Origin: Thermoplasmata archaeon
Lineage (GTDB): Archaea > Thermoplasmatota > Thermoplasmata > Thermoplasmatales > Thermoplasmataceae
Length of the DNA: 64,000 bases
Assembly (NCBI GenBank): GCA_021846395.1
Contig: JAJZXB010000003.1
Coordinates: 62,001-126,000 of the forward strand
Direction: 5' to 3'
The notes beneath the pieces are model-generated. The model was not told the DNA's origin and ran no database searches. It saw only the letters and a list, made by a program, of their open reading frames with translations. Of this stretch, positions 1 through 64,000 are shown piece after piece. Numbering within the stretch: position 1 is the first letter of the stretch; the number at the start of each line of letters is the position of its first letter. A program made the position numbers and the translations under genes.

Positions 1-1323
1 GTCAAGAAGTGATTTTCGGATATAATCAGATATATCATACATCTTGTTTTTTCTCATTGCATTTCTGATTTCAATTAAACTCTTTATAATATTGTCATTT
101 ATGCCTTTCTGATCGTAAAGGATGTACAGGAAGCTGTTCAGGTAATCCATAATTCGTATAATTTTGCCTGCAGTTTCCATTGATATGAAATTGTAATTCT
201 TATTAACATCGCTTATAAACTCGAGCATTTCCCGTATCAATGATCTTGTATCAAAATTATTTTCCATGATTTTATCGAATTTATCAATAATGCCCAAATA
301 ATCTACAGAGTATGAACCTTCCTTTTTATCAATGCTTTTAAGCTTATTGTAAAATATGTTAATTTTTTCTATTGTTTCACTGGAATCTTTCATAAGATCA
401 TCCGAGTATTCAATGGAGGTATTGTAATTTGAATTTATCAATGCAAATCTCAAGGCTTCGGGGGAATAATTTTTTAAAATATCCTTGATTTTAATATAGT
501 TCTTCAACGATTTTGACATTTTTTCCATATTCACATTAACCATGCCGGTATGTATCCAGTATCTTGCTAAATATTTTCTATTGTTTATTGACATCATCTG
601 TGCTATTTCTGCCTCATGATGTGGGAAAATTAAATCCGAACCGCCTCCGTGTATATCATATTCATAGCCAAAAAACGTTTCCGTAATTGCAGTATCCTCA
701 ATATGCCATCCAGGTCTACCCTTGCCCCATGGGGAATCCCAGTATGGCTCACCGGGCTTCATTTTCTTCCACAAAACAAAATCCTCCGGATTTTTTTTAT
801 CCTCATTTAAAATGCCACGGGCATTTTCCTTAATTTGTTCCAAATTCTGATTCGATAACTTACCATAATCCTTGAATTTGTGAATGTCAAAGTACACACC
901 ATCGGATGTTTCATATGCATAGCCCTTCCTGACCATTCTTCTGATCTGGCTTATAATTTCCCTTATGTATAGTGTTGCCTTTGCATAGTATGTTACACTG
1001 TTTACCTTCAATAAATTCATCAATCTTAAATATTCATCGTAATAATAATTGGCTATTTCCTCTGGCTTTTTATTTTCTTCATTTGCTTTTTTTATAATTT
1101 TATCATCAACATCTGTAATATTCTGTAAATAAAATACAGAGTAACCTCTGGCTCTTAAAAACTTTACCATGACGTCAAAGAATATATTTGTTCTTGCATG
1201 CCCGATATGAAAATCATCCTGAACAGTTGGACCGCATACAAAAATATTTATTCTCTTCTTATTGAACTCAATGAATTTTTCATCCTTTCTACCAAGAGTA
1301 TTGTGAAGCATCATTAAAAGCAT
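1..1323 (-). CDS. cysS: Cysteinyl-tRNA synthetase, 3' end cut by window edge
   Basis: Class I aminoacyl-tRNA synthetase that charges tRNA-Cys in the cytoplasm. The frame is open for 441 codons from the edge of the window, so the C-terminus is missing. The HIGH-type motif reads CGPTVQDDFHIGHAR near residue 30-40, and the KMSKS loop reads EKMSKSLKNY in the second half. The CysRS zinc ligands are consistent with the early Cys and the GWHIEDTA / GGSDLIFPHHE stretch. ATG codons lie at 1323, 1314 and 1311; I chose 1323, and 1314 or 1311 are possible. A TATA-like box in the shared 60-bp gap with the divergent tRNA-Pro gene probably serves it. The family call is secure; the exact start is not. Confidence 0.93.
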   Translation of the reverse strand, partial: MLLMMLHNTLGRKDEKFIEFNKKRINIFVCGPTVQDDFHIGHARTNIFFDVMVKFLRARGYSVFYLQNITDVDDKIIKKANEENKKPEEIANYYYDEYLRLMNLLKVNSVTYYAKATLYIREIISQIRRMVRKGYAYETSDGVYFDIHKFKDYGKLSNQNLEQIKENARGILNEDKKNPEDFVLWKKMKPGEPYWDSPWGKGRPGWHIEDTAITETFFGYEYDIHGGGSDLIFPHHEAEIAQMMSINNRKYLARYWIHTGMVNVNMEKMSKSLKNYIKIKDILKNYSPEALRFALINSNYNTSIEYSDDLMKDSSETIEKINIFYNKLKSIDKKEGSYSVDYLGIIDKFDKIMENNFDTRSLIREMLEFISDVNKNYNFISMETAGKIIRIMDYLNSFLYILYDQKGINDNIIKSLIEIRNAMRKNKMYDISDYIRKSLLD

Positions 1324-1360
1324 ATAATAAATTAAAAGATAAATTTTTAGATGTCAAAAA

Positions 1361-1370
1361 TTTTTATACA
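1361..1370 (+). promoter_or_regulatory. TATA-like box of tRNA-Pro
   Basis: The sequence tttttataca is centred about 25 nt before the first base of tRNA-Pro, the usual archaeal box A spacing. The gap to the divergent cysS gene is under 70 bp, so the two promoters are packed back to back. Confidence 0.5.
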
Positions 1371-1389
1371 GCTAAGCAATATGCATTCA

Positions 1390-1462
1390 GGGTTTGTGGG
1401 GTAGCATGGTATCCTTCCAGCTTCGGGAGTTGGAAACTCCGGTCCAAATCCGGACAGACCCA
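1390..1462 (+). tRNA. tRNA-Pro (anticodon CGG)
   Basis: A 73-nt cloverleaf. The acceptor strands GGGTTTG and CAGACCC pair with one G-T wobble, and A is the discriminator base. The anticodon stem is CCAGC/GTTGG with loop TTCGGGA, which puts CGG at 34-36. The T arm is TCCGG-TCCAAAT-CCGGA. The D arm has the archaeal pattern with G18G19 (AGCATGGTA). CCA is not encoded and no intron is seen. Confidence 0.95.
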
Positions 1463-1497
1463 TCTCTTTAACTTTTAAAATGAATTAGTTCATTACA

Positions 1498-2024
1498 ATG
1501 TTTGAATATATCTTTTTGCCGATTCAATTGCTTCTTTCTGGTCCGGATGACGGTGCTACTGTACTGAATTCAAGTCCCATTGTTAAACCATCTAAGGGTA
1601 GGATGGGTTATACAATTGACAAAGAGGATGGAGAAAAGGCAGGAAGAATTGATGGCAGTCCCTTATTCTTCTGCACAGATGAAAAGATATCTATAGGTGA
1701 TTTCATAAGTGATGGTGTTGAAAAGGCATTTAGATACCTTAAGGGAGCTGCCTCACTGATACATGTAGGATACCAGCTTCCGGGAAGGGTCAAGGCATAC
1801 CTGTCGTTGTTTCCTTCGTTTCATATCTTATCATTTCTGTGGTTATCTGGAAGATGGAAACAAACAAAATACGATTAAGTTACAGGGAACTCATAGAAAA
1901 GGCCTCCAAAATACATGGGGTTACAATGGCATTAGGCACAAAGAAAATATACAAATAGACAACCATTGGGAATGAGCTTGAGAAGCAGCTCAAACCATTC
2001 AACATAATGAAACTTCAAATATAG
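1498..2024 (+). pseudogene. IS1634/IS4-type transposase C-terminal remnant
   Basis: Decayed end of a DDE transposase. The first frame contains DGVEKAFRYLKG, which is the Y-(2)-R-(3)-E-(6)-K region of IS4/IS1634 enzymes, then PGRVKAYLS. After about 1800 the reading continues only in another frame (ending VVIWKMETNKIRLSYRELIE), then meets a TAG at 1956 and a second one at 2022. At least one frameshift and one nonsense codon therefore separate it from a working gene. The sequence differs from the intact IS1634-like element at 59.5 kb, so this is a different, older element. The following 280 bp up to the ATPase gene hold nothing I recognise. Confidence 0.7.
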
Positions 2025-2303
2025 TTACTAAATCTACCGATAGACAGGTATAATAGAACTATTCAGCGGACAATTTTGAATTTCCATATATAAACATATG
2101 GGAATATGATCAATAAATATGGTGGTAAATATCATGACAAATACAACAAGAAACAAGGGAATAACTGTTATATCATAACTGAAGGATAAATATCAAAAGG
2201 GACAATTTTCATGCAGAATGGAATTACACAATAAATAATTATATTATTAAATCATGATGCCTAAATATATATACACATCTAAATTCTTTATAATTCGGCG
2301 ATT

Positions 2304-3692
2304 TTATGCTGCGTGGTTGCCTTCTAAAGTTCCTTCGCTCAGCTCATACTCAAGTATCCATTCTACAATGGGTACATAATTAATTTTAACCTCTCCGACA
2401 GTCTCGCTTGCCCTATAATTATAGGTTATTATCGTCCCTTTTTTGACTCTCAATGCCTTAGCGCATTCGGTTATGCCTTTTATTTCTCTATCTCTAGTTT
2501 CGAGATTAGAAGGATTATATGCTACTTGAATCAGTGTAATTGCATTCCCTTCCTTGAGCACAAAGTCTACCTCTCTTCTGCTTGCTTTCGACTTCCAGTA
2601 ATACACTTCCACCCTCCCGTTCCTATGTGTCATTCTAAGCAGTTCACATGCAACGACATTTTCCAAAAGCCTTCCCCGTATATCCATAAAATTAAATCCT
2701 ATTGCGCTTGCAAATCCATTATCTACAGCATATACTTTTCTTGGGCTGTTTTCCTGGTCTTTGATTGAAAAAGAGAATCTTTTCACGAAGAAAAAAAGAT
2801 ATGAACTTGCCAGATAATCAGAGAAGCGCTGTACGGTCTTAACCGGTATGCCTTTTGCCCGTTCACCCTTTGTGGCTTTCGAGATTCTGGTGAACGTTAT
2901 GGAAGAAGAGATGTTCGTTAGATAAAATTTAGCAAGAAAACGCAACTTCTCCATATCCCTTATCCTGTACCTTTCTGCAATGTCTTTCAGAAGCACGGTA
3001 TTAAAATAACTACTGAGCAGATCTTCTTTGTTTTCTGAGAGCTCAACTGCCGGCATTCCACCATAATGCAGATACTCATCGAAAAGGTGCCTCAACCCAT
3101 CAAGGTTCTTTGCAGTTTCCAGCCGAGTATCCACGCTTAACCCTTTGAACTTCGCAAATTCCGGGAAACTCAATGGCATTATATTTATTGCAATATGCCT
3201 TCCGCTAAGCAGTGTCGAATACTCCGAACTAAGCAGTGCAGAAGAAGACCCTGTTATGATAAACAATGCCTCATTCCTCTCACCCATTCCCCTAACGAAC
3301 CTCTCCCATCCGCTGACTTCCTGCGCTTCGTCAATTATGATTAAAGGTCTTCGGGTCGGTTTGACCTCCTTTTTATACACATCAAAAATATTAAGCAACA
3401 ACCTGTAGTCTCTTTCCAGGAACCTCTCATCTTCCAAATTTATAATCAACACATTCTCCTTGCCATAACCTTCCGATATGAATAGCTTCGCCACCTGTTT
3501 TGCTATGAATGATTTCCCACACCTTCTTATACCTGTTTCTGCGACTATGTTATTATTGCCATCCAGCAACTCCTTTATCCTATTGCTGTAGGTCTGCCTC
3601 TTAATTCCCACATCAATCTCCGCACCCCAGAAATTCCAACGCGAAATTATGTTTAATAGTTCTATATCATCCATATATGTTTTATATGACAT
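2304..3692 (-). CDS. AAA-type ATPase with DUF4143 C-terminal domain
   Basis: A 462-aa ATPase of the large archaeal/bacterial AAA + DUF4143 family; cellular role unknown. Seen: Walker A TGIRRCGKS near residues 53-61, Walker B RPLIIIDEAQE near 116-126, a conserved GSS sensor segment (IITGSSSALLS), the LSGRHI loop and the YHLL-like ELLRMTHRN helix. A C-terminal VYYWKSKASRREVDFVL segment resembles the PD-(D/E)XK-like fold often found at this end. The likely start is the ATG at 3692. An ATG six codons later (3674) would place both copies of an upstream palindrome outside the coding region and gives the family-typical MDD...IISRWNFWG beginning. It stands alone between mobile-element debris. A decayed relative lies at 10754-11980. 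Confidence 0.85.
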   Translation of the reverse strand: MSYKTYMDDIELLNIISRWNFWGAEIDVGIKRQTYSNRIKELLDGNNNIVAETGIRRCGKSFIAKQVAKLFISEGYGKENVLIINLEDERFLERDYRLLLNIFDVYKKEVKPTRRPLIIIDEAQEVSGWERFVRGMGERNEALFIITGSSSALLSSEYSTLLSGRHIAINIMPLSFPEFAKFKGLSVDTRLETAKNLDGLRHLFDEYLHYGGMPAVELSENKEDLLSSYFNTVLLKDIAERYRIRDMEKLRFLAKFYLTNISSSITFTRISKATKGERAKGIPVKTVQRFSDYLASSYLFFFVKRFSFSIKDQENSPRKVYAVDNGFASAIGFNFMDIRGRLLENVVACELLRMTHRNGRVEVYYWKSKASRREVDFVLKEGNAITLIQVAYNPSNLETRDREIKGITECAKALRVKKGTIITYNYRASETVGEVKINYVPIVEWILEYELSEGTLEGNHAA

Positions 3693-3725
3693 AAAAATAT
3701 AAAAATATATGTTTTATATAACATA
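3673..3725. repeat. Tandem palindromic operator-like repeats at ATPase promoter
   Basis: Two 21-bp copies, at 3673-3693 and 3705-3725, differ at one base and are spaced 32 bp start to start, close to three turns of B-DNA. Each contains the inverted repeat ATGTT-ATATAA-AACAT (one copy imperfect) and a TATATAAA core. The upstream copy is where the TATA box of the minus-strand ATPase gene should be. The downstream copy covers its start codons. An operator for autoregulation is an inference. Confidence 0.55.
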
Positions 3726-3828
3726 AATGTACTGAGTGTAAAAATAAAGCCAAGGTGATCTTATTCTGGACCTATACCTTTTTTACCACATCATGAAATT
3801 TACAGTTCTTAAAGACGACTTCCATACT

Positions 3829-4221
3829 GATTATAAATATCATCTTCTGATAAGATATAATTATAAAACCACTTTGCCTCAAGAAAGATACAGTTAAGAT
3901 TGTTTATTTTATTTGTGCTAAGATGGAATATATCTATTTTCAGTTCATAGGACATGCATGTCTGTGATTTCCTCCTTCCCCTTGTCTCACGTATAGATTT
4001 GCTAATTTTATCTGATTTCTCAGACATGTTTCTGTTCCCCAATATGTTTATTTACCGTTTCCAGTTTTATTCCACCCACAGATGAATGCCTATCTTTAAA
4101 ATGACCTGTAGGCTTTATCGGCTGTGATATCTTCATATATTAAAAATATGCAATTCAATAATATGAATATTTGCACTTCATCCACATCGCAAGCTCAGTG
4201 GCTTTCGTGCTTAAATCATTT
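3829..4221 (-). pseudogene. tnpB: IS200/IS605-type element, left-end fragment with tnpB N-terminus
   Basis: The first ~70 codons of tnpB (start at 4042, MGNRNMSEKSDKISKS) plus the upstream left end. It is nearly identical to the intact copy at 62287-63739. Homology stops at about 3829, inside the codons for YILSEDDIYNQ, so the rest of the gene and the right end are gone. The left end runs to about 4221, just 43 bp upstream of tRNA-Arg. On the element strand it is preceded by CTTGC, where the other two copies have TTTAC. It cannot make a nuclease and lacks the right end needed for mobilisation. Confidence 0.85.
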
Positions 4222-4264
4222 GCAAGATACGAAACGCTTAAATTGAATCGTTAAATTAACCTAC

Positions 4265-4339
4265 GGGCTCGTGGCCTAGTATGGATAAGGCACCGTCCTT
4301 CTAAGTCGGTGATCGTGGGTCCAAATCCCACCGAGCCCG
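4265..4339 (+). tRNA. tRNA-Arg (anticodon TCT)
   Basis: A 75-nt cloverleaf. The acceptor stem GGGCTCG/CGAGCCC is perfect and G is the discriminator. The anticodon loop CTTCTAA gives TCT, on a stem CCGTC/GTCGG that has one T-T mismatch. The T arm is GTGGG-TCCAAAT-CCCAC. CCA is not encoded. An A/T-rich box (gcttaaattg) lies about 25 nt upstream, just outside the inserted element fragment. Confidence 0.95.
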
Positions 4340-4427
4340 CTGGATTCAGTGGAATGTTATTTTTTAAATTTATTAAGATTGATTTTATTTACCATATGAT
4401 TTAATATCTAGTTTATATTACTATTCA

Positions 4428-4937
4428 ATGGCCTTTAACAGTAACATTGAAGGTATAGTCGTTTTTCTTGCAATAATTGTTCTCATAATGGCCCGAAGAA
4501 TTAAATCAGGTATAAATGGAAGAAGATTTAACATGAGCAGAATTTTTACCACACCAATTATCTATGCAATCCTCCTTATTTTTTTTCTTGGGGCTATAGG
4601 AAAAAATGTGTCATACATATTTATTGTTGTGGGATTAATATTTCCTGGAATAATTGTTGGGTTTATTTATGGGGAACATGTTAAATTTTTTGAAAAAGAT
4701 TCTTTTACATATTATAAAAGGTCACAATTTATAATGATTTTCTGGCTAATATCCTATGTTGCGAGGATCTTTATCTTTATATTTTATCCAACAAATTTTA
4801 TTGCAAACTTTATTGTGGATTTACTCCTGGCAATAACCCTTGGTATGATTATTGGAGAGTCCATCAAATTATATAAAAAGTATAAAGAATATAAAACTCC
4901 GATAAATGATAATTATTTTGAATTTCCTGAAAAATAA
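4428..4937 (+). CDS. Multi-pass membrane protein, possibly CcdC/DUF1453-like
   Basis: A 169-aa very hydrophobic protein with about four or five membrane segments: roughly residues 6-22, 40-58, 62-82, 103-125 and 130-146. Between segments is YGEHVKFFEKDSFTYYKRS, which resembles the charged loop (…V.F…DG..YYKRSP…) of DUF1453/CcdC-type proteins. That match is from memory and modest. The C-terminus is charged (KLYKKYKEYK) and probably cytoplasmic. The ATG at 4428 follows a TATA-like stretch (gtttatatta) by roughly 10-15 nt. The 3' end overlaps the convergent endonuclease gene by 25 bp, so both transcripts end inside each other. No function is assigned. Confidence 0.7.
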   Translation: MAFNSNIEGIVVFLAIIVLIMARRIKSGINGRRFNMSRIFTTPIIYAILLIFFLGAIGKNVSYIFIVVGLIFPGIIVGFIYGEHVKFFEKDSFTYYKRSQFIMIFWLISYVARIFIFIFYPTNFIANFIVDLLLAITLGMIIGESIKLYKKYKEYKTPINDNYFEFPEK

Positions 4938-5557
4938 AAACAGCTATTTTTTAAAAAACAGTTATAGCATTCTGCTTTTTTCTTACAGTATTCCTTTGAT
5001 AGCTGCACAATCATGCCATGAAAATTTTTTAGGCCAAAAACATCTCCGGCGAACTCCCGTTCCACCTCTGTTTTTATATACATGGATGTATAATTTTTAT
5101 TGTAATATCTCTTAAATAACCTCAGCGTATATGCATCTATAACAAATACAGGATAATTTAGGGCGTATAACAGAATTGAATCCATTGTTTCATTTCCCAC
5201 ACCCTTGATATTTTTTATAAATGATCTTATTTCATTGAAATCCCTATTTTTCATGTGTTCCAGTTTATGATAATTGTCAATTATATCATTTGCAATATTT
5301 TTTAAATAACGTGCCTTTATAGTATAATATCCAGAACTTTTAATATATTCCTGAAGTTTTATTTCATCTACATCCCTTATCTTTTTAAGATCAAGCATAT
5401 CATTTTCTCTTAAAATATCGATGGATTTTTTCACATTGTTCCATGAAGTGTTTTGAGTCAATATACATCCTATTACAGTTTCATCGTCGCTTTCTGACGG
5501 CCACCATTCCAAATCACCGTAATGTTGATAAAGCTCATTATATAATTCACGAAACAT
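4913..5557 (-). CDS. Endonuclease III-related DNA glycosylase (COG2231/MagIII type)
   Basis: A 214-aa HhH-GPD base-excision repair protein. The N-terminus WWPSESDDETVIGCILTQNT is the signature of the endonuclease III-related (MagIII-like, 3-methyladenine glycosylase) branch rather than classical Nth. The helix-hairpin-helix is IKGVGNETMDSIL near residues 117-129, followed by VFVIDAYTLRLFKR with the catalytic Asp. A C-terminal cysteine cluster C-x5-C-x2-C-x5-C (from KEYCKKKAEC) probably binds the 4Fe-4S cluster, with the first spacing one shorter than the classical x6. It is an isolated gene, convergent with the membrane protein before it. The substrate could be an alkylated purine, but sequence alone cannot say. 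Confidence 0.88.
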   Translation of the reverse strand: MFRELYNELYQHYGDLEWWPSESDDETVIGCILTQNTSWNNVKKSIDILRENDMLDLKKIRDVDEIKLQEYIKSSGYYTIKARYLKNIANDIIDNYHKLEHMKNRDFNEIRSFIKNIKGVGNETMDSILLYALNYPVFVIDAYTLRLFKRYYNKNYTSMYIKTEVEREFAGDVFGLKNFHGMIVQLSKEYCKKKAECYNCFLKNSCFYFSGNSK

Positions 5558-5728
5558 ATAATAATAATATTATTGAATTATATTAATTTTGACAGTAATG
5601 TTTTTTTAACTCATGGGAAATTTTATAAATATTGAATATGCAAGTCTTGATAAAACGGATATGATGGAATTGAGATTATGTGCGGGATGTGGCTCTTTTG
5701 GAAATTCCAGGTAATGCCGGCTATTGAG

Positions 5729-6331
5729 TTATTTAATAACGCTCAAAGCCACCAGTGCATCCAGGAAATACTGTATTGCAAAACCGGCAAGCAAAAGACC
5801 AAAAATACGTGTAATAGCAGTCATGGCCCTATCCCCGAGAACCCCAAGGATTTTTGATGAGTAGATAAAGAATATATAGACCATCAATAGAACCAGAAAA
5901 ATTGAGATTATTGTCAGAATCTTTGTATATAATGGTCCCCTCATCAGTATAATAACCAGTGATATGGCTCCTGGGCCTGCTAGAAGCGGGGTTGCGAATG
6001 GTACAATGCCCATATTTTTTGATTCTTCTGTTGACGTATCTGGTTTTACACCCTGCCTTACCATTTCAATACCCATTAATAGAAGAATAATACCGCCTGC
6101 TATTTCCAGTGCCTCTATGGATATGCCAAAAAATTTAATTATTATTTCACCTGCAAGTGCAAAAAGTATGATTATGATGCCTGCATATAAAACCGCATCC
6201 TTTGATATCGACTTTCTGGTATCTCTATTAAACGAAGATGTCATTGATACAAATATTGCCATGCATCCGAACGGATCTATAACCACCAGAAGGGGCATGA
6301 AAACCTTAATAAATTCTGTTACAATGGACAT
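5729..6331 (-). CDS. MarC family integral membrane protein
   Basis: A 200-aa protein with six predicted membrane helices, typical length for the MarC/YhgN family. Family marks are VIDPFGCMAIFVSMT in the first third and PFATPLLAGPGAISLVIIL around residue 110-128, where the conserved P-L-x-x-G-P-G motif lies. The role of MarC proteins is unknown; the early link to multiple antibiotic resistance was not upheld. The ATG at 6331 is followed directly by a hydrophobic segment, with no cleavable signal. It is divergent from the sugar-nucleotide gene at 6405 across a short A/T-rich spacer and appears monocistronic. Confidence 0.9.
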   Translation of the reverse strand: MSIVTEFIKVFMPLLVVIDPFGCMAIFVSMTSSFNRDTRKSISKDAVLYAGIIIILFALAGEIIIKFFGISIEALEIAGGIILLLMGIEMVRQGVKPDTSTEESKNMGIVPFATPLLAGPGAISLVIILMRGPLYTKILTIISIFLVLLMVYIFFIYSSKILGVLGDRAMTAITRIFGLLLAGFAIQYFLDALVALSVIK

Positions 6332-6404
6332 ACATCACCATTGCATTTTTAATATTAAATATATCTAATAAAAAACGTTATTAATTTATAATCAATAAGC
6401 ACGA

Positions 6405-7544
6405 ATGAAAGTATTAATTCTTGGCATTGATGGATACATAGGATTTCCTCTTGCTATGAGGCTCATGGGTGAAGGTCATGATGTTTATGGTGCAGATAAT
6501 TTCTATACAAGAAAAAGGGTGAGAGGTGTTAAATCAGGGTCGGCTATTAAAATAAACTCCATGAAAAAAAGAATGGAACTTTTGAATAATAAAATTAAAT
6601 TTTTTTATGGTGATGTTAGTGACCCCAAATTCATATATGATATAGTTAAAAAATCAATGCCGGATGCAATAGTTCATCTGGCTGAACAGAGATCGGCACC
6701 TTATTCAATGATATCATTAAAAAATGCAAATGAAACGCTGGTAAAAAATATAAAAAGCACAATGAATATAATATATGCTGTAAAGGATATTAAAAGAGAT
6801 GCCCATATTGTTAAGCTTGGGTCAATGGGGGAGTATGGAACACCAAATATCGATATACCGGAAGGATTTTTCGATGTTAATTACAATGGCAGGTCAGATT
6901 ATTTACCATTTCCAAGAATGGGGCAATCATGGTATCACCTATCAAAAGTTGATGACACCTACAGCTTGATGCTCTCAAATAAAATATGGAATTTAAACAT
7001 AAGCGATGTTATGCAGGGCGTTGTCTATGGAACGAGAACAAAGGAGATAAATGACAATAGAATTTTTTCAAGATTTGATATTGACGAAGTGTATGGAACT
7101 GTTCTCAACAGATTTGCAGCACAATCAGTTATAGATATGCCTCTTACGGTATATGGAAAGGGTGAGCAGAAAAGGGCATTCCTGTCACTTGAAGACAGCG
7201 TAACCTGCTTGAACATTATCCTAAATCATCCTCCTGAAAAAGAATACAGAGTTTACAATCAATTTGATGAATATTATTCCCTGAATTACATAGCAAATAA
7301 AATAAAGGAGTCCTCAAAAACAATGTTTGATAAAAATATAAAAATAGACCACTTAAAGGATCCGAGGGTTGAAATGGAAGAGCATTATTACAATCCAGTT
7401 AATGATAATTTAAAAAATATTGGCTATAGGAGAGTTAGAAAAATAGAAGATGAGATTCCAGTAATTCTAAAGGATCTGAATGAAAATAAAAAATCTATAA
7501 TTAAATATAAAAATACTATAATGCCAAAAACATTATGGAGATAA
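6405..7544 (+). CDS. agl3: UDP-sulfoquinovose synthase (SQD1/Agl3-like)
   Basis: A 379-aa NAD-dependent SDR-family enzyme expected to turn UDP-glucose plus sulfite into UDP-sulfoquinovose. The Rossmann motif is GIDGYIG at residues 7-13. The family-specific signature is the SMGEYGTPNIDIPEG stretch near residues 138-152, which in SQD1 and Sulfolobus Agl3 marks the sulfo-sugar synthases. The catalytic Y-x3-K appears in SWYHLSKVD. The end overlaps the convergent nucleotidyltransferase by 12 bp, and that enzyme could supply the UDP-glucose. Sulfated sugars occur in S-layer or glycoprotein glycans of thermoacidophilic archaea, so a role in N-glycosylation is the likely use. Placement in the extended SQD1 group is confident; exact product identity less so. 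Confidence 0.88.
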   Translation: MKVLILGIDGYIGFPLAMRLMGEGHDVYGADNFYTRKRVRGVKSGSAIKINSMKKRMELLNNKIKFFYGDVSDPKFIYDIVKKSMPDAIVHLAEQRSAPYSMISLKNANETLVKNIKSTMNIIYAVKDIKRDAHIVKLGSMGEYGTPNIDIPEGFFDVNYNGRSDYLPFPRMGQSWYHLSKVDDTYSLMLSNKIWNLNISDVMQGVVYGTRTKEINDNRIFSRFDIDEVYGTVLNRFAAQSVIDMPLTVYGKGEQKRAFLSLEDSVTCLNIILNHPPEKEYRVYNQFDEYYSLNYIANKIKESSKTMFDKNIKIDHLKDPRVEMEEHYYNPVNDNLKNIGYRRVRKIEDEIPVILKDLNENKKSIIKYKNTIMPKTLWR

Positions 7545-8252
7545 TTTTTTACAGTAATCATATGTCCTTTTTAAAATTTTATAGTAATTTTCACTCTTCC
7601 CTATGCTTATCCAGTCATATCTTTTGATTTTCTGGTAATAGACCTTTATATTTTCCTTTACCATACTGTTTATGGCCGGTGTTAATTCTTCACCCTTAAT
7701 AAAATCAAAAATATCCCTTGTAAATACATAAAAAGCAGACAGGGCATAATTTGATTTGGGACTTTTCGGTTTTTCTTCAAGACCTGTTACAATATTATTT
7801 TTAATCATAGCGACGCCATAATGTGAGGGGTTATTGACCTTCATCAATGTTATTATATTTTTTTCACCACTATAGTATTTTTTTATTATGTTTTTAAGGC
7901 TCATTTGATCCAATATAAGGCCATCTCCAGCATTTAATATGAAATCATTTTTTATATAATCTCTGGCAAGCAAAACGGCCTTTCCATAACCTTCTGGCTT
8001 ATTTTGATATATAAATTCTATATTGTACTTCAATGATGATAGGTAATTTCTTGTATTTGTATCATTTTTATCAAGAATTACATAAAATTTTTTTATATTG
8101 TTATCATCCAAATTTTCAATAATCGCATCTATTATGGGTCTCAAAACAATTTTATTATTCCTTAACGAATATACAGGCAGCATCTCCTTTCTCATATTTG
8201 ATGGCAGATTTGCCCGAGTGCCAAGACCCGCAGCTGTTATTAAAGCTTCCAT
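7533..8252 (-). CDS. Sugar-1-phosphate nucleotidyltransferase (GalU-like)
   Basis: A 239-aa protein of the NTP_transferase family, probably UTP-glucose-1-phosphate uridylyltransferase. The N-terminal nucleotide-binding loop is ITAAGLGTRANLPSNMRKEM (G-x-G-T-R … K-E-M). Later come the uridine-binding QNKPEGYGKAVL, the metal-site LNAGDGLIL and the sugar-site GLEEKPKSPKSNYAL, all as in GalU. It is somewhat shorter than bacterial GalU (~290) and has no C-terminal beta-helix. It is tail-to-tail with the UDP-sulfoquinovose synthase (12-bp overlap), which would consume UDP-glucose. The ATG at 8252 is the only reasonable start. Confidence 0.87.
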   Translation of the reverse strand: MEALITAAGLGTRANLPSNMRKEMLPVYSLRNNKIVLRPIIDAIIENLDDNNIKKFYVILDKNDTNTRNYLSSLKYNIEFIYQNKPEGYGKAVLLARDYIKNDFILNAGDGLILDQMSLKNIIKKYYSGEKNIITLMKVNNPSHYGVAMIKNNIVTGLEEKPKSPKSNYALSAFYVFTRDIFDFIKGEELTPAINSMVKENIKVYYQKIKRYDWISIGKSENYYKILKRTYDYCKKLSP

Positions 8253-8416
8253 ATAATGACATTACATATTATTATTTAATTTTTGAATTGGAATCCATTT
8301 CAGTTTTATCCATTTCATCCCCTTAATATAATCATCTTTATAATTGTCTGTTGTATATATTATTAGATTTTTGTACATGTCATATTTTAATAGTTATTTG
8401 ATATTATTATAAAGGC

Positions 8417-9352
8417 ATGAAATGTTCCATATGCAATAATAAGGCAGTGTACGAGGCAAAATACAGTGGTTCTTTTCTCTGCAAAAAACACTTTATAGAA
8501 TTTGTTGAGAAACGGGTTAAAAGGGAAATACGTGAACAGATGGCACTAAGAGGAAGAGAGATAACAATATCAGTTGGAATCTCAGGCGGCAAGGATAGTT
8601 CAGTAACATTATACTTACTGAATAAAATTTTATCCGAAAGAAGAAATGTCAAAATAAAGGCTTTTACAGTTGATGAGGGGATCGAAGGATACAGAAGCAC
8701 AGGTATTGAAAAGGCAGAAAAATTATGCAAAGCACTCAATATAGAGCATGAAACAATATCGTTTAAGGAAAACTATGGTTATACCATGGATAGAATAATG
8801 AAAATAGACAAAAAAACCATATCCTGTTCACACTGCGGTCCAATGAGAAGGCAGTTAATGAATAAAATCTCACTGTATGACAGTGCAGATTACGTTGTTT
8901 TAGGAATAAATCAGGATGATTATGCTCAATCAATCTTGATGAATGTTGTTAAGGGAGATATATCGAGGTATATACGAATGGCACCACATGATTATATCAG
9001 AGAAGGCTTAGTCCCAAGAATATTGCCTTTGAGAAAAATACCTGAAAAGGAGGTTGTTTTATATGCCATATTAAATAATATAGATTATGATTCAAGCTGG
9101 TGCCCTTACTATAACATGGCACAGAGAAATACCTTCAGGGACATAGTTGATAAACTTGAAAATGAAACTCCAGGGTCAAAATATGCAATAATAAAATTTT
9201 TTGATGAAACAAGAAAACCTCTGAAGGATTATTACAAAAATGATGATATAAAATTGAATAAATGTAAAACATGTGGTGCACCGACCCCTGAAAATGTATG
9301 TGAAGTATGCAGAGACATAGGTGAATTGAAAAAAATAGAGGCGAAATTATAG
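8417..9352 (+). CDS. tRNA 2-thiouridine synthetase, TtuA/Ncs6 family
   Basis: A 311-aa PP-loop ATPase that thiolates U in tRNA (position 34 or 54 depending on subgroup). The order is: N-terminal zinc site CSICNNK…FLCKKHF, PP-loop SVGISGGKDSS near residue 55, catalytic/Fe-S CSHCGPMRR near 138, LGINQDDYAQSILMN, then a second C-terminal zinc site CKTCGAP…CEVC. This full layout is that of TtuA/NcsA. The sulfur carrier would be a SAMP/TtuB-like protein encoded elsewhere. It is followed 36 bp later by tRNA-Ile, perhaps only by chance. Monocistronic. Confidence 0.9.
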   Translation: MKCSICNNKAVYEAKYSGSFLCKKHFIEFVEKRVKREIREQMALRGREITISVGISGGKDSSVTLYLLNKILSERRNVKIKAFTVDEGIEGYRSTGIEKAEKLCKALNIEHETISFKENYGYTMDRIMKIDKKTISCSHCGPMRRQLMNKISLYDSADYVVLGINQDDYAQSILMNVVKGDISRYIRMAPHDYIREGLVPRILPLRKIPEKEVVLYAILNNIDYDSSWCPYYNMAQRNTFRDIVDKLENETPGSKYAIIKFFDETRKPLKDYYKNDDIKLNKCKTCGAPTPENVCEVCRDIGELKKIEAKL

Positions 9353-9387
9353 AAATATTTATTAAATTTCGATTAATTAGGTGATAG

Positions 9388-9462
9388 GGGGTTGTAGCTT
9401 AGCATGGTTGGAGCACCCGGCTGATAACCGGGAGGTCACCGGTTCAAATCCGGTCAGCCCCA
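9388..9462 (+). tRNA. tRNA-Ile (anticodon GAT)
   Basis: A 75-nt cloverleaf. The acceptor GGGGTTG pairs with CAGCCCC (one G-T), discriminator A. The anticodon stem CCCGG/CCGGG carries loop CTGATAA, giving GAT. The T arm is ACCGG-TTCAAAT-CCGGT. No CCA is encoded and no intron is seen. A TATA-like atttattaaattt sits about 25 nt upstream. Confidence 0.96.
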
Positions 9463-10753
9463 CTTTAAAATGGAATTAAAGAAGGGGCAAAATACGTGCC
9501 GCTTTTTATATTCAAATTTAGAGATTCAATTTTTAATTATCTTGTTCTAATTTTCAAGAACTTCATTAAAATTATAGGTGTTTTTGAATTAATTGTGAAT
9601 GTATTTCATAAAAAAACAGTTTATCATTTATAACTATTCGTTTAATTTTTTGTATTTTTGAATGTCTGAATAACATTAAATACTCTTAATATATTGAAAA
9701 TCCTTAAATAATGGCTAAAATATTACTTGCTTTGGGTGAAAATGGAGAACACCGAACATATGATGTCCAGTATAGGCATGCTCTTGAAGTTTTTAAGAAT
9801 ATAAGGAAAATTGTTGAATCTTATGATTCTTTCTATTTCTTCTCTCGGCGAGCTTTGCCACAAGTTCGTCATGGTATGGGTACAGTTCTTTAGTAAAATA
9901 TTCACAGTAACGTCTTAAAAGTGGGTCTTCTTCAGGTATATCCTCATGAGAAAAAGCTGCAAGCATGTCGCTGAGGGGCATCATAATGTCAAGGTATCTA
10001 TAATTATATCACTTTCCTTCAATTTTTCCTTGCCCTTATGGTAATATTATCCAAACTTCCGGGGCCAATGCCAATTAAATACAATTTCCTTGCCATTTAC
10101 CATTTATATTATTTATTACCGAATATACTGAACAGGCAATCTACAATTCTCTTTTGTTGTAAATAACAATTTCTAAAAACCTTGATTTTTTAAAGAATTT
10201 TAACTTGATAAATTTCGGCTAATACAGGTAAATACGCCTTTTTCAATTATACATTACGAAATAAACAATACCGTATGTTTTAACCTTTTACATGGCAAAG
10301 TGTTTTGGGTGTAGAATTTTCATTCATCCACAATATGAACGGTTTTGAAGCAATTTTCACCATGCCATCCAGGTTTGAAAAATATTGATTATGAAGTCTT
10401 AACTTATTCAGCAGTTTCCATACCCTCTATATGGAATTAAGTTTCAGTGAATATGGTGGAAGAAAGTAAGAATAAATGGTCTTCATAACCTATGAGCTAT
10501 GATGAATTGTATGAGAAGGTGGAGAAAACATTGTTGATTATGAAAAATAATACGAGGAAAAACCAACGTTGCCATCACAATTGGGAATTAATGAGGGTAA
10601 AAGAGAATAATTAACTGTTGTTATTGATAAATATATGCTACTATTTTCTATATTGTTATCAATTTAAAATTATTCTATTGTGATGCATTAAATTATATTT
10701 TATTAATGAACACTATTTTTCATTAGTAATGAAAAGTTTTAAAATACAGATTG
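9463..10753. other. 1.3-kb gene-poor stretch with decayed coding fragments
   Basis: No intact gene is visible. At 9711 a promoter-like context precedes an ATG and about 40 plausible codons (MAKILLALGENGEHRTYDVQ). At about 9830 these run into sequence that reads better on the minus strand (9793-9984, SDMLAAFSHEDIPEEDP). This looks like two gene fragments joined head to head. Neither is recognised. Further on is a fragment reminiscent of an IS66-type transposase (separate entry). The rest is A/T-rich with frequent stops in all frames. Confidence 0.5.
10495..10610 (+). pseudogene. Possible IS66-like transposase N-terminal fragment
   Basis: Two short frames joined by a one-base shift read SYDELYEKVEKTLLIMKN and then YEEKPTLPSQLGINEGKR. 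The order of a short coiled-coil helix followed by a P-x-x-P-S-basic tract resembles the N-terminal linker of IS66-family transposases. The rest of the gene is absent. Evidence is weak: the fragment is short and recognition is by pattern alone. Confidence 0.3.
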
Positions 10754-11980
10754 ATGTTATAATATACGCTTCTTAAAGAAACTTTAAAAAATATTATAAA
10801 GTCACAAAGGGAGGGTTTAATAAATTTAGATTATGGAATTGAAAGGGAGGAAATTAAAAATAGTAATTTTCATATGCCTTTCGCAATAATATTAACGGGA
10901 ATAAGAAGATGCAGTAAAAGCACATTATTAGTCCAATTAACAAAAAATATTCCAAAATTTTATTATTTAAATTTCGATGATACAAGATTAATGGATTTTG
11001 ATATAAATGATTTTGATAGACTAAATGAAACTTTCTTTGAACTTTATGGTGATTCAAACATATACTTCTTTGATGAAATACAGAATATAAAAAACTGGGA
11101 AATATTCATAAAGACTCTCCTTGATAGAAACAAAAATATTATTTTAACTGGTTCTGATATGTCGTTGTTGAGACCTGATACACATCTAACAGGTAGGCAC
11201 TTGAATATTGAATTGTTTCCATTTTCGTTTAATGAAATGCTGAAATTGAAAAATGAGAAAGCTTCTGTTGAAAATTTCAATGATTATCTTTTATCAGGTG
11301 GTTTTCCGGAATATTTAAAATACAGAGATTACAGAATTCTCAATGAACTATTCAATGATATAATTCAAAGAGATATAATAGCTAAATATAATATAAGAAA
11401 CATTAAAGTCATAATGGAACTTGCACTTTATTTATTAAATAATTCCGGAAATGAGTTTTCCTATAATAAATTGAAAAATTTATTCAACCTTGGCTCTGTA
11501 AATACGGTAATATCATTTATAACTTACCTTGAGGAGGCATACATCTTATTTTCCATCCCCAAATTTGATTACTCCCTGAAAAAACAGATAATAAATAATA
11601 AAAAGATTTATTGTGTAGATAATGGAATGCTGCATTCAAATTCATTATCGTTTGCCGAAGATCAGGGAAAATTGCTTGAAAATCTTGTTTTTATAACTTT
11701 AAGAAAAAGGTATAGGGATATTTTTTATTTTAAAGATAAATTTGTATGCGATTTTATAATAAGGGATAAGGGTAAAGTAACAAATGCATTTCAGGTTGCA
11801 TACAGTTTAAACGAGGATAATAAAAAAAGAGAAATAAATGGTTTAATGAGTGCACTAAAAGCATTTAATTTATCTGAAGGAATCATTTTCACATACAATT
11901 ATGATGATGAATTTATTTTGGAAGATAAAAAAATAAAAATAATGTCTTTTTGGAAATATCTGTTGCCTGCTAAGTTATAA
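10754..11980 (+). pseudogene. AAA + DUF4143-type ATPase, probably decaying
   Basis: Same broad family as the ATPase at 2304-3692 but not a close copy. The longest ATG-initiated frame begins at 10874 (368 aa) and would start only eight residues before the P-loop. In-frame codons upstream encode a family-like N-terminus (IIKSQREGLINLDYGIERE), reaching an ATG at 10754. The third codon after that ATG is TAA, and no ATG, GTG or TTG lies between. The P-loop reads GIRRCSKS, with Ser where the invariant Gly of GKS should be. Walker B (IYFFDEIQ), the LTGRHL loop and the C-terminal FKDKFVCDFII segment remain. The body is uninterrupted, so either decay is recent or a truncated product is made. Confidence 0.7.
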
Positions 11981-12199
11981 TATAACTGCAACACTTGAAG
12001 TTTCCATCTTCCAAACTGTCAAATTCTCTGATGCATCACAATACCCCCTGATATCCCCCTTTCCCTTGTAGTTTTTATGTTATTCCATTATTTTATTGCC
12101 AAGAAAACATAAATCCACCCAATAACCAGATTTCATAAAAAATTAAACTTATTTACCTTAAAAATTTTATATCATAAAACCATAATATCATTGATAAAA

Positions 12200-12862
12200 A
12201 TGGTAAAATTAAAATGGTTGGGGCATGCAGGATGGATAGTTGAATTCAGTAATTTAAAAATTGTTATAGATCCATTTCTTACAGGAAATCCAAAGGCAGC
12301 CATGGAAGAAAAGGATATTAATAATGTTAAATATGTTCTTGTAACACATTCACATTTTGACCATATAGGTGATGCATATAAAATAGCCAGAAGAAATAAA
12401 GCAAAAATAGTTGGCATGTACGAACTGACACTTGATGCAGAAAAAAATGGCCTGGCAGAGGATGATTTCATTGGAATGAACAAGGGAAGTTTAAACAATC
12501 TAGGGGATATTTCAATTGGTCTAACCGCTGCAGTACACAGTGGAAATGAAAGTGGTTTTGTTATAAGAGGAGATAATAAAACAATATATCATGCCGGTGA
12601 TACTGCATTATTTGGGGATATGAAGTACATTGGTGAATTGTATAAACCTGATGTAGCATTATTGCCAACTGGTGGATTTTTCACAATGGGTCCTGAGGAA
12701 GCGTCGATAGCAACGGAATTACTGAGACCAAAATACACGATACCAATGCATTACGGAACATTCCCCCCAATAGATTCTAATCCGGAAGAATTCAAAAAAC
12801 TTGCGGAAAAATATACAAATGTAAAGATATTAAAGCCTGGAGATACATTTACAATACCATAA
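12200..12862 (+). CDS. UPF0173 metallo-beta-lactamase-fold hydrolase
   Basis: A 220-aa metal-dependent hydrolase of the UPF0173 family, close to its usual length. The two-metal site is visible: THSHFDHIGD (H-x-H-x-D-H) near residue 50, then AVHSG, YHAGDTALFGD, and a late MHYGTFP. The start is set at the ATG at 12200 (MVKLKWLGHAGW, the family N-terminus) rather than an in-frame TTG three codons earlier. Substrate unknown; relatives are annotated as Zn-dependent hydrolases. It converges on the CoA-transferase gene, stop to stop 7 bp apart. Confidence 0.9.
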   Translation: MVKLKWLGHAGWIVEFSNLKIVIDPFLTGNPKAAMEEKDINNVKYVLVTHSHFDHIGDAYKIARRNKAKIVGMYELTLDAEKNGLAEDDFIGMNKGSLNNLGDISIGLTAAVHSGNESGFVIRGDNKTIYHAGDTALFGDMKYIGELYKPDVALLPTGGFFTMGPEEASIATELLRPKYTIPMHYGTFPPIDSNPEEFKKLAEKYTNVKILKPGDTFTIP

Positions 12863-12869
12863 ACTGTGT

Positions 12870-14084
12870 TTATAATTGGTCATCTGTTTTTACACCATTA
12901 TTTATTACCATTTTTTCCTTGAGGTTATTTATGTCTTCATGACTGAATCCAATGGATTTTAAAATTTCATCTGTGTTTTCTCCAAGTTCAGGAGGCGCGT
13001 ATTTTATTTCGCCAGGAGTTTCTGACATTTTAAATGGTGTGCCCAACATAGGGATTTCACCATATTTTCCCTTTATTTTTGTGACCATTTCCCTGTATTT
13101 TAACTGGGAGTTTCCAACGGCTTCATTAATACTGTTTATGGGTGCACAGGGTATTCCATATTCATTGAGTTTTTTTATCAGGTCTTCAGTGTAAAATAGA
13201 GAAAGGCTAAAATTCAATTCCTTTTCAAGCTCATTTCTATGATTCACCCGCTCCTTATTGTCAATAAATCTATCATCCAGCTTTAAATCCTCTCTATTAA
13301 TTGCTTTCAATAAATCGTTCCAGAGTTTTTCTGAACCTGCCGCTATTGCAATGTATCCATCAAAGGATTTATAAACCTGATATGGTGCAATGCTTTGATG
13401 TGCACTGCCAAGATGTTCTGGATTATTATTTGTGCCAAAATAATAAAATGCCTGATGCGTCAGTTCAAGAAAATTTGAATCAAGCATTGACATATCTATA
13501 TACTGGCCTTTGCCACTATTTTTTCGCTCTACAAGAGCGGATAGTATTGCAATGTCTGAAAATAATCCTGATGTAATATCCGCTATGGGCACTCCAAATT
13601 TTATTGGTGCCCTGTCATTCTCGGAATTCAATGATAATAAACCACTGTATGCCAGAACGGTTAAATCATAACCTGGAAGATCTTTCAATGGACCTGTGGA
13701 ACCAAATCCAGAGATGCTGCAATATATAATATCCGGCCTGGTTTTTTTAATGTTTTCATATGATAAGCCAAGCTTTTCCATTGTTCCCGGCCTGAAGTTT
13801 TCCATAATTATATCTGCAGTTTCACATAATTTCATAAATATATTTTTTCCCTCTTCGGATTTTAAGTCTATTCCGATGCTCTTTTTATTCCTGTTTGTGC
13901 TTAAAAAATATGAAGACATTCCGTTTAGATATGGAGGTACCCACTTTCTGGTTTGGTCTCCTTTTAATGGCTCTATTTTTATGATTTCAGCACCCAGATC
14001 TCCTAGAAGCATAGATGCAAAAGGACCAGCCATTGCCTGAGTTAAATCAAGAACCTTTAATCCTTCCAGAGCATTTTTATTCAT
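12870..14084 (-). CDS. CaiB/BaiF (family III) CoA-transferase
   Basis: A 404-aa protein that moves CoA between carboxylic acids; specific acids unknown. The N-terminus LEGLKVLDLTQAMAGPFASM, the GAEIIKIEP strand and the catalytic-Asp region (PGYDLTVLAYSGL) match the family, as do the DSNFLELTHQAFYYF and SFDGYIAIAAGSEKLW segments. The ATG at 14084 was preferred over one 17 codons upstream, because the extra residues are unlike the family and a TATA-like atatataag lies about 25 nt before 14084. It is divergent from the HTH_10 regulator at 14174, which might control it. Confidence 0.9.
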   Translation of the reverse strand: MNKNALEGLKVLDLTQAMAGPFASMLLGDLGAEIIKIEPLKGDQTRKWVPPYLNGMSSYFLSTNRNKKSIGIDLKSEEGKNIFMKLCETADIIMENFRPGTMEKLGLSYENIKKTRPDIIYCSISGFGSTGPLKDLPGYDLTVLAYSGLLSLNSENDRAPIKFGVPIADITSGLFSDIAILSALVERKNSGKGQYIDMSMLDSNFLELTHQAFYYFGTNNNPEHLGSAHQSIAPYQVYKSFDGYIAIAAGSEKLWNDLLKAINREDLKLDDRFIDNKERVNHRNELEKELNFSLSLFYTEDLIKKLNEYGIPCAPINSINEAVGNSQLKYREMVTKIKGKYGEIPMLGTPFKMSETPGEIKYAPPELGENTDEILKSIGFSHEDINNLKEKMVINNGVKTDDQL

Positions 14085-14173
14085 AATGATTGTATACATT
14101 AATATCTTATATATTATTATCCTCGAATAAAACAAAAAGAAAATTTTAATAATATTTATACCATTTTAAATAT

Positions 14174-14803
14174 ATGGATATCACTTGCAAGTTTGATTAT
14201 GAGAATTGTTTTGCCGTAAATCTTGTAAAGGACCTAAAATTACAGATAAAATTATTGAAAAAAGAATATGTAGCAAACTATTTACAGGAAACCCTATTTA
14301 TATACTCAGAGGAGGAACAGTTGTTAAAAAAGGTTTTGCCATATCTCAAGGAAAGGGGAAAATTAAATAACATATCGCTAATTACTGAAAATAATAAATC
14401 CATTGTAATCAAGGTAACAACAGATCAATGCCCACTCCTTTTCACCTTCAAAAATATGGATTATACAAATAAAAAATCCCTGATAGAAAGAATAAACAAC
14501 GATGGAGAAATTGAATGGAGTATGGAAGTAGAAAGTTTTTCAAACTTAAATTATATTTCAGATATTTTAAATCAAAAATTCAATATAAAAAATGTAAAAA
14601 CAAAAATAAATAAGATCAAAAGGCAAGACCCAAAATCGGAATACATATTGCATGAAGCATATGAACTTGGATATTTTGATATCCCCAAAAGACTGGGACT
14701 TGAAGAGCTTTCAATAATTCTGCATATACCTCCAACCACACTGGATCTTTTATTAAGGGATTCAATAAAAAATCTCCTTAAAAAAAATTATGTAAAATAT
14801 TAA
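14174..14803 (+). CDS. HTH_10 (bacterio-opsin activator type) transcriptional regulator
   Basis: A 209-aa protein with a C-terminal helix-turn-helix of the HTH_10 class. From about residue 158, the segment LHEAYELGYFDIPKRLGLEE is followed by LSIILHIPPTTLDLLLRDSI, the classical order of that domain. The N-terminal 150 residues are an unassigned alpha/beta ligand or partner domain with one early Cys pair (C5 and C12). HTH_10 regulators are common in haloarchaea and Thermoplasmatales. It is divergently placed from the CoA-transferase gene with about 90 bp between, so it may regulate that gene or itself. Target unknown. Confidence 0.8.
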   Translation: MDITCKFDYENCFAVNLVKDLKLQIKLLKKEYVANYLQETLFIYSEEEQLLKKVLPYLKERGKLNNISLITENNKSIVIKVTTDQCPLLFTFKNMDYTNKKSLIERINNDGEIEWSMEVESFSNLNYISDILNQKFNIKNVKTKINKIKRQDPKSEYILHEAYELGYFDIPKRLGLEELSIILHIPPTTLDLLLRDSIKNLLKKNYVKY

Positions 14804-14891
14804 AACTCAATGAATAGTTTAAAAAGCAAAAAATTTTAAATCAAATTGTTTCAATATATAAACATTAAATAAATAATAGTGATACTTATAT

Positions 14892-15710
14892 ATGGAGAAT
14901 TTTAGAGAATCCTACGTTAATGGGGCTTTTTATCCTGATGATGCAATACAACTGAGAGATACCCTTAAAAATTATATGGATCAGGACTTTGAGGATATAA
15001 ATTATAAGAAACTCATCGGAGTGATAGTTCCACATGCGGGTTATGCTTATTCTGGGGCTGTAGCTTCATATTCATACAATTTATTGAAGTCTGCCATTGA
15101 TAGAAGATTCCTGATAATTGGGCCAAATCATTATGGCTATCCATTTTATCCCGCAATATACCCCAATGGTAATTGGGAAACACCACTTGGACAGGCAAAA
15201 GTCAGCGAATATATTGCATCGATAATCATGAATAAATCAAGTATTATAAAGGATGATAAGGAAGCTCATACGGTTGAGCACTCTATTGAAGTTCAAATAC
15301 CATTCTTACAGTATCTGTTCAATAATGATTTTGAATTTTCACCTATTATTCTTGGAAAACAAAATATAGAAATAGCGAGAAATATAGCAGAAACTGTAAT
15401 TACAATGAATAAAATACCGAAAATTATAGTGAGTTCTGACCTTAATCATTATCTATCGTATGATAAGAATAATGAAAAGGACGATATAATTATCAATGAT
15501 ATTTTAAAAATGAACCTGAACAAATTTTATGATGATATTAGCCAGCACAATATTACCGCCTGTGGCTATGGTGCCATAGCAATATTGATGATAATTACCA
15601 AAAAATTGGGTGGAAAGATGATATTGTTAAATCATAAAAATTCTGGAGACACCTTTGGTGATAAAAAAAGAGTTGTGGGTTATGGTGCCTTTGCAGCAGT
15701 TATAGAATAA
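14892..15710 (+). CDS. amrB: MEMO1 family protein (AmmeMemoRadiSam system B)
   Basis: A 272-aa Memo-like protein with the fold of LigB-type dioxygenases. Metal-ligand candidates are seen in IVPHAGYAYSGA (residues ~46-57), PNHYGYPF, EAHTVEHSIEVQIPFLQ and SSDLNHYLSYD, with a late TACGYGAIA, the family's conserved Cys. It lies 28 bp upstream of the radical SAM partner gene on the same strand and is probably co-transcribed. The third member (AMMECR1) lies far away at 56023-56583. Memo homologues have been linked to redox and metal chemistry. The joint reaction with the radical SAM enzyme is not known to me. Confidence 0.92.
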   Translation: MENFRESYVNGAFYPDDAIQLRDTLKNYMDQDFEDINYKKLIGVIVPHAGYAYSGAVASYSYNLLKSAIDRRFLIIGPNHYGYPFYPAIYPNGNWETPLGQAKVSEYIASIIMNKSSIIKDDKEAHTVEHSIEVQIPFLQYLFNNDFEFSPIILGKQNIEIARNIAETVITMNKIPKIIVSSDLNHYLSYDKNNEKDDIIINDILKMNLNKFYDDISQHNITACGYGAIAILMIITKKLGGKMILLNHKNSGDTFGDKKRVVGYGAFAAVIE

Positions 15711-15738
15711 ATATTTATACCAGTTTATATATGAATAT

Positions 15739-16764
15739 ATGATGAAAACATCCTTATATCATGTTGAGGGTGATAAAATACGCTGTACAGCATGTTTCAG
15801 GTATTGTTTGCTTTCCAGAGGGCAAAGTGGATTCTGTGGTGTGCGGTCAAACATAAACAACGCCATAGACCTCAGTGTTTATAATATGCCATATAGTTTT
15901 AATATAGATCCCATAGAGAAAAAACCCATTTTGCATATGTACCCAGGCACGAATATGCTGTCATTCGGTACAACCGGCTGTAATTTTGCCTGTGCATACT
16001 GCCAGAATTATGATATGAGCCAGAGAAGAAAGGCAGAGGGATTGCATTGCACGCCTGAAGATGTGGTGAATCTTGCTCTTGAGTACGGTGTTGATGGCAT
16101 AGCATATACCTACAATGAACCAACCATTTTTATGGAATATGCACATGATATTGGCATAATTGCAAAAAAACACAATTTAATTAATGTATTCGTAACAAAT
16201 GGATACGAAACAGATGAATCTATGAAAATGGCTTCAGAATTTCTTGATTCAATGACCATCGATTTTAAAGGTAATGGAAATGATAATTTTTACAAAAAAT
16301 ACATTTCAATACCCTATGCCAAAAATATATACAATACAATGAAAAATGCTAGAAAATATAAAATACACACAGAAATTACAGATCTGGTAATACCTGAAGT
16401 TGGAGATGACCTCGGTGATGCAGAGCATTTAATCAGAAATGTAATTGATATACTTGGAGATGATACACCAATAAGCTTTTTGAGATACCATCCTGATTAT
16501 AAAATGTCTATACCTTATACGCCACTGGAGACCCTTATCAGGCATTATAAACTTGCAATGGATATGGGCATGAAATATGTATATCTTGGGAATGTGCCGG
16601 AAGCGAATTATGAGAATACGTACTGCCCGGGATGCAAAGCACTTTTAATAAAAAGATCAGGGTTCAATTCAAAATTGATAAATATTGATATTAATGGTAA
16701 ATGCAAATCATGCGGCTACGATACGAAAATAATCATTAAAAAAAACAGAACGGTTCTTAACTGA
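15739..16764 (+). CDS. amrS: AmmeMemoRadiSam system radical SAM enzyme
   Basis: A 341-aa PflA-like radical SAM protein. An N-terminal cysteine-rich region (CTACFRYCLLS…GFCGVR) precedes the 4Fe-4S motif C-x3-C-x2-C (GCNFACAYCQNYDMS) near residue 80. DGIAYTYNEPTIF and TIDFKG follow, as in the family. The C-terminus carries a four-Cys zinc-ribbon-like segment (CPGCKAL … CKSCGYD). It sits directly after the Memo gene. By family it should reductively cleave SAM and act on a partner or substrate, still undefined. The ATG at 15739 is followed by a second ATG and either may be used. Confidence 0.93.
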   Translation: MMKTSLYHVEGDKIRCTACFRYCLLSRGQSGFCGVRSNINNAIDLSVYNMPYSFNIDPIEKKPILHMYPGTNMLSFGTTGCNFACAYCQNYDMSQRRKAEGLHCTPEDVVNLALEYGVDGIAYTYNEPTIFMEYAHDIGIIAKKHNLINVFVTNGYETDESMKMASEFLDSMTIDFKGNGNDNFYKKYISIPYAKNIYNTMKNARKYKIHTEITDLVIPEVGDDLGDAEHLIRNVIDILGDDTPISFLRYHPDYKMSIPYTPLETLIRHYKLAMDMGMKYVYLGNVPEANYENTYCPGCKALLIKRSGFNSKLINIDINGKCKSCGYDTKIIIKKNRTVLN

Positions 16765-16767
16765 AAA

Positions 16768-17016
16768 TTATTTAATATTTTCTTCAATTAAATTTTTAAA
16801 TACCATTGGCATATTTTTTTCCCTGATGTTTTTGGTGCAAGCATTTTTATTTTTTATATATCCTTTCATAAATGCATTGCTGACATAATAAACAAGAATA
16901 AAATCAAGTGTTATATCCGGGTCATCAAGCTTTTTTATCTTTGAAAATAAATGGTCACATGAAGTTTCTGTAATTAGGTACCTTGAAATTTCCCGCCTCA
17001 TAAGTACATAGATCAT
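16768..17016 (-). CDS. Small hypothetical protein downstream of nitrilase
   Basis: An 82-aa protein, not recognised. The sequence is mixed hydrophobic and charged (MIYVLMRREISRYLITETSC) with a central hydrophobic stretch (LDFILVYYVSNAF) and a basic tail. No membrane helix is clear. The ATG at 17016 begins 10 bp after the nitrilase stop, giving a two-gene operon. An earlier frame start would overlap nitrilase by 62 bp and adds unlikely residues. It converges on the radical SAM gene with 3 bp between the stops. Confidence 0.55.
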   Translation of the reverse strand: MIYVLMRREISRYLITETSCDHLFSKIKKLDDPDITLDFILVYYVSNAFMKGYIKNKNACTKNIREKNMPMVFKNLIEENIK

Positions 17017-17026
17017 GAAAAAGCCA

Positions 17027-17815
17027 TCACCTGATTTTATATAGTTCCGGTCTTCTCTGTTCAAGTACGGGCATGGTTTTACGCACATCCATCAACCTAT
17101 CTTTATCTATGACGGAGTATATTAAATCCTCATTTTCAGCGCATCTGTTTTTTATTATACCGATGGGATCAGCCATACTCGTAATACCTGTAAATTGATC
17201 CCCAACAAGATTTGATGTTGCAAAAAATACAGTATTTTCCAGCGCCCTGACTGAAACAAGATTCAACCACTGTTCTTCCTTTATTGGACCAGCGAACCAT
17301 GCAGATATAATTACAACCAGATCCGCCCCCTGAAGAGAATAATTGCGCACGACCTCTGGAAATCTTATATCATAGCATATCATCATGCCTATTTTAATAT
17401 CATTTACTGTAAATACATCAAACGGGCCATTGCCATGCTCATATATATCTGACTCCTTATATCCAAATGCATCGTACAGATGTGTTTTTCTGTACTTTGC
17501 GGTGAATCCTTTCTGTGAATTAATATATACTGATGTATCATAGATTTTCCCCTGATCTCTTTCATTTACTCCTGTTATAATATGGATGCTGTTTGATTTT
17601 GCAATTTTTTCAAGAGACTGCACATATTTTCCATCTATTTCCTCAGAAATTTTTAGAAGTTCCTGCTTATTATTTGCATATGACATGTAATATTCCGGGA
17701 ATATAATAAGGTCTGCACCATTTTGGGAAGCTATTTTTGAATATTTCTCTATATTTTTCAGGCTAGTTTCCCTGTCATATACCGGTTTCAACTGTGTCAT
17801 ACCAATTTTTATCAT
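17027..17815 (-). CDS. Nitrilase-superfamily (carbon-nitrogen) hydrolase
   Basis: A 262-aa amidase/nitrilase-fold enzyme with the complete Glu-Lys-Cys triad: IIFPEYY, AKYRKTHLYDAF and MMICYDIRFPE. The second Glu appears in GNGPFDVF…YKESDIYEHG. The length and the motif RFPE.VRNYSLQGADL are typical of omega-amidase or Nit-type branches; substrate unknown. The start at 17815 (MIKIGMTQLKPV) was chosen over an upstream ATG since the extra 13 residues are not family-like. A TATA-like aatatatatt is upstream. It probably shares a transcript with the small gene that follows. Confidence 0.9.
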   Translation of the reverse strand: MIKIGMTQLKPVYDRETSLKNIEKYSKIASQNGADLIIFPEYYMSYANNKQELLKISEEIDGKYVQSLEKIAKSNSIHIITGVNERDQGKIYDTSVYINSQKGFTAKYRKTHLYDAFGYKESDIYEHGNGPFDVFTVNDIKIGMMICYDIRFPEVVRNYSLQGADLVVIISAWFAGPIKEEQWLNLVSVRALENTVFFATSNLVGDQFTGITSMADPIGIIKNRCAENEDLIYSVIDKDRLMDVRKTMPVLEQRRPELYKIR

Positions 17816-18135
17816 GTTTAATATAAATGTAAATCTGAATATATATTTATTCATAAAAAGTATCTTTATAATAATTGAAATATGAACTCTAAAAATGTGT
17901 CATTTGCATAGCTGACATTAATAAACATTCACAGTAATATCAATCATTTATAATTTATAACATATGCGGTATAAGGGTATGCAGTATAAATTAAAGCCGG
18001 GCAGTTCATTCCTCCTCATTACCAATTACCGTTATATTAGCATTGATCATTGGAATACTATAAAAAATACAAGAGATAATTAATAGGAATTTAACAATAT
18101 TTATGTAATAGGTTTTTATCTTATAAGAGATTAAT

Positions 18136-20394
18136 TTGGATGTAACTCTCATTATTGCTGAAAAAATGGATGCAGGCCGCAGAATATCATATATTTTATC
18201 CAATAAATCATCAAAACAAAAGAAAAGTAAAAACATAAGTTACATAGAATTTGATGATGAAAATGGGAAAAATATACTTGTATCATTAAGCGGACATATA
18301 CTTGAATCTGATTTCCCGGAAAAATTCAATGACTGGGTAAAATCTGACCTGAATAATTTAATTGATTCTGAAATTATATATAATGTTAAAAATAAAAGAG
18401 CAGTATCAGCTCTTGAATCCTTTCGGGATATAAACAGGGTTATTATTGCCACAGATTATGACCGTGAGGGGGAGCTGATAGGTGTTGAGGCTTTGAAATT
18501 TATCAGTAAATATTCTGAGTTAAAACGGGCAAAATTCAGTGCCCTGACCTCAGGGGAAGTTAAGGATGCATTTAAAAATTTAATAAGCGTAGATTATGGA
18601 CTTGCAGATTCTGCAAAAGCCAGGGAAGAGATTGATTTGCTATGGGGCGCTGTACTTACAAGATTTTTCTCCGTGACAAGCAACAGAATGTGGAAGGATT
18701 TCATCTCCGTGGGTAGAGTGCAGACACCTACACTTGCCCTTATTGTTAACAGGGAAGAAGAAATCAATAACTTTGTGCCTGAAAAATATTACGAAATATT
18801 CGTTACTTTCCATAAAAAAAGTGACTTTATTGGAAAATATATAGATAAAATAAAAAGCAAGGAAGAAGCTGATAAAATATTCTCTTCCATCAACAATAAA
18901 GACGGTATTGTTAAATCATTTAAAAAGGAAGAAAAGGATGTATTCAAGCCTGTTCCTTTCAACACCACTGACCTTCTAAGAGAAGCGTCAAGACTTGGCA
19001 TAAGTCCCGCAAGTGCAATGAATATTGCTGAAAAACTTTACATGAGTGGACTTATCAGTTATCCAAGAACTGACAATACAATATACCAAAAATCAATACC
19101 GCTGAAAAGTATTGCAGAAAAATTTTTGAAATCAGAATTCAAGAAAGAGGTTGAAATGGTACTATCCCAGGATAAGATATATCCTTCACGTGGCAAAATT
19201 GAGACAACCGACCATCCACCAATATACCCTGTAAATATACCGAAAAAGGCATTAACTGGATCATATAAAACAATGTATGAGCTAATAGTTAGAAGGTTTC
19301 TATCCACATTGTATAAAAATGCCAGAATTGAATCTTCTGAAGCCATTATTAATATCAATGGTTATGACTTTATTTCTCACGGACAAAAAATACTTGACAA
19401 TGGCTGGTTTGACATTTATAAATACAGAAAATTAAAGGAAATAAAACTGCCCGATCTGATAGAAGGTGAAAATATTAAAGCAAAGGAGTGGAATATGGAG
19501 GAAAAGTTTACTGAACCTCCTAAAAGATATGATATTTCAACATTATTAAAAACAATGGAATCACTAAATCTTGGTACCAAAAGTACCAGGCATGATATTA
19601 TTCAGAAATTGAATGACCGAAACTTCGCAACTGGCAATCCCATAAGACCAACTCCTCTTGGGGTAGGTTTTATAAAGTCCGTGAGTTCTATAGATTCGGA
19701 TATAGCAAAGCCAGATATGACATCAAAACTTGAAGGTGAAATGGATCAGATAGTGGAGGGAAAGAAAAAAAGAGAGGATGTTGTTAACGAATCAAAAATA
19801 ATGCTCCATAATGCCCTCAGTGAATTTCAGGTAAATAAAGATGGCATTAAAAGTACAATAAATGAATATGCAAATAAGGGAGAGGTTGTAGGAAAATGCC
19901 CGATTGACAGTGGTGACATCTCAGTTGTTAAATATAGAAATTTCCAGAAAATTAAATGCTCAAATGAAAACTGCAAAATTAACTTCAATCTGAGCGGAAA
20001 CGCACTGATACAGTTGACTGATAAATCATGTGAAGTATGTGATTTGCCTTTGATAAAAGTAATAAGAAGGGGTCAATCACCTGAGAACAGATGTGTGGAT
20101 CCAAACTGTTCATTCAATAAAAACTCATATGGAAAATGCCCAGGTGATGGGGGAGATCTTATTATTCGGCAGTCAAGGTATGGAAAAAGGTTTCTTGGAT
20201 GTGGAAATTATCCAAAATGCACGGTCACATATCCCCTCCCCCAGAAAGGCCTTTTACTGAAAACGGAGGGAGTCTGCGAGCACTGTGGTGCACCATTGCA
20301 GGTTCTCATTAATGGCAAAAGAAAGTGGAAGTTCTGCCCGAATATGAAATGTGAATATAACAGGAAGGATAAAGTTGCAAAAACTAAAGAGTGA
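18136..20394 (+). CDS. topA: DNA topoisomerase I (type IA)
   Basis: A 752-aa type IA topoisomerase that relaxes negative supercoils. The TOPRIM domain has IIAEKMDAGRRI at the start and ATDYDREGELIG near residue 110. The active-site Tyr is Y309 in GLISYPRTDN. The DDRP domains follow, then the C-terminal part carries about four C4 zinc-ribbon units (for example CEVCDLP…CVDPNC, CGNYPKC, CEHCGAP…CPNMKC). The only good start is TTG at 18136 (MDVTLIIAEKMD); the next in-frame ATG would remove the first TOPRIM strand. The 3' end overlaps the presenilin-like gene, suggesting translational coupling. Confidence 0.95.
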   Translation: MDVTLIIAEKMDAGRRISYILSNKSSKQKKSKNISYIEFDDENGKNILVSLSGHILESDFPEKFNDWVKSDLNNLIDSEIIYNVKNKRAVSALESFRDINRVIIATDYDREGELIGVEALKFISKYSELKRAKFSALTSGEVKDAFKNLISVDYGLADSAKAREEIDLLWGAVLTRFFSVTSNRMWKDFISVGRVQTPTLALIVNREEEINNFVPEKYYEIFVTFHKKSDFIGKYIDKIKSKEEADKIFSSINNKDGIVKSFKKEEKDVFKPVPFNTTDLLREASRLGISPASAMNIAEKLYMSGLISYPRTDNTIYQKSIPLKSIAEKFLKSEFKKEVEMVLSQDKIYPSRGKIETTDHPPIYPVNIPKKALTGSYKTMYELIVRRFLSTLYKNARIESSEAIININGYDFISHGQKILDNGWFDIYKYRKLKEIKLPDLIEGENIKAKEWNMEEKFTEPPKRYDISTLLKTMESLNLGTKSTRHDIIQKLNDRNFATGNPIRPTPLGVGFIKSVSSIDSDIAKPDMTSKLEGEMDQIVEGKKKREDVVNESKIMLHNALSEFQVNKDGIKSTINEYANKGEVVGKCPIDSGDISVVKYRNFQKIKCSNENCKINFNLSGNALIQLTDKSCEVCDLPLIKVIRRGQSPENRCVDPNCSFNKNSYGKCPGDGGDLIIRQSRYGKRFLGCGNYPKCTVTYPLPQKGLLLKTEGVCEHCGAPLQVLINGKRKWKFCPNMKCEYNRKDKVAKTKE

Positions 20395-21238
20395 ATTACT
20401 GGCTATTTTTCTGTTCGTTATTTCATCAATATTCTCCCTGTATCTGGCACTGAATCTGTATTCTGCTCCAGGGATTAAAAGTGAAAGCAATTCCATCAAT
20501 ATATTCTTCGTTTTTTATTATATATTATTCCTTGTTGTATTCACGGTGATAATCCTTTTTTTCGTAAAAAAGCATGCACGTTTGATTAAAAGTATATTTA
20601 CAATAATGGTAATTTATATGGTCTTTATTGTGTCAAGCATAATATCTGGCATAGTGTCGGTGAATATATTCGAATATTACTCAATAATAGCAATTGTTAC
20701 AGGATTCATTTCATATATGGTGATATTCAAAAATGAGTGGTATATTACCGACACTGCCGGCATAATAATGATCAGCGGAGCTGCTGCAATTATTGGCATT
20801 CTATTAAAGCCATATATTGCAATAGTACTTTTGATTGTATTTGCGGTATATGATTATATTTCGGTTTATAAAACGAAACATATGGTAACTCTTGCAAAAG
20901 CAGCGGTTGATAATTCATTTCCATTGATGTTTGCATTGCCAAATAACAAGGGGATGAAAATGAAGGATCTTACCTTTGACAATCGTGGGGAAAGTGATGT
21001 GCTGATGCTTGGATTTGGCGATATGGCAATACCAGAAATGTTAATAGTTTCATCCTCAATTTTTTATATAAATCACATTTTACTGTTTGCTACCTTTACA
21101 ATTGGCGGTGCTGTAATAGCCCTTTACCTTCTTTTCTTCACAAATAAGAACAAACCGGCTCCAGGATTGCCATATATCAATACAGGAGTCATACTTGGGT
21201 TTCTTGCTGCTTTGTTGATAATACACTTAATAAAATAA
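20375..21238 (+). CDS. Presenilin/signal peptide peptidase homologue (A22-type membrane protease)
   Basis: A 287-aa protein with nine likely membrane helices. The aspartyl protease marks are YD in FAVYDYISVY (about residue 160) and GFGD in MLGFGDMAIP (about 216), followed by the PAL-like APGLPYINTG near the end, so all three intramembrane protease motifs are present. I chose TTG at 20375, preceded by an aggaagg ribosome site. A GTG at 20351 in the same frame is the alternative. Both overlap the end of topA (20 or 44 bp). Archaeal presenilin homologues (PSH) cleave membrane-embedded segments; the natural substrate is unknown. Confidence 0.85.
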   Translation: MQKLKSELLAIFLFVISSIFSLYLALNLYSAPGIKSESNSINIFFVFYYILFLVVFTVIILFFVKKHARLIKSIFTIMVIYMVFIVSSIISGIVSVNIFEYYSIIAIVTGFISYMVIFKNEWYITDTAGIIMISGAAAIIGILLKPYIAIVLLIVFAVYDYISVYKTKHMVTLAKAAVDNSFPLMFALPNNKGMKMKDLTFDNRGESDVLMLGFGDMAIPEMLIVSSSIFYINHILLFATFTIGGAVIALYLLFFTNKNKPAPGLPYINTGVILGFLAALLIIHLIK

Positions 21239-21249
21239 AATTTATAAAA

Positions 21250-22752
21250 TTAGTGCAGAAATACTCTTTTATCTGTAAAATAAAGAGGTATTCCATATTC
21301 ATTTGCCCTCTTTATTACGTCTTCATCACGGATAGATCCGCCAGGTTCAATTATTGCTTTTATCCCATATTTATTGCATTCTATTACGGAGTCATCAAAT
21401 GGTAAAAAGGCATCAGATGCAAGTACAGAACCTCTGGCGTTTGTTCCGGCACGGTCTATTGCAATTTTCAATGCTTCAATTCTGGACGTCTGTCCGGCCC
21501 CTATGCCCGTTGTGGTTCTATCCCGGGCCAGAACCATTGCATTGCTTTTTGTATGCGCAACAACCTTCCATGCAAACTGAAGGTCGTCCATGATTTTTTG
21601 ATCATCTGGCAATTCTGTTTTTTTATCCACTGAACTCAATGACGGGTCGAGTTTGCTCTGCAACAACATCCCTCCGGATACAGAAGTTATTGAATAATCT
21701 TTGTCCTTTGCCAAACTTGACCTTAGAATTCTTAAATTTTTCTTCTTCTTTAAAAGCGAGAGAGCATCCGGAGCATAATCCGGTGCTATGAGTACTTCTA
21801 TAAATTTGTGCTGCATTTCCCTTGCAGTTTCCATATCAAGCTCTCTGTTCACCGCAATAACAAATCCGTAGGCAGATTCGGGATCTGCATTATACGACTT
21901 GATAAAAGCATCCTTCAAGGTTTCTGCCGATGCCACCCCAGAAGGTGTTCTATGTTTAACTATAACAGAGGTAATATCGTCAAAATCCTGAACCGTTTCA
22001 AGGGCAGCGCTTGCGTCCAGTATATTGTTGTACGATAATTCCTTTCCATTCAATTGAATGCTATTTGGTATTCCAACATTGTTTGTTGTTTTGTACATAT
22101 ATCCTGCCTGTTCAGGGTTTTCTCCATAGCGTAATTTTATTTTATCGTATCCGTGCAAAAAGATATCATCAGGTTCCTCATTATTTAATTTCGTATACAG
22201 TTTATTGTATATCATAATATCGTACATAGCAGCCCTTGAAAATGCCCTCAGCCCGAGATATTCCCTTGATTTAGCTGATATTTCCTTGCTTGTTTCTATT
22301 TCATTTATTACATACTGGTAATCTTCTGGATCGGATAATGTTATTACATTTTTATAATTCTTGGCAGCGGCCCTTATAAGAGATACACCACCAATGTCGA
22401 TATTTTCTATCATTTTTTCAAGGTTATTTGATTTTGCAGCCAGCTCAAAAGGATATAAATTTGAGATCAAAATATCAAAATCAGGGTAATTGTATTTTTT
22501 TAACTGATCTTCACTTTCCGTATCTCTTTTTGATAACAATCCCGCAAAAATTGACGGGTGAAGAGTTTTAACTCTACCATTTAAAAGGTCTCCAAAACCT
22601 GTTAAATCAGATGAGGGTTTTGCATCAACATGATTTTCCTTCAAATATCTCAGTGTTCCATCAGTTGCATATATCTCTGTAATGGATTTGCCCATAAATT
22701 TAAGAAAATCAAGCAGATCTGTTTTATCATAAACACTTATCAAGGCTCTCAT
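21250..22752 (-). CDS. purH: Bifunctional AICAR transformylase / IMP cyclohydrolase
   Basis: A 500-aa enzyme of the last two steps of IMP synthesis. The N-terminal MGS-like cyclohydrolase domain (about residues 1-190) shows SVYDKTDLLDFLKF, LNGRVKTLHPSIFAGLL and DILISNLYPFE. The C-terminal transformylase domain has LRYGENPEQAG, VKHRTPSGVA, VVAHTKSNAMVLARD and SDAFLPFDD. The Lys-His of the folate site is kept, and the length is near the usual 500-520. It is monocistronic and convergent with the presenilin-like gene (11 bp between stops). Confidence 0.97.
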   Translation of the reverse strand: MRALISVYDKTDLLDFLKFMGKSITEIYATDGTLRYLKENHVDAKPSSDLTGFGDLLNGRVKTLHPSIFAGLLSKRDTESEDQLKKYNYPDFDILISNLYPFELAAKSNNLEKMIENIDIGGVSLIRAAAKNYKNVITLSDPEDYQYVINEIETSKEISAKSREYLGLRAFSRAAMYDIMIYNKLYTKLNNEEPDDIFLHGYDKIKLRYGENPEQAGYMYKTTNNVGIPNSIQLNGKELSYNNILDASAALETVQDFDDITSVIVKHRTPSGVASAETLKDAFIKSYNADPESAYGFVIAVNRELDMETAREMQHKFIEVLIAPDYAPDALSLLKKKKNLRILRSSLAKDKDYSITSVSGGMLLQSKLDPSLSSVDKKTELPDDQKIMDDLQFAWKVVAHTKSNAMVLARDRTTTGIGAGQTSRIEALKIAIDRAGTNARGSVLASDAFLPFDDSVIECNKYGIKAIIEPGGSIRDEDVIKRANEYGIPLYFTDKRVFLH

Positions 22753-22885
22753 ATTACTTTATTATAAGTTATGATAAAAATTTATTGATTTTCTTTTTTA
22801 TTACACACAGTAATATTTTTTAGTTTATAGTAATTTTATAACTATAAATACAAAACATTTAAGAACATTTATTAATAAAACCTCT

Positions 22886-24100
22886 ATGGAATCACAGTTA
22901 AAAGTGGAGAGAAACATACAGGTTGAAGCTATAAAACAAAATGCAACAGCTGATAGGGAAGTTGAAATTGTCGAAAGAAAGGGCATTGGCCATCCGGATA
23001 GTGTATCTGATGGTATCGCTGAGGCCGTAAGCAGATCCCTTAGCAAATATTATATTAACCAATATGGCAGAATACTGCATCACAATACTGATCAGGTTGA
23101 GGTTGTCGGAGGCCAGGCAGATCCAAAATTTGGAGGGGGAAATGTTCTTGAACCAACATATATACTTTTAAGTGGCAGAGCAACTGCATCTGTTGGAAAT
23201 GACAGGATACCCGTTAAATCAATAGCTATTAAATCTGCAAAGGATTATTTGAGAGATCACTTTGGCGATCTTGACATAGATTCTGATGTAATGATAGATT
23301 CCAGAATAGGAAATGGATCCATAGATTTAAGAGGCCTGTATGACACAAGAAAATTCAAGGCAAATGATACATCCTTTGGTGTTGGGTTTGCACCTTTTAC
23401 TGACACTGAAAAAGTAGTCAAGCTCACTGAAAAATATATAAACGGTGAGTTAAAGAAAACACTTCCACAGATAGGTTACGATATAAAGGTAATGGGATTT
23501 AGAAAAAATAAGACCATAAACCTCACAGTTGCAGCAGCATATGTGGACAAGCATGTTAAGGACCCTTCAGAATATTATTCAATAAAGGAGGAACTGATTG
23601 AAAAAATTAAGGATAATGCCGTAAAATATACAGATAAGGACCTGCAGGTTTTTGTCAATACAGGGGATATTACGGAAGATAAAGTCTATTATTTAACAGT
23701 TACAGGCTTATCAATGGAAAATGGAGATGATGGTTCGGTTGGTCGTGGAAATAGGGTGACTGGATTAATTACACCATATAGGCCAATGAGCATGGAAGCT
23801 GCCGCAGGGAAAAATCCAGTAACTCATGTTGGCAAGCTTTACAATGTACTGTCAAATGTGATTGCCAGTAAGGTTGTGGAAGAGGAAAAAGGCGACATAA
23901 AGGAGGTTCTGGTAAGAATAGTTTCACAGATTGGGAGACCTGTTGATGAACCTCATGTTGCCGGCATACAGGTTATATATGAAGATAATGTGGATCCCTC
24001 AAAACATAAAAATAATATCAGGGCAATTGCTGATGACAAACTTCAGCACATATCTGACCTGACAAATATGTTTGTTGAAGGGAAAGTGGATGTATTTTAG
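22886..24100 (+). CDS. mat: S-adenosylmethionine synthetase, archaeal type
   Basis: A 404-aa enzyme making SAM from methionine and ATP, of the archaeal MAT family rather than bacterial MetK. Seen: [20 protein letters not shown] near residues 28-48, [20 protein letters not shown] (metal and substrate site), [16 protein letters not shown], and the glycine-rich [20 protein letters not shown] near 285-305. The length is that of the family. The ATG at 22886 lies about 25 nt after a TATA-like run (aataca…aacatttaag). It is a single gene, divergent from purH. Confidence 0.97.
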
Positions 24101-24107
24101 ATTACAT

Positions 24108-24566
24108 CTACAGTATTTTCCACATTAAATATGCATCAGACAAATCGGAATAATAATTTTTTAATGTTGATATAATTGAAAAACCATTTTTCTTATAAAA
24201 TTTTATTGCAGGAATATTATCAACCCTAACCTCGAGCCTGATTGTGGACAATCCTGCACCTATCATGACCTTTATTATATCAGCTAACATTCTATAGCCA
24301 ATACCCTGATTTCTGTATTTATCATCAACAGCAAATAATAATATTCTGCCCTCGGTTCCGGAATATTTAGAGCCAATAATAAATCCCGTAATAGTATTCA
24401 GATTGTCATATACAATAAAAGCTTCAGGCCACGCATTGTAAAGGTCAACTATTAAGGATTTAGTATAATATTCAGATAAGGCATTTTTTATTATAAGCAT
24501 AATTTTATCAGCGTCCTTTACTTCGAATTTTCTGGTAAAACCAAAAAAATTATCGTTTATAGCCAT
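24108..24566 (-). CDS. GNAT-family N-acetyltransferase (RimI-like)
   Basis: A 152-aa acyl-CoA-dependent acetyltransferase. The acetyl-CoA site appears as DDKYRNQGIGYRML (R/Q-x-x-G-x-G/A) near residues 80-94, followed by LEVRVDNIPAIKFYKKNGF, characteristic of RimI-type N-terminal acetyltransferases. Target protein or small molecule is not predictable. It is the last gene before the convergent SAM synthetase gene (7 bp between stops). It lies 42 bp from the DUF1634 gene's stop on the same strand, so co-transcription with the TauE pair is possible. Confidence 0.88.
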   Translation of the reverse strand: MAINDNFFGFTRKFEVKDADKIMLIIKNALSEYYTKSLIVDLYNAWPEAFIVYDNLNTITGFIIGSKYSGTEGRILLFAVDDKYRNQGIGYRMLADIIKVMIGAGLSTIRLEVRVDNIPAIKFYKKNGFSIISTLKNYYSDLSDAYLMWKIL

Positions 24567-24608
24567 TCTTTGTGTAATATCATAAATTGATATTATAATT
24601 TTGTTATT

Positions 24609-25010
24609 TTATGCAATAAATCTTGGAATTATAAGCATTGCAAAAAGCAAATTAAATAACACTATTGTGGCCATTATTACATACCGATAATTCTTATCGC
24701 TTAGAAATGATATCCAGCCAATAAATACAACAGTTATGGGTGTGAATATAAGAGTCCATAGGCCGAATGTTATGAAATATAGCCCGTCAAGAGATTCTAG
24801 ACCTGTAAAAAGTCCTGTTAATGGAACTGCTTTTGAATCTATTCCGTGGTTTAATGCATATCTATAGGATGACATTTGTGAAAGGGTAAAACCATCTCCT
24901 CCATTTTGCACAAACATAAGTATGACTCCTAAAACTAAAAAAGAAACGCTTATCATCACGCCCCCCTTTAGAAAATAACTGATTATTATCTCATCATCGT
25001 GATTTTTCAT
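24609..25010 (-). CDS. DUF1634 small membrane protein
   Basis: A 133-aa protein with three membrane segments (about residues 13-35, 74-103, 112-130). The N-terminal SYFLKGGVMISVSFLVLGV and the ESLDGLYFITFGLWTLIFTP segment fit DUF1634. Members of this family are regularly encoded beside TauE/SafE permeases, and here the start overlaps the TauE gene's end by 17 bp, so the two products probably act together as an anion exporter or accessory. Cargo is unknown. Confidence 0.85.
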   Translation of the reverse strand: MKNHDDEIIISYFLKGGVMISVSFLVLGVILMFVQNGGDGFTLSQMSSYRYALNHGIDSKAVPLTGLFTGLESLDGLYFITFGLWTLIFTPITVVFIGWISFLSDKNYRYVIMATIVLFNLLFAMLIIPRFIA

Positions 25011-25992
25011 TTTTGTTCACCTTCTGAAAAGTTTTTCTTTTTGTATTTATATATAGAAGACCTATCATTATTATGGAGATAATTATTGAAATGTAAAACT
25101 GATCTGCAAGTGAAAATGTTATGATAAAATTAGCTAGATGAAAGCCTTTGAAAACCATGTCAAATCCCAAAAACGAAAGTATTGCAAAGAATACCCATCT
25201 TATATTCTGGTTTGATATTCTTACCAAAACTTTGGCACCAAAGAATGCCCCTATTAAAACTCCTATTGCGGTAGCGGCTGCAATAAATAAATTTATATAT
25301 CCTTCATACCAGTAAATTGAGCTTCCTGTTGCCGCTGTTATGCCTATCATAAAATTACTTGATGTGGTTGTAACCTTCATGGGTAAATTCATTGCCCAAT
25401 CCATTCCAAGCACCTTTAAAGCTCCTGAACCTATTCCTAGAAGGCCGGAAACAAAACCTGCAAAGAACATAATTATTTCACCAAGCCACCATCTTATGCC
25501 CTTATATTTTACGGTTTGCTTCATTCTTTCATCATAATACTGGCCTGTTAACTGAAAAACCCTTGTAGTCCAGTCAGGTTTTGTTTCTGGCGGCACTTCG
25601 GAACCAATTTTTCTGATGGTGGGTATCAACGAAAACAACAAAACAATGCCGAATATTATATAAACAAGAAATATCAAATGATTTTTATCTATTGTTATCA
25701 GAGTCAACGATCCGGCAATTGCACCGGTTGTGGTTGCAATTTCAAGCCCAATTCCAATCCTGATATTAGCAATTTTCTTTTTGGTATACGCACTAGCGGA
25801 ACCAGCTGATGTGGCAATTGTTGAAATTAAACTGGCGCCGGCTGCAAAAATAAAGGGAATGCCATAAAATAATGTGAGTATTGGAACAAGCACAGTTCCA
25901 CCACCAAGACCGGTTAATGAGCCAATGAAACCAGCAAATATTGACCCTAATATTATCGTAAGGAATTTTATAATTATCACGATTAAAGTCAT
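24994..25992 (-). CDS. TauE/SafE-family anion permease
   Basis: A 332-aa membrane protein with eight or nine helices in two repeats. Family features: FAGFIGSLTGLGGGTVLVPI near residues 18-37 and FAGFVSGLLGIGSGALKVLG near 180-200, the duplicated G-G-G/G-x-G motif of sulfite and organosulfonate exporters. A charged cytoplasmic loop (about 130-175) separates the halves. It is co-transcribed with the DUF1634 gene (17-bp overlap). Export of sulfite or a related sulfur anion would suit a sulfur-rich acidic habitat and a sulfoquinovose-making cell, but cargo is inferred only from the family. Confidence 0.9.
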   Translation of the reverse strand: MTLIVIIIKFLTIILGSIFAGFIGSLTGLGGGTVLVPILTLFYGIPFIFAAGASLISTIATSAGSASAYTKKKIANIRIGIGLEIATTTGAIAGSLTLITIDKNHLIFLVYIIFGIVLLFSLIPTIRKIGSEVPPETKPDWTTRVFQLTGQYYDERMKQTVKYKGIRWWLGEIIMFFAGFVSGLLGIGSGALKVLGMDWAMNLPMKVTTTSSNFMIGITAATGSSIYWYEGYINLFIAAATAIGVLIGAFFGAKVLVRISNQNIRWVFFAILSFLGFDMVFKGFHLANFIITFSLADQFYISIIISIIMIGLLYINTKRKTFQKVNKNEKSR

Positions 25993-26096
25993 TTACTGAA
26001 TATTGCTACAATCTATATATTATTTATTAAAACTATAGCGATATTCAAAAATTTTATTTATCAATATTATTATATTATAAGAGTATCTGGATTTAA

Positions 26097-26816
26097 ATGG
26101 TTGATGTAAAAAATGCAGTTTGCTTAATATCTGGTGGCCTCGATTCCCCCACTGTAATGGCATATGCTGTAAAAAAGGGATATAACGTATTCCCTCTGAG
26201 CATAGATTATGGCCAGAGGCACATAAGGGAGATAGAATCATCAAAAAAGATTTGCGGATATTATCATCTTGATTTAAAAATCATTAAATTTGACTTAACG
26301 CAGATAGGGGGATCATCATTAACATCAAATATACCTGTTCCGGAAAGAGATGTTGGCGAAATAAAATCGGAAATACCGAAAACATATGTCCCTGCCAGGA
26401 ATACCATTTTTATCGGCATAGCAGCGGCATATGCCGAAACAGTAAACGCATCCACAATATTCATAGGTGCCAATGCGATAGATTATTCTGGATATCCTGA
26501 TTGCAGGCCTGATTTTTTCAACTCAATGGAAAAATCAATTAATCTTGGCACGGAACAGGGCATTAAAAATGAATTTCGCATAACAGTTCCCCTTCAATAT
26601 TTAACAAAGGCAGATATTGTAAAACTTGGGAGGAAACTTGAAGTTCCATATGAACTGACATGGTCATGCTACAATGGAGAGAAAAAAGCGTGTGGAAAAT
26701 GTGATTCATGTCTTTTAAGGTTGAAGGGTTTTATGGAGGCAGGAGATTTCGATCCAATTGAATATAAAGTTTACCCTGATTTTTATAAAAAATATTTAGA
26801 TAAAAACAAAGTTTAA
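26097..26816 (+). CDS. queC: 7-cyano-7-deazaguanine (preQ0) synthase
   Basis: A 239-aa ATP-dependent enzyme converting 7-carboxy-7-deazaguanine to preQ0, in archaea the precursor of archaeosine in tRNA. The PP-loop is CLISGGLDSPTVMAYA (SGG-x-DS) at residues 9-24. YVPARNTIFIGIAAAYAE and GANAIDYSGYPDCRPDF follow. The C-terminal zinc site is CYNGEKKACGKCDSCLLR with four Cys. The ATG at 26097 gives the family N-terminus. No other deazaguanine gene is nearby. Confidence 0.95.
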   Translation: MVDVKNAVCLISGGLDSPTVMAYAVKKGYNVFPLSIDYGQRHIREIESSKKICGYYHLDLKIIKFDLTQIGGSSLTSNIPVPERDVGEIKSEIPKTYVPARNTIFIGIAAAYAETVNASTIFIGANAIDYSGYPDCRPDFFNSMEKSINLGTEQGIKNEFRITVPLQYLTKADIVKLGRKLEVPYELTWSCYNGEKKACGKCDSCLLRLKGFMEAGDFDPIEYKVYPDFYKKYLDKNKV

Positions 26817-26882
26817 ATACAATTATTAATTATGCTGAAATTTTGTCCAAAAAATATATATATTATGGTAAAATTGCTTTAA

Positions 26883-28358
26883 ATGGAGATTCATGATAAG
26901 CTTTTAGAGAGTCTTGATTCCAAAAACACCACCGTCTTTTACTGGTCTGTGACGATCCTTGCCACACTTGGTGGATTCCTTTTTGGATATGATACAACCA
27001 ATATAGGCAGTGCTTTGCCTGCGCTGAAATCCGTATACCCTGCAATAGGGGGATTAATAGAAGGGTATCTCGTTGCGGGAGCATCACTTGGTGCAGCTGC
27101 CGGTGCCTTGATAGCCGCATTTCTGACAGATAAATTTGGAAGAAAATACCTTTTAATAGCGGATGCAATAATATATGCCGCTGGTGCTATTCTATCAGGT
27201 TTAACAATCGATCTTGCAATGCTTTTATTCTCCAGAACATTGATTGGAATAGCTGTGGGGGCGGATTCAGCAATTGCCACTTCGTATATAGCTGAATATG
27301 CACCAAAGGAAAAAAGAGGGAAACTCGCAATCATGCAGCAGTGGGTGCTTACAGTGGGTATATTAATTGCATATATTATGGGCATGCTTACATTCGCACT
27401 TGCTCCTGGATTTGCATTCACCATTGATTGGAGAATTTTACTGGGAGTTGCTGCAATACCTGCACTTATAGGCCTGGCTTTCAGGATATACATGCCAGAA
27501 TCGCCAAGATGGCTAATTTTGCATGAGAGGTTTGATAAGGCAATACTGGCAATAAAGAGATTTGGGGTAGATACTACAACAGAAGAAATCAAAAAAACTT
27601 ACGAATTTTTAAAATCACAAGAATCAAACAGAACAATGACAAGCGGTATAAAAAGGGCATTTTTAATTGTTGGATTATTTATGATGTTTCAGCAGATAAC
27701 GGGAATAAATGTTCCATTCTATTATGGCCCAACAATAATAGGTAGCCTCCATCTGGTATCCTCATCAGGCTCAACTGTTGGTGGCATAATTTTCGGTGTT
27801 GAAGCCTCATCCATTCTTGCGGTCATCAATGTTGCTGCAACATTTATAGGATTCAAGTTAATTGATTCATTTGGAAGAAGGTCTCTTGCTCTTTTAGGTT
27901 ACGCTGGTATGGCACTTTTTGATTTTCTTGGCGCAATATTATATCTGATGCACATATCCATTGGCCTCTTAATTGGCTTCGCAGGGTTTATAGTGTTCTT
28001 TGCATTTGGCGTTGGAGGCACCGGCTGGATAATCCAGGGAGAATATTTCCCAACAAATTTCAGAGGTAGATATGCTTCACTGATAGCTTTTGTGGACTGG
28101 ATATCTAACTTTGCAATAATTGAAATATTCCCAGTAATGCATCATTCATCACTTGGCCTTGGATATACAATGGCAACATTTGGTGTATTATCATTGATAG
28201 CGGTTGCAATATTCTTTCTCATTATGCCCGAAACAAGGGGCAAATCTGTGGAGGAAATCACATCAATGTTTGAAAACAATACTCTGATGCAGTTAAGAAA
28301 TAATTCAAAACCTTTTCCCAAAAACGTTTCCGAGGAGGCAAAAAAGGTAGAAGACTAA
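26883..28358 (+). CDS. Sugar porter (MFS) transporter
   Basis: A 491-aa transporter with twelve predicted helices. Sugar-porter signatures: GFLFGYDTTNIGSALPAL in helix 1, DKFGRKYLL in loop 2-3 (G-R-K), PESPRWL after helix 6, FQQITGINVPFYYGP in helix 7, DSFGRRSLALLG in loop 8-9 and the closing PETRGKSVEEI. These are hallmarks of proton-coupled hexose or pentose uptake in the MFS, well suited to an acidophile with a large proton gradient. The substrate cannot be read. It starts 66 bp after queC on the same strand, preceded by its own A/T-rich promoter-like sequence. Confidence 0.92.
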   Translation: MEIHDKLLESLDSKNTTVFYWSVTILATLGGFLFGYDTTNIGSALPALKSVYPAIGGLIEGYLVAGASLGAAAGALIAAFLTDKFGRKYLLIADAIIYAAGAILSGLTIDLAMLLFSRTLIGIAVGADSAIATSYIAEYAPKEKRGKLAIMQQWVLTVGILIAYIMGMLTFALAPGFAFTIDWRILLGVAAIPALIGLAFRIYMPESPRWLILHERFDKAILAIKRFGVDTTTEEIKKTYEFLKSQESNRTMTSGIKRAFLIVGLFMMFQQITGINVPFYYGPTIIGSLHLVSSSGSTVGGIIFGVEASSILAVINVAATFIGFKLIDSFGRRSLALLGYAGMALFDFLGAILYLMHISIGLLIGFAGFIVFFAFGVGGTGWIIQGEYFPTNFRGRYASLIAFVDWISNFAIIEIFPVMHHSSLGLGYTMATFGVLSLIAVAIFFLIMPETRGKSVEEITSMFENNTLMQLRNNSKPFPKNVSEEAKKVED

Positions 28359-28443
28359 ATTTATAAAAGCCTCCTTAAAATTTATTGCTTTTTTTTAAGG
28401 TGTACATCAAAAATATTTAATAATATATATTCAATTTATATGT

Positions 28444-29412
28444 ATGTTTCCAGTGGAAAGATTAAGAAGGTATAGAGAAAATGAAAATATAAGAGATATA
28501 TTTAAAGAAACACACATATCCAACGACAAACTTATAATGCCTGTTTTTGTGGATGAAAATGAAAAAAATAAAAAGGAAATATCCTCGATGCCCGGAATTT
28601 ATAGATATTCATTGAGTGAATATGAGGATTACATAAAAGATCTAAATGATATTGGAGTTAAAAACATAATACTTTTTGGAATTCCGTCAAACAAGGATGA
28701 TGTTGGTTCATCGTCATATGATAAAAATGGCATCATTCAAAGGGCTATAAAAATTGCCAGGGATAACACAAAACTCAATGTTATTGCTGATTTGTGTTTA
28801 TGTGAATATACTGCAACTGGACACTGTGGCATAACGGAAAACGGTTATGTAAACAACGATAAAACACTGGAGATATACAGAAAAGAGGCTTTGAGTTATG
28901 CAGAAGCGGGGGTTGATATAATTGCGCCAAGTGGAATGATGGATGGACAGGTTAAAGCCATCAGGGGCATTCTTGACGAAAATGATTATATAAATACCAT
29001 AATAATGGCATATTCTTCAAAGTTTGCTTCAAATTTGTACAGTCCATTCAGGGATGCTGCGGAGTCCACCCCTCAATTCGGCGATAGAAAGTCATATCAG
29101 ATGGATTATAGAAATGGCAGAGAAGCTTTAAGAGAAATTGACATGGATATAAAGGAGGGTGCAGATATAGTAATGGTAAAACCTGCATTGTTTTATCTTG
29201 ATATAATCAGCAAGGCAAGAGGATTATACAATATGCCCATAGCAACATACAGTGTCAGTGGCGAATATTCAATGATAAAAAACTCAGTAAACTCTGGACT
29301 TCTAAACAGGGATGTAATAGAAGAATCCCTGATAGCAATGTTCAGATCTGGCTCTGACCTAGTAATATCTTATTTTGCGGAGGATTATATAAGATCCCAT
29401 GGTAAATACTGA
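28444..29412 (+). CDS. hemB: Porphobilinogen synthase (delta-aminolevulinic acid dehydratase)
   Basis: A 322-aa enzyme joining two 5-aminolevulinate molecules in tetrapyrrole synthesis. Active-site Lys residues are in MAYSSKFASNLYSPFRDAA and VMVKPALFYLDII. The zinc-type triple-cysteine motif is present (DLCLCEYTATGHCG). The N-terminal RLRRYRENENIRDIFKETH is the family start. Its last 70 bp overlap the convergent membrane glycosyltransferase gene. No other hem gene is in the window. Start ATG at 28444. Confidence 0.96.
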   Translation: MFPVERLRRYRENENIRDIFKETHISNDKLIMPVFVDENEKNKKEISSMPGIYRYSLSEYEDYIKDLNDIGVKNIILFGIPSNKDDVGSSSYDKNGIIQRAIKIARDNTKLNVIADLCLCEYTATGHCGITENGYVNNDKTLEIYRKEALSYAEAGVDIIAPSGMMDGQVKAIRGILDENDYINTIIMAYSSKFASNLYSPFRDAAESTPQFGDRKSYQMDYRNGREALREIDMDIKEGADIVMVKPALFYLDIISKARGLYNMPIATYSVSGEYSMIKNSVNSGLLNRDVIEESLIAMFRSGSDLVISYFAEDYIRSHGKY

Positions 29413-31171
29413 CATTATTATTTTGAACCTTGTAAAACTGTGAACCCAAAACCGTGCCATTATACGCTATCAATTCAATGGACAGATGGTTAGAGAGAGT
29501 CTCATTGCTGATTGGCGTGAGAACATACTCCTGAATGCCATTACTTGAAGAAATATGAGTTACATTAAACAGAATGCCATTGCTAATGCTTTCATTCACT
29601 ATACCACGAAAATAGAGGTTCTTATTTCCGGAATAGGCAACATTAACGGTTATATTTTCAATTTTCCCATTATTGCTATTTACCTTTACATCGTTAAATA
29701 TAACCGGATCTGTATGATGAACATTTACAAATGACAGTACAAGTATGAGCATCAACACAACGGTTAAGATATAATACATCCCGTGCTTTAATTTTTTATA
29801 GTTAATATGAATATTTTTTGAATAATTGATATCGTTGATTGATAGTACTGATATTAATGGCCAGTAAATGAAATATCCAGGCAATACCCTGTAATTAAAA
29901 ACAAGCATGAGTAATGGAAATGCAAAGAGTTCATACTTTAAGATGTCATAATGTTTTATGTACAGTATGAATGATATGAGAAAAATACTCAGGAAGATTC
30001 CAGTAAATACAACAGTTGGAACATAGACAAAGTTCAAAAATGAAACCTGCGATATACCCATGCCTATTCCAAACAATTTCAGTGTTTCGGGTGACAGTAT
30101 ATTCTTAATATATGACATTGGCGATAGTATTATAAAATATCCATTGATTATAAAAAATATACCGGCGGCACACAGTGTCCATAGTACTGCCTTTTTTAAT
30201 CCCTGTTCCCTGTATATCATATAAAACATAAATGGAAATACCAATGCGGGGAACTGTTTGGCCGATAGAGAGAGCCCATAAAATATACCAGATAATTTAA
30301 AGTTGTTTTTGAAATAATATGATGCCATTAAAAGTGTTCCCCATAATATCCCCATTGTTGCAACAATGGCACTATCTATAAAAAAAACATTTAACAATAC
30401 CGAAAACATTGCATAAATGGCAATTTTAATATCATTGAATTTTTTGTAAATAATAATGAATGGTATTAGAGAGAACAATATTATTATTATCTGGTCAAAT
30501 TTGCCAATTAATATGTATGGAACGTATATGAGAAATGCAAGGGCAGGATAGCCAAAGGATGTAACAAAAGTTCCGTACATTGTTGGAGTGGCAAAAAAAT
30601 CGTAATTTATATTTTTAAAATAAACAAATACATTTTTCGTTGTCTCAGGTAAATAGGGATTTTGCCCCTTTAAAAATTGCAGGGCGGAATATGTATCTAT
30701 AAAATATTCATCCTGGCTATTTTTATAAATTAGAAAATGGAGCAAAATAATGATAATAAAAATTGATATAACAGCAATCAAATATACCAATTTAAGGTGT
30801 CCATTGTCACCCTTTATATAATCAAACACATTTTTGTCCTTTTTATATTTATAAAATAGATAGAAAAATGCAATTATATCCAAAATAATTACGGAATATC
30901 TCAATATTCCATGAAAAGCAAACAGAACTATCAGTACAGTTAACGCAAATGCTAATGTTAAGGAAATGTACGTGAATTTGTATATATTTGCCTCATTAAT
31001 TTTATAATTTAAATTTGAAATAAATAAAAAAATAAACGACATTATAAACAGGATAAATTCCGCAGCTATTGCATATATGTTCAGATATCCAAAAAAAGCG
31101 TAAACTACAAGAATTAAAATCAATGATATTGTAGCACCTTCATTCAATGCAATTCTTTCAATTTTGTTCAT
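29342..31171 (-). CDS. Multi-pass membrane glycosyltransferase-like protein (GT87/GT-C fold)
   Basis: A 609-aa protein. Residues ~1-470 hold about a dozen membrane helices with a large loop containing DEYFIDTYSALQFLKGQNPYL, where the acidic residues and the Y-S-A-L-x-F-L-x-G-x-N-P-Y pattern recall GT-C enzymes of the GT87 type (polyprenyl-phosphate sugar donors). Residues ~475-609 form a beta-rich domain outside the membrane (repeats of V-N-V/I-S-N-G, NETLSNHLS). It begins immediately after the stop of the GtrA-like gene and was probably transcribed with it. Extracellular sugar transfer to surface glycans is the best guess; no donor or acceptor is evident. Confidence 0.7.
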   Translation of the reverse strand: MNKIERIALNEGATISLILILVVYAFFGYLNIYAIAAEFILFIMSFIFLFISNLNYKINEANIYKFTYISLTLAFALTVLIVLFAFHGILRYSVIILDIIAFFYLFYKYKKDKNVFDYIKGDNGHLKLVYLIAVISIFIIIILLHFLIYKNSQDEYFIDTYSALQFLKGQNPYLPETTKNVFVYFKNINYDFFATPTMYGTFVTSFGYPALAFLIYVPYILIGKFDQIIIILFSLIPFIIIYKKFNDIKIAIYAMFSVLLNVFFIDSAIVATMGILWGTLLMASYYFKNNFKLSGIFYGLSLSAKQFPALVFPFMFYMIYREQGLKKAVLWTLCAAGIFFIINGYFIILSPMSYIKNILSPETLKLFGIGMGISQVSFLNFVYVPTVVFTGIFLSIFLISFILYIKHYDILKYELFAFPLLMLVFNYRVLPGYFIYWPLISVLSINDINYSKNIHINYKKLKHGMYYILTVVLMLILVLSFVNVHHTDPVIFNDVKVNSNNGKIENITVNVAYSGNKNLYFRGIVNESISNGILFNVTHISSSNGIQEYVLTPISNETLSNHLSIELIAYNGTVLGSQFYKVQNNNVSIYHGILYNPPQNKILLGQSQI

Positions 31172-31948
31172 TTACCACACCAGAAGGGATGCTGTACTGT
31201 AAGTTATTACAAATGCTACCAGTATTCCCATCAAATCAGACACATATATGTTCACATTTTCAAATATAGCAAAATAATATATTAAAAGATTTACACCGTA
31301 TCCTACAAGGTTGAAGAAATTGTATTTTCCAAGCCTTTTCAGAAACATGCCTTTACCCTTAAATGTAAACCTATTATTCAATATGAAATTGTATATAATA
31401 GATATTTCAATAGCCGGTATAATACTCAGAACTTTTCCAAGATGTGGGTATAGGTAATACAATATCAACTCATTAACAGCAATTCCAGAAACACCAATAA
31501 GCGCATATTTTAAAATTGTTCCATTTTTCAAAATTAAAGCTACATAATTTTTTAACCCAATACGGTTTTTATTTTTAATATCAATTTTTGCATATCCAAC
31601 CTTGAAATCATTGTTAATAAGTTTAATATTTATATTCAGAATATTTGATCTATCACCGCTTAAACTATCATTGTTTGACTTGATAAAGTCATATGCTTTC
31701 CTGGAATAAATATTCACACAGCCAATAAGGTACTTATTTTTAATTGATAGCGAAAGTTTTAAAATAAAATCTGAAAATATTTTTATGCTGTCTGGACGAC
31801 ATTTTATTATCAACAGGTCAAGTTTTTCTATTTCAATTTTTTTAAAGTACTGGATTGCCATATTTTTATCAAGGTCAATATCGGATATTATGACGTAATC
31901 AAAATTATCTTCATCGGTAAATGTACCATTTTTATATTTAATAATCAT
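31172..31948 (-). CDS. GtrA-like membrane protein with degenerate GT2-like N-terminus
   Basis: A 258-aa protein. The C-terminal ~125 residues have four membrane helices and the GtrA mark NRFTFKGKGMFLKRLGKYN. The N-terminal ~130 residues read like the end of a dolichol-phosphate-sugar synthase (GT2): IISDIDLDKNMAIQYFKKIE, CVNIYSRKAYDFIK. They lack the nucleotide-sugar binding core. DPM synthases in archaea often carry a C-terminal GtrA domain, so this looks like a shortened or inactive descendant. The next gene's ATG follows its stop directly. GtrA proteins are thought to flip polyprenyl-phosphate sugars, which would supply that GT-C partner. Confidence 0.72.
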   Translation of the reverse strand: MIIKYKNGTFTDEDNFDYVIISDIDLDKNMAIQYFKKIEIEKLDLLIIKCRPDSIKIFSDFILKLSLSIKNKYLIGCVNIYSRKAYDFIKSNNDSLSGDRSNILNINIKLINNDFKVGYAKIDIKNKNRIGLKNYVALILKNGTILKYALIGVSGIAVNELILYYLYPHLGKVLSIIPAIEISIIYNFILNNRFTFKGKGMFLKRLGKYNFFNLVGYGVNLLIYYFAIFENVNIYVSDLMGILVAFVITYSTASLLVW

Positions 31949-32066
31949 CTAAATGTTGATATTATACTTATTATTATTTTTTGTTTTTTTATCATTACGA
32001 AAATTAATTTTCATAAGACACTTTCTTATAAGAAAATTTATAATCTTAGATAATATATATAAAATA

Positions 32067-32693
32067 ATGCCAATTTATGATAATGACGAACATGAATATT
32101 TAAGTTCACGCGTAAAAAAACTGGAAAATAATATGTACATAGAAGGGAATCTCTTTCTAACTGATAAAAGAATTATTTTTGAAAGAAAGGGAAAAAGATC
32201 ATTTATTAGGGCATCACCTGCAATTACAGATCTCAATATTTTCCTATATAATGTTGAGAATGCAACATATGCAATACCGAAATTTTCACTTTTCACAAGG
32301 AAAATTCTGAGCTTTGAATATTACAATGATGATAAAAAAATTTTAAGAACAGATTTCATCATAAATGATCCGAAGAACTGGGTAAATAATATAACAAGGC
32401 TAGCATCTTTATCCAAGAGGGAATATGCCCAGAATAGCCAGAAAATACAGGAAGATAAGAAAAAACATGAACTTGACATGGCGAGGGCCAAAGCACCGAG
32501 AGCAAATATTGGAATGGCAATTTTTGGTAATAAGACAAAGCCTCACAATAACCTTCAAAATCCAGAGGAATATGTTAATGAAGACCTGAATGAGAATTTC
32601 CCATCTACAAAATTAAAATGCCCCAATTGCAGTGGAGATATTACAGAAGATATGGGATTTTGCCCCCATTGTGGATTTAAACTTATAGCGTGA
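32067..32693 (+). CDS. PH-like/zinc-ribbon domain protein
   Basis: A 208-aa protein of unknown function. Residues ~1-110 form a beta-rich unit (NMYIEGNLFLTDKRIIFERK…) of the kind seen in bacterial PH/GRAM-like domains. A charged helical linker (SLSKREYAQNSQKIQEDKKK) comes next, and the C-terminus is a zinc ribbon (CPNCSGDITEDMGFCPHCG). An in-frame ATG at 31953 would add a hydrophobic segment, but it is 5 bp from the start of the divergent GtrA-like gene. I prefer 32067, which has a TATA-like aatttataatc about 25 nt upstream. Its stop is adjacent to the stop of the convergent GT2-like gene. Confidence 0.65.
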   Translation: MPIYDNDEHEYLSSRVKKLENNMYIEGNLFLTDKRIIFERKGKRSFIRASPAITDLNIFLYNVENATYAIPKFSLFTRKILSFEYYNDDKKILRTDFIINDPKNWVNNITRLASLSKREYAQNSQKIQEDKKKHELDMARAKAPRANIGMAIFGNKTKPHNNLQNPEEYVNEDLNENFPSTKLKCPNCSGDITEDMGFCPHCGFKLIA

Positions 32694-33599
32694 TTAATCA
32701 TCCTTTATTTCAATTAACTCCCTTAAACTATTATTCACTTTATACCATAATTCACTTTTCTCCTTGAGGTAGTTTATTTCATTACGGGAAAGCTTAAATT
32801 TTGACATTGTTTTATCACTGTTATAAAATTTGTAATCTTCCAGTACCAGCGATTCTATTATGGTTTCAATGATAATTATATAATTGTTTTTATGGTATTT
32901 ATAAGGCCTAATTCTTGAAAACCTGGCCAAAAGTTTTGCCAGCAAAATTGCGGGATACGAACCTTGTATAAGTCTTAATGCATCGTTTAATTTAAAATTG
33001 CAGGATATTATGGCATCTCTTTTATCCCTGATTCCTTCAAGTAATTTGTCGAAATTATTTATATTATCATATTTCCTGTAATTTAGAATGTCATAATATT
33101 CTGAGGGATAAACGATGAATCCATTGTTTTTTGCAATACGCACAAATAGATCAATATCCTCGTACTCCTTTAGATTTCTCCATCCATCTGATTGGTTCAG
33201 CATATCTCTATTTATTATCGTGAAATTTGAAACAAGACATTTTTTTTCATTTTCCATTATGAATTTGTATATGATATCTGCAATATCTATATTGTATTCA
33301 ATATTTGGATTAAAAATTATTATATATTTTCCGCTACTCATAGAACTTGCTATCTGTTTGCCCTGGCCGTAGGAGTTAAAATTTGACTGTATAAGTTTAA
33401 TTTTCATATTTTTATATTCCATGGGTTTCCTGCAGGATATAATAATTTCATAATTTAACCCAACATCGTCTGCAATTTTAATTATATTATTCATATTTTT
33501 TTTAAAATCTGGAGTGAAATCATAAATAGCAGTACAAAAAGAGACTTTAGTTGAATGATCGATTGCCAGTTCCATTCTTGCTATATTTGATGTTTCCAT
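32694..33599 (-). CDS. Glycosyltransferase family 2-like protein
   Basis: A 301-aa soluble protein with a GT-A-like first half: STKVSFCTAIYDFTP, NYEIIISCRKP, NSYGQGKQIASSMSSGKYII, then FNPNIEY where the DxD-type acidic motif would normally be and where only one N-P-N is left. EYEDIDLFVRIAKNNGF is the conserved E-D-x-D-L acceptor region of GT2 enzymes. The weak DxD raises doubt about activity. The C-terminal ~90 residues are helical and unassigned. It probably belongs with the neighbouring glycan genes. An internal ATG eight codons in (MELAIDHS) is an alternative start. Confidence 0.68.
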   Translation of the reverse strand: METSNIARMELAIDHSTKVSFCTAIYDFTPDFKKNMNNIIKIADDVGLNYEIIISCRKPMEYKNMKIKLIQSNFNSYGQGKQIASSMSSGKYIIIFNPNIEYNIDIADIIYKFIMENEKKCLVSNFTIINRDMLNQSDGWRNLKEYEDIDLFVRIAKNNGFIVYPSEYYDILNYRKYDNINNFDKLLEGIRDKRDAIISCNFKLNDALRLIQGSYPAILLAKLLARFSRIRPYKYHKNNYIIIIETIIESLVLEDYKFYNSDKTMSKFKLSRNEINYLKEKSELWYKVNNSLRELIEIKDD

Positions 33600-34195
33600 T
33601 TATTATGTGTAAACATTCAATCAAATTAAACTTTATTGTTTTATAATATTTCATATTCCATCCATATGCGGGGGCAGTCATGGTATAAAGAGAATTAAGA
33701 TCGATGGTAGAAAAGCAATTCTTCTAATGTGGATCATGGCAGATAATTTCTAAACATTCATAATAATAAATGGAATTATTTTGGAAGTAATTGCGTGATA
33801 TGACAATTACAGTAATACTACAAATACATTAACAGGTGGACTAAATGATATTGGTACTATTTTAAGGGAAACTCAAAAGAATGAAATATGGAAATATGAA
33901 TTTTAATATTACTTTAATAAATTGTTTTATCATTCGTCGCCATATTTATCTATGGCGGAAACGTGTTGTTGTAGCCCTTTTCTCTCTCATCAACAAGCTT
34001 GTAGTAACTGTTCTCACACTTTGTTCGGCTTTTTTGCAACAAGTGGTTTGTGTACCATGTATGACACATATAAATATCTGGCCCAATACAAATTTCGCAG
34101 TGTTCAGAGAGGATAATGACTTAATAATTCTAACAGAGATTTGCCACCATAGTTACTTATAAAACATTTAAATAACAAATATTAATCGTTAAAAA
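33600..34195. other. ~600-bp gap with coding debris
   Basis: No convincing gene. Short open frames occur on both strands, for example GIKRIKIDGRKAILLMWIMA near 33690 on the plus strand, and CHTWYTNHLLQKSRTKCENS near 34030-34090 on the minus strand, each ended by stops. They have the look of decayed transposase or other coding sequence but I could not assign a family. The last 40 bp hold the TATA-like box (tataaaacatttaaa) of gcvPA. Confidence 0.45.
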
Positions 34196-35485
34196 ATGAA
34201 TGATGATGAGTTAATGCTTAAAAGCCTTGCAATGGGCACATTTGATGATCTTTTTTCAGATATACCAGAAGAATTAAGGGTTAATATGGATATAGGAAAG
34301 CCATTAAGTGAGCAGAAACTCATTGAAAAAATTAAAAAAATATCTGGACAGAATGTTAACATGGTTAAATTCCTTGGAAACGGTATTTATGATAGGTATA
34401 TTCCACACCTTGTGGATGAGATAATTTCAAGAAATGAGTTTTTGACCTCATATACTCCGTATCAACCGGAAATATCGCAGGGCATTTTAAATGCACTTTT
34501 TGAATATCAAAGTGTAATATCTGATTTGACAGAAATGGATGTGACCAATTCTTCAATGTACGACGGCTTTACTTCCCTTGGTGAAGCGGTTAGAATGGCA
34601 TACCGTGTAAATGGAAAAAGTGAGATTCTCATACCTGAAAATATTTACAGGGCAAAATATGAAATAATCAAAAACTATGTTTATGGGCTAAATGTAAAAT
34701 TTGTTGAATATGGTTTTAACAAAAATGGATTGCTTGATCTCGATGATTTGAGTTCAAAAATAAATGACAGCACATCATCAATAATTGTTGAAAATCCAAA
34801 TGCATTTGGTCTTATAGATGAAAATGCAATAAGAGTGAGGGAAATTAAAAAGAACGCACTGATAATAACCTATTATGATCCAATATCTCTTGGAATTTTA
34901 AAACCCCCTGGTGAATATGACTCCGATATAGCCATAGCTGAGGGGCAGCAGCTGGGAATACATATGAATATGGGTGGGCCACTTCTTGGCTTATTTTCCT
35001 TTAAAAAGGATTATGTCCATAAATCTCCCGGAAGATTAATAGGCTTAAGCAATGATAAAAATGGAAATAAGGCATTTGTTATGACTCTTCAGGCAAGAGA
35101 GCAGCACATAAGAAGGGCAAAGGCCATGAGCAATATATGTTCAAATCAGGCACTGCTTGCTGTTGCTGCTACTGCTTATTTATCGATTCTGGGTGGAAGT
35201 GGTCTGAGAAATATTGCATCAATTACAGTAAACAAAAGCAAGAAATTAAAGGAGAAAATGAAATCAATTGGTATAAACACAGTTTTTGATGGTATTAATT
35301 TTTCCGATAATTTATTTCATTTTGATAAAATTGATATCCTGAAAAAGAAAGGAATTGCTGGCGGAATAAAATTGTCTGACATAACGTATATGAACGGTAT
35401 AACTGATGCATCATTTTTTTCAGTTACTGAAAAAACAAGCAATGAAGATATGGACTATCTTGCAGAATCCCTAAGAGGTTTTTAA
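34196..35485 (+). CDS. gcvPA: Glycine dehydrogenase (decarboxylating) subunit 1
   Basis: A 429-aa N-terminal half of the split P-protein of the glycine cleavage system. Family stretches: FLGNGIYDRYIPHLVDEII, FLTSYTPYQPEISQG (the classic T-x-Y-T-P-Y-Q-x-E motif), NSSMYDGFTSLGEA and QQLGIHMNMGGPLLGLF. It lacks the PLP-lysine, which resides in subunit 2. The subunit 2 gene begins 1 bp after its stop, so the pair is co-translated. The ATG at 34196 follows a TATA-like box by about 25-30 nt. T, H and L proteins are not in the window. Confidence 0.96.
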   Translation: MNDDELMLKSLAMGTFDDLFSDIPEELRVNMDIGKPLSEQKLIEKIKKISGQNVNMVKFLGNGIYDRYIPHLVDEIISRNEFLTSYTPYQPEISQGILNALFEYQSVISDLTEMDVTNSSMYDGFTSLGEAVRMAYRVNGKSEILIPENIYRAKYEIIKNYVYGLNVKFVEYGFNKNGLLDLDDLSSKINDSTSSIIVENPNAFGLIDENAIRVREIKKNALIITYYDPISLGILKPPGEYDSDIAIAEGQQLGIHMNMGGPLLGLFSFKKDYVHKSPGRLIGLSNDKNGNKAFVMTLQAREQHIRRAKAMSNICSNQALLAVAATAYLSILGGSGLRNIASITVNKSKKLKEKMKSIGINTVFDGINFSDNLFHFDKIDILKKKGIAGGIKLSDITYMNGITDASFFSVTEKTSNEDMDYLAESLRGF

Positions 35486-35486
35486 A

Positions 35487-36899
35487 ATGTATAGGCAGGC
35501 CCATTATGATGAGGATTTTTTAATTGATTACAATACTGGTTCGGATTACCTTCTTGAGGAGGAAAACTGTGATTTGCCTGAAAATATGAAAAGAAAATCT
35601 TTAAAGTTACCCAATTTAAGAAGTTTTGATGTTTCGAGGCATTATACAAAATTATCCGAAATGAATTATTCTGTTGACGTAGGAATGTATCCTCTGGGTT
35701 CATGTACAATGAAATACAACCCAAAATACAACGATTATATAGCTTCAATGGAAACATTTACAGATGTACACCCTATGGATTACGGAATGAATATGCAAGG
35801 ATCACTTGAAATAATGTATAATCTGCAGGAATACCTTAAATCCATTTCAGGCATGGATTGTGTAACCCTTCAGCCATCTGCAGGAGCCCATGGCGAATTT
35901 ACAGGCATACTGATTGTCAGAAAATATTTTGAAATGAGAAATGAACTGAACCAAAGAAACGAGATAATAATTCCTGACTCTGCTCATGGAACAAATCCCG
36001 CGTCTGCTTCCATGGCTGGATTCAAGGTCATTGAAGTCCCTTCAGATGAAAATGGGCTTATCGATCTCAATGCTCTTGATGCAGCTGTTTCAGAAAACAC
36101 TGCAGCTTTCATGATTACAAACCCGAATACACTTGGAATTTTTGATGACAATATATTGAAAATTGCTGAAATCATCCACAAAAACGGTGCCTTACTTTAC
36201 TATGATGGGGCCAATTTCAATGCCATTCTGGGGATAACAACTCCGGGCATCATGGGTTTTGATATAGTCCATTTTAATCTCCACAAAACATTTGCAACGC
36301 CACATGGTGGTGGTGGACCTGGATCGGGGCCGGTTGCAGTAAAGTCGTTTCTAAAGGATTTTCTTCCCGTACCGGTAATTTCCAAGAATGAGGGTGGATA
36401 TTTTCTTGATTACAACGTAAAAAATACCATCGGAAAGGTTTCATCATATTATGGTTCATTTGCAATACTGCTAAGGGCATATTCATATATTTTAAAAAAT
36501 GGCAATGACCTAAAAAAAAATACCCAAAAGGCAGTACTGAATTCAAATTATATGGCAGACCAGCTGAGAAAATATTATACTATTCCATATAAAAAACTGA
36601 AAAAACATGAATTTGTATTATCCACAGAAAATACAGGAAAAAGGGCACTTGATATATCAAAGTTCATACTGGATTATGGCATACATTCACCAACAACATA
36701 TTTTCCGCTGATAGTAAAAGAAGCGGTGATGATTGAACCAACTGAATCATCCACAAAGAAGGAGATGGATTTTTATATAGATGTTATGAAAAAAGCGGCA
36801 TTCATGGATTCAGATGCAATAAAAAGTTATCCGATAAACACTTCAGTTGGGAGAATAGATGAGGTCAAGGCCGCTAGAAATCTCATAATGCACTGGTGA
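35487..36899 (+). CDS. gcvPB: Glycine dehydrogenase (decarboxylating) subunit 2
   Basis: A 470-aa PLP-bearing half of the glycine decarboxylase P-protein. The PLP lysine lies in HFNLHKTFATPHGGGGPGSG, near residue 270. Other marks are MYPLGSCTMKYNPK, QPSAGAHGEFTGILI and DSAHGTNPASASMAGF. The C-terminus (VGRIDEVKAARNLIMHW) looks complete. The TGA stop at 36897-36899 lies inside the end of an inserted IS200/IS605-type element. Removing the element restores CAC-TGG-TAA, so the same protein was encoded before insertion. The ATG at 35487 follows the gcvPA stop. Confidence 0.96.
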   Translation: MYRQAHYDEDFLIDYNTGSDYLLEEENCDLPENMKRKSLKLPNLRSFDVSRHYTKLSEMNYSVDVGMYPLGSCTMKYNPKYNDYIASMETFTDVHPMDYGMNMQGSLEIMYNLQEYLKSISGMDCVTLQPSAGAHGEFTGILIVRKYFEMRNELNQRNEIIIPDSAHGTNPASASMAGFKVIEVPSDENGLIDLNALDAAVSENTAAFMITNPNTLGIFDDNILKIAEIIHKNGALLYYDGANFNAILGITTPGIMGFDIVHFNLHKTFATPHGGGGPGSGPVAVKSFLKDFLPVPVISKNEGGYFLDYNVKNTIGKVSSYYGSFAILLRAYSYILKNGNDLKKNTQKAVLNSNYMADQLRKYYTIPYKKLKKHEFVLSTENTGKRALDISKFILDYGIHSPTTYFPLIVKEAVMIEPTESSTKKEMDFYIDVMKKAAFMDSDAIKSYPINTSVGRIDEVKAARNLIMHW

Positions 36900-37268
36900 A
36901 CTACCTCACGTTAAAACGATGAAGCTCCCTATATCAACCACAAAACTTGCCTCCACGTTTGGAATACTGTTCAGGTATTCCATCATGTAGGTATAGGTTC
37001 TGCATGTCTGTGATTTCCTCCTTTCCCTTGTCTCACGTATAGATTTGCTAATTTTATCTGATTTCTCAGACATGGTTCTGTTCCTCTATGTATTTATTTA
37101 CAGTTTCCAGTTGTATTGCATCAATAGATGAATACCTATCTTTAAAATGACCTGTAGGCTTTATCGGCTGTGATATCTTCATATATCGAAAATATGCAAT
37201 TCAATAATATGAATATTTGTGCTTCATCCACATCGCAAGCTCAGTGGCTTTCGTACTTTAAATTATTT
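36896..37268 (-). mobile_element. Internally deleted IS200/IS605-type element (both ends kept)
   Basis: A 373-bp derivative of the element at 62287-63739. About 97 bp of its right end (last ~29 tnpB codons, hairpin GTGAG-GTAG-TTCAC and the GGAATAC…GTATTCC hairpin at 36961-36981) are joined to about 276 bp of the left end (first ~24 tnpB codons plus upstream). The join lies at a short homology ATAGG near 36993-36997. It has no nuclease gene. TTTAC precedes the left end on the element strand, as in the full copy. Because both ends remain it could have moved in trans. It sits exactly on the gcvPB stop codon. Confidence 0.82.
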
Positions 37269-37406
37269 GTAAAATAATAAACATATTTAGAATAAATTAA
37301 AATTTTTATTTTTGTAACAAATATCAAAAATTCTAATGAAAGATTATCTCAAAATTTTATTTAACAAGCGAAAAACATTAAATAAACATATTTGATAAAG
37401 AGATAT

Positions 37407-38456
37407 ATGAAATTGGATGAGATAGATAATAAAGTCAATGCAGTTGATTTAAAGGTCAAAATATTATCAATTGATAAACGGGAAATAAATACATCAAGAG
37501 GTGAAAGTGTATATTATTATGGGCTGATTGGTGATGAAACTTCCGTTATGGCATATACGGCATGGGAATTTCCAGGAGTTATAAAAGCTGGTGATGTAGT
37601 AGAAATTAAATATGCAAGGGTAAAAGAATACAATGGGCGATTAAGAGTGTATATGGATTCAAAGACAGAAATTATTCTCAAACCGGGTGAAAATCTGGAC
37701 GTTAAAAATACGTACAAGGAGGTAAAATTGCAGGATATATCAACAAAAACTCCTTTTGTATCTGTATCTGGAATGATTTCAGCCATTACATCAAGGGAGT
37801 ATAATAAAGAAGGCAGAAAATTCTTGATATATTCTGGTTTTATTGAAGATGATACTTCAAGGGTCAGAATTTCCTCATTTGGAAGGCCTCTGGAAAACGG
37901 AAAAATATATTCAATTAAGGGGGCAAGAGTTGCAGAATTCAATAAACAGATGGAACTGTCTGTTGGGGACAAAACAGATATTGAAGAGAGCCCACAGGAT
38001 ATTAACTTTGAGAGAAATTTCAAGATATTTGATATTAAAAACCCTGCAGGAAGTATCAACATAGATGTCTTTGTCATAACATTTGGCTTAAAAAGCGGGA
38101 TAATAAAAAGGTGCGAAATTTGCAATAAGCCTTTGAGCACCGGTGTATGTGCGGACCATCCCAATGAAAAAACGGTTCTGGATATATTCACATACTTCAC
38201 TGTTGATGATGGAACGGGGATAATGCAAGCAATTGCCGGAAAAAACGCAATTCTCCCATTGATAGGAATTGAGGAGGATGAAATACCAAAATATGCAAAT
38301 GAGATTTATGATAAAATGAATGAAAAATTATATGGACATGCATTTAAAATGAATGTAGATTTTGTAATAAATGAGGATGGATTATCCTTAAGGGTAAATA
38401 GCATATCAGAACTAGATGAAACGGGCTTAAAAAACGATATGGTTGAGGGGGTTTGA
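37407..38456 (+). CDS. rpa: Replication protein A-like single-stranded DNA-binding protein
   Basis: A 349-aa protein with at least two OB folds. The first is roughly residues 10-95 (VKILSIDKREINTSRGE…GLIGDETSVMAYTAWEF) and the second about 110-200 (KTPFVSVSGMISAIT…). A third OB-like region carries a zinc-knuckle segment, CEICNKPLSTGVCADHP. This matches euryarchaeal RPA large subunits. The ATG at 37407 (MKLDEIDNKVNAVDLK) is preferred over a TTG five codons upstream. The downstream RPA-associated gene starts 2 bp after the stop and forms an operon with it. Confidence 0.9.
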   Translation: MKLDEIDNKVNAVDLKVKILSIDKREINTSRGESVYYYGLIGDETSVMAYTAWEFPGVIKAGDVVEIKYARVKEYNGRLRVYMDSKTEIILKPGENLDVKNTYKEVKLQDISTKTPFVSVSGMISAITSREYNKEGRKFLIYSGFIEDDTSRVRISSFGRPLENGKIYSIKGARVAEFNKQMELSVGDKTDIEESPQDINFERNFKIFDIKNPAGSINIDVFVITFGLKSGIIKRCEICNKPLSTGVCADHPNEKTVLDIFTYFTVDDGTGIMQAIAGKNAILPLIGIEEDEIPKYANEIYDKMNEKLYGHAFKMNVDFVINEDGLSLRVNSISELDETGLKNDMVEGV

Positions 38457-38458
38457 AA

Positions 38459-39313
38459 ATGCCAAAAATTGTACAGAAAAGAGAGAGATCATACTGGATT
38501 TTTTCCAGAGAACTGAAGGATTCCAATGTGCTGGAAGGAGAGGAAAAAAGGCCATATATAATCACGCCCCTAGGCACTAAAATAAAAAGAATATTGATTG
38601 CTGGAAAAATAACATATAAAAATGATGATGAAAAACTCATAAAGTTAACCGTTGCAGATTACATTGGATCCTTTTATATTACCGCATTCAAGACGGGATT
38701 CAGCAGCGAAATGGCAGAAGTGGCAAATAAATTCGGCGTGAATGATACTGTTGCTATTATGGGTAAGATAAGTTCATTTAAAACCGATGATGGAATTTTT
38801 TATTTTTCCATAAATCCCGAAATGATAAATAAAATATCTGAAAAAGAGAGATTTTTCTGGGGTATCAGAACGCTTTATATTTCCAGAAGAAAGTTATATG
38901 CCATAAGGGAGGCAAAAAAGGATGAAAATGCTAGCATGGAAATGCTGTCAAAACTTGGTTATACAGATGAAGAAGCAGAGGATGCCATAAGATCCGTGGA
39001 TAAATACCATGATTATGATTTTGAGTCATACAATAATGCAATATCTTCCATAAATTATGAATCACCAGTTCCTATTGCCGGAAATGAAAATGTACAAAAA
39101 AATGAACAAAGCAAACTGATACCAGATCTCGAAGGATTTGTACTGGATTATATCAAAAATAACGATGATGGTCCTGGATGCAAATATGATGATATAATAA
39201 TAGCAGCTTCAAATAAGGGCGTAGATCAGAACAAGCTGGATGAACTTCTGAATATACTTGGTTCAAATGGAGATATTTATGAAGTTTCATTGAAAAGATA
39301 CAAGGCGTTATAA
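38459..39313 (+). CDS. RPA-associated protein (RPAP/COG3390 family)
   Basis: A 284-aa partner of archaeal RPA. The N-terminal OB domain shows GTKIKRILIAGKITYKND, LTVADYIGSFYITAFKTGFS and VAIMGKISSF. A helical region with a UBA-like segment follows (MEMLSKLGYTDEEAEDAIR), then a winged-helix-like C-terminus (LDYIKNNDDGPGCKYDDIII). This layout is that of RPAPs found next to RPA genes in euryarchaea. I place the start at ATG 38459, which is preceded by a gaggggg ribosome site; a TTG two codons upstream overlaps the rpa stop. Confidence 0.88.
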   Translation: MPKIVQKRERSYWIFSRELKDSNVLEGEEKRPYIITPLGTKIKRILIAGKITYKNDDEKLIKLTVADYIGSFYITAFKTGFSSEMAEVANKFGVNDTVAIMGKISSFKTDDGIFYFSINPEMINKISEKERFFWGIRTLYISRRKLYAIREAKKDENASMEMLSKLGYTDEEAEDAIRSVDKYHDYDFESYNNAISSINYESPVPIAGNENVQKNEQSKLIPDLEGFVLDYIKNNDDGPGCKYDDIIIAASNKGVDQNKLDELLNILGSNGDIYEVSLKRYKAL

Positions 39314-39358
39314 ATTTTTACGAATAAAAATTAAAATATAATAAACACATTATTTATT

Positions 39359-39964
39359 ATGGCAACGAGAAAGGAAATTCTGGAATGGTTCAAAAATACC
39401 GATGAAAATGCACAAAAATTAATTAATTTAAAATGGAAAATAGCACAGACAGGTAATTATACAATTCTTCAGAATGACAAAATCCCATTTTCAATGTTTA
39501 TTGGATTCAATGATGACAATATTATGAATATACTGATAAGAACCGGTATTGAAACCGCAACTATAGACAATGAAGAGAGGCTTACAATTTATAGAGTTTT
39601 GCTCATATTGAACAAAAGAATTGAAATTGTGAAATTTATGCTGGACGGCATCAACGAGGAAGTAATTGCAGGTGCCGATATGGAAATCCACTCGCTCACA
39701 AGGGATGATTTAAACTCAGTGCTGAATACAATATTAACATCTTTTTACATGATGGTACAGGCCCTGCATTTGGAGGACCAGTTTAACCAACAGATAGTAG
39801 AGAGAACCTTCTTAATGATTAAAAACATGGCACAGGAAGGCAAATCAAGAGAAGATATTAAAAAATACCTGACAAAAACTATAGGTCTCAGAGATGAGGA
39901 TGCAGAGAAATTGATAAGTGAAGTTCTGGATTCTAACAATGCCCCGACAACCATGTATCAGTAA
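39359..39964 (+). CDS. Hypothetical protein with YbjN/chaperone-like N-terminus
   Basis: A 201-aa protein, not firmly recognised. Residues ~1-115 alternate beta strands and helices (NYTILQNDKIPFSMFIGFND, IDNEERLTIYRVLLILNKRI) in a way that recalls the YbjN or type III secretion chaperone-like fold; this is a weak impression. The C-terminal part is helical (IKNMAQEGKSREDIKKYLTK) with an acidic end. The ATG at 39359 follows a TATA-like box. The NfeD-like gene begins 8 bp downstream, so the two probably share a transcript. No role is proposed. Confidence 0.6.
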   Translation: MATRKEILEWFKNTDENAQKLINLKWKIAQTGNYTILQNDKIPFSMFIGFNDDNIMNILIRTGIETATIDNEERLTIYRVLLILNKRIEIVKFMLDGINEEVIAGADMEIHSLTRDDLNSVLNTILTSFYMMVQALHLEDQFNQQIVERTFLMIKNMAQEGKSREDIKKYLTKTIGLRDEDAEKLISEVLDSNNAPTTMYQ

Positions 39965-39972
39965 AACATAGA

Positions 39973-40344
39973 ATGGTAAATATGAATACCCAATTATTAT
40001 ATTATACTTCCACTGTAACAGGCAAGGGGCCTCTGATCATGCTCATTATAGGTTTTATAGTGATTTTGCTCATAATTTCCATCGTTATTTATTTCATTTC
40101 AAAGATAATCACATCACAGACACGAAAAAGATACACTGGACCCGAGTCAATTATTAATAAAATAGGAATAGCAAAAACAGTTATTAAAGCAAATGAAAAG
40201 GGAACGGTAAGTTTGGACGGAATGCTCTGGGGTGCCATAAATTTAGGGCCTGAAAAAATTGAAAAATATGATAATACTCTTGTAATTGGAAGAAAGGGAA
40301 CAATGCTTCAGATTAAAAAATTTAATAAAAAAGTTGTAAGATAA
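39973..40344 (+). CDS. NfeD-like membrane-anchored OB-fold protein
   Basis: A 123-aa protein. One N-terminal membrane segment spans about residues 18-45. A beta-rich C-terminal domain of the NfeD type follows: IGIAKTVIKANEKGTVSLDG, MLWGAINLGPEKIEKYDN and TLVIGRKGTMLQIKKF. NfeD proteins usually work with SPFH/stomatin proteins, but no such gene is adjacent. This is the short form without the protease domain. An ATG three codons later (39982) is another possible start. It converges on a small membrane-protein gene with 26 bp between the stops. Confidence 0.75.
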   Translation: MVNMNTQLLYYTSTVTGKGPLIMLIIGFIVILLIISIVIYFISKIITSQTRKRYTGPESIINKIGIAKTVIKANEKGTVSLDGMLWGAINLGPEKIEKYDNTLVIGRKGTMLQIKKFNKKVVR

Positions 40345-40370
40345 TTGATTATTAAAATTTTATATTATCC

Positions 40371-40679
40371 TTATCCCTTCCATATTCCAATTCCCAAACC
40401 TATTATGAATATCACAAGTATGAGCGATAGGGAACCAATTTTGCCTATTGGTAGGATGGATGGTAATTTATCTATATTTGCAAAAATAAATGACTTAACA
40501 TGTGTCAGTATCGCAGAAAATGATAATTTAGGCAAAAATGCAAAACCTGCATATGTTGCAATCATGATTGCACCAATTAACAATACAAATGATGCAATAC
40601 CCTTTTTAATTGCCAAACCAAAGAACAATCCATCTATAAACGCAAGAATCAATATTATATAACCTTCAACAGCTACCAT
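40371..40679 (-). CDS. Small hydrophobic membrane protein
   Basis: A 102-aa protein with three likely helices: residues ~5-24 (GYIILILAFIDGLFFGLAI), ~28-50 (IASFVLLIGAIMIATYAGFA) and ~80-100 (LSLILVIFIIGLGIGIW). A short amphipathic loop lies between the second and third. No charged catalytic residues are apparent and no family is recognised. The ATG at 40679 is the only sensible start. It looks real because of its full-length open frame with clean hydrophobic periodicity. Confidence 0.6.
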   Translation of the reverse strand: MVAVEGYIILILAFIDGLFFGLAIKKGIASFVLLIGAIMIATYAGFAFLPKLSFSAILTHVKSFIFANIDKLPSILPIGKIGSLSLILVIFIIGLGIGIWKG

Positions 40680-41158
40680 AAAAAGATAGGAAGTTGTTAT
40701 ATTTAAATTTTTGTTAATTATTTTTAAATATTACTGAGTAGTCCATTCAATGTAGCATTATGATATCCGCCCATTATATTGTTGCTGGAACCACATATAA
40801 ATGTGTTCATTTATTTAGGTATTCTAATTCTGGATGATCGAAATGTTGTCCTATCTTCTATTTTAAAGCTTTACTATGTATATGTTTTACCTTTGGGTCT
40901 TTGAAATTCGGCTTTTTATCTCACTGCACTTTTTTTCTTTATCTCTTCCAAGAAAATCTGAAAAATATTAAGCTCTGTCTAAACATTCTAAAAAAATGGA
41001 ATTTTTACCGTTTTTTACACCCCACTAACAGTATATATAAAAAATTATATAAAATTATAAAAATGTTCCATTAATATGATATGAAGCTGTTGATTTTTAT
41101 TCATAAATTAGGCACAATAAATAAATTTATATAATTCTGAAATATTGTTAAAAATAAT
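40680..41158. other. ~480-bp gap with probable decayed gene and ESCRT-cassette promoter
   Basis: On the minus strand between about 40990 and 40740, one frame reads protein-like segments (KIGQHFDHPELEYLNK, THLYVVPATI, WADIIMLH) separated by single stop codons, which suggests an old pseudogene of unknown family. The last ~60 bp before 41159 are A/T-rich. They contain aatttatataatt at about 41124-41136, a good TATA box for the gene that starts at 41159. Confidence 0.4.
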
Positions 41159-41572
41159 ATGAGTTTGATAGTTATTGGTGTGTTGCATAAATATAATGCA
41201 GAGGTAAAAAATAAAGAGTCTTCAGATAATTATATAAACGTAACCAAGAAAATTCTGCAAATGTATAAAATTAAAAGTGGGTGCCTCATTAATGGCAGAA
41301 TAAATGAAATAAATTCTGCAGTTGATAGGGATAAACAAATAGAGGTGGCCATGCCAAACCTTGCATACATAAGTGGAATGCATGTTGATATGATTTATAT
41401 TGAAGGTGATGGAGAGAAAGATTACTTATTTTTTCCAAATAAGGAGTGGAATAAAATCGTTAACTTTGCTATTTTTCCGGAAGAATATGAAATTAAATTT
41501 GAATTTAATACAATTTCCTGCGGTTTTAGAAAGATTAAACTGTTCAATAAGGGCATAGTTATAGATAAATGA
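41159..41572 (+). CDS. Unknown 137-aa protein, first gene of ESCRT-like cassette
   Basis: Not recognised. Predicted as mostly beta strands: SLIVIGVLHKYNAEVKN, CLINGRINEINSAVDRD, HVDMIYIEGDGEKDYLFFPN and EYEIKFEFNTISCGFRK. It has no membrane segment or signal peptide, and its two Cys residues are far apart. It opens an operon: its TGA overlaps the ATG of the Vps4-like ATPase gene (ATGA), implying translational coupling, and a TATA-like box lies about 25 nt before the ATG. By position it is a candidate adaptor or regulator of the ATPase/ESCRT-III pair. That is inference only. Confidence 0.72.
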   Translation: MSLIVIGVLHKYNAEVKNKESSDNYINVTKKILQMYKIKSGCLINGRINEINSAVDRDKQIEVAMPNLAYISGMHVDMIYIEGDGEKDYLFFPNKEWNKIVNFAIFPEEYEIKFEFNTISCGFRKIKLFNKGIVIDK

Positions 41573-42693
41573 TTTATGGTGTTTATATGAAGGATTATAA
41601 TGGTATCACAAATTTATCCAGAGTTACAAAATTATTGGAAGAAGCAATGGATTATGAAACACAGGGAAAAAAAGATGAGGCTATAGAATCATATAAAAAC
41701 GCATATAAATATTTATTGGAAATTGCTAAAAATTCAAAGGGAGATGAAAAGAAAAAAAGATTAGTGCAGGCGGAAAATGTATTAAAGGCCTGTAATTCAT
41801 TGAAAAATTTAGATGTTAATGAGGATAAAATAAATAATGGCAAAAAAATATTGCAGTCATTAAATGTTGAAACACCAGAAATACCTAACATTACATTCAA
41901 TGATGTTGCGGGTCTTGAGGACGTAAAGAGTGAAATAATGTCAAAAATCATATATCCAATGAGATATAAGGAACTGTCAGAGGAGTATGACATAGAATTT
42001 GGCGGCGGCATGCTTTTATTTGGCCCCCCTGGAACAGGAAAAACTTTTATCGTTAAGGCTATAGCAAATGAAGTAAAGGCAAATTTTATTAATGTTAACC
42101 CATCATCTCTATACAGTCAGTGGTTTGGGCAGTTTGAAAAAAATATTTCCTTGCTTTTTAAGGCAGCCTATTTGCTATCACCTTCAATTATATTCTTTGA
42201 TGAGATTGACACACTTGTTCCAAAAAGGAGCGGAAACGAATCAGATGCAGCAAAAAGAGGCGTATCACAGTTGTTAACCGAGGTTGGAGGATTGACCTCG
42301 GAAAAGGATAAAAACATATTCCTTATAGCCGCTACAAATAATCCATGGGCCATAGATGAAGCAATATTGCGACCGGGAAGATTTGATGTTAAAATTTATG
42401 TGCCCCCACCAGATTACGAAGCCAGGAAAAAGCTGTTTGAATTAAAATTAGCTAAAATTAAACCTGTGGGAAATATTGATTACGAACATCTTGCAAAGAT
42501 TACAGAAAGGTATTCTGGTGCAGATATAGAATTTATATGTAAAAAGGCAATTCAAAACGTGTTCATGGAAGTTGTAAAAACCGGAAATAAAATTCCAGTA
42601 AACGGCGAGGATTTAATGTCTGTTATTTATCAAATTAAACCATCAGTAGACGAAAACATGCTTAATAGATATAAAATGTATACGGACAGCTAA
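41569..42693 (+). CDS. MIT-domain AAA ATPase, Vps4/CdvC-like
   Basis: A 374-aa ATPase with the layout of Vps4/CdvC, which remodels ESCRT-III polymers. Residues ~12-82 form a three-helix MIT domain (TKLLEEAMDYETQGKKDEAI, ESYKNAYKYLLEIAK, then RLVQAENVLKACNSL). The AAA core follows: Walker A GPPGTGKT at 152-159, pore loop SQWFG at 183-187 with the aromatic Trp of Vps4-type substrate grip, Walker B IIFFDEID at 207-214, and LRPGRFD with arginine finger. The small subdomain includes YSGADIEFICKKA. The gene lies between the 137-aa and ESCRT-III-like genes. ATG at 41569 overlaps the upstream stop; an in-frame ATG at 41587 is the alternative. Confidence 0.88.
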   Translation: MIYGVYMKDYNGITNLSRVTKLLEEAMDYETQGKKDEAIESYKNAYKYLLEIAKNSKGDEKKKRLVQAENVLKACNSLKNLDVNEDKINNGKKILQSLNVETPEIPNITFNDVAGLEDVKSEIMSKIIYPMRYKELSEEYDIEFGGGMLLFGPPGTGKTFIVKAIANEVKANFINVNPSSLYSQWFGQFEKNISLLFKAAYLLSPSIIFFDEIDTLVPKRSGNESDAAKRGVSQLLTEVGGLTSEKDKNIFLIAATNNPWAIDEAILRPGRFDVKIYVPPPDYEARKKLFELKLAKIKPVGNIDYEHLAKITERYSGADIEFICKKAIQNVFMEVVKTGNKIPVNGEDLMSVIYQIKPSVDENMLNRYKMYTDS

Positions 42694-42749
42694 TAAAATA
42701 TAAGTTTAAAATATAGAAAACTTTATTTAAAGGATTATATTTATTATTT

Positions 42750-43358
42750 ATGGCAGTCTTCAAATTCGGCAAAAGTGAGGAGGAAAAGATCCTTGAAAAA
42801 AGATCAAGAATCAGTATGAATAAATCAAACATCGATAGAACAGTAAGGCAATATGAAAAATTCAAAGCAAAAAGTATAGAAGATGCAAAGATAGCTCTAA
42901 AAGATAATAATATTAGAAAAGCAAAACTATTTGCTTCCTTTATACAATCTCTTGAGTCATCAATAACGGGCTTGAAAGATTATAGATTGTTGCTTGAAAG
43001 CGTTGATTTAAACCTTCAGTATTCAAAGACCCAAAGAGATATATGGTCATCATTAAAGCAAAGTTCACAGGATCTTGTAGGTGGACAGTTAACCCCACAA
43101 CAAATAATGGAAATATCACAAAGCATAGATTCTATAGTTCAATCCCAGGAAAGAATACAGGAGTCTCTTGGCGATCAGCTTGACCAGATTAAGAATGCAG
43201 TAGATCAGAGCTCAGAAATAAACCCGGAAGGTCGGGACAAAGTTCTTGAGGACTTAATGAAACAATCAGAGAAAAATGAACCGGAAAATGTTTCAGAAGA
43301 GGATGAAAAATTAAATCAGTTATTGAAAGATATAGGAAAAGATCAGGAAAAAGAATAA
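42750..43358 (+). CDS. ESCRT-III/CdvB-like protein (Snf7-related)
   Basis: A 202-aa, highly helical, charged protein. The first ~125 residues follow the Snf7/CdvB helical pattern: a basic helix 1 (EEEKILEKRSRISMNKSNID), IALKDNNIRKAKLFASFIQS matching the A-x-x-A-L-x-x-G/N-x-x-x-x-A-K turn between helices 1 and 2, and SVDLNLQYSKTQRDIWSSLK. An acidic C-terminal half follows. The last 20 residues (EEDEKLNQLLKDIGKDQEKE) contain D-x-x-L-x-x-L-L-x-x-I, very close to the MIM1 motif (D/E)xxLxxRLxxL that binds MIT domains. It begins 56 bp after the ATPase gene, with a TATA-like atttaaaggattatatttatt before the ATG. The assignment is by pattern, not by search. Confidence 0.75.
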   Translation: MAVFKFGKSEEEKILEKRSRISMNKSNIDRTVRQYEKFKAKSIEDAKIALKDNNIRKAKLFASFIQSLESSITGLKDYRLLLESVDLNLQYSKTQRDIWSSLKQSSQDLVGGQLTPQQIMEISQSIDSIVQSQERIQESLGDQLDQIKNAVDQSSEINPEGRDKVLEDLMKQSEKNEPENVSEEDEKLNQLLKDIGKDQEKE

Positions 43359-43387
43359 ATTTATCAATAAATATAACATTTTAAATT

Positions 43388-43510
43388 ATGAAAAAAATAT
43401 TTCATGAGAGATCAGAATTTTCTGTATATTGCGATCTTGGTATTTATAGAAGAGATAGCAATATAAGGGAATTTAAAAAATACTTTGATAAACTCAATAA
43501 AAAAAAATAA
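43388..43510 (+). CDS. Possible 40-aa small protein after the ESCRT-III-like gene
   Basis: A short frame, MKKIFHERSEFSVYCDLGIY … KKYFDKLNKKK, that begins 29 bp after the ESCRT-III-like stop. A TATA-like aataaatataac lies about 20 nt before the ATG. Composition (aromatic and basic residues, no hydrophobic run) is protein-like, with one Cys. It could be a small operon member or chance. No family is recognised. Confidence 0.4.
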   Translation: MKKIFHERSEFSVYCDLGIYRRDSNIREFKKYFDKLNKKK

Positions 43511-43604
43511 TTTTTATTTATGCCCATTGTAAGAATATAAAATTGATAGGATTTGCAAAATAAGCAATTTATTTTAAAAATATTGCATTATTTTTATTTA
43601 TCAT

Positions 43605-43637
43605 TACGAATATTTAATTTTAAATACATAATTCGTA
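43605..43637. promoter_or_regulatory. Inverted repeat upstream of lysW
   Basis: The perfect arms TACGAAT (43605-43611) and ATTCGTA (43631-43637) flank a 19-bp A/T-only spacer. They sit about 135-165 bp upstream of lysW in an otherwise gene-free stretch (43511-43771). A Lrp-type regulator such as LysM is the known kind of controller of archaeal lys operons; its binding here is conjecture. Confidence 0.35.
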
Positions 43638-43728
43638 TATTTTAAATATGATGAATTAATTATGTAGTATTAACATATGAGTTAGAATGGACTTATAATG
43701 TTAAAAATGATACTGTGATATACAAAAA

Positions 43729-43754
43729 TTTATTAATATCACATTATTAATAAA
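43729..43754. promoter_or_regulatory. Inverted repeat over the lysW promoter
   Basis: Arms TTTATTAAT (43729-43737) and ATTAATAAA (43746-43754) are perfect and separated by 8 bp. The left arm lies where the lys operon's TATA box is expected, 35-43 bp before lysW's ATG, so a bound repressor would block TBP. The repeat is all A/T apart from the loop, so chance symmetry is possible. Confidence 0.35.
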
Positions 43755-43771
43755 TGAAACAGGTGATAAAT

Positions 43772-43945
43772 ATGAACACAAAATGCAGGATATGTGGAGA
43801 AAAAATAGAAGTACCAGATGATTCGATGGCCGGGGAATTAATAGAATGCCCTTCATGTGGAATGAATTTTGAAATAGTTTCCATAGCTGAGAGCAGTGTG
43901 GAAATAAAACCCGCTGAAAATGTGGGTGAGGACTGGGGAGAATAA
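43772..43945 (+). CDS. lysW: LysW amino-group carrier protein
   Basis: A 57-aa acidic carrier whose C-terminal Glu is joined to the amino group of alpha-aminoadipate (or glutamate), protecting it during lysine (or ornithine) synthesis. A zinc finger with CRICGEKIEVPDDS and CPSCGMNF (two C-x2-C pairs) and the hallmark C-terminus EDWGE are present. The start at 43772 is supported by ggtgat seven bases upstream; the longer frame from 43754 would disrupt that. It is the first gene of a six-gene cluster; the lysY start follows its stop by 1 bp. Confidence 0.95.
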   Translation: MNTKCRICGEKIEVPDDSMAGELIECPSCGMNFEIVSIAESSVEIKPAENVGEDWGE

Positions 43946-43946
43946 A

Positions 43947-44993
43947 TTGATAAAAGCGGGTATAGTCGGAGCATCCGGTTATGTTGGTGGGGAACTGCTC
44001 AGGTTACTGGTTACCCATAAAGATGTTGAAATAAAAGTTGCGTCTTCAAAGAGGCACAAAGGAGAAAAGCTGGCAAGAATACATCCCGATCTCTATGGTT
44101 TTACTGACATGAAATTCACAGGGGAGAGTATTTTTGATGTTTTGGATGATCTGGATGTTGTTTTTCTGGCATTACCACATGGAACCTCAATCAAATATGT
44201 TCCTGACCTTGTTGAAACTGGAGTGAATGTAATAGACATGAGCGCAGATTTCAGATTAAAGGATGGGTCCAAGTATGTAAGATGGTATGGCTATGAACAT
44301 AATTATCCGGATTTGCTGAATAAATTTGTTTATGGAATGCCAGAGTTGCATAGAGAAGAATTGAAAAATACAAAATACATTGCAGTTCCTGGGTGCATTG
44401 CATCATCGTCAATTTACAGCATTGCACCATTTCTGAATCTGGATCTCGACAATAACATAATAAATGTTGATGCAAAGGTGGGTTCTTCTGGATCAGGGTC
44501 AGAAATGGACGAATCAAAGGTTTTTTCGGAAAGATACAATTCCATACGTGCATACAAACCAGTACAGCACAGGCATACTCCTGAAATAGAACAGGAACTT
44601 AAATTTGCCTCCGGAAAGGATGTTAAAATAGCATTATCAGCACATTCAGTGAATATGGTAAGGGGAATTTTAACCACTTCTAACATTTATGCAAAAACCG
44701 ATGAGATAAATGCATGGCAGCTTATGAGGCAGTTTTATGATAAGGAAAAATTCGTGAGGCTGATTATGGATAAAAAAAGCAATTTCAAATATCCTGATCC
44801 CAAAACAGTTATTGGATCAAATTTTGTTGATCTGGGATTTGCAATAGACAGGTATATAAATAGGGTTGTATCCTTTGGGGCTATAGATAATATGATCAAA
44901 GGTGCATCCGGCAATGCCATTCAGTCAATGAATATAATGTATGGATTTAAAGAAAATGAGGGTTTAACCATGCCCTCATTATTCCCGGTGTAA
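43947..44993 (+). CDS. lysY: LysW-aminoadipyl-6-phosphate reductase
   Basis: A 348-aa NAD(P)H-dependent reductase of the ArgC/LysY family that reduces the LysW-bound acyl phosphate to the semialdehyde. The Rossmann motif is GIVGASGYVGGELLRLL at the N-terminus. The catalytic Cys is in AVPGCIASSSIYSIAPFL and the His in SAHSVNMVRGI. The start is TTG at 43947, one base after the lysW stop, with a ggggag ribosome site 7 bp upstream inside lysW. It could also process LysW-glutamyl phosphate for arginine. Confidence 0.93.
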   Translation: MIKAGIVGASGYVGGELLRLLVTHKDVEIKVASSKRHKGEKLARIHPDLYGFTDMKFTGESIFDVLDDLDVVFLALPHGTSIKYVPDLVETGVNVIDMSADFRLKDGSKYVRWYGYEHNYPDLLNKFVYGMPELHREELKNTKYIAVPGCIASSSIYSIAPFLNLDLDNNIINVDAKVGSSGSGSEMDESKVFSERYNSIRAYKPVQHRHTPEIEQELKFASGKDVKIALSAHSVNMVRGILTTSNIYAKTDEINAWQLMRQFYDKEKFVRLIMDKKSNFKYPDPKTVIGSNFVDLGFAIDRYINRVVSFGAIDNMIKGASGNAIQSMNIMYGFKENEGLTMPSLFPV

Positions 44994-44996
44994 AAA

Positions 44997-45785
44997 ATGA
45001 TAGTAATAAAAATAGGCGGAAGTATACTTGAAAAAATAATCAATGAAAATGCCCTTCCTGAAATATTGAAAGAAATTGATGATGATATAATAATAGTGCA
45101 TGGGGGCGGCAATTATCTCAATAAGTATGCAGATAATTTTGGATATGAACAGAAATTTGTCACCTCTCCAGGAGGGATTAAAAGCAGATATACAGATAAA
45201 AACACGCTGGAGATATTCACAATGGTCATGTCCCTCATAAACCAGAAAATAGTTCATTCACTGAAACAGGCGGGTATTAAAGCTGTTGCATTAAATGGAG
45301 AATCTTTCATAAGCGCAAGGAGAAAAGACAAACTTGTTATATTGAATGAAAAAAATAGGAAAATGGTCATCGATGGTGGTTATACAGGGAAGATAAATAA
45401 CATAGATGTGGAACCTGTAAATGCGCTTTTAAATAAAGGGTATATACCTGTTGTATCCCCAATAGCATATTCTGAAGAAAGTTACTTGAATGTGGATGCA
45501 GATAGAGCTGCAGCATACATTTCGGGTTATTTGCATGCCAGAATGCTTATACTTATGACAAATGTCAATGGCCTGTATATGGAAGATAAAATTGTAAATG
45601 AAGCGGATAGTGAATATATAAGAAATGTAATAAATAAAGTGGGCCACGGAATGGATAAAAAACTGCTGGCTGCTACAGAGGCCATAGATATGGGAGTTCA
45701 GAAGGTAATTATATCCAATCCATTTAATGATATTATGAGTGGCACCACTATTTACAAAAAAGCTGAGGTAAGTAAAAATTATTGA
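44997..45785 (+). CDS. lysZ: LysW-aminoadipate kinase
   Basis: A 262-aa amino-acid kinase (ArgB fold) that phosphorylates LysW-bound aminoadipate. The N-terminal MIVIKIGGSILEK (K-x-G-G), IIIVHGGGNYLNKYA, GGIKSRYTDKNTLEIF (the LysZ/ArgB substrate loop) and MDKKLLAATEAIDMG segments are all present. It starts 3 bp after the lysY stop and ends 15 bp before lysJ. The family includes enzymes serving both lysine and arginine; with one cluster in view the enzyme may be bifunctional. Confidence 0.93.
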   Translation: MIVIKIGGSILEKIINENALPEILKEIDDDIIIVHGGGNYLNKYADNFGYEQKFVTSPGGIKSRYTDKNTLEIFTMVMSLINQKIVHSLKQAGIKAVALNGESFISARRKDKLVILNEKNRKMVIDGGYTGKINNIDVEPVNALLNKGYIPVVSPIAYSEESYLNVDADRAAAYISGYLHARMLILMTNVNGLYMEDKIVNEADSEYIRNVINKVGHGMDKKLLAATEAIDMGVQKVIISNPFNDIMSGTTIYKKAEVSKNY

Positions 45786-45800
45786 AAATATGGTGACAAA

Positions 45801-46982
45801 ATGAATTATGAAGATGAATATATTGCAAATACATATCAACGTCTGCCTGTAAACATTAAAAGAGGAGAAGGTTCGTATCTATATGACGTTAATGGAAAAA
45901 CGTACATTGATATGATGAGCGGATACGGAGTGGCTATTCTTGGATATTCCAACAGAAAAATAAGGGATGCTGTATGCAATCAGATGGATATATTGCCAAT
46001 TGCCCATGCATCAGAATATACTGAAGCAAGAGATAAATTTGTAAAAAAACTTTCCGGGATAGTTCCAGAGGGATTTAATAAATTCTATCTTGGAAATACT
46101 GGCGCAGAGGCCATTGAAGCCGCAATAAAGGTTGTAAAAAAATCTTCAAAAAAACATAAACTGGTGGCAATGAACAATTCATACCATGGTAAAACCCTTG
46201 GAGCACTTTCCATTACTCATTCGAATAAATACAGAAAATACTTCGATGATATTTTAATAAAAAATGTTGAGTTTATTGGATACAACAATGAGGAAGACCT
46301 TGAAAAAATCAGAAAGGATGAGGATATAGCTGCTGTTTTTTTTGAGCCTGTCCAGGGCGAAGGTGGGATAAATATACCAGATAGAGAATATGTCAGGCAT
46401 TTAAGAGAAATTACAGAGGAAAAAAACATCATACTCGTTGCTGATGAAATTCAATCAGGTCTTGGAAGGACGGGTAAAATGTGGGCACACCAGAATTTTG
46501 ACATAAAACCAGACATAATTACTATTGGAAAGGGCATAGGCGGAGGCATACCCTTATCCGTTACTGCTGGTAAATCCGAGTATATGGATAACCTTGAAAA
46601 AGGAGAGCAATCATCCACAACAGGTGGGAATCCTATCGCGTGTGCTGCAGGCTCTTCTGTTATAGACCAACTCACACCAGAACTTATTCAGGAAGTTCAG
46701 AGAAAGGGAGAACTTTTAAGAAAATCGTTGCATGACGGTTTAGACAATATAAAAATTGTAAGGGAAATCAGGGGACTGGGATTGATGAATGCCATAGAAT
46801 TGAGGGTAAAATTCCTGCCAATTCTGATGGATATGATAAATCATGGAGTTCTTTCACTGTATTCAGGATTAAATATCATCAGATTGCTTCCGCCATATCT
46901 TATGGGTGATGACGATCTGGAGAAGGCTTCATCAATCATATCTGAAACAATAAAAACATATTATAATGAGGTGAACAAATGA
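45801..46982 (+). CDS. lysJ: LysW-lysine/ornithine aminotransferase
   Basis: A 393-aa class III PLP aminotransferase that converts the LysW-bound semialdehyde to LysW-lysine. Seen: LGNTGAEAIEAAIKV, NNSYHGKTLGALSITH, FEPVQGEGGI, LVADEIQSGLGRTGKMWA and the PLP-lysine in IITIGKGIGGGIPLS. A ggtga ribosome site precedes the ATG at 45801. Its last four bases overlap lysX (ATGA). Confidence 0.94.
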   Translation: MNYEDEYIANTYQRLPVNIKRGEGSYLYDVNGKTYIDMMSGYGVAILGYSNRKIRDAVCNQMDILPIAHASEYTEARDKFVKKLSGIVPEGFNKFYLGNTGAEAIEAAIKVVKKSSKKHKLVAMNNSYHGKTLGALSITHSNKYRKYFDDILIKNVEFIGYNNEEDLEKIRKDEDIAAVFFEPVQGEGGINIPDREYVRHLREITEEKNIILVADEIQSGLGRTGKMWAHQNFDIKPDIITIGKGIGGGIPLSVTAGKSEYMDNLEKGEQSSTTGGNPIACAAGSSVIDQLTPELIQEVQRKGELLRKSLHDGLDNIKIVREIRGLGLMNAIELRVKFLPILMDMINHGVLSLYSGLNIIRLLPPYLMGDDDLEKASSIISETIKTYYNEVNK

Positions 46983-47827
46983 GAATTTCTATGCTTTATG
47001 ATATAATACGCTGGGAAGAGAGAGCCATATTGAAATCCATGGAGGATAAAAACATAGAGGCAATACATCTTGATGTTAAAAACATGAATTTAAATCTTGA
47101 AGGGAACAATTATGATTTTGGTGATATCTCGCTGCAGAGATCCACCGGTTACTACAGAAATCTCCATTCAACGGCTTATGTTGAGTTTACTGGAAATAGG
47201 ATAATAAATGACTTTAACTCAACCATAATAACGGGCAATAAAATGTTTACCTCTTTGCTCTTATCAAAGAATCATGTGAAAATACCAAAAAGCTATGTAT
47301 CGTTTTCAAAGGATGTTTTTTTAAAATCCTTCAGCGATGATTTCAACAACAGGGCCGTAACCAAACCTGTTACAGGAAGCTGGGGGCGAATGATATCACT
47401 GCTTAATGATTATTACGCTGCTATGGATATTACAGAATATAAAGAATATATGTATCCATTATACCAGATAAACTATACCCAGGAATATATCAATGATTTT
47501 GGGCGTGATTTAAGGGTATTTGTTGTAAATGATCAAGTTGTTGCCGGAATATACAGATACAAAACATCAATGGACTGGAGAACCAATACTGCCCTGGGTG
47601 GAAATGCAGAACCGTTGAAAATAACGCCGGAAATAGAAGAAATAACACTGAATGCAACGAAATCAATTGGCCCTGGCATATATGGAGTTGATATTCTGGA
47701 GTCAAAGGAGGGGCTATTTGTAAACGAAATAAATGGAAATACAGAGTTTAAGAATACAGTTCCGGTAACCGGCGTGAACATACCTGAACTGATTGTCGAT
47801 TACCTCATTCAAGAGGCAAAAAAATGA
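46979..47827 (+). CDS. lysX: LysW-aminoadipate ligase (ATP-grasp)
   Basis: A 282-aa RimK-like ATP-grasp enzyme that attaches aminoadipate to the LysW C-terminal Glu. Seen: DISLQRSTGYYRNLHSTAY, TGNKMFTSLLLSKNHVKIPK, KPVTGSWGRMISL (ATP lid), DLRVFVVNDQVVAGIYRY and NEINGNTEFKNTVPVTG near the end. The NTEFK segment belongs to the substrate-discriminating region of LysX/ArgX, so whether Glu is also used cannot be settled by eye. ATGA overlaps on both sides (lysJ, lysK) indicate tight coupling. Confidence 0.92.
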   Translation: MRISMLYDIIRWEERAILKSMEDKNIEAIHLDVKNMNLNLEGNNYDFGDISLQRSTGYYRNLHSTAYVEFTGNRIINDFNSTIITGNKMFTSLLLSKNHVKIPKSYVSFSKDVFLKSFSDDFNNRAVTKPVTGSWGRMISLLNDYYAAMDITEYKEYMYPLYQINYTQEYINDFGRDLRVFVVNDQVVAGIYRYKTSMDWRTNTALGGNAEPLKITPEIEEITLNATKSIGPGIYGVDILESKEGLFVNEINGNTEFKNTVPVTGVNIPELIVDYLIQEAKK

Positions 47828-48891
47828 ATACAAGGGACCTGTTAATAAAAATGCTCGAAACGTATTCCCCAAGTGGCAAGGAATTGGAAATCGCTAGGTT
47901 GATCAGGGAATATATGGTTGAAATGGATTTTGAAAATCCCATTATTGATGAAAAATATAATGTGGTTTCAGTATCTGGAAGTGGTGAGCCTTCAATTCTT
48001 ATATGTGGCCACGAGGATACGGTTCCAGGATTTATGCCTGTAAAATATGATGGTGATTTAATATATGGCCGTGGTGCGGTGGATGCAAAGTCCTCGCTTT
48101 TATCATTATTGCTTGGTGCAAAAAAAGCCAGAGACTCTGGGTTCAGGGGGAAAATAATCATGGCATCTGCATCAGGAGAAGAAAGCGATAGCAAAGGAAT
48201 AAATTATATAAAAAATCATTATGAAAAAACCGATTTTGCAATTTTTGGTGAGCCTGGTGGAGCTGAAAATATCACAACCGGATATAAGGGAAGAACACTG
48301 TTTGAAATATACAAAAAAAGCAATGCACATCATGCCAGTTCATCATGGATGGAAGAAAATGCGATAGATTCCCTGATAAGTTTGTGGGAAAGCATAAAAA
48401 CAAGATGGGGTGACAATAAGGATTTCAACTCCATCACCGCTGGAATAACGAAATTCAATGGCGGTGAATATGACAACATGACACCCGAAAATGCAAGCAT
48501 GTCAATTGATATAAGGTATCCAAAATCGGTCGAGCAGCAGGACGTAATAAAATACATGGAAAATGACCTTAAAACAAATCTTAGGGATAATTATTCATAT
48601 GAAATTAAGAACAGTGCATTACCATACATATCAAATATAAAAAGCAATCTGGTTAAATCATTCAAGGAATCCATATCAAGTTACAATTTGAAGCCAAAAT
48701 TAATTTTTAAAAGTGGATCTGGAGATATGAATACGCTGGGCAATGACTGGAAAATACCTGTAATTACCTATGGCCCCGGAGACACAAAATTATCCCATAC
48801 TTCCAGCGAGGTGGTCAGTGTGAATGAAATAGACCTATGTGCAAATATTGTTTCTAATTCACTCCTGTACCTGCAAAAAAACAATTTCTAA
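47824..48891 (+). CDS. lysK: LysW-lysine/ornithine carboxypeptidase
   Basis: A 355-aa M20-type metallopeptidase that releases lysine from LysW. Metal-site motifs: ILICGHEDTVPGFMPVKYDG, GRGAVDAKSSLLSLLLG, MASASGEESDSKG and FAIFGEPGGAENI. The late GDTKLSHTSSE includes the conserved His. It is the last gene of the LysWYZJXK set, overlapping lysX by four bases. The set covers the lower half of the aminoadipate pathway. Homocitrate synthase and the isomerase genes of the upper half are not in the window. Confidence 0.93.
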   Translation: MNTRDLLIKMLETYSPSGKELEIARLIREYMVEMDFENPIIDEKYNVVSVSGSGEPSILICGHEDTVPGFMPVKYDGDLIYGRGAVDAKSSLLSLLLGAKKARDSGFRGKIIMASASGEESDSKGINYIKNHYEKTDFAIFGEPGGAENITTGYKGRTLFEIYKKSNAHHASSSWMEENAIDSLISLWESIKTRWGDNKDFNSITAGITKFNGGEYDNMTPENASMSIDIRYPKSVEQQDVIKYMENDLKTNLRDNYSYEIKNSALPYISNIKSNLVKSFKESISSYNLKPKLIFKSGSGDMNTLGNDWKIPVITYGPGDTKLSHTSSEVVSVNEIDLCANIVSNSLLYLQKNNF

Positions 48892-48952
48892 TTTTTCTAA
48901 ACATAAAATATTTAATTGTCAGTTTGGGCATTTGCATTCATTTTAATTATTG

Positions 48953-49099
48953 TTGAATAGGGCCAAATATGAAAAATTTATAATACTGCCAGTGGTTTGG
49001 CATGGGCGGCCAGTAAATGACATAATAGTACTGAAAAACTCCGATGTAAAGGGAATAGCAAAAAAACATCACCTGACCAAAAGCTTAGGAGATGTTTAG
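48953..49099 (+). CDS. Small 48-codon frame between lysK and HAD-ECH gene
   Basis: An open frame from TTG at 48953 reads NRAKYEKFIILPVVWHGRPV, then VLKNSDVKGIAKKHHLTKSL, and ends 5 bp from the convergent gene's stop. It has protein-like composition but no ATG, no obvious ribosome site, and no family I recognise. It may be a real small protein or the last part of a decayed gene. Confidence 0.3.
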   Translation: MNRAKYEKFIILPVVWHGRPVNDIIVLKNSDVKGIAKKHHLTKSLGDV

Positions 49100-49103
49100 T
49101 CAT

Positions 49104-51029
49104 TCAATTACCCTTGTAATCAGGCTCCCTTTTCTCAAGAAAGGCCTTAATGCCCTCTTTCAGGTCATTTCCGGCATATAGCATGCCCATGGACAGCGAT
49201 TCCTCATCAAAATTCATTGTGGATGTACTGTACATGAGCTTTTTTGCCACATATACTGACGCGGGGGAGATTTTTCTTGATAATCTATCAGCCAGTTTGA
49301 ATGTTTCATCATCTATGTTTTCTTCAAAAATTCTTGTAACAATTCCATATTCGTATGCTTTTTGTGCATTTATACGTTCAGAGGACAGTATCATATCCAT
49401 GGCCCGTGATAAACCTATTAGATTTGGCAACCTCTGTGATCCGCCATATCCCGGAATAAGGCCAAGTGATGTTTCAGGAAATCCTATTATAACATTTGGT
49501 GATGCTACTCTAATATCGCATGCCAGTGAAAGTTCAAATCCTCCGCCCAAAACATATCCTTTCATTTCAGCTATGAATATTTTGTTCATTCTGCCTATAT
49601 GTTCAAATACGGATTCTCCCCTTCTGGATATTTTCATGAATGCATATGCATTGCTAATAAACTGGGATAAATCGGCTCCAGCTGAAAAGTTTTCACCCTC
49701 ACCGGTGATGACTATAACGTGAACGCCATCATCATTTTCTATTTTGTTCAATGTGTCCTCAAGGTCATTTATAACCTCTATACTCATCAAATTATTCTTT
49801 GTATTGTTCAATTTTAATATGCCGACCTTATTTCTAATCTCATACACTATATGGGATTTTTTTTCTTCCTCTTTGGATTCAGCTTTTGGGCTTATTGCCT
49901 CTTTTAACTTTCCATTTTTTATTGTTTCAGATGGAGAGAATACGGATATGTTATATTTTTTATAAAGGGCATTTAATGTGCCTAAAACATCATCGTTTGA
50001 TAGGCCCTGGGCTACAGTTATGGGGCCAAACGGTCTGTTAAGCCCAAGCTTTACTCCAGTTTCTATGTCGGAGGGTACTGCAACGCCATGTTCAATAAGT
50101 TTTGTTGCTTCATTGATTTCCAGAGAGAATACATCCATTAAACTTATTTTATCACTTTCACCGGAATCGGGAATGATTGCTTTTCCATTTTCCCATTTGT
50201 ATATGCCCTCACCTGTTTTCATTCCGAGTTTTTTCGACTCTATATATTTATCAAATCCGTGACATTTTCCATAATCCTCTGATAATTCCCTTCCGTAATA
50301 TTTCAAGGAATCAACAACTGTATCCAGGCCAACATAATCGAATAATTGATATGGCCCCATTGGCAATCCCTGGGATTTGAAAAATCTATCTATCTCTTCT
50401 GGCTTTGCTGTATTATTCTGAAAAACGTTGCATAACAATAGCATTTCGGGTGCAGAAATCCTGTTTACAACAAATCCTGCCTCATCCTTCAATATTTTAA
50501 TAGGTATTTTTCCAATCTTCTTTGAAAGATCATAGACTTCATTTATATATTCCATTGATGTTTTATTTCCCTTTATTACTTCAACTAATTTCATCAATAT
50601 TGGTGGGTTAAAAAAATGCATACCAAGCAATCTCTCTGGATTATTGATGAATTCAGCCATTTCTGTTATTCTCATATTAGAAGTGTTTGATGCTATAATT
50701 TTATTGGTATTTTTTGAAATTTCCTTCAATACTTTTACTTTAATGTCAAATATTTCAGGAACAACCTCAATTGATATGTCTGCCTTTTCAACGGCATCCT
50801 TTATGTTGTTATAAAAGCTTATGCGCTCAAGGGTATTTTCCTTTGTTTTTTCATCTATTTTTTTAGACAACATTAGTTTATCAAGGCTTGTATTCAGGCC
50901 TTCCTTTGCCCTTTCGATAACCTCTGGATAAAAATCTTCAAGATTCACATTGAATCCATTTAGGGCAAAAACCTCTGCTATCCCATGACCCATGGTTCCG
51001 GCTCCTATTACTGCCACAGTTTTTATCAT
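49104..51029 (-). CDS. 3-hydroxyacyl-CoA dehydrogenase / enoyl-CoA hydratase fusion
   Basis: A 641-aa fused beta-oxidation enzyme of the archaeal order (dehydrogenase first). Residues ~1-380 are 3-hydroxyacyl-CoA dehydrogenase: NAD-binding AVIGAGTMGHGIAEVFALNG, SNTSNMRITEMAE, LLGMHFFNPPILMKLVEVI (catalytic His and Glu region) and two C-terminal dimerisation domains. Residues ~395-641 are a crotonase: GEGENFSAGADLSQFI, KGYVLGGGFELSLACDIRVA and ETSLGLIPGYGGSQRLP with the catalytic Glu pair. The ATG at 51029 is clear. It is divergent from the acyl-CoA synthetase gene across 176 bp that probably hold both promoters. Confidence 0.94.
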   Translation of the reverse strand: MIKTVAVIGAGTMGHGIAEVFALNGFNVNLEDFYPEVIERAKEGLNTSLDKLMLSKKIDEKTKENTLERISFYNNIKDAVEKADISIEVVPEIFDIKVKVLKEISKNTNKIIASNTSNMRITEMAEFINNPERLLGMHFFNPPILMKLVEVIKGNKTSMEYINEVYDLSKKIGKIPIKILKDEAGFVVNRISAPEMLLLCNVFQNNTAKPEEIDRFFKSQGLPMGPYQLFDYVGLDTVVDSLKYYGRELSEDYGKCHGFDKYIESKKLGMKTGEGIYKWENGKAIIPDSGESDKISLMDVFSLEINEATKLIEHGVAVPSDIETGVKLGLNRPFGPITVAQGLSNDDVLGTLNALYKKYNISVFSPSETIKNGKLKEAISPKAESKEEEKKSHIVYEIRNKVGILKLNNTKNNLMSIEVINDLEDTLNKIENDDGVHVIVITGEGENFSAGADLSQFISNAYAFMKISRRGESVFEHIGRMNKIFIAEMKGYVLGGGFELSLACDIRVASPNVIIGFPETSLGLIPGYGGSQRLPNLIGLSRAMDMILSSERINAQKAYEYGIVTRIFEENIDDETFKLADRLSRKISPASVYVAKKLMYSTSTMNFDEESLSMGMLYAGNDLKEGIKAFLEKREPDYKGN

Positions 51030-51205
51030 AAATCATTATATTGTATCTATTTAAATTTCTTTTCATATGGAAATTATCTTTATTATTTTTAGGTTAAATC
51101 TTTTATAATTAGTCTCTGGCATGTGTTTATAAGCACTTATTATTGATAATAAAAAGGATAATGTTATTTTAAGAAGATTTATAAATCAAATATTGATAAT
51201 ACATT

Positions 51206-52786
51206 ATGCCAGAATATCAATTGACCATTAATAACCTACTCGAAAGCGCAGTAAGATCAAATGGAGAACAGGAAATTGTTTACCATGACAGTAAAATAAC
51301 GTACAACGAATTTTACCGGAATGTGAAGAATTTCGCAAGAAATCTTATAAAAATAGGCGTTAAACCCGGAGATAGAATTGCAATTATTGATTACGACTCA
51401 ATAAATTACATGTACTGTTATTACTCAATACCAATGATTGGTGCAACAATGCATATGGTGAATATTCGTTACCCACCTGAAATACTTTTTTATACAATCC
51501 AGAATTCAGAGGATTCCTATATTGTGGTAAATTCGGTCTTCATGCCAATGTTAATGCAGTATAAAAACATGTTCAATTTTATAAAGGGTTTTATTGTCTA
51601 CAATGAGGGTGGAAAGGAAAAATACAGTATGGACAATATTTATTATGCTGATGAATTACTATCTGATAATGATTCTGAAATAAAGGAGCCTTCGGAAAAT
51701 GCCATGGCAACATTATTCTATACATCAGGAACCACGGGATTGCCAAAAGGTGTTTATTACACCCATAAGCAGCTTGTTCTGCATTCTCTTGGAGACATAT
51801 CTGCTTTATCAGATAATCCAATAAACATGAAGAAAACTGATGTTATCATGCCACTGGTGCCTATGTTCCATGTACATGCATGGGGCGTCCCATATTTTGC
51901 AATAATGAAGGGAATGAAATATGTGGTTCCTGGAAAATATGATTGGCCAACAGTACTTGAAGAAATGGATAGAGAGCATGTTAACAGATCCGCAATGGTG
52001 CCGTCAATATTATATATGCTAATGTCAGAAAAAAATGGGCCTGAAGTTCTTGGAAAACTAAAGCTGAAGTCTATTATAGGAGGAGCTGCATTGAATTCTG
52101 GGCTTGCCGATAGAGCGGAATCGTTAGGAATGGAGGTGGTTGTGGGTTATGGTATGTCGGAAACAGGGCCTATACTTACTCTATCAACATACAATAATTA
52201 TATTGACAAAAGTGACGAAAATACAAAAAGACTGTACAGAAGAAAAACAGGAATTCCTATATCAATGGTTAACCTCAGGGTAGTATCTTCTGATATGAAT
52301 GATGTAAAAAAGGATGGAAAAGAAATAGGGGAAATTATCGTTAGGGCCCCATGGTTGGCCGAAGGTTATATAAAAGATAAGGAGAAGACAGAAAAATTAT
52401 GGAGGAACAACTGGCTTCATACCGGTGATCTGGCGGTTATGGATAACTACAATTATATAAAAATCGTGGACAGGGAAAATGATGCAATTAAATCAGGTGG
52501 TGAATTTATACCCTCTTTAATTCTTGAGGATTTGATAAGTACCGTGCCTGGCGTTGGAGAAGTTGCAGTCGTACAGAAAAAGGATGAAAAATGGGGTGAA
52601 AGGCCAGTTGCTTTTATCAAAGGAGATGTTGATGAAGCTAACATTAAAAAGAAAATGAATGAATATGTGAATACTGGCAGAATTGCAAAATTCTGGTTGC
52701 CAGATAGCTACTTATTTGTTGAAGAATTTGAAAAAACTGGAACAGGGAAAATAAATAAAAAAGCGTTAAGAGATAAACTGGAGTGA
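51206..52786 (+). CDS. AMP-forming acyl-CoA synthetase
   Basis: A 526-aa ANL-superfamily ligase that activates a fatty acid with ATP and CoA. The P-loop-like A3 motif is LFYTSGTTGLPKGVYYTHKQ near residues 170-190. VVGYGMSETGPILTLS is the A5 region, LHTGDLAVMD the A7 and the A10 lysine is in TGTGKINKKALRD near the C-terminus. The gene set around it makes a medium- or long-chain fatty acid the likely substrate. It starts a + strand operon (ligase, thiolase, two acyl-CoA dehydrogenase genes). A TATA-like atttataaatc lies about 25 nt before the ATG. Confidence 0.93.
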   Translation: MPEYQLTINNLLESAVRSNGEQEIVYHDSKITYNEFYRNVKNFARNLIKIGVKPGDRIAIIDYDSINYMYCYYSIPMIGATMHMVNIRYPPEILFYTIQNSEDSYIVVNSVFMPMLMQYKNMFNFIKGFIVYNEGGKEKYSMDNIYYADELLSDNDSEIKEPSENAMATLFYTSGTTGLPKGVYYTHKQLVLHSLGDISALSDNPINMKKTDVIMPLVPMFHVHAWGVPYFAIMKGMKYVVPGKYDWPTVLEEMDREHVNRSAMVPSILYMLMSEKNGPEVLGKLKLKSIIGGAALNSGLADRAESLGMEVVVGYGMSETGPILTLSTYNNYIDKSDENTKRLYRRKTGIPISMVNLRVVSSDMNDVKKDGKEIGEIIVRAPWLAEGYIKDKEKTEKLWRNNWLHTGDLAVMDNYNYIKIVDRENDAIKSGGEFIPSLILEDLISTVPGVGEVAVVQKKDEKWGERPVAFIKGDVDEANIKKKMNEYVNTGRIAKFWLPDSYLFVEEFEKTGTGKINKKALRDKLE

Positions 52787-52791
52787 TAAAA

Positions 52792-53967
52792 ATGGAAGAT
52801 GCGTATTTGGTATATTATAAAAGAGTCCCTTTTTCAAGGGCAAGACCCAAAGATCCTGAAAAGGATGCTTACAATGATGTTAGAATGGATAAGCTTTTAT
52901 CTGAACTTATCAACAAATCATTAAAGGATACAGAAATAAAGCCAGAAGAAATAGGTGATGTCATAACTGGCTGTGCTTTTCAGGCAGGAGAAAATTGGAC
53001 ATATGGTGGAAGGCACCCTGTGCTTTTATCGAACTTGCCATATACTGTTACGGCAATGTCTATGGATAGGGCATGTTCATCGTCCCTAAATGCCACAGGT
53101 ATAGGGGCAATGGAAATTATGCTTGAAAAATCTGATATCGTTCTTGCAGGCGGGATGGAACACATGACACATGTTCCCCTGGGCGTGGATAATTCATTTG
53201 TAAAGCCTAACATGGAGTTAATGGTAAATCCCAGATACTCAAAATACAACATGAATGTTTCATACAATATGGGGCTAACAGCTGAAAAACTCGCTTCATT
53301 AAAGCATATTGGCAGGGAAGAAATGGATGAATATTCCTATAATTCCCATATAAGGGCAGGAAAGGCATATGATGATGGTTTTATGAAGGATGAAATTCTA
53401 CCGGTAACAGTAAATGGCAAAACCATTGATAGGGATTTGGGAATAAGAAATGATGTTTCTCTGCAACAGATGCAGGATTTAAAGCCGGTTTTCAACGAAA
53501 ATGGAATAATTACAGCTGGAAATTCATCTTCATTGAATGACGGAGCATCTCTGGTAATGTTGATGTCAGGAAAGAAGGTAAAGGAATATGGATTAAAGCC
53601 AGTAGCAAGGGTAGTTGATTTTGCATCCGCAGGAGTTGATCCCACGATTATGGGAGAAGGGCCTGTTCCCGCAACTGAAAAGGTATTGAAGAGAAATAAA
53701 TTGAGCCCTGATGATATTGATTACTGGGAAATAAATGAGGCTTTTGCTGTTGTTGTTCTGAATGCAGTTAAGGCGTTCAATCTGGATTTAAACCGGGTGA
53801 ATGTTCATGGTGGAGGAATATCAATAGGCCACCCACTTGGTGCCACTGGAACAAGAATTGCGGGCACCCTTGGAAGAACATTGAATGACAAAAAGAAGGA
53901 TTTAGGAATAGCAACGCTATGTGTTGGCGGCGGGCAGGGCTATTCTATGCTGCTGGAACGTGTTTAA
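52792..53967 (+). CDS. Acetyl-CoA acyltransferase (thiolase)
   Basis: A 391-aa thiolase. The nucleophile is C95 in MDRACSSSLNATGIGAMEI, INEAFAVVVLNAV and GGGISIGHPLGATGTR carry the conserved Asn/His, and the second Cys is in ATLCVGGGQGYSMLLE. This is the catalytic thiolase I/II type, not the archaeal SCP-2-like form. The ATG at 52792 is supported by a ggagtgat ribosome site that overlaps the end of the ligase gene; a GTG three codons earlier is the alternative. The first acyl-CoA dehydrogenase gene starts 1 bp after its stop. Confidence 0.93.
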   Translation: MEDAYLVYYKRVPFSRARPKDPEKDAYNDVRMDKLLSELINKSLKDTEIKPEEIGDVITGCAFQAGENWTYGGRHPVLLSNLPYTVTAMSMDRACSSSLNATGIGAMEIMLEKSDIVLAGGMEHMTHVPLGVDNSFVKPNMELMVNPRYSKYNMNVSYNMGLTAEKLASLKHIGREEMDEYSYNSHIRAGKAYDDGFMKDEILPVTVNGKTIDRDLGIRNDVSLQQMQDLKPVFNENGIITAGNSSSLNDGASLVMLMSGKKVKEYGLKPVARVVDFASAGVDPTIMGEGPVPATEKVLKRNKLSPDDIDYWEINEAFAVVVLNAVKAFNLDLNRVNVHGGGISIGHPLGATGTRIAGTLGRTLNDKKKDLGIATLCVGGGQGYSMLLERV

Positions 53968-53968
53968 A

Positions 53969-55045
53969 ATGTTTGATGAATTGAATGATTACAGGAAAAA
54001 AATAAGGGAATTTGCACTGAAAGAGTTCACTGAGGATGTCTCCAAAAAATATGACAGGAATGAAGAATTTCCATTTGATATTGCCAAAAAGGCATTATCC
54101 CTGGGAATGATTGATATGGAAAATCCTGCTAAAATCTTAATAGCAATAGAGGAAATGTGCAGGGTTGATGCTGGCCTGGGTATATCGGCAACATTGCCAT
54201 ATTTTGGTGGTGAAGTTTTGCTGTTATTTGGAAATGATGGGCAGAAAAAAATTTTAAATGATGTTTATCAGGGAAAGGTCATGCTTGGCCTTGGCATAAC
54301 AGAGCCATCGGGTGGAAGTGATGTTGCTGGATTGAAGACATTTGCAAAAAAATCAGGAAATAAATATATATTGAATGGGTCAAAAATGTTTATTTCTAAC
54401 GGAGCTATAGCGGATTATCTTGTTGTTCTGGCAAGGACTTCCGAAGAAGAAAAAAGGCACCAAGGGCTCAGTACTTTTTTGGTTAATACAAAATTAAAGG
54501 GATTTAAAGCAACAAAACTTGAAAATAAGCTTGGTGTAAGGGCAACAAATACCGCAGAAATAGAATTCAATGATGTTGAACTGAGTGAGGGGGATTTAAT
54601 TGGCGAAGAAGGCAAAGGCTTTTACTATATAATGACCTTTTTCAACATAAGCAGGATTTATGTGGCAGGCCAGGCCCTTGGAATATCTGAGGGGGCATTT
54701 GACAAAATTAAAAGTTATGTCAAAACCATGAATCTTGCGGATGAACAAACAATGTTTGATGTGGCTGATGTTTCAACAAGAATTGAGGCTGCAAAACAGC
54801 TAACATACAATGCAGCATCATATTTATTCAAATATGATCCTAAACCGGAGTTAACAAGCATGGCAAAGGCATATTCCGGTGAAACAGCTGTTTACTCGTC
54901 GGAAAAAGCAATGGAAATAACTGGAAAATCCCCCGATGAAAGCATACAGAGAATATTCAGAAATGCTAAAATCATGGAAATATGGGAGGGGACAAGTGAG
55001 GTAGAAAAACTTGTTATATCAAAACAAATATTGAAGGGTGATTAA
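53969..55045 (+). CDS. Acyl-CoA dehydrogenase, catalytic subunit
   Basis: A 358-aa FAD enzyme. Family stretches: LGLGITEPSGGSDVAGLKT, KYILNGSKMFISNGAIADYL, GVRATNTAEIEFNDVEL, and the C-terminal MEIWEGTSEVEKLVISKQIL, which carries Glu in the usual catalytic E-G-T-S-E segment. It is shorter than typical (~380), with a trimmed N-terminal helix bundle. The ATG at 53969 begins one base after the thiolase stop. The next gene begins directly after its stop and encodes a diverged paralogue, suggesting a two-subunit enzyme. Electron transfer flavoprotein genes are not in the window. Confidence 0.93.
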   Translation: MFDELNDYRKKIREFALKEFTEDVSKKYDRNEEFPFDIAKKALSLGMIDMENPAKILIAIEEMCRVDAGLGISATLPYFGGEVLLLFGNDGQKKILNDVYQGKVMLGLGITEPSGGSDVAGLKTFAKKSGNKYILNGSKMFISNGAIADYLVVLARTSEEEKRHQGLSTFLVNTKLKGFKATKLENKLGVRATNTAEIEFNDVELSEGDLIGEEGKGFYYIMTFFNISRIYVAGQALGISEGAFDKIKSYVKTMNLADEQTMFDVADVSTRIEAAKQLTYNAASYLFKYDPKPELTSMAKAYSGETAVYSSEKAMEITGKSPDESIQRIFRNAKIMEIWEGTSEVEKLVISKQILKGD

Positions 55046-56020
55046 ATGGAGGATGAATTTGAGCTTTTAAGAGATACGGTAAGGACATTTTCTGAAAAAA
55101 ATCTTGATGAGAAAAAAATTGAATCAGAAGGAATTACAGAAAATACTATTCAAAATATCGCGTCTCAGGGATTTCTTGGTGCTAGAATACCCTCAAAATT
55201 TGGTGGATCTGAACTAGATGAAAAATCATACAATATAATACTTCAAGAATTGTCTAAATACTCGCCTTCAGTAGCAATGAGAATATTTATTCTAAATTCA
55301 CTTTATTATCCGCTTGCTAAAAATACAGAACTGGAGTCGACTCTTTCCGATGCTTCTTCAGGAAAATTGAATGTCACAGTTGATTTTTTAAATAATAATA
55401 GAATAGATGGCGAAAAATTCAATGGAATCGTGCACGATATACTAAATGCAAATTCAAATAAAATAATTGTTTTTGGAAAAAATCCTGCAGTGGTCGATGG
55501 TGGCACCATTGAAGAAAAGGATTTTATGGGATTCAGGGGGTTAAAGTTTGGGGATATTAAAGTTGACAGTGACCTCCAGTACCTTAATACCACGTCCACT
55601 CTGAATGATGTTCTGGAAAACTCATATAATGCAATTTCTTCAATAAATCTTGGGCTAATTTCAGGGGCCCTGGATAAGGCAATGGAGTATTCAACGATAA
55701 GGAAAGCTTTTGATTACACTTTGAGTTCCTATGAACCGGTCGCATTTAATTTATCAAAAATGATTTCACAGAAAAATATACTGGAAAACATATTGAATAG
55801 CAATATTGACAGTTTCTACGCTCTAAATTTTTCAATGAATATTATTGTTGAAACTACAAGATATGCACTTAATGTTCATGGAGGCTATGGATATTTCAGT
55901 GATTTTGGAGTTGAAAAATTTTATAGAGATGCAATGGTTATGAAATCAATTTTCTATGGAAACTCGGAACTTAAAAATTTATCAGAGCATGTTTTCGGAA
56001 ACAAAATTAGATTCATATAA
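55046..56020 (+). CDS. Diverged acyl-CoA dehydrogenase-like subunit
   Basis: A 324-aa relative of the preceding dehydrogenase. The N-terminal helices are kept (ELLRDTVRTFSEKNLDEKKI, GFLGARIPSKFGGSELDEK) and so is the C-terminal NVHGGYGYFSDFGVEKFYRD. The middle beta domain is greatly reduced and has lost the G-x-T-E-P-x-x-G-S-D stretch. At the C-terminus, where its partner has EIWEGTSE, it reads SIFYGNSEL, so the catalytic segment is not preserved. ATG follows the partner's stop with no gap, so the two are made together. Probably a non-catalytic or FAD/substrate-lending subunit of a heteromer. Confidence 0.8.
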   Translation: MEDEFELLRDTVRTFSEKNLDEKKIESEGITENTIQNIASQGFLGARIPSKFGGSELDEKSYNIILQELSKYSPSVAMRIFILNSLYYPLAKNTELESTLSDASSGKLNVTVDFLNNNRIDGEKFNGIVHDILNANSNKIIVFGKNPAVVDGGTIEEKDFMGFRGLKFGDIKVDSDLQYLNTTSTLNDVLENSYNAISSINLGLISGALDKAMEYSTIRKAFDYTLSSYEPVAFNLSKMISQKNILENILNSNIDSFYALNFSMNIIVETTRYALNVHGGYGYFSDFGVEKFYRDAMVMKSIFYGNSELKNLSEHVFGNKIRFI

Positions 56021-56022
56021 AT

Positions 56023-56583
56023 TTATTTAAATATTTTTCCTTCAAATGCATAAATTTCAGATTGCTTATAACAACTTTTTTCCATGCCTGCTTTTAAGCA
56101 TGTTTCCTGAAGAAATTCAATTTTTGAGAAGTTATATTCCGTAGCTACCTGGGGCAATAAAATACCGGTATAGTGGTCTTTTTTTACATATAAACCATGT
56201 TTTCCAATTTCTATTTTATTTATATCATGGTAATCAATTTTCTGAAGCTCTCCCAGTACTGTTATTTCAATATCAATTGAATTAATTTCATTTTCACTCA
56301 ACGGCCTGAATCTGGGATCCTCAAATGCCGCATTCATTGCGGAATTTTCCACTGATTTATATAATGGATACACTGCAAATGGATAACCTATACACCCCCT
56401 TAGCTGGTTGCCCTCATTTATTGTGACAAAAGCACCCGATTTTTTATTGAATTTTTCAGGTATTTTTATATTTTCAAAACTTAAATGAAATTTATTTTTA
56501 ATTGCATTCAATGCAATTTTTAAAAGAATCTTTCCATCTTCCTCACTTAATGAGTCCAGAAAATCATCTTTCAATTTTTCCAT
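56023..56583 (-). CDS. amrA: AMMECR1 domain protein (AmmeMemoRadiSam system A)
   Basis: A 186-aa AMMECR1-family protein. The hallmark is NEGNQLRGCIGYPFAVYPLY (the L-R-G-C-I-G motif) near residues 67-87, with FEDPRFRPLSENE and DIEITVLGELQKI following, then GLYVKKDHYTGILLPQVATE. The ATG at 56583 (MEKLKDDF) is preferred over one seven codons upstream. It sits 2 bp from the convergent acyl-CoA dehydrogenase-like gene's stop. It lies about 40 kb from its usual partners (Memo and the radical SAM enzyme at 14.9-16.8 kb). Biochemical function is unknown. Confidence 0.92.
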   Translation of the reverse strand: MEKLKDDFLDSLSEEDGKILLKIALNAIKNKFHLSFENIKIPEKFNKKSGAFVTINEGNQLRGCIGYPFAVYPLYKSVENSAMNAAFEDPRFRPLSENEINSIDIEITVLGELQKIDYHDINKIEIGKHGLYVKKDHYTGILLPQVATEYNFSKIEFLQETCLKAGMEKSCYKQSEIYAFEGKIFK

Positions 56584-56823
56584 AAATAATGATTGCAATA
56601 CCACTATTTAATATTATATGATGGGGAATTCCAGAATACTTGTGATATAAAAGTAAGGAAATAGGTAGAATAATTATCCCTTCTGTGGGCGTAGAGAATT
56701 TCAAAGAAATGCATATTCCTTCTATTTCTTTAACGTTATATAACTTAAACTTTAAAATTATGCGATGTATATCTTCCACATTTTGAATGAAATATATTAT
56801 TAATAATAAAAATATCATGATTT

Positions 56824-59475
56824 ATGAATAGTCTTGTGGTTGCAAATCCGGGTACTGGTAAAACAACTCAAATTTCAAATGAAATAGTAAATTTATTAAA
56901 TAAAGGGGTAAAGCCAGAAGATATATTATGTATAACATTTACAAATAATGCTGTTAGGGAAATGCAGGTTAAGATAGATAGGGCACTAAAAGCCAGCAAC
57001 ATAACGAATATAACTGCCTATGATATAAAAATCATGACCTTCCATGGCTTTGCGTATGAACAGCAGGATGATTACGAGACGGATATTATCTCATACAATA
57101 TGATAAGATATCTCGTGTACAGAAAGTTAACGGAATTAAAGGCATTTCATTATTCCAGAGAATATGTCATCAATGAAATCATACCGAAAATTGAAAATGC
57201 AATAAGGTACATAAAAAGTTTTGGAATAATGCCTGGCGATATTTTAAAAAATAAAGATGCAATTATGGAAAGCATTCAAAGGATGCACAGTTCCAGAAAT
57301 ATAAGAAATCTGGACGTTGAGGAAGAACTGTATTTATTTGATTATTTTTATGAAGCTTTCGATTATTATGAAAAAAATAAAAAAAATTATGATTTCAATG
57401 ATTTATTGTTTGAATATTATAAAAAGGGGAATAGAATAAAATATGATTATATTTTCGTTGATGAGTTGCAGGATGTTAACCAGATTGAAGCAAGAATAGC
57501 AATGTCATCTGGAGAAAATAAATATTTTGTAGGTGATAAAAAGCAATCAATTTTCGGATTTCAGGGAGGGGCTTTATCTGTTTTTAAGGAATTGCTTAAC
57601 GATAAAAGCTTTAATAGAGAAGTGCTTGATAAAAATTACAGGAGTACAGAAAAAATACTTGATTATTCAAGGAAATTCTATACAAAATATGATGGTGAAT
57701 CAGATGAATTGAAAAATTTCCGTGGCCAGGGAAAAGATGGGGATAAGGTTAAAATTCTGGTTTCTGAGGAGCCTGAATCGTCAATAATATCAATTTTAAA
57801 CAGTATAAGCAACAATGATAAATCGGTTGGAATTCTAGCCAGAACAAATGACCAGATCGATAAAATTTCAAATTTACTGGATAATTACAATATAGAATAC
57901 AGCAGCGATTCAAATATACATACTACAAATGAGGCAAAAAAGGACATAATAAACTTTTTAAAGGGACTATTTTATGATGATACAGACAATATAATACCGG
58001 CAATATTTTCACCATTTTCAGGAATTTCACTTAAAAATGCCTTTGAAATTTCAGAATTTCTGAGGGATAACGGGACCATAATAGACCAGTATAGCAAAAA
58101 TAATCCTTTTTTCAAATTAAAAAATGAAAAGTTTACCACGGAGACAATTTACAGTATTTTTGATAAACAGATTTTGCCCGTTGCAACATCCATAAATGAA
58201 GAGTACTTTCTCACCGCCGCTACAATAAAATCATCTTTGAGGGATTTTTTTGATTTGAATAGTAGTTTTACAAGAAAGGAGTTCTTTGATTATCTTGACC
58301 TCTCATACTCAGAAAATTATGAACCAGGAAAGGAGAGGCAAATAATACTGACTACCGTTCATAAGGCAAAGGGCAAGGAATTTGATACAGTGATATATGT
58401 ACCTAAAAAAACAAGAAAAACGGATTCCTACATAGATATAATAACCACTTCGATAATAAATAAAGTAAAAAATATAGATGTGGAGAATGAACTGAACAAT
58501 GAAGATATAAGAATAGATTTTGTTGCTTTTACCAGGGCCAAAAATAATCTATATATAGCAACAAAACAGAAAGAGGCTGATTTTTATTATATCCCTGAAT
58601 ATTCAGAAAAGGAAATTGTTGAAAATTTTTCATTGCCCGTTCCGAAAAAGTCAAGATATAATGAGGCATATTTCCAGTTTGTGGCAGGCAATTATGATGA
58701 TGCAAGGGATATTTTAAATCAGGATAATACATGGCTTAAAGACCGCATCTATAATTTTTTCAGAACAAAAAATGTATTGTCGTTTTCCTTGATAAATCTT
58801 GTTGATAATCCATTCTGGCTCATGAAAAATTACATACTGAAATTAAATGAAAAAACTCCTGCCCTTTATTATGGACTTAATGCCCACGAAATGGCAGAAA
58901 TGTTATATAAAAATGAGTTGAACAGGGAAAATCTTGATGAGGAACAGAAGGTTCTTGCTTCCAATATCGAAGAGGTCAATAACCAAATAAAGAATACATT
59001 CAATGCTGAACAAATAGGTTCAGAAGTATCTGCAGTTGCAAAAATAAATGAAATGTTTCCAGAATTCAAAAATGCAGATGACTCATTGATGTTTTTTGGA
59101 AAACTGGATGCAGTATTCGGCAACGAAGATGAATATATCGTACTTGATTATAAAACAGATAAAAAAACAACTAATGCACCACACCATAGGGTTCAATTGC
59201 TTTCCTACAAAACACTGTATTCAACTAAAAATAATATAGATATGAATAAAGTTCACATTGCACTGGGATATATAAGTCTAAAAGGGAATGTCAATACGCA
59301 CAAAATTGCAAAGGGAATAATATATAAAGAACCGAACAGTTATTCTGAAAAAAAATTGAAGGGATACATATCAAGATTTATAGAATACAGAAATAACCCT
59401 GATCAATTTATTGAAGATTTCAAAAATTACAGTTGTGAAGATACGCTATTCAAAAGATTGGCTTCAATATTATAA
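56824..59475 (+). CDS. UvrD-like helicase fused to PD-(D/E)XK nuclease
   Basis: An 883-aa SF1A helicase with a C-terminal RecB/AddB-type nuclease. Helicase motifs: I at the very N-terminus, VVANPGTGKTTQI (residues 5-17); Ia CITFTNNAVREMQVKI; II YIFVDELQDVNQIE; III VGDKKQSIFGFQGG; V TTVHKAKGKEFDTVIYVPKK; VI FVAFTRAKNNLYIATKQ. The Q motif is missing or minimal. From about residue 640 comes the nuclease: GLNAHEMAEMLY, MFFGKLDAVFG…YIVLDYKTDK and HRVQLLSYKTLY (conserved D, D-Y-K and Q). This combination suits end resection or recombinational repair. Its TAA stop is at the very edge of the downstream IS element. Confidence 0.9.
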   Translation: MNSLVVANPGTGKTTQISNEIVNLLNKGVKPEDILCITFTNNAVREMQVKIDRALKASNITNITAYDIKIMTFHGFAYEQQDDYETDIISYNMIRYLVYRKLTELKAFHYSREYVINEIIPKIENAIRYIKSFGIMPGDILKNKDAIMESIQRMHSSRNIRNLDVEEELYLFDYFYEAFDYYEKNKKNYDFNDLLFEYYKKGNRIKYDYIFVDELQDVNQIEARIAMSSGENKYFVGDKKQSIFGFQGGALSVFKELLNDKSFNREVLDKNYRSTEKILDYSRKFYTKYDGESDELKNFRGQGKDGDKVKILVSEEPESSIISILNSISNNDKSVGILARTNDQIDKISNLLDNYNIEYSSDSNIHTTNEAKKDIINFLKGLFYDDTDNIIPAIFSPFSGISLKNAFEISEFLRDNGTIIDQYSKNNPFFKLKNEKFTTETIYSIFDKQILPVATSINEEYFLTAATIKSSLRDFFDLNSSFTRKEFFDYLDLSYSENYEPGKERQIILTTVHKAKGKEFDTVIYVPKKTRKTDSYIDIITTSIINKVKNIDVENELNNEDIRIDFVAFTRAKNNLYIATKQKEADFYYIPEYSEKEIVENFSLPVPKKSRYNEAYFQFVAGNYDDARDILNQDNTWLKDRIYNFFRTKNVLSFSLINLVDNPFWLMKNYILKLNEKTPALYYGLNAHEMAEMLYKNELNRENLDEEQKVLASNIEEVNNQIKNTFNAEQIGSEVSAVAKINEMFPEFKNADDSLMFFGKLDAVFGNEDEYIVLDYKTDKKTTNAPHHRVQLLSYKTLYSTKNNIDMNKVHIALGYISLKGNVNTHKIAKGIIYKEPNSYSEKKLKGYISRFIEYRNNPDQFIEDFKNYSCEDTLFKRLASIL

Positions 59476-61133
59476 CCTTACCTCCCAGTTTTTAGGTACA
59501 TGATCTACTTTTATATTTCCTGAACTCTTATTATTCAATGGTTTTAAGAAAAGCAATATGTATATAGTATGTACCTATTTAGGTATATATTGAATACCTA
59601 CACAAGAAAGAAGGTTATAAACGGTAAAGAGTATTTCTACGAGATGACACCATACTATGATAAGGAAACAAAAAAGATAAGGTACCACAGCAGGTACCTT
59701 GGTGTCAGCAATGGCAGTGGAATAGGGAAGGTAAGGGCACGTATGCCAAGGAATATATTCACCTATGGACCATTCATCCCCGTATTGAGGATTGTAAGGA
59801 AAATGGGCATTGATAAGATGCTTGAATCACTCCTCAGCAATGAGGACAAGAACATGTTATTGGCACTTGCAATTGCAAGGGCAGTCAGATCTCTTCCAAT
59901 GGACCTTGTCCACACATGGTATGAAGGCACTTACCTTGCAAGGGAACTGCCATGCACAATAACATCACAGAGGATATCCAGGCTGATGGAATATATTGGC
60001 AACAGCAATATACCTGACCGTTTCTTTTCATTACTTGCAGGGAAAATAAAACCTGAGTCATCGTTATTCTATGATATTACATCCATTGCATCGTATTCAT
60101 CAAACAGCATGTTTGAATATGGGCATGCAAAGGACAATATAGACCTTCCTGAAATAAATATGTCACTGATAATGGAGAGGAAGAGTTCTACCCCATTCTT
60201 CTTTGAAATATATCCAGGAAGCATTGTTGATGTATCAACGCTTGAACTGTCATTGAAGAGGGTTGAGAACCTTGCATCAAACATGGTAATTATACTTGAC
60301 CGTGGATTCTTCTCCCTGGACAACCTCAAACTATTAAGCAGGTATGGGTACATAATTGCAGCAACATATTCCAGGAAGGAGATAAAGCATGTATTCTCCT
60401 CCAATTTAAGAAAACTTGATTCAGCCAACAACACATTCATGTACTATGGAAAAGCAATATTTGCAATGGATGTAGAATTCTCCATAGCAGGCATGGAGTT
60501 GAAGGGGTACCTGTACCATGACATTGAACTGGAAAGCAAAGAGAGAATAGCATTCCACAGGAAACTCAGGGAGATCATTGATGCTGCTGGAAGGGCCGTG
60601 CCCAAAACTGGAAAATCTGCACAGTCCCAGCAGATAAAAACCATAGCTGGTGGATATGGGAAGTTCATCTCAGCAACAGTTAAGGATGGGAAATATGTTG
60701 TGCATGCAAGGAACAATGCAATATCACAGAAAGAGAACAGGATGGGGAGATTCCTCCTTGTTTATAAGGGTGAATACACCCCAGTGGAATGCCTTAATTT
60801 ATACAGGGACAAAGACCATGTGGAGAAGGCATTTGAGATATTAAAGACTGATCTTGATATATTTCCATTGAGGACAGGGACACCTGCAACAACTAAAGGA
60901 CTCATATTTGTGCTATTTATCTCACTGATACTCAGGCTCAGAATAAGGAAGATGATGTCAGAATCAGGGTTGAGCAGGAAATACTCCATTGATAAGGCAT
61001 TCCTTGAACTGGAGAAACTCCAGATGATTGATATTGATGGAAAACTTGTAGAAAGGGAGAGGACAAAAAAGCAGAAAGAAATCCTTGATGCCCTGGAATC
61101 TATATCATGTACCTAAATGCAGGGAGTTCAGGT
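59475..61133 (+). mobile_element. IS1634-like insertion sequence
   Basis: A ~1.66-kb element with imperfect terminal inverted repeats of about 35 bp. Left ACCTTACCTCCCAG…TTTAGGTACATGAT and the right end's reverse complement ACCTGAACTCCCTG…TTTAGGTACATGAT match at most positions. The tetranucleotide TATA abuts both ends and may be the target duplication. It carries one intact transposase gene. The left end begins at the last base of the UvrD-nuclease stop codon. Joining the flanks restores TTA-TAA, so the interrupted gene kept its length. Confidence 0.78.
59569..61116 (+). CDS. IS1634-family (IS4-type) DDE transposase
   Basis: A 515-aa transposase, complete and apparently intact. The catalytic acidic residues can be placed: first Asp in SSLFYDITSIASYS, second in MVIILDRGFFSLDNL and the Glu in the signature YRDKDHVEKAFEILKTDLDI (Y-2-R-3-E-6-K). 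The N-terminus ETKKIRYHSRYLGVSNGSGI is typical of IS1634. The gene is clearly richer in regular codons and G+C than its neighbours, consistent with recent arrival. The ATG at 59569 is uncertain by a few codons. It is only distantly related to the remnant at 1498-2024. Confidence 0.9.
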   Translation: MYLFRYILNTYTRKKVINGKEYFYEMTPYYDKETKKIRYHSRYLGVSNGSGIGKVRARMPRNIFTYGPFIPVLRIVRKMGIDKMLESLLSNEDKNMLLALAIARAVRSLPMDLVHTWYEGTYLARELPCTITSQRISRLMEYIGNSNIPDRFFSLLAGKIKPESSLFYDITSIASYSSNSMFEYGHAKDNIDLPEINMSLIMERKSSTPFFFEIYPGSIVDVSTLELSLKRVENLASNMVIILDRGFFSLDNLKLLSRYGYIIAATYSRKEIKHVFSSNLRKLDSANNTFMYYGKAIFAMDVEFSIAGMELKGYLYHDIELESKERIAFHRKLREIIDAAGRAVPKTGKSAQSQQIKTIAGGYGKFISATVKDGKYVVHARNNAISQKENRMGRFLLVYKGEYTPVECLNLYRDKDHVEKAFEILKTDLDIFPLRTGTPATTKGLIFVLFISLILRLRIRKMMSESGLSRKYSIDKAFLELEKLQMIDIDGKLVERERTKKQKEILDALESISCT

Positions 61134-61227
61134 TATAACCTACAAATATTGTAAAAACCACAAAGAATGGCTGTCAGATAATGGCAGTATCCTCACAACA
61201 ATAAATATTTTAATAAATAATAGATAT

Positions 61228-62184
61228 CTATGAAATGTTTTTTATTTCATAAATCGGTTCAACGCCGGAAAGTATGTTGATTAAATTTTTTACTGCAACA
61301 TATGCCATTTTGTCCCGTGTTTCGACTGTGGCACTTCCAAGATGTGGAGTAACTATAACATTATCCATTTTCGTCAAAGGATTTTCACTGTTTAGCGGTT
61401 CGCTTTCAAATACATCAAGGGCTGCACCCTTTATTATTTTATTATCAAGCGCCTTTATCAGGTCATTTTCATTGATAACCTTACCCCTTGTGCCATTTAT
61501 AATAAATGCAGATTTTTTCATTTTTAAAAATTTATCGTAATCCATAAAATGATGGGTTTCCTTATTGTAATCCATACATAATGCAACATAATCAGATTTT
61601 TGCAACAGTTCATCAAGGCTTACATACTCTGCATCAACATCGTGCCTGTGTTTACTATAGTATATACATTTCATATTAAAACCGTGGGCTCTTTGAAGCA
61701 TTGCTCTGCCAATTCGGCCCATGCCTATAATTCCAAGTGTTGCCCCAGAAACATCAGTACCAAGCATGAATTGCGGGTACCATCCTGCTTCCCATTTATT
61801 ATTGCGTATTAATTTATCACCTTCAACTACTCTTCTTGCAATGGCAATCATAAGTCCAAATATCATATCTGCGGTGGAGTCTGTAAGAACTTCCGGAGTG
61901 TTTGTTACCCTGATTCCTTTGGAAAGTGCATATTTTACATCTATATGATCATACCCCACACTGTATGTACTTATAACTTCAAGGTTTTCCGCATAGTTCA
62001 GGATTTCCCTATCAATTTTATCAGTAAGCGTTATCAATATTCCATTAGCATCCTTTATGTTATTCAGAAGCCATTTTTCGGAATTTTCATTTTCAGGCCT
62101 TATTTTAACCTCGTAATTTTTTATTTCGTTCAGATAATTTCCAGGAAGCTTATGGGTTACAAGTATTTTTTTCACATATATCAT
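61228..62184 (-). CDS. D-2-hydroxyacid dehydrogenase (glyoxylate/hydroxypyruvate reductase type)
   Basis: A 318-aa NAD(P)-dependent enzyme with the full family set: LEVISTYSVGYDHIDVKYAL, NTPEVLTDSTADMIFGLMIA, nucleotide-binding GATLGIIGMGRIGRAM, catalytic Arg in INGTRGKVIN, Glu in AALDVFESEPL and His in VIVTPHLGSAT. The pattern most resembles archaeal GyaR-like glyoxylate reductases, but 2-ketoacid preference cannot be read. It stands alone between two mobile elements. The ATG at 62184 is adopted; a GTG three codons in is possible. Confidence 0.92.
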   Translation of the reverse strand: MIYVKKILVTHKLPGNYLNEIKNYEVKIRPENENSEKWLLNNIKDANGILITLTDKIDREILNYAENLEVISTYSVGYDHIDVKYALSKGIRVTNTPEVLTDSTADMIFGLMIAIARRVVEGDKLIRNNKWEAGWYPQFMLGTDVSGATLGIIGMGRIGRAMLQRAHGFNMKCIYYSKHRHDVDAEYVSLDELLQKSDYVALCMDYNKETHHFMDYDKFLKMKKSAFIINGTRGKVINENDLIKALDNKIIKGAALDVFESEPLNSENPLTKMDNVIVTPHLGSATVETRDKMAYVAVKNLINILSGVEPIYEIKNIS

Positions 62185-62286
62185 AATTTAATTCATTATA
62201 AATAATTTTCATTGATTTTCAAACATGCATACTATCACCTTTGAGAATTTATCCATTGTTTCTGGTTTATAATGAAGCCTTATCTT

Positions 62287-62385
62287 GTGAACTACTTCAC
62301 GTTAAAACGATGAAGCTTCCTATATCAACCACAAAGCTTGCCTTAACGCATGGAATACTGTTTAGGTATTCCATCATGCAGGTAT
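62287..62385 (-). ncRNA. Candidate omega RNA scaffold at element right end
   Basis: The last ~100 bp of the element hold two hairpins conserved in the deleted copy. GGAATACC…AGTATTCC (62352-62372, 7-bp stem) lies within the tnpB 3' end. The terminal GTGAA-GTAG-TTCAC contains the tnpB stop. TnpB proteins are known to use an RNA from this position whose 3' flank is the guide; here that flank would start AAGATAAGGCTTCATT. Placement is by analogy; no transcript evidence. Confidence 0.45.
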
Positions 62386-63559
62386 AGGCTTTCATGTCCA
62401 TAGGCGTAAATTTCCTACGTTCCGCAGGTACCATATATTCTAATATATTTATTGATGCATTTAGATCCCGATCAATAGAGATATTGCATGATTCACAGTT
62501 GAATGTTCTTTCCTTCAGAGGCATCTTCTGCCTGTGATTGCATTTAGAGCATACCTGTGATGTGGGTGTATATCTTGGAACAACCTTAGGAGTACGTGAT
62601 TTTCTCTTTAAATCATCCATTATTCCTCCTATTGCTGATCCTTGAATCTTTCTTCCCCACAATCTCATCCATCCTTTTATGGGATCATTCTGGAATGCAA
62701 TTGTCTCAAAACTATTTGTTATAATATTAACTATCTTATTTCTAGCATCCTTCTTCTTCTGTGTTATATTATTATACTCTTTATTTAATTTATTCAGTGT
62801 TTTATACCAGTTCTTCCCATGCTGTTTTCTACGTGATAGTTCTTTATGAAGTTTTATAGCCTTCCCTGTTAGTGGTATATCTTCATTAATGATTATTCCA
62901 TTTGATAGTGTTAATGAACTTTTAATACCGAAATCAATACCAATACCATTATCAGAATATATTATATCTTTTATTCCAGTAAATGTTGATATATAGATAA
63001 AATAATCCCCATTTCTAGATTCAAGTGTTGCATTAGCTATATCAGCATCTTTTGGTATCTGTTCAATACCGGAAACCTTTAACTTGCCTATCCTCTGAAT
63101 TCTAACATATTTGCCTGAAATATTGTATGTATTTTTATATTGCTTCAATGGTATTGAGTATATTCTCTTTTTGAAATGAAGTTTTCCGATCTTATTGCCA
63201 TTCTTCTTTGAATTTGAAAGACCCTTTATGCTATCCTTAGTTTTATCAATAATTTCCTGTTTCATCTGTGATGATAATAACAATATATCTCTATCTTCAT
63301 AATGGCCCTTTACCTTTATCTTAACTTTATTAATCCTGTAATCCTGGTTATAAATATCATCTTCTGATAAGATATAATTATAAAACCACTTTGCCTCAAG
63401 AAAGATACGGTTAATGTTATTTACCTTTGTTTTGCCCAGATGGGATATATCTATTTTCAGTTCATAGGATATGCATGTCTGTGACTTCCTCCTTTCCCTT
63501 GTATCACGTATAGATTTGCTAATTTTATCTGATTTCTCAGACATGGTTCTGTTCCCCAA
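62297..63559 (-). CDS. tnpB: TnpB RNA-guided nuclease (IS200/IS605 accessory)
   Basis: A 420-aa TnpB. RuvC-I Asp lies in GIGIDFGIKSSLTLSNG near residue 218. The second acidic site is in FETIAFQNDPIKGWMRLWGR, where the family often has Q-D-E or E-D-L, so the usual Glu appears as Asp (or Gln, depending on alignment). The zinc finger CSKCNHRQKMPLKERTFNCE and the third Asp in ISIDRDLNASINIL are intact. The end VPAERRKFTPMDM is typical. No tnpA is adjacent, so mobility would need a transposase in trans. Two decayed relatives occur in the window. Confidence 0.9.
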   Translation of the reverse strand: MGNRTMSEKSDKISKSIRDTRERRKSQTCISYELKIDISHLGKTKVNNINRIFLEAKWFYNYILSEDDIYNQDYRINKVKIKVKGHYEDRDILLLSSQMKQEIIDKTKDSIKGLSNSKKNGNKIGKLHFKKRIYSIPLKQYKNTYNISGKYVRIQRIGKLKVSGIEQIPKDADIANATLESRNGDYFIYISTFTGIKDIIYSDNGIGIDFGIKSSLTLSNGIIINEDIPLTGKAIKLHKELSRRKQHGKNWYKTLNKLNKEYNNITQKKKDARNKIVNIITNSFETIAFQNDPIKGWMRLWGRKIQGSAIGGIMDDLKRKSRTPKVVPRYTPTSQVCSKCNHRQKMPLKERTFNCESCNISIDRDLNASINILEYMVPAERRKFTPMDMKAYTCMMEYLNSIPCVKASFVVDIGSFIVLT

Positions 63560-63739
63560 TATGTTTATTTACAGTTTCCAATATTACCACACTCATAGAT
63601 GAATACCTATCTTTAAAAGGACCTATAGGCTTTATCGGCTGTGATATCTTCATATATCGAAAATATGCAATTCAATAATATGAATATTTGCACTTCATCC
63701 ACATCGCAAGCTCAGTGGCTTTCGTGCTTTAAATCATTT

Positions 63740-64000
63740 GTAAATATCCCAGACATGGCGGTTAATGACCTTTTTTCATATTTTATAACGCACTCTTTTG
63801 GCTGTGCCATTGCCATGAAATTTGTATTCAATGACATATACAAGGGCGAGTGTAATTCTACTTGTTTTTAATAGAACACAGATTTTATAGACTGGAGTGG
63901 AATATTGCCATTATTGAAAGGCTTTTATATAAATAAATGTATATGTGAACCAAGTATTAAGCATGCTGTACAAATTTATGGCAATTATGTTATATAATTA
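63740..64000. other. Right-edge flank with probable gene fragment
   Basis: After the element's left end a frame reads NIPDMAVNDLFSYFITHSFG, with later CAIAMKFVFNDIYKGE, until a TAA near 63870, in plus orientation without a start of its own. It may be the tail of a gene cut by the insertion or chance. The remaining ~130 bp are A/T-rich with no frame of note. Confidence 0.3.

Follow-up and report, generated by a model that had tools for sequence, protein, structure and literature searches.

We read a compact gene cassette in the window, the 64,000-nucleotide stretch of archaeal DNA analyzed here, as a minimal ESCRT system of the Thermoplasmata type, in which an ESCRT-III polymer would be remodeled by a Vps4-type ATPase, probably for cell division. 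The probability of this reading is put at roughly 60%, the ESCRT identity of the cassette being far surer than its role in division. Four parts are backed by sequence or structure prediction, namely a Vps4-type MIT-AAA ATPase, the mostly-beta partner whose gene lies 5′ of it, an ESCRT-III protein, and a conserved microprotein whose gene lies 3′ of that for ESCRT-III. The host is of the same genus as Acidiplasma aeolicum, and neither the core (Vps4, ESCRT-III, and the arCOG07400 barrel) nor its FtsZ-less carriers are new, both being described in the main text of an earlier study (Makarova et al., 2024; PMC10936438). Added here are a microprotein whose gene comes directly after that of ESCRT-III in 11 of the 13 cassette-bearing genomes that lack FtsZ, with a truncated copy in one more and no occurrence elsewhere in the order; a 102-aa membrane protein whose gene keeps its place near ESCRT genes across six genera, in varying orientation; and an ESCRT-III that, in the Ferroplasma clade, has been replaced or remodeled almost past recognition next to an ATPase kept at 70% identity.

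Cassette Layout and the ESCRT-III Protein

All four cassette ORFs lie on the plus strand at the coordinates given in the first-pass annotation (Table 1). The genes for the 137-aa and 374-aa proteins share a 4-base overlap, 56 bases separate the ATPase gene from that of the 202-aa protein, and a further 29 bases precede the 40-aa ORF; both gaps, 3′ of the ATPase gene and 3′ of the Snf7 gene, are AT-rich. A conserved neighbor had been overlooked, namely the minus-strand gene of the 102-aa membrane protein, which is divergent from the cassette. No ESCRT-I, ESCRT-II, or ubiquitin parts were seen at the locus.

The identity of the 202-aa protein as an ESCRT-III is established in silico, which agrees with the Snf7/CdvB helical pattern ascribed to it earlier. 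It scores 29.6 bits against Pfam Snf7 (PF03357; cut-off 27.3) and is the sole match to this model in the genome, where a search for further cdvB copies found a single clear ESCRT-III. Its AF2 model, of modest confidence (pLDDT 76, pTM 0.52), has helices at residues 10-51, 55-110, 116-153, 159-174, and 183-200, which corresponds to the ESCRT-III layout of a long alpha1-alpha2 hairpin followed by alpha3-alpha5. The top PDB folds returned by Foldseek for this model were the CdvB and CdvB2 filaments of S. islandicus, with CHMP proteins lower; the CdvB match reached a probability of 1.00 at an E-value of 0.015, the remaining E-values were higher, and BAR-type helical bundles ranked too. A separate sequence profile matched human CHMP3 (E 2e-5) and Vps24 (E 3e-4). 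The acidic-hydrophobic, MIM1-like spacing of the C-terminal helix recurs in relatives, and from its sequence this helix may be an MIT-binding motif.

Table 1. Features of the cassette, its neighborhood in the window, and related loci in other genomes.
Feature	Position	Strand	Basis or context
102-aa small membrane protein, three hydrophobic segments; candidate extra component	40371..40679	-	homologs adjoin ESCRT genes
137-aa mostly-beta protein, probably arCOG07400; cassette gene 1; putative adaptor	41159..41572	+	AF2; adjoins ATPase gene
374-aa Vps4-type MIT-AAA ATPase	41569..42693	+	Pfam AAA, AAA_lid_3, MIT; weak Vps4_C
202-aa ESCRT-III (Snf7/CdvB-like) protein	42750..43358	+	Pfam Snf7; AF2; CdvB fold; CHMP3/Vps24 profile
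ESCRT-III C-terminal helix, residues 183-200, MIM1-like spacing DEKLNQLLKDIGK; possible MIT-binding motif	43296..43349	+	AF2 helix
40-aa conserved microprotein, family consensus LFFDLGIFKxDRNxxEFKxxxxRIK	43388..43510	+	profile matches; dN/dS
Diverged ESCRT-III	L061:2894-3586; L062:3330-4022; L063:7674-8285; L068:7114-7782; L069:7054-7716; L070:4535-5230		Ferroplasma clade
102-aa family members	L071:7717-8046; L072:7367-7675; L075:175-480; L121:1891-2229; L122:3490-3819		beside ESCRT genes
Second barrel paralog	L104:3460-3819; L105:5825-6214; G094:C1:8435-8719		sister genomes; distant form in Picrophilus-like genomes
Second MIT-AAA ATPase, 383-422 aa	L118:2514-3782; L119:9178-10437; L120:4218-5369		three g4 genomes
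ATPase to ESCRT-III spacer in G063, ~4.7 kb	L065:7418-12140		probably an insertion

Distribution, FtsZ Loss, and the Division Question

Among 117 genomes of the order, homologs of the barrel protein occur in 24, and a profile search found ESCRT-III in all 24, many of these sequences having helped to build the profile. In 20 of 20 loci read, the barrel gene directly adjoins the MIT-AAA ATPase gene; the ESCRT-III gene belongs to the locus as well, and in some cases it is inverted or lies a few kb off. This adjacency and co-occurrence support the cassette genes as a functional unit and, together with the predicted ESCRT-III core and the CdvB match, bear out the ESCRT reading of the first-pass annotation, including its pairing of the 202-aa protein with the MIT-AAA gene. 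Named carriers include Acidiplasma aeolicum VT (of the window's genus), Thermoplasma MAGs, and Thermogymnomonas acidicola. Compared with G097 and G101, presumably T. acidophilum and T. volcanium, the window's proteins are 62-63% (ATPase), 50-51% (ESCRT-III), and 33-34% (barrel) identical. No relative of any cassette part was found in the viral contigs scanned. In G063, the ATPase and ESCRT-III genes are separated by about 4.7 kb, compared with a few hundred bases in close relatives, and this spacer is probably an insertion.

FtsZ/tubulin was found in 101 of the 117 genomes. The host had been expected to divide with FtsZ, an expectation that fails, as a check of its full genome found no ftsZ and SepF and PRC are absent as well. 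FtsZ is missing from the window's genus (0/3), from the Ferroplasma-like genus g4 (0/10, ten species), and from the Picrophilus-like g13 (0/2), and neither SepF nor a PRC barrel was detected in any of these 15 genomes. The host genome gave no match to PF05239, a search that a diverged PRC domain could escape; it is 97% complete, and several of the genomes without FtsZ consist of one contig and are 99% complete. A search for actin (PF00022) was uninformative, returning 0 of 21 genomes and missing even one taken to be T. acidophilum.

The case for division is that FtsZ, SepF, and PRC are missing and yet the barrel gene is retained in 13 of 13 genomes of the window's genus and g4. The main text of Makarova et al. 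(2024; PMC10936438) defines Vps4, ESCRT-III, and the beta-barrel arCOG07400 as the minimal Thermoplasmata ESCRT system, names Acidiplasma and Ferroplasma as carriers without FtsZ, SepF, and PRC, and suggests a division role there. These genera should not be counted as independent replicates, as FtsZ may have been lost just once, within a single clade.

That the ESCRT system is genuine but works in releasing vesicles, repairing membranes, or maintaining them under acid stress, and not in division, is somewhat unlikely in our judgment. FtsZ, SepF, and PRC are all retained alongside the three-gene core in both Thermoplasma genomes in which PRC was searched for, so that the core predates FtsZ loss and may serve elsewhere, e.g., in vesicle release, and larger ESCRT-like clusters coexist with FtsZ in other genomes of the family. 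The Picrophilus-like G094 has no FtsZ, SepF, or PRC, and no ESCRT-III was detected in it by a 19-sequence profile; some FtsZ-less relative must therefore divide without this system. However, all 13 Acidiplasma/Ferroplasma-type genomes retain the cassette while lacking the entire known FtsZ set, and PMC10936438, which notes an actin, mentions no further established means of division in these genera.

In the mechanism proposed here, ESCRT-III would polymerize at the inner membrane face, and the MIT domain of the ATPase would bind the ESCRT-III C-terminal helix and thread subunits through its pore, their removal leading to constriction and clearance of the filament. Placing or anchoring the filament, for which Sulfolobus uses CdvA, may fall to the barrel and the 102-aa membrane protein, and the microprotein may tune the filament or the ATPase. 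In Acidiplasma and Ferroplasma, scission of the cell-division neck would be the likeliest job. A bolder scenario, speculative and in our view slightly less probable than the vesicle and repair roles, is that, when FtsZ was lost in the Acidiplasma/Ferroplasma lineage, an inherited ESCRT module became the division machine and gained a dedicated subunit of about 40 aa with ESCRT-III or the Vps4 MIT domain as its binding partner, the three-segment membrane protein being the ancestral Thermoplasmata ESCRT anchor in place of CdvA. The Acidiplasma cassette is a good place to ask how wall-less, acid-loving archaea without FtsZ divide; because the natural ESCRT set is very small here and close relatives in the order have both systems, a switch from FtsZ to ESCRT is open to direct study.

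Two Small Conserved Neighbors

The 40-aa ORF, noted earlier as a mini-ORF, is a real gene under purifying selection. Pairwise dN/dS is 0.02-0.27 for the pairs where it is computable, and 10 other genomes have a homolog at the corresponding position. With the window's own copy included, a member of 36-42 aa is encoded immediately 3′ of ESCRT-III in 3/3 genomes of the genus and 8/10 of g4; the copy in G061 is cut off by an assembly gap, and the microprotein is missing from G064. A profile built with 10 of the 11 sites (the G060 copy was left out) matched 11 sites across the 117 genomes at E-values of 3e-13 to 1e-19, the best other match being at E 0.008, and within the order the family is restricted to FtsZ-less, cassette-bearing genera. 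A basic amphipathic helix was considered and is not claimed, the hydrophobic moment being clearly above that of shuffles in just 2 of 10 sequences.

The 102-aa membrane protein has no Pfam or NCBIfam match and no PHROGs match beyond chance. Its homologs neighbor ESCRT genes in Acidiplasma, Thermoplasma, G092/G093, and Thermogymnomonas, with an orientation that varies among genera; in G085 and G054 they adjoin a different, larger ESCRT-like cluster, and in G042 about 1.4 kb separates a homolog from the barrel gene. The larger clusters (L121 in G085 and L122 in G054, other genera of the family) code for a Snf7-like protein and several small helical ones, along with a protein that weakly resembles GAP1-N2 (E 5e-4); L121 also carries two MIT-AAA ATPases and a third AAA ATPase.

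Both proteins could be bystanders, i.e., real neighboring genes without an ESCRT role, which we consider doubtful and about as probable as the vesicle and repair roles. G064 retains the core without the microprotein, and no homolog of the membrane protein was found beside the cassette at any g4 locus. Against this, the microprotein remains directly 3′ of ESCRT-III even where ESCRT-III has fallen to 18% identity, and the membrane protein lies about 50-500 bases from ESCRT genes in most of its six genera despite the changes of orientation, whereas no other window gene is consistently retained at these loci.

Divergence of ESCRT-III in the Ferroplasma Clade

In six g4 genomes, two of which are presumably F. 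acidarmanus and F. acidiphilum, the ESCRT-III at the conserved spot is 18-21% identical to that of the window, while the ATPase is 69-70% identical. The branch leading to the Ferroplasma-type ESCRT-III exceeds 6 changes per site, compared with 0.29 for the ATPase. Profile comparison links both types (E 7e-6, probability 84%); Pfam Snf7 was not listed for the two Ferroplasma-type proteins scanned. The ESCRT-III of G064 is a third type (26-30% identity). Replacement by a distant paralog and a burst of change would both explain the Ferroplasma-type protein. The change of ESCRT-III beside a conserved ATPase constitutes a natural experiment in partner change. Three g4 genomes also encode a second MIT-AAA ATPase (Table 1), and such a gene lies near the cassette in G064 and G067.

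The ATPase and Its Beta-Rich Partner

The first-pass description of the 374-aa protein as a Vps4/CdvC-like ATPase with an N-terminal MIT domain and an AAA core was upheld as to architecture: MIT, a single AAA domain, and a lid are found, with Pfam scores of 138.6 bits for AAA and 32.1 bits for AAA_lid_3. The MIT domain scored 28.9 bits by hmmscan, just under the cut-off of 30, and 32.1 bits in the genome search; residues 1-100 matched Vps4 MIT structures in the PDB weakly, ranked below a designed helical-repeat protein, and the Vps4_C match was weak (16.0 bits against a cut-off of 21.3). The pore-loop tryptophan pointed out earlier is present (W185, in SQWFGQ), but the second AAA domain of archaeal VCP carries it too (KWVGESE in the alignment), so that this residue does not identify Vps4 and was dropped as a signature. 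The CdvC equivalog of NCBIfam (NF041006) has a curated cut-off of 650 bits, and the ATPase scores 231.6 bits; it was therefore filed as Vps4-type and not as CdvC. That the protein is instead a Cdc48/VAT-type unfoldase beside a helical protein unrelated to ESCRT-III is very improbable and already disfavored, for although the ATPase, taken whole, finds its best PDB matches among VCP-like proteins and its NCBIfam CDC48 score (235.8 bits) is slightly above that for CdvC, both far below cut-off, it combines one AAA domain with an MIT domain, and its 202-aa partner passes the Snf7 cut-off and has a predicted CdvB-like fold.

The 137-aa protein gave a mostly beta AF2 model (pLDDT 86, pTM 0.82) with no significant fold or sequence match in the PDB and no PRC match; a PRC-barrel or CdvA-like identity is not claimed, such matches being absent. 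Judging from synteny and the predicted beta fold, it most likely corresponds to the published arCOG07400 barrel. Both other genomes of the genus and all g4 genomes have a second, stand-alone barrel paralog of about 120-130 aa, of which both g13 genomes have a distant form. This paralog has been lost from the present genome, where the aligned spot (48892-49103) keeps the flanking genes and holds no such ORF. The Picrophilus member of arCOG07400 cited in PMC10936438 probably belongs with this second barrel, and would therefore make a weaker case as a division candidate there.

Comparison With Known Systems

The closest published counterpart is the minimal ESCRT system of Thermoplasmata, which likewise encodes Vps4, ESCRT-III, and the beta-barrel arCOG07400 together and whose Thermoplasma genes are homologous to those of the cassette (Makarova et al., 2024; PMC10936438). 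The first-pass annotation did not recognize the four-gene arrangement and left two small proteins unassigned; this no longer holds for barrel, Vps4, and ESCRT-III, which are published, the 137-aa protein most likely being that barrel, but it stands for the 40-aa protein. Neither the microprotein (36-42 aa) nor the 102-aa neighbor is mentioned in the main text of that paper, searched for small and membrane proteins, and the changed ESCRT-III of the Ferroplasma clade does not appear to be noted there.

The FtsZ-SepF-PRC system, with which most of the order would be expected to divide, is absent from the host genome. With the CdvA/CdvB/CdvC system of Sulfolobales the cassette has in common an ESCRT-III protein and an MIT-AAA ATPase, CdvB being the best structural match of the 202-aa protein. 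It differs in that a single clear ESCRT-III is present, the ATPase scores below the NCBIfam CdvC cut-off, and the upstream slot holds a beta-rich protein for which no solved fold gave a significant match; CdvA was not identified in the host, as no PRC protein was detected. With eukaryotic Vps4 and CHMP/Vps24 it shares the MIT-AAA motor and a five-helix ESCRT-III that matches CHMP3 and Vps24 by profile, in a gene set that is very small compared with eukaryotic ESCRT. If the microprotein or the membrane protein is a working part, the cassette would offer a simple model of how an ESCRT-III filament is anchored and regulated without CdvA, ESCRT-I, or ESCRT-II.
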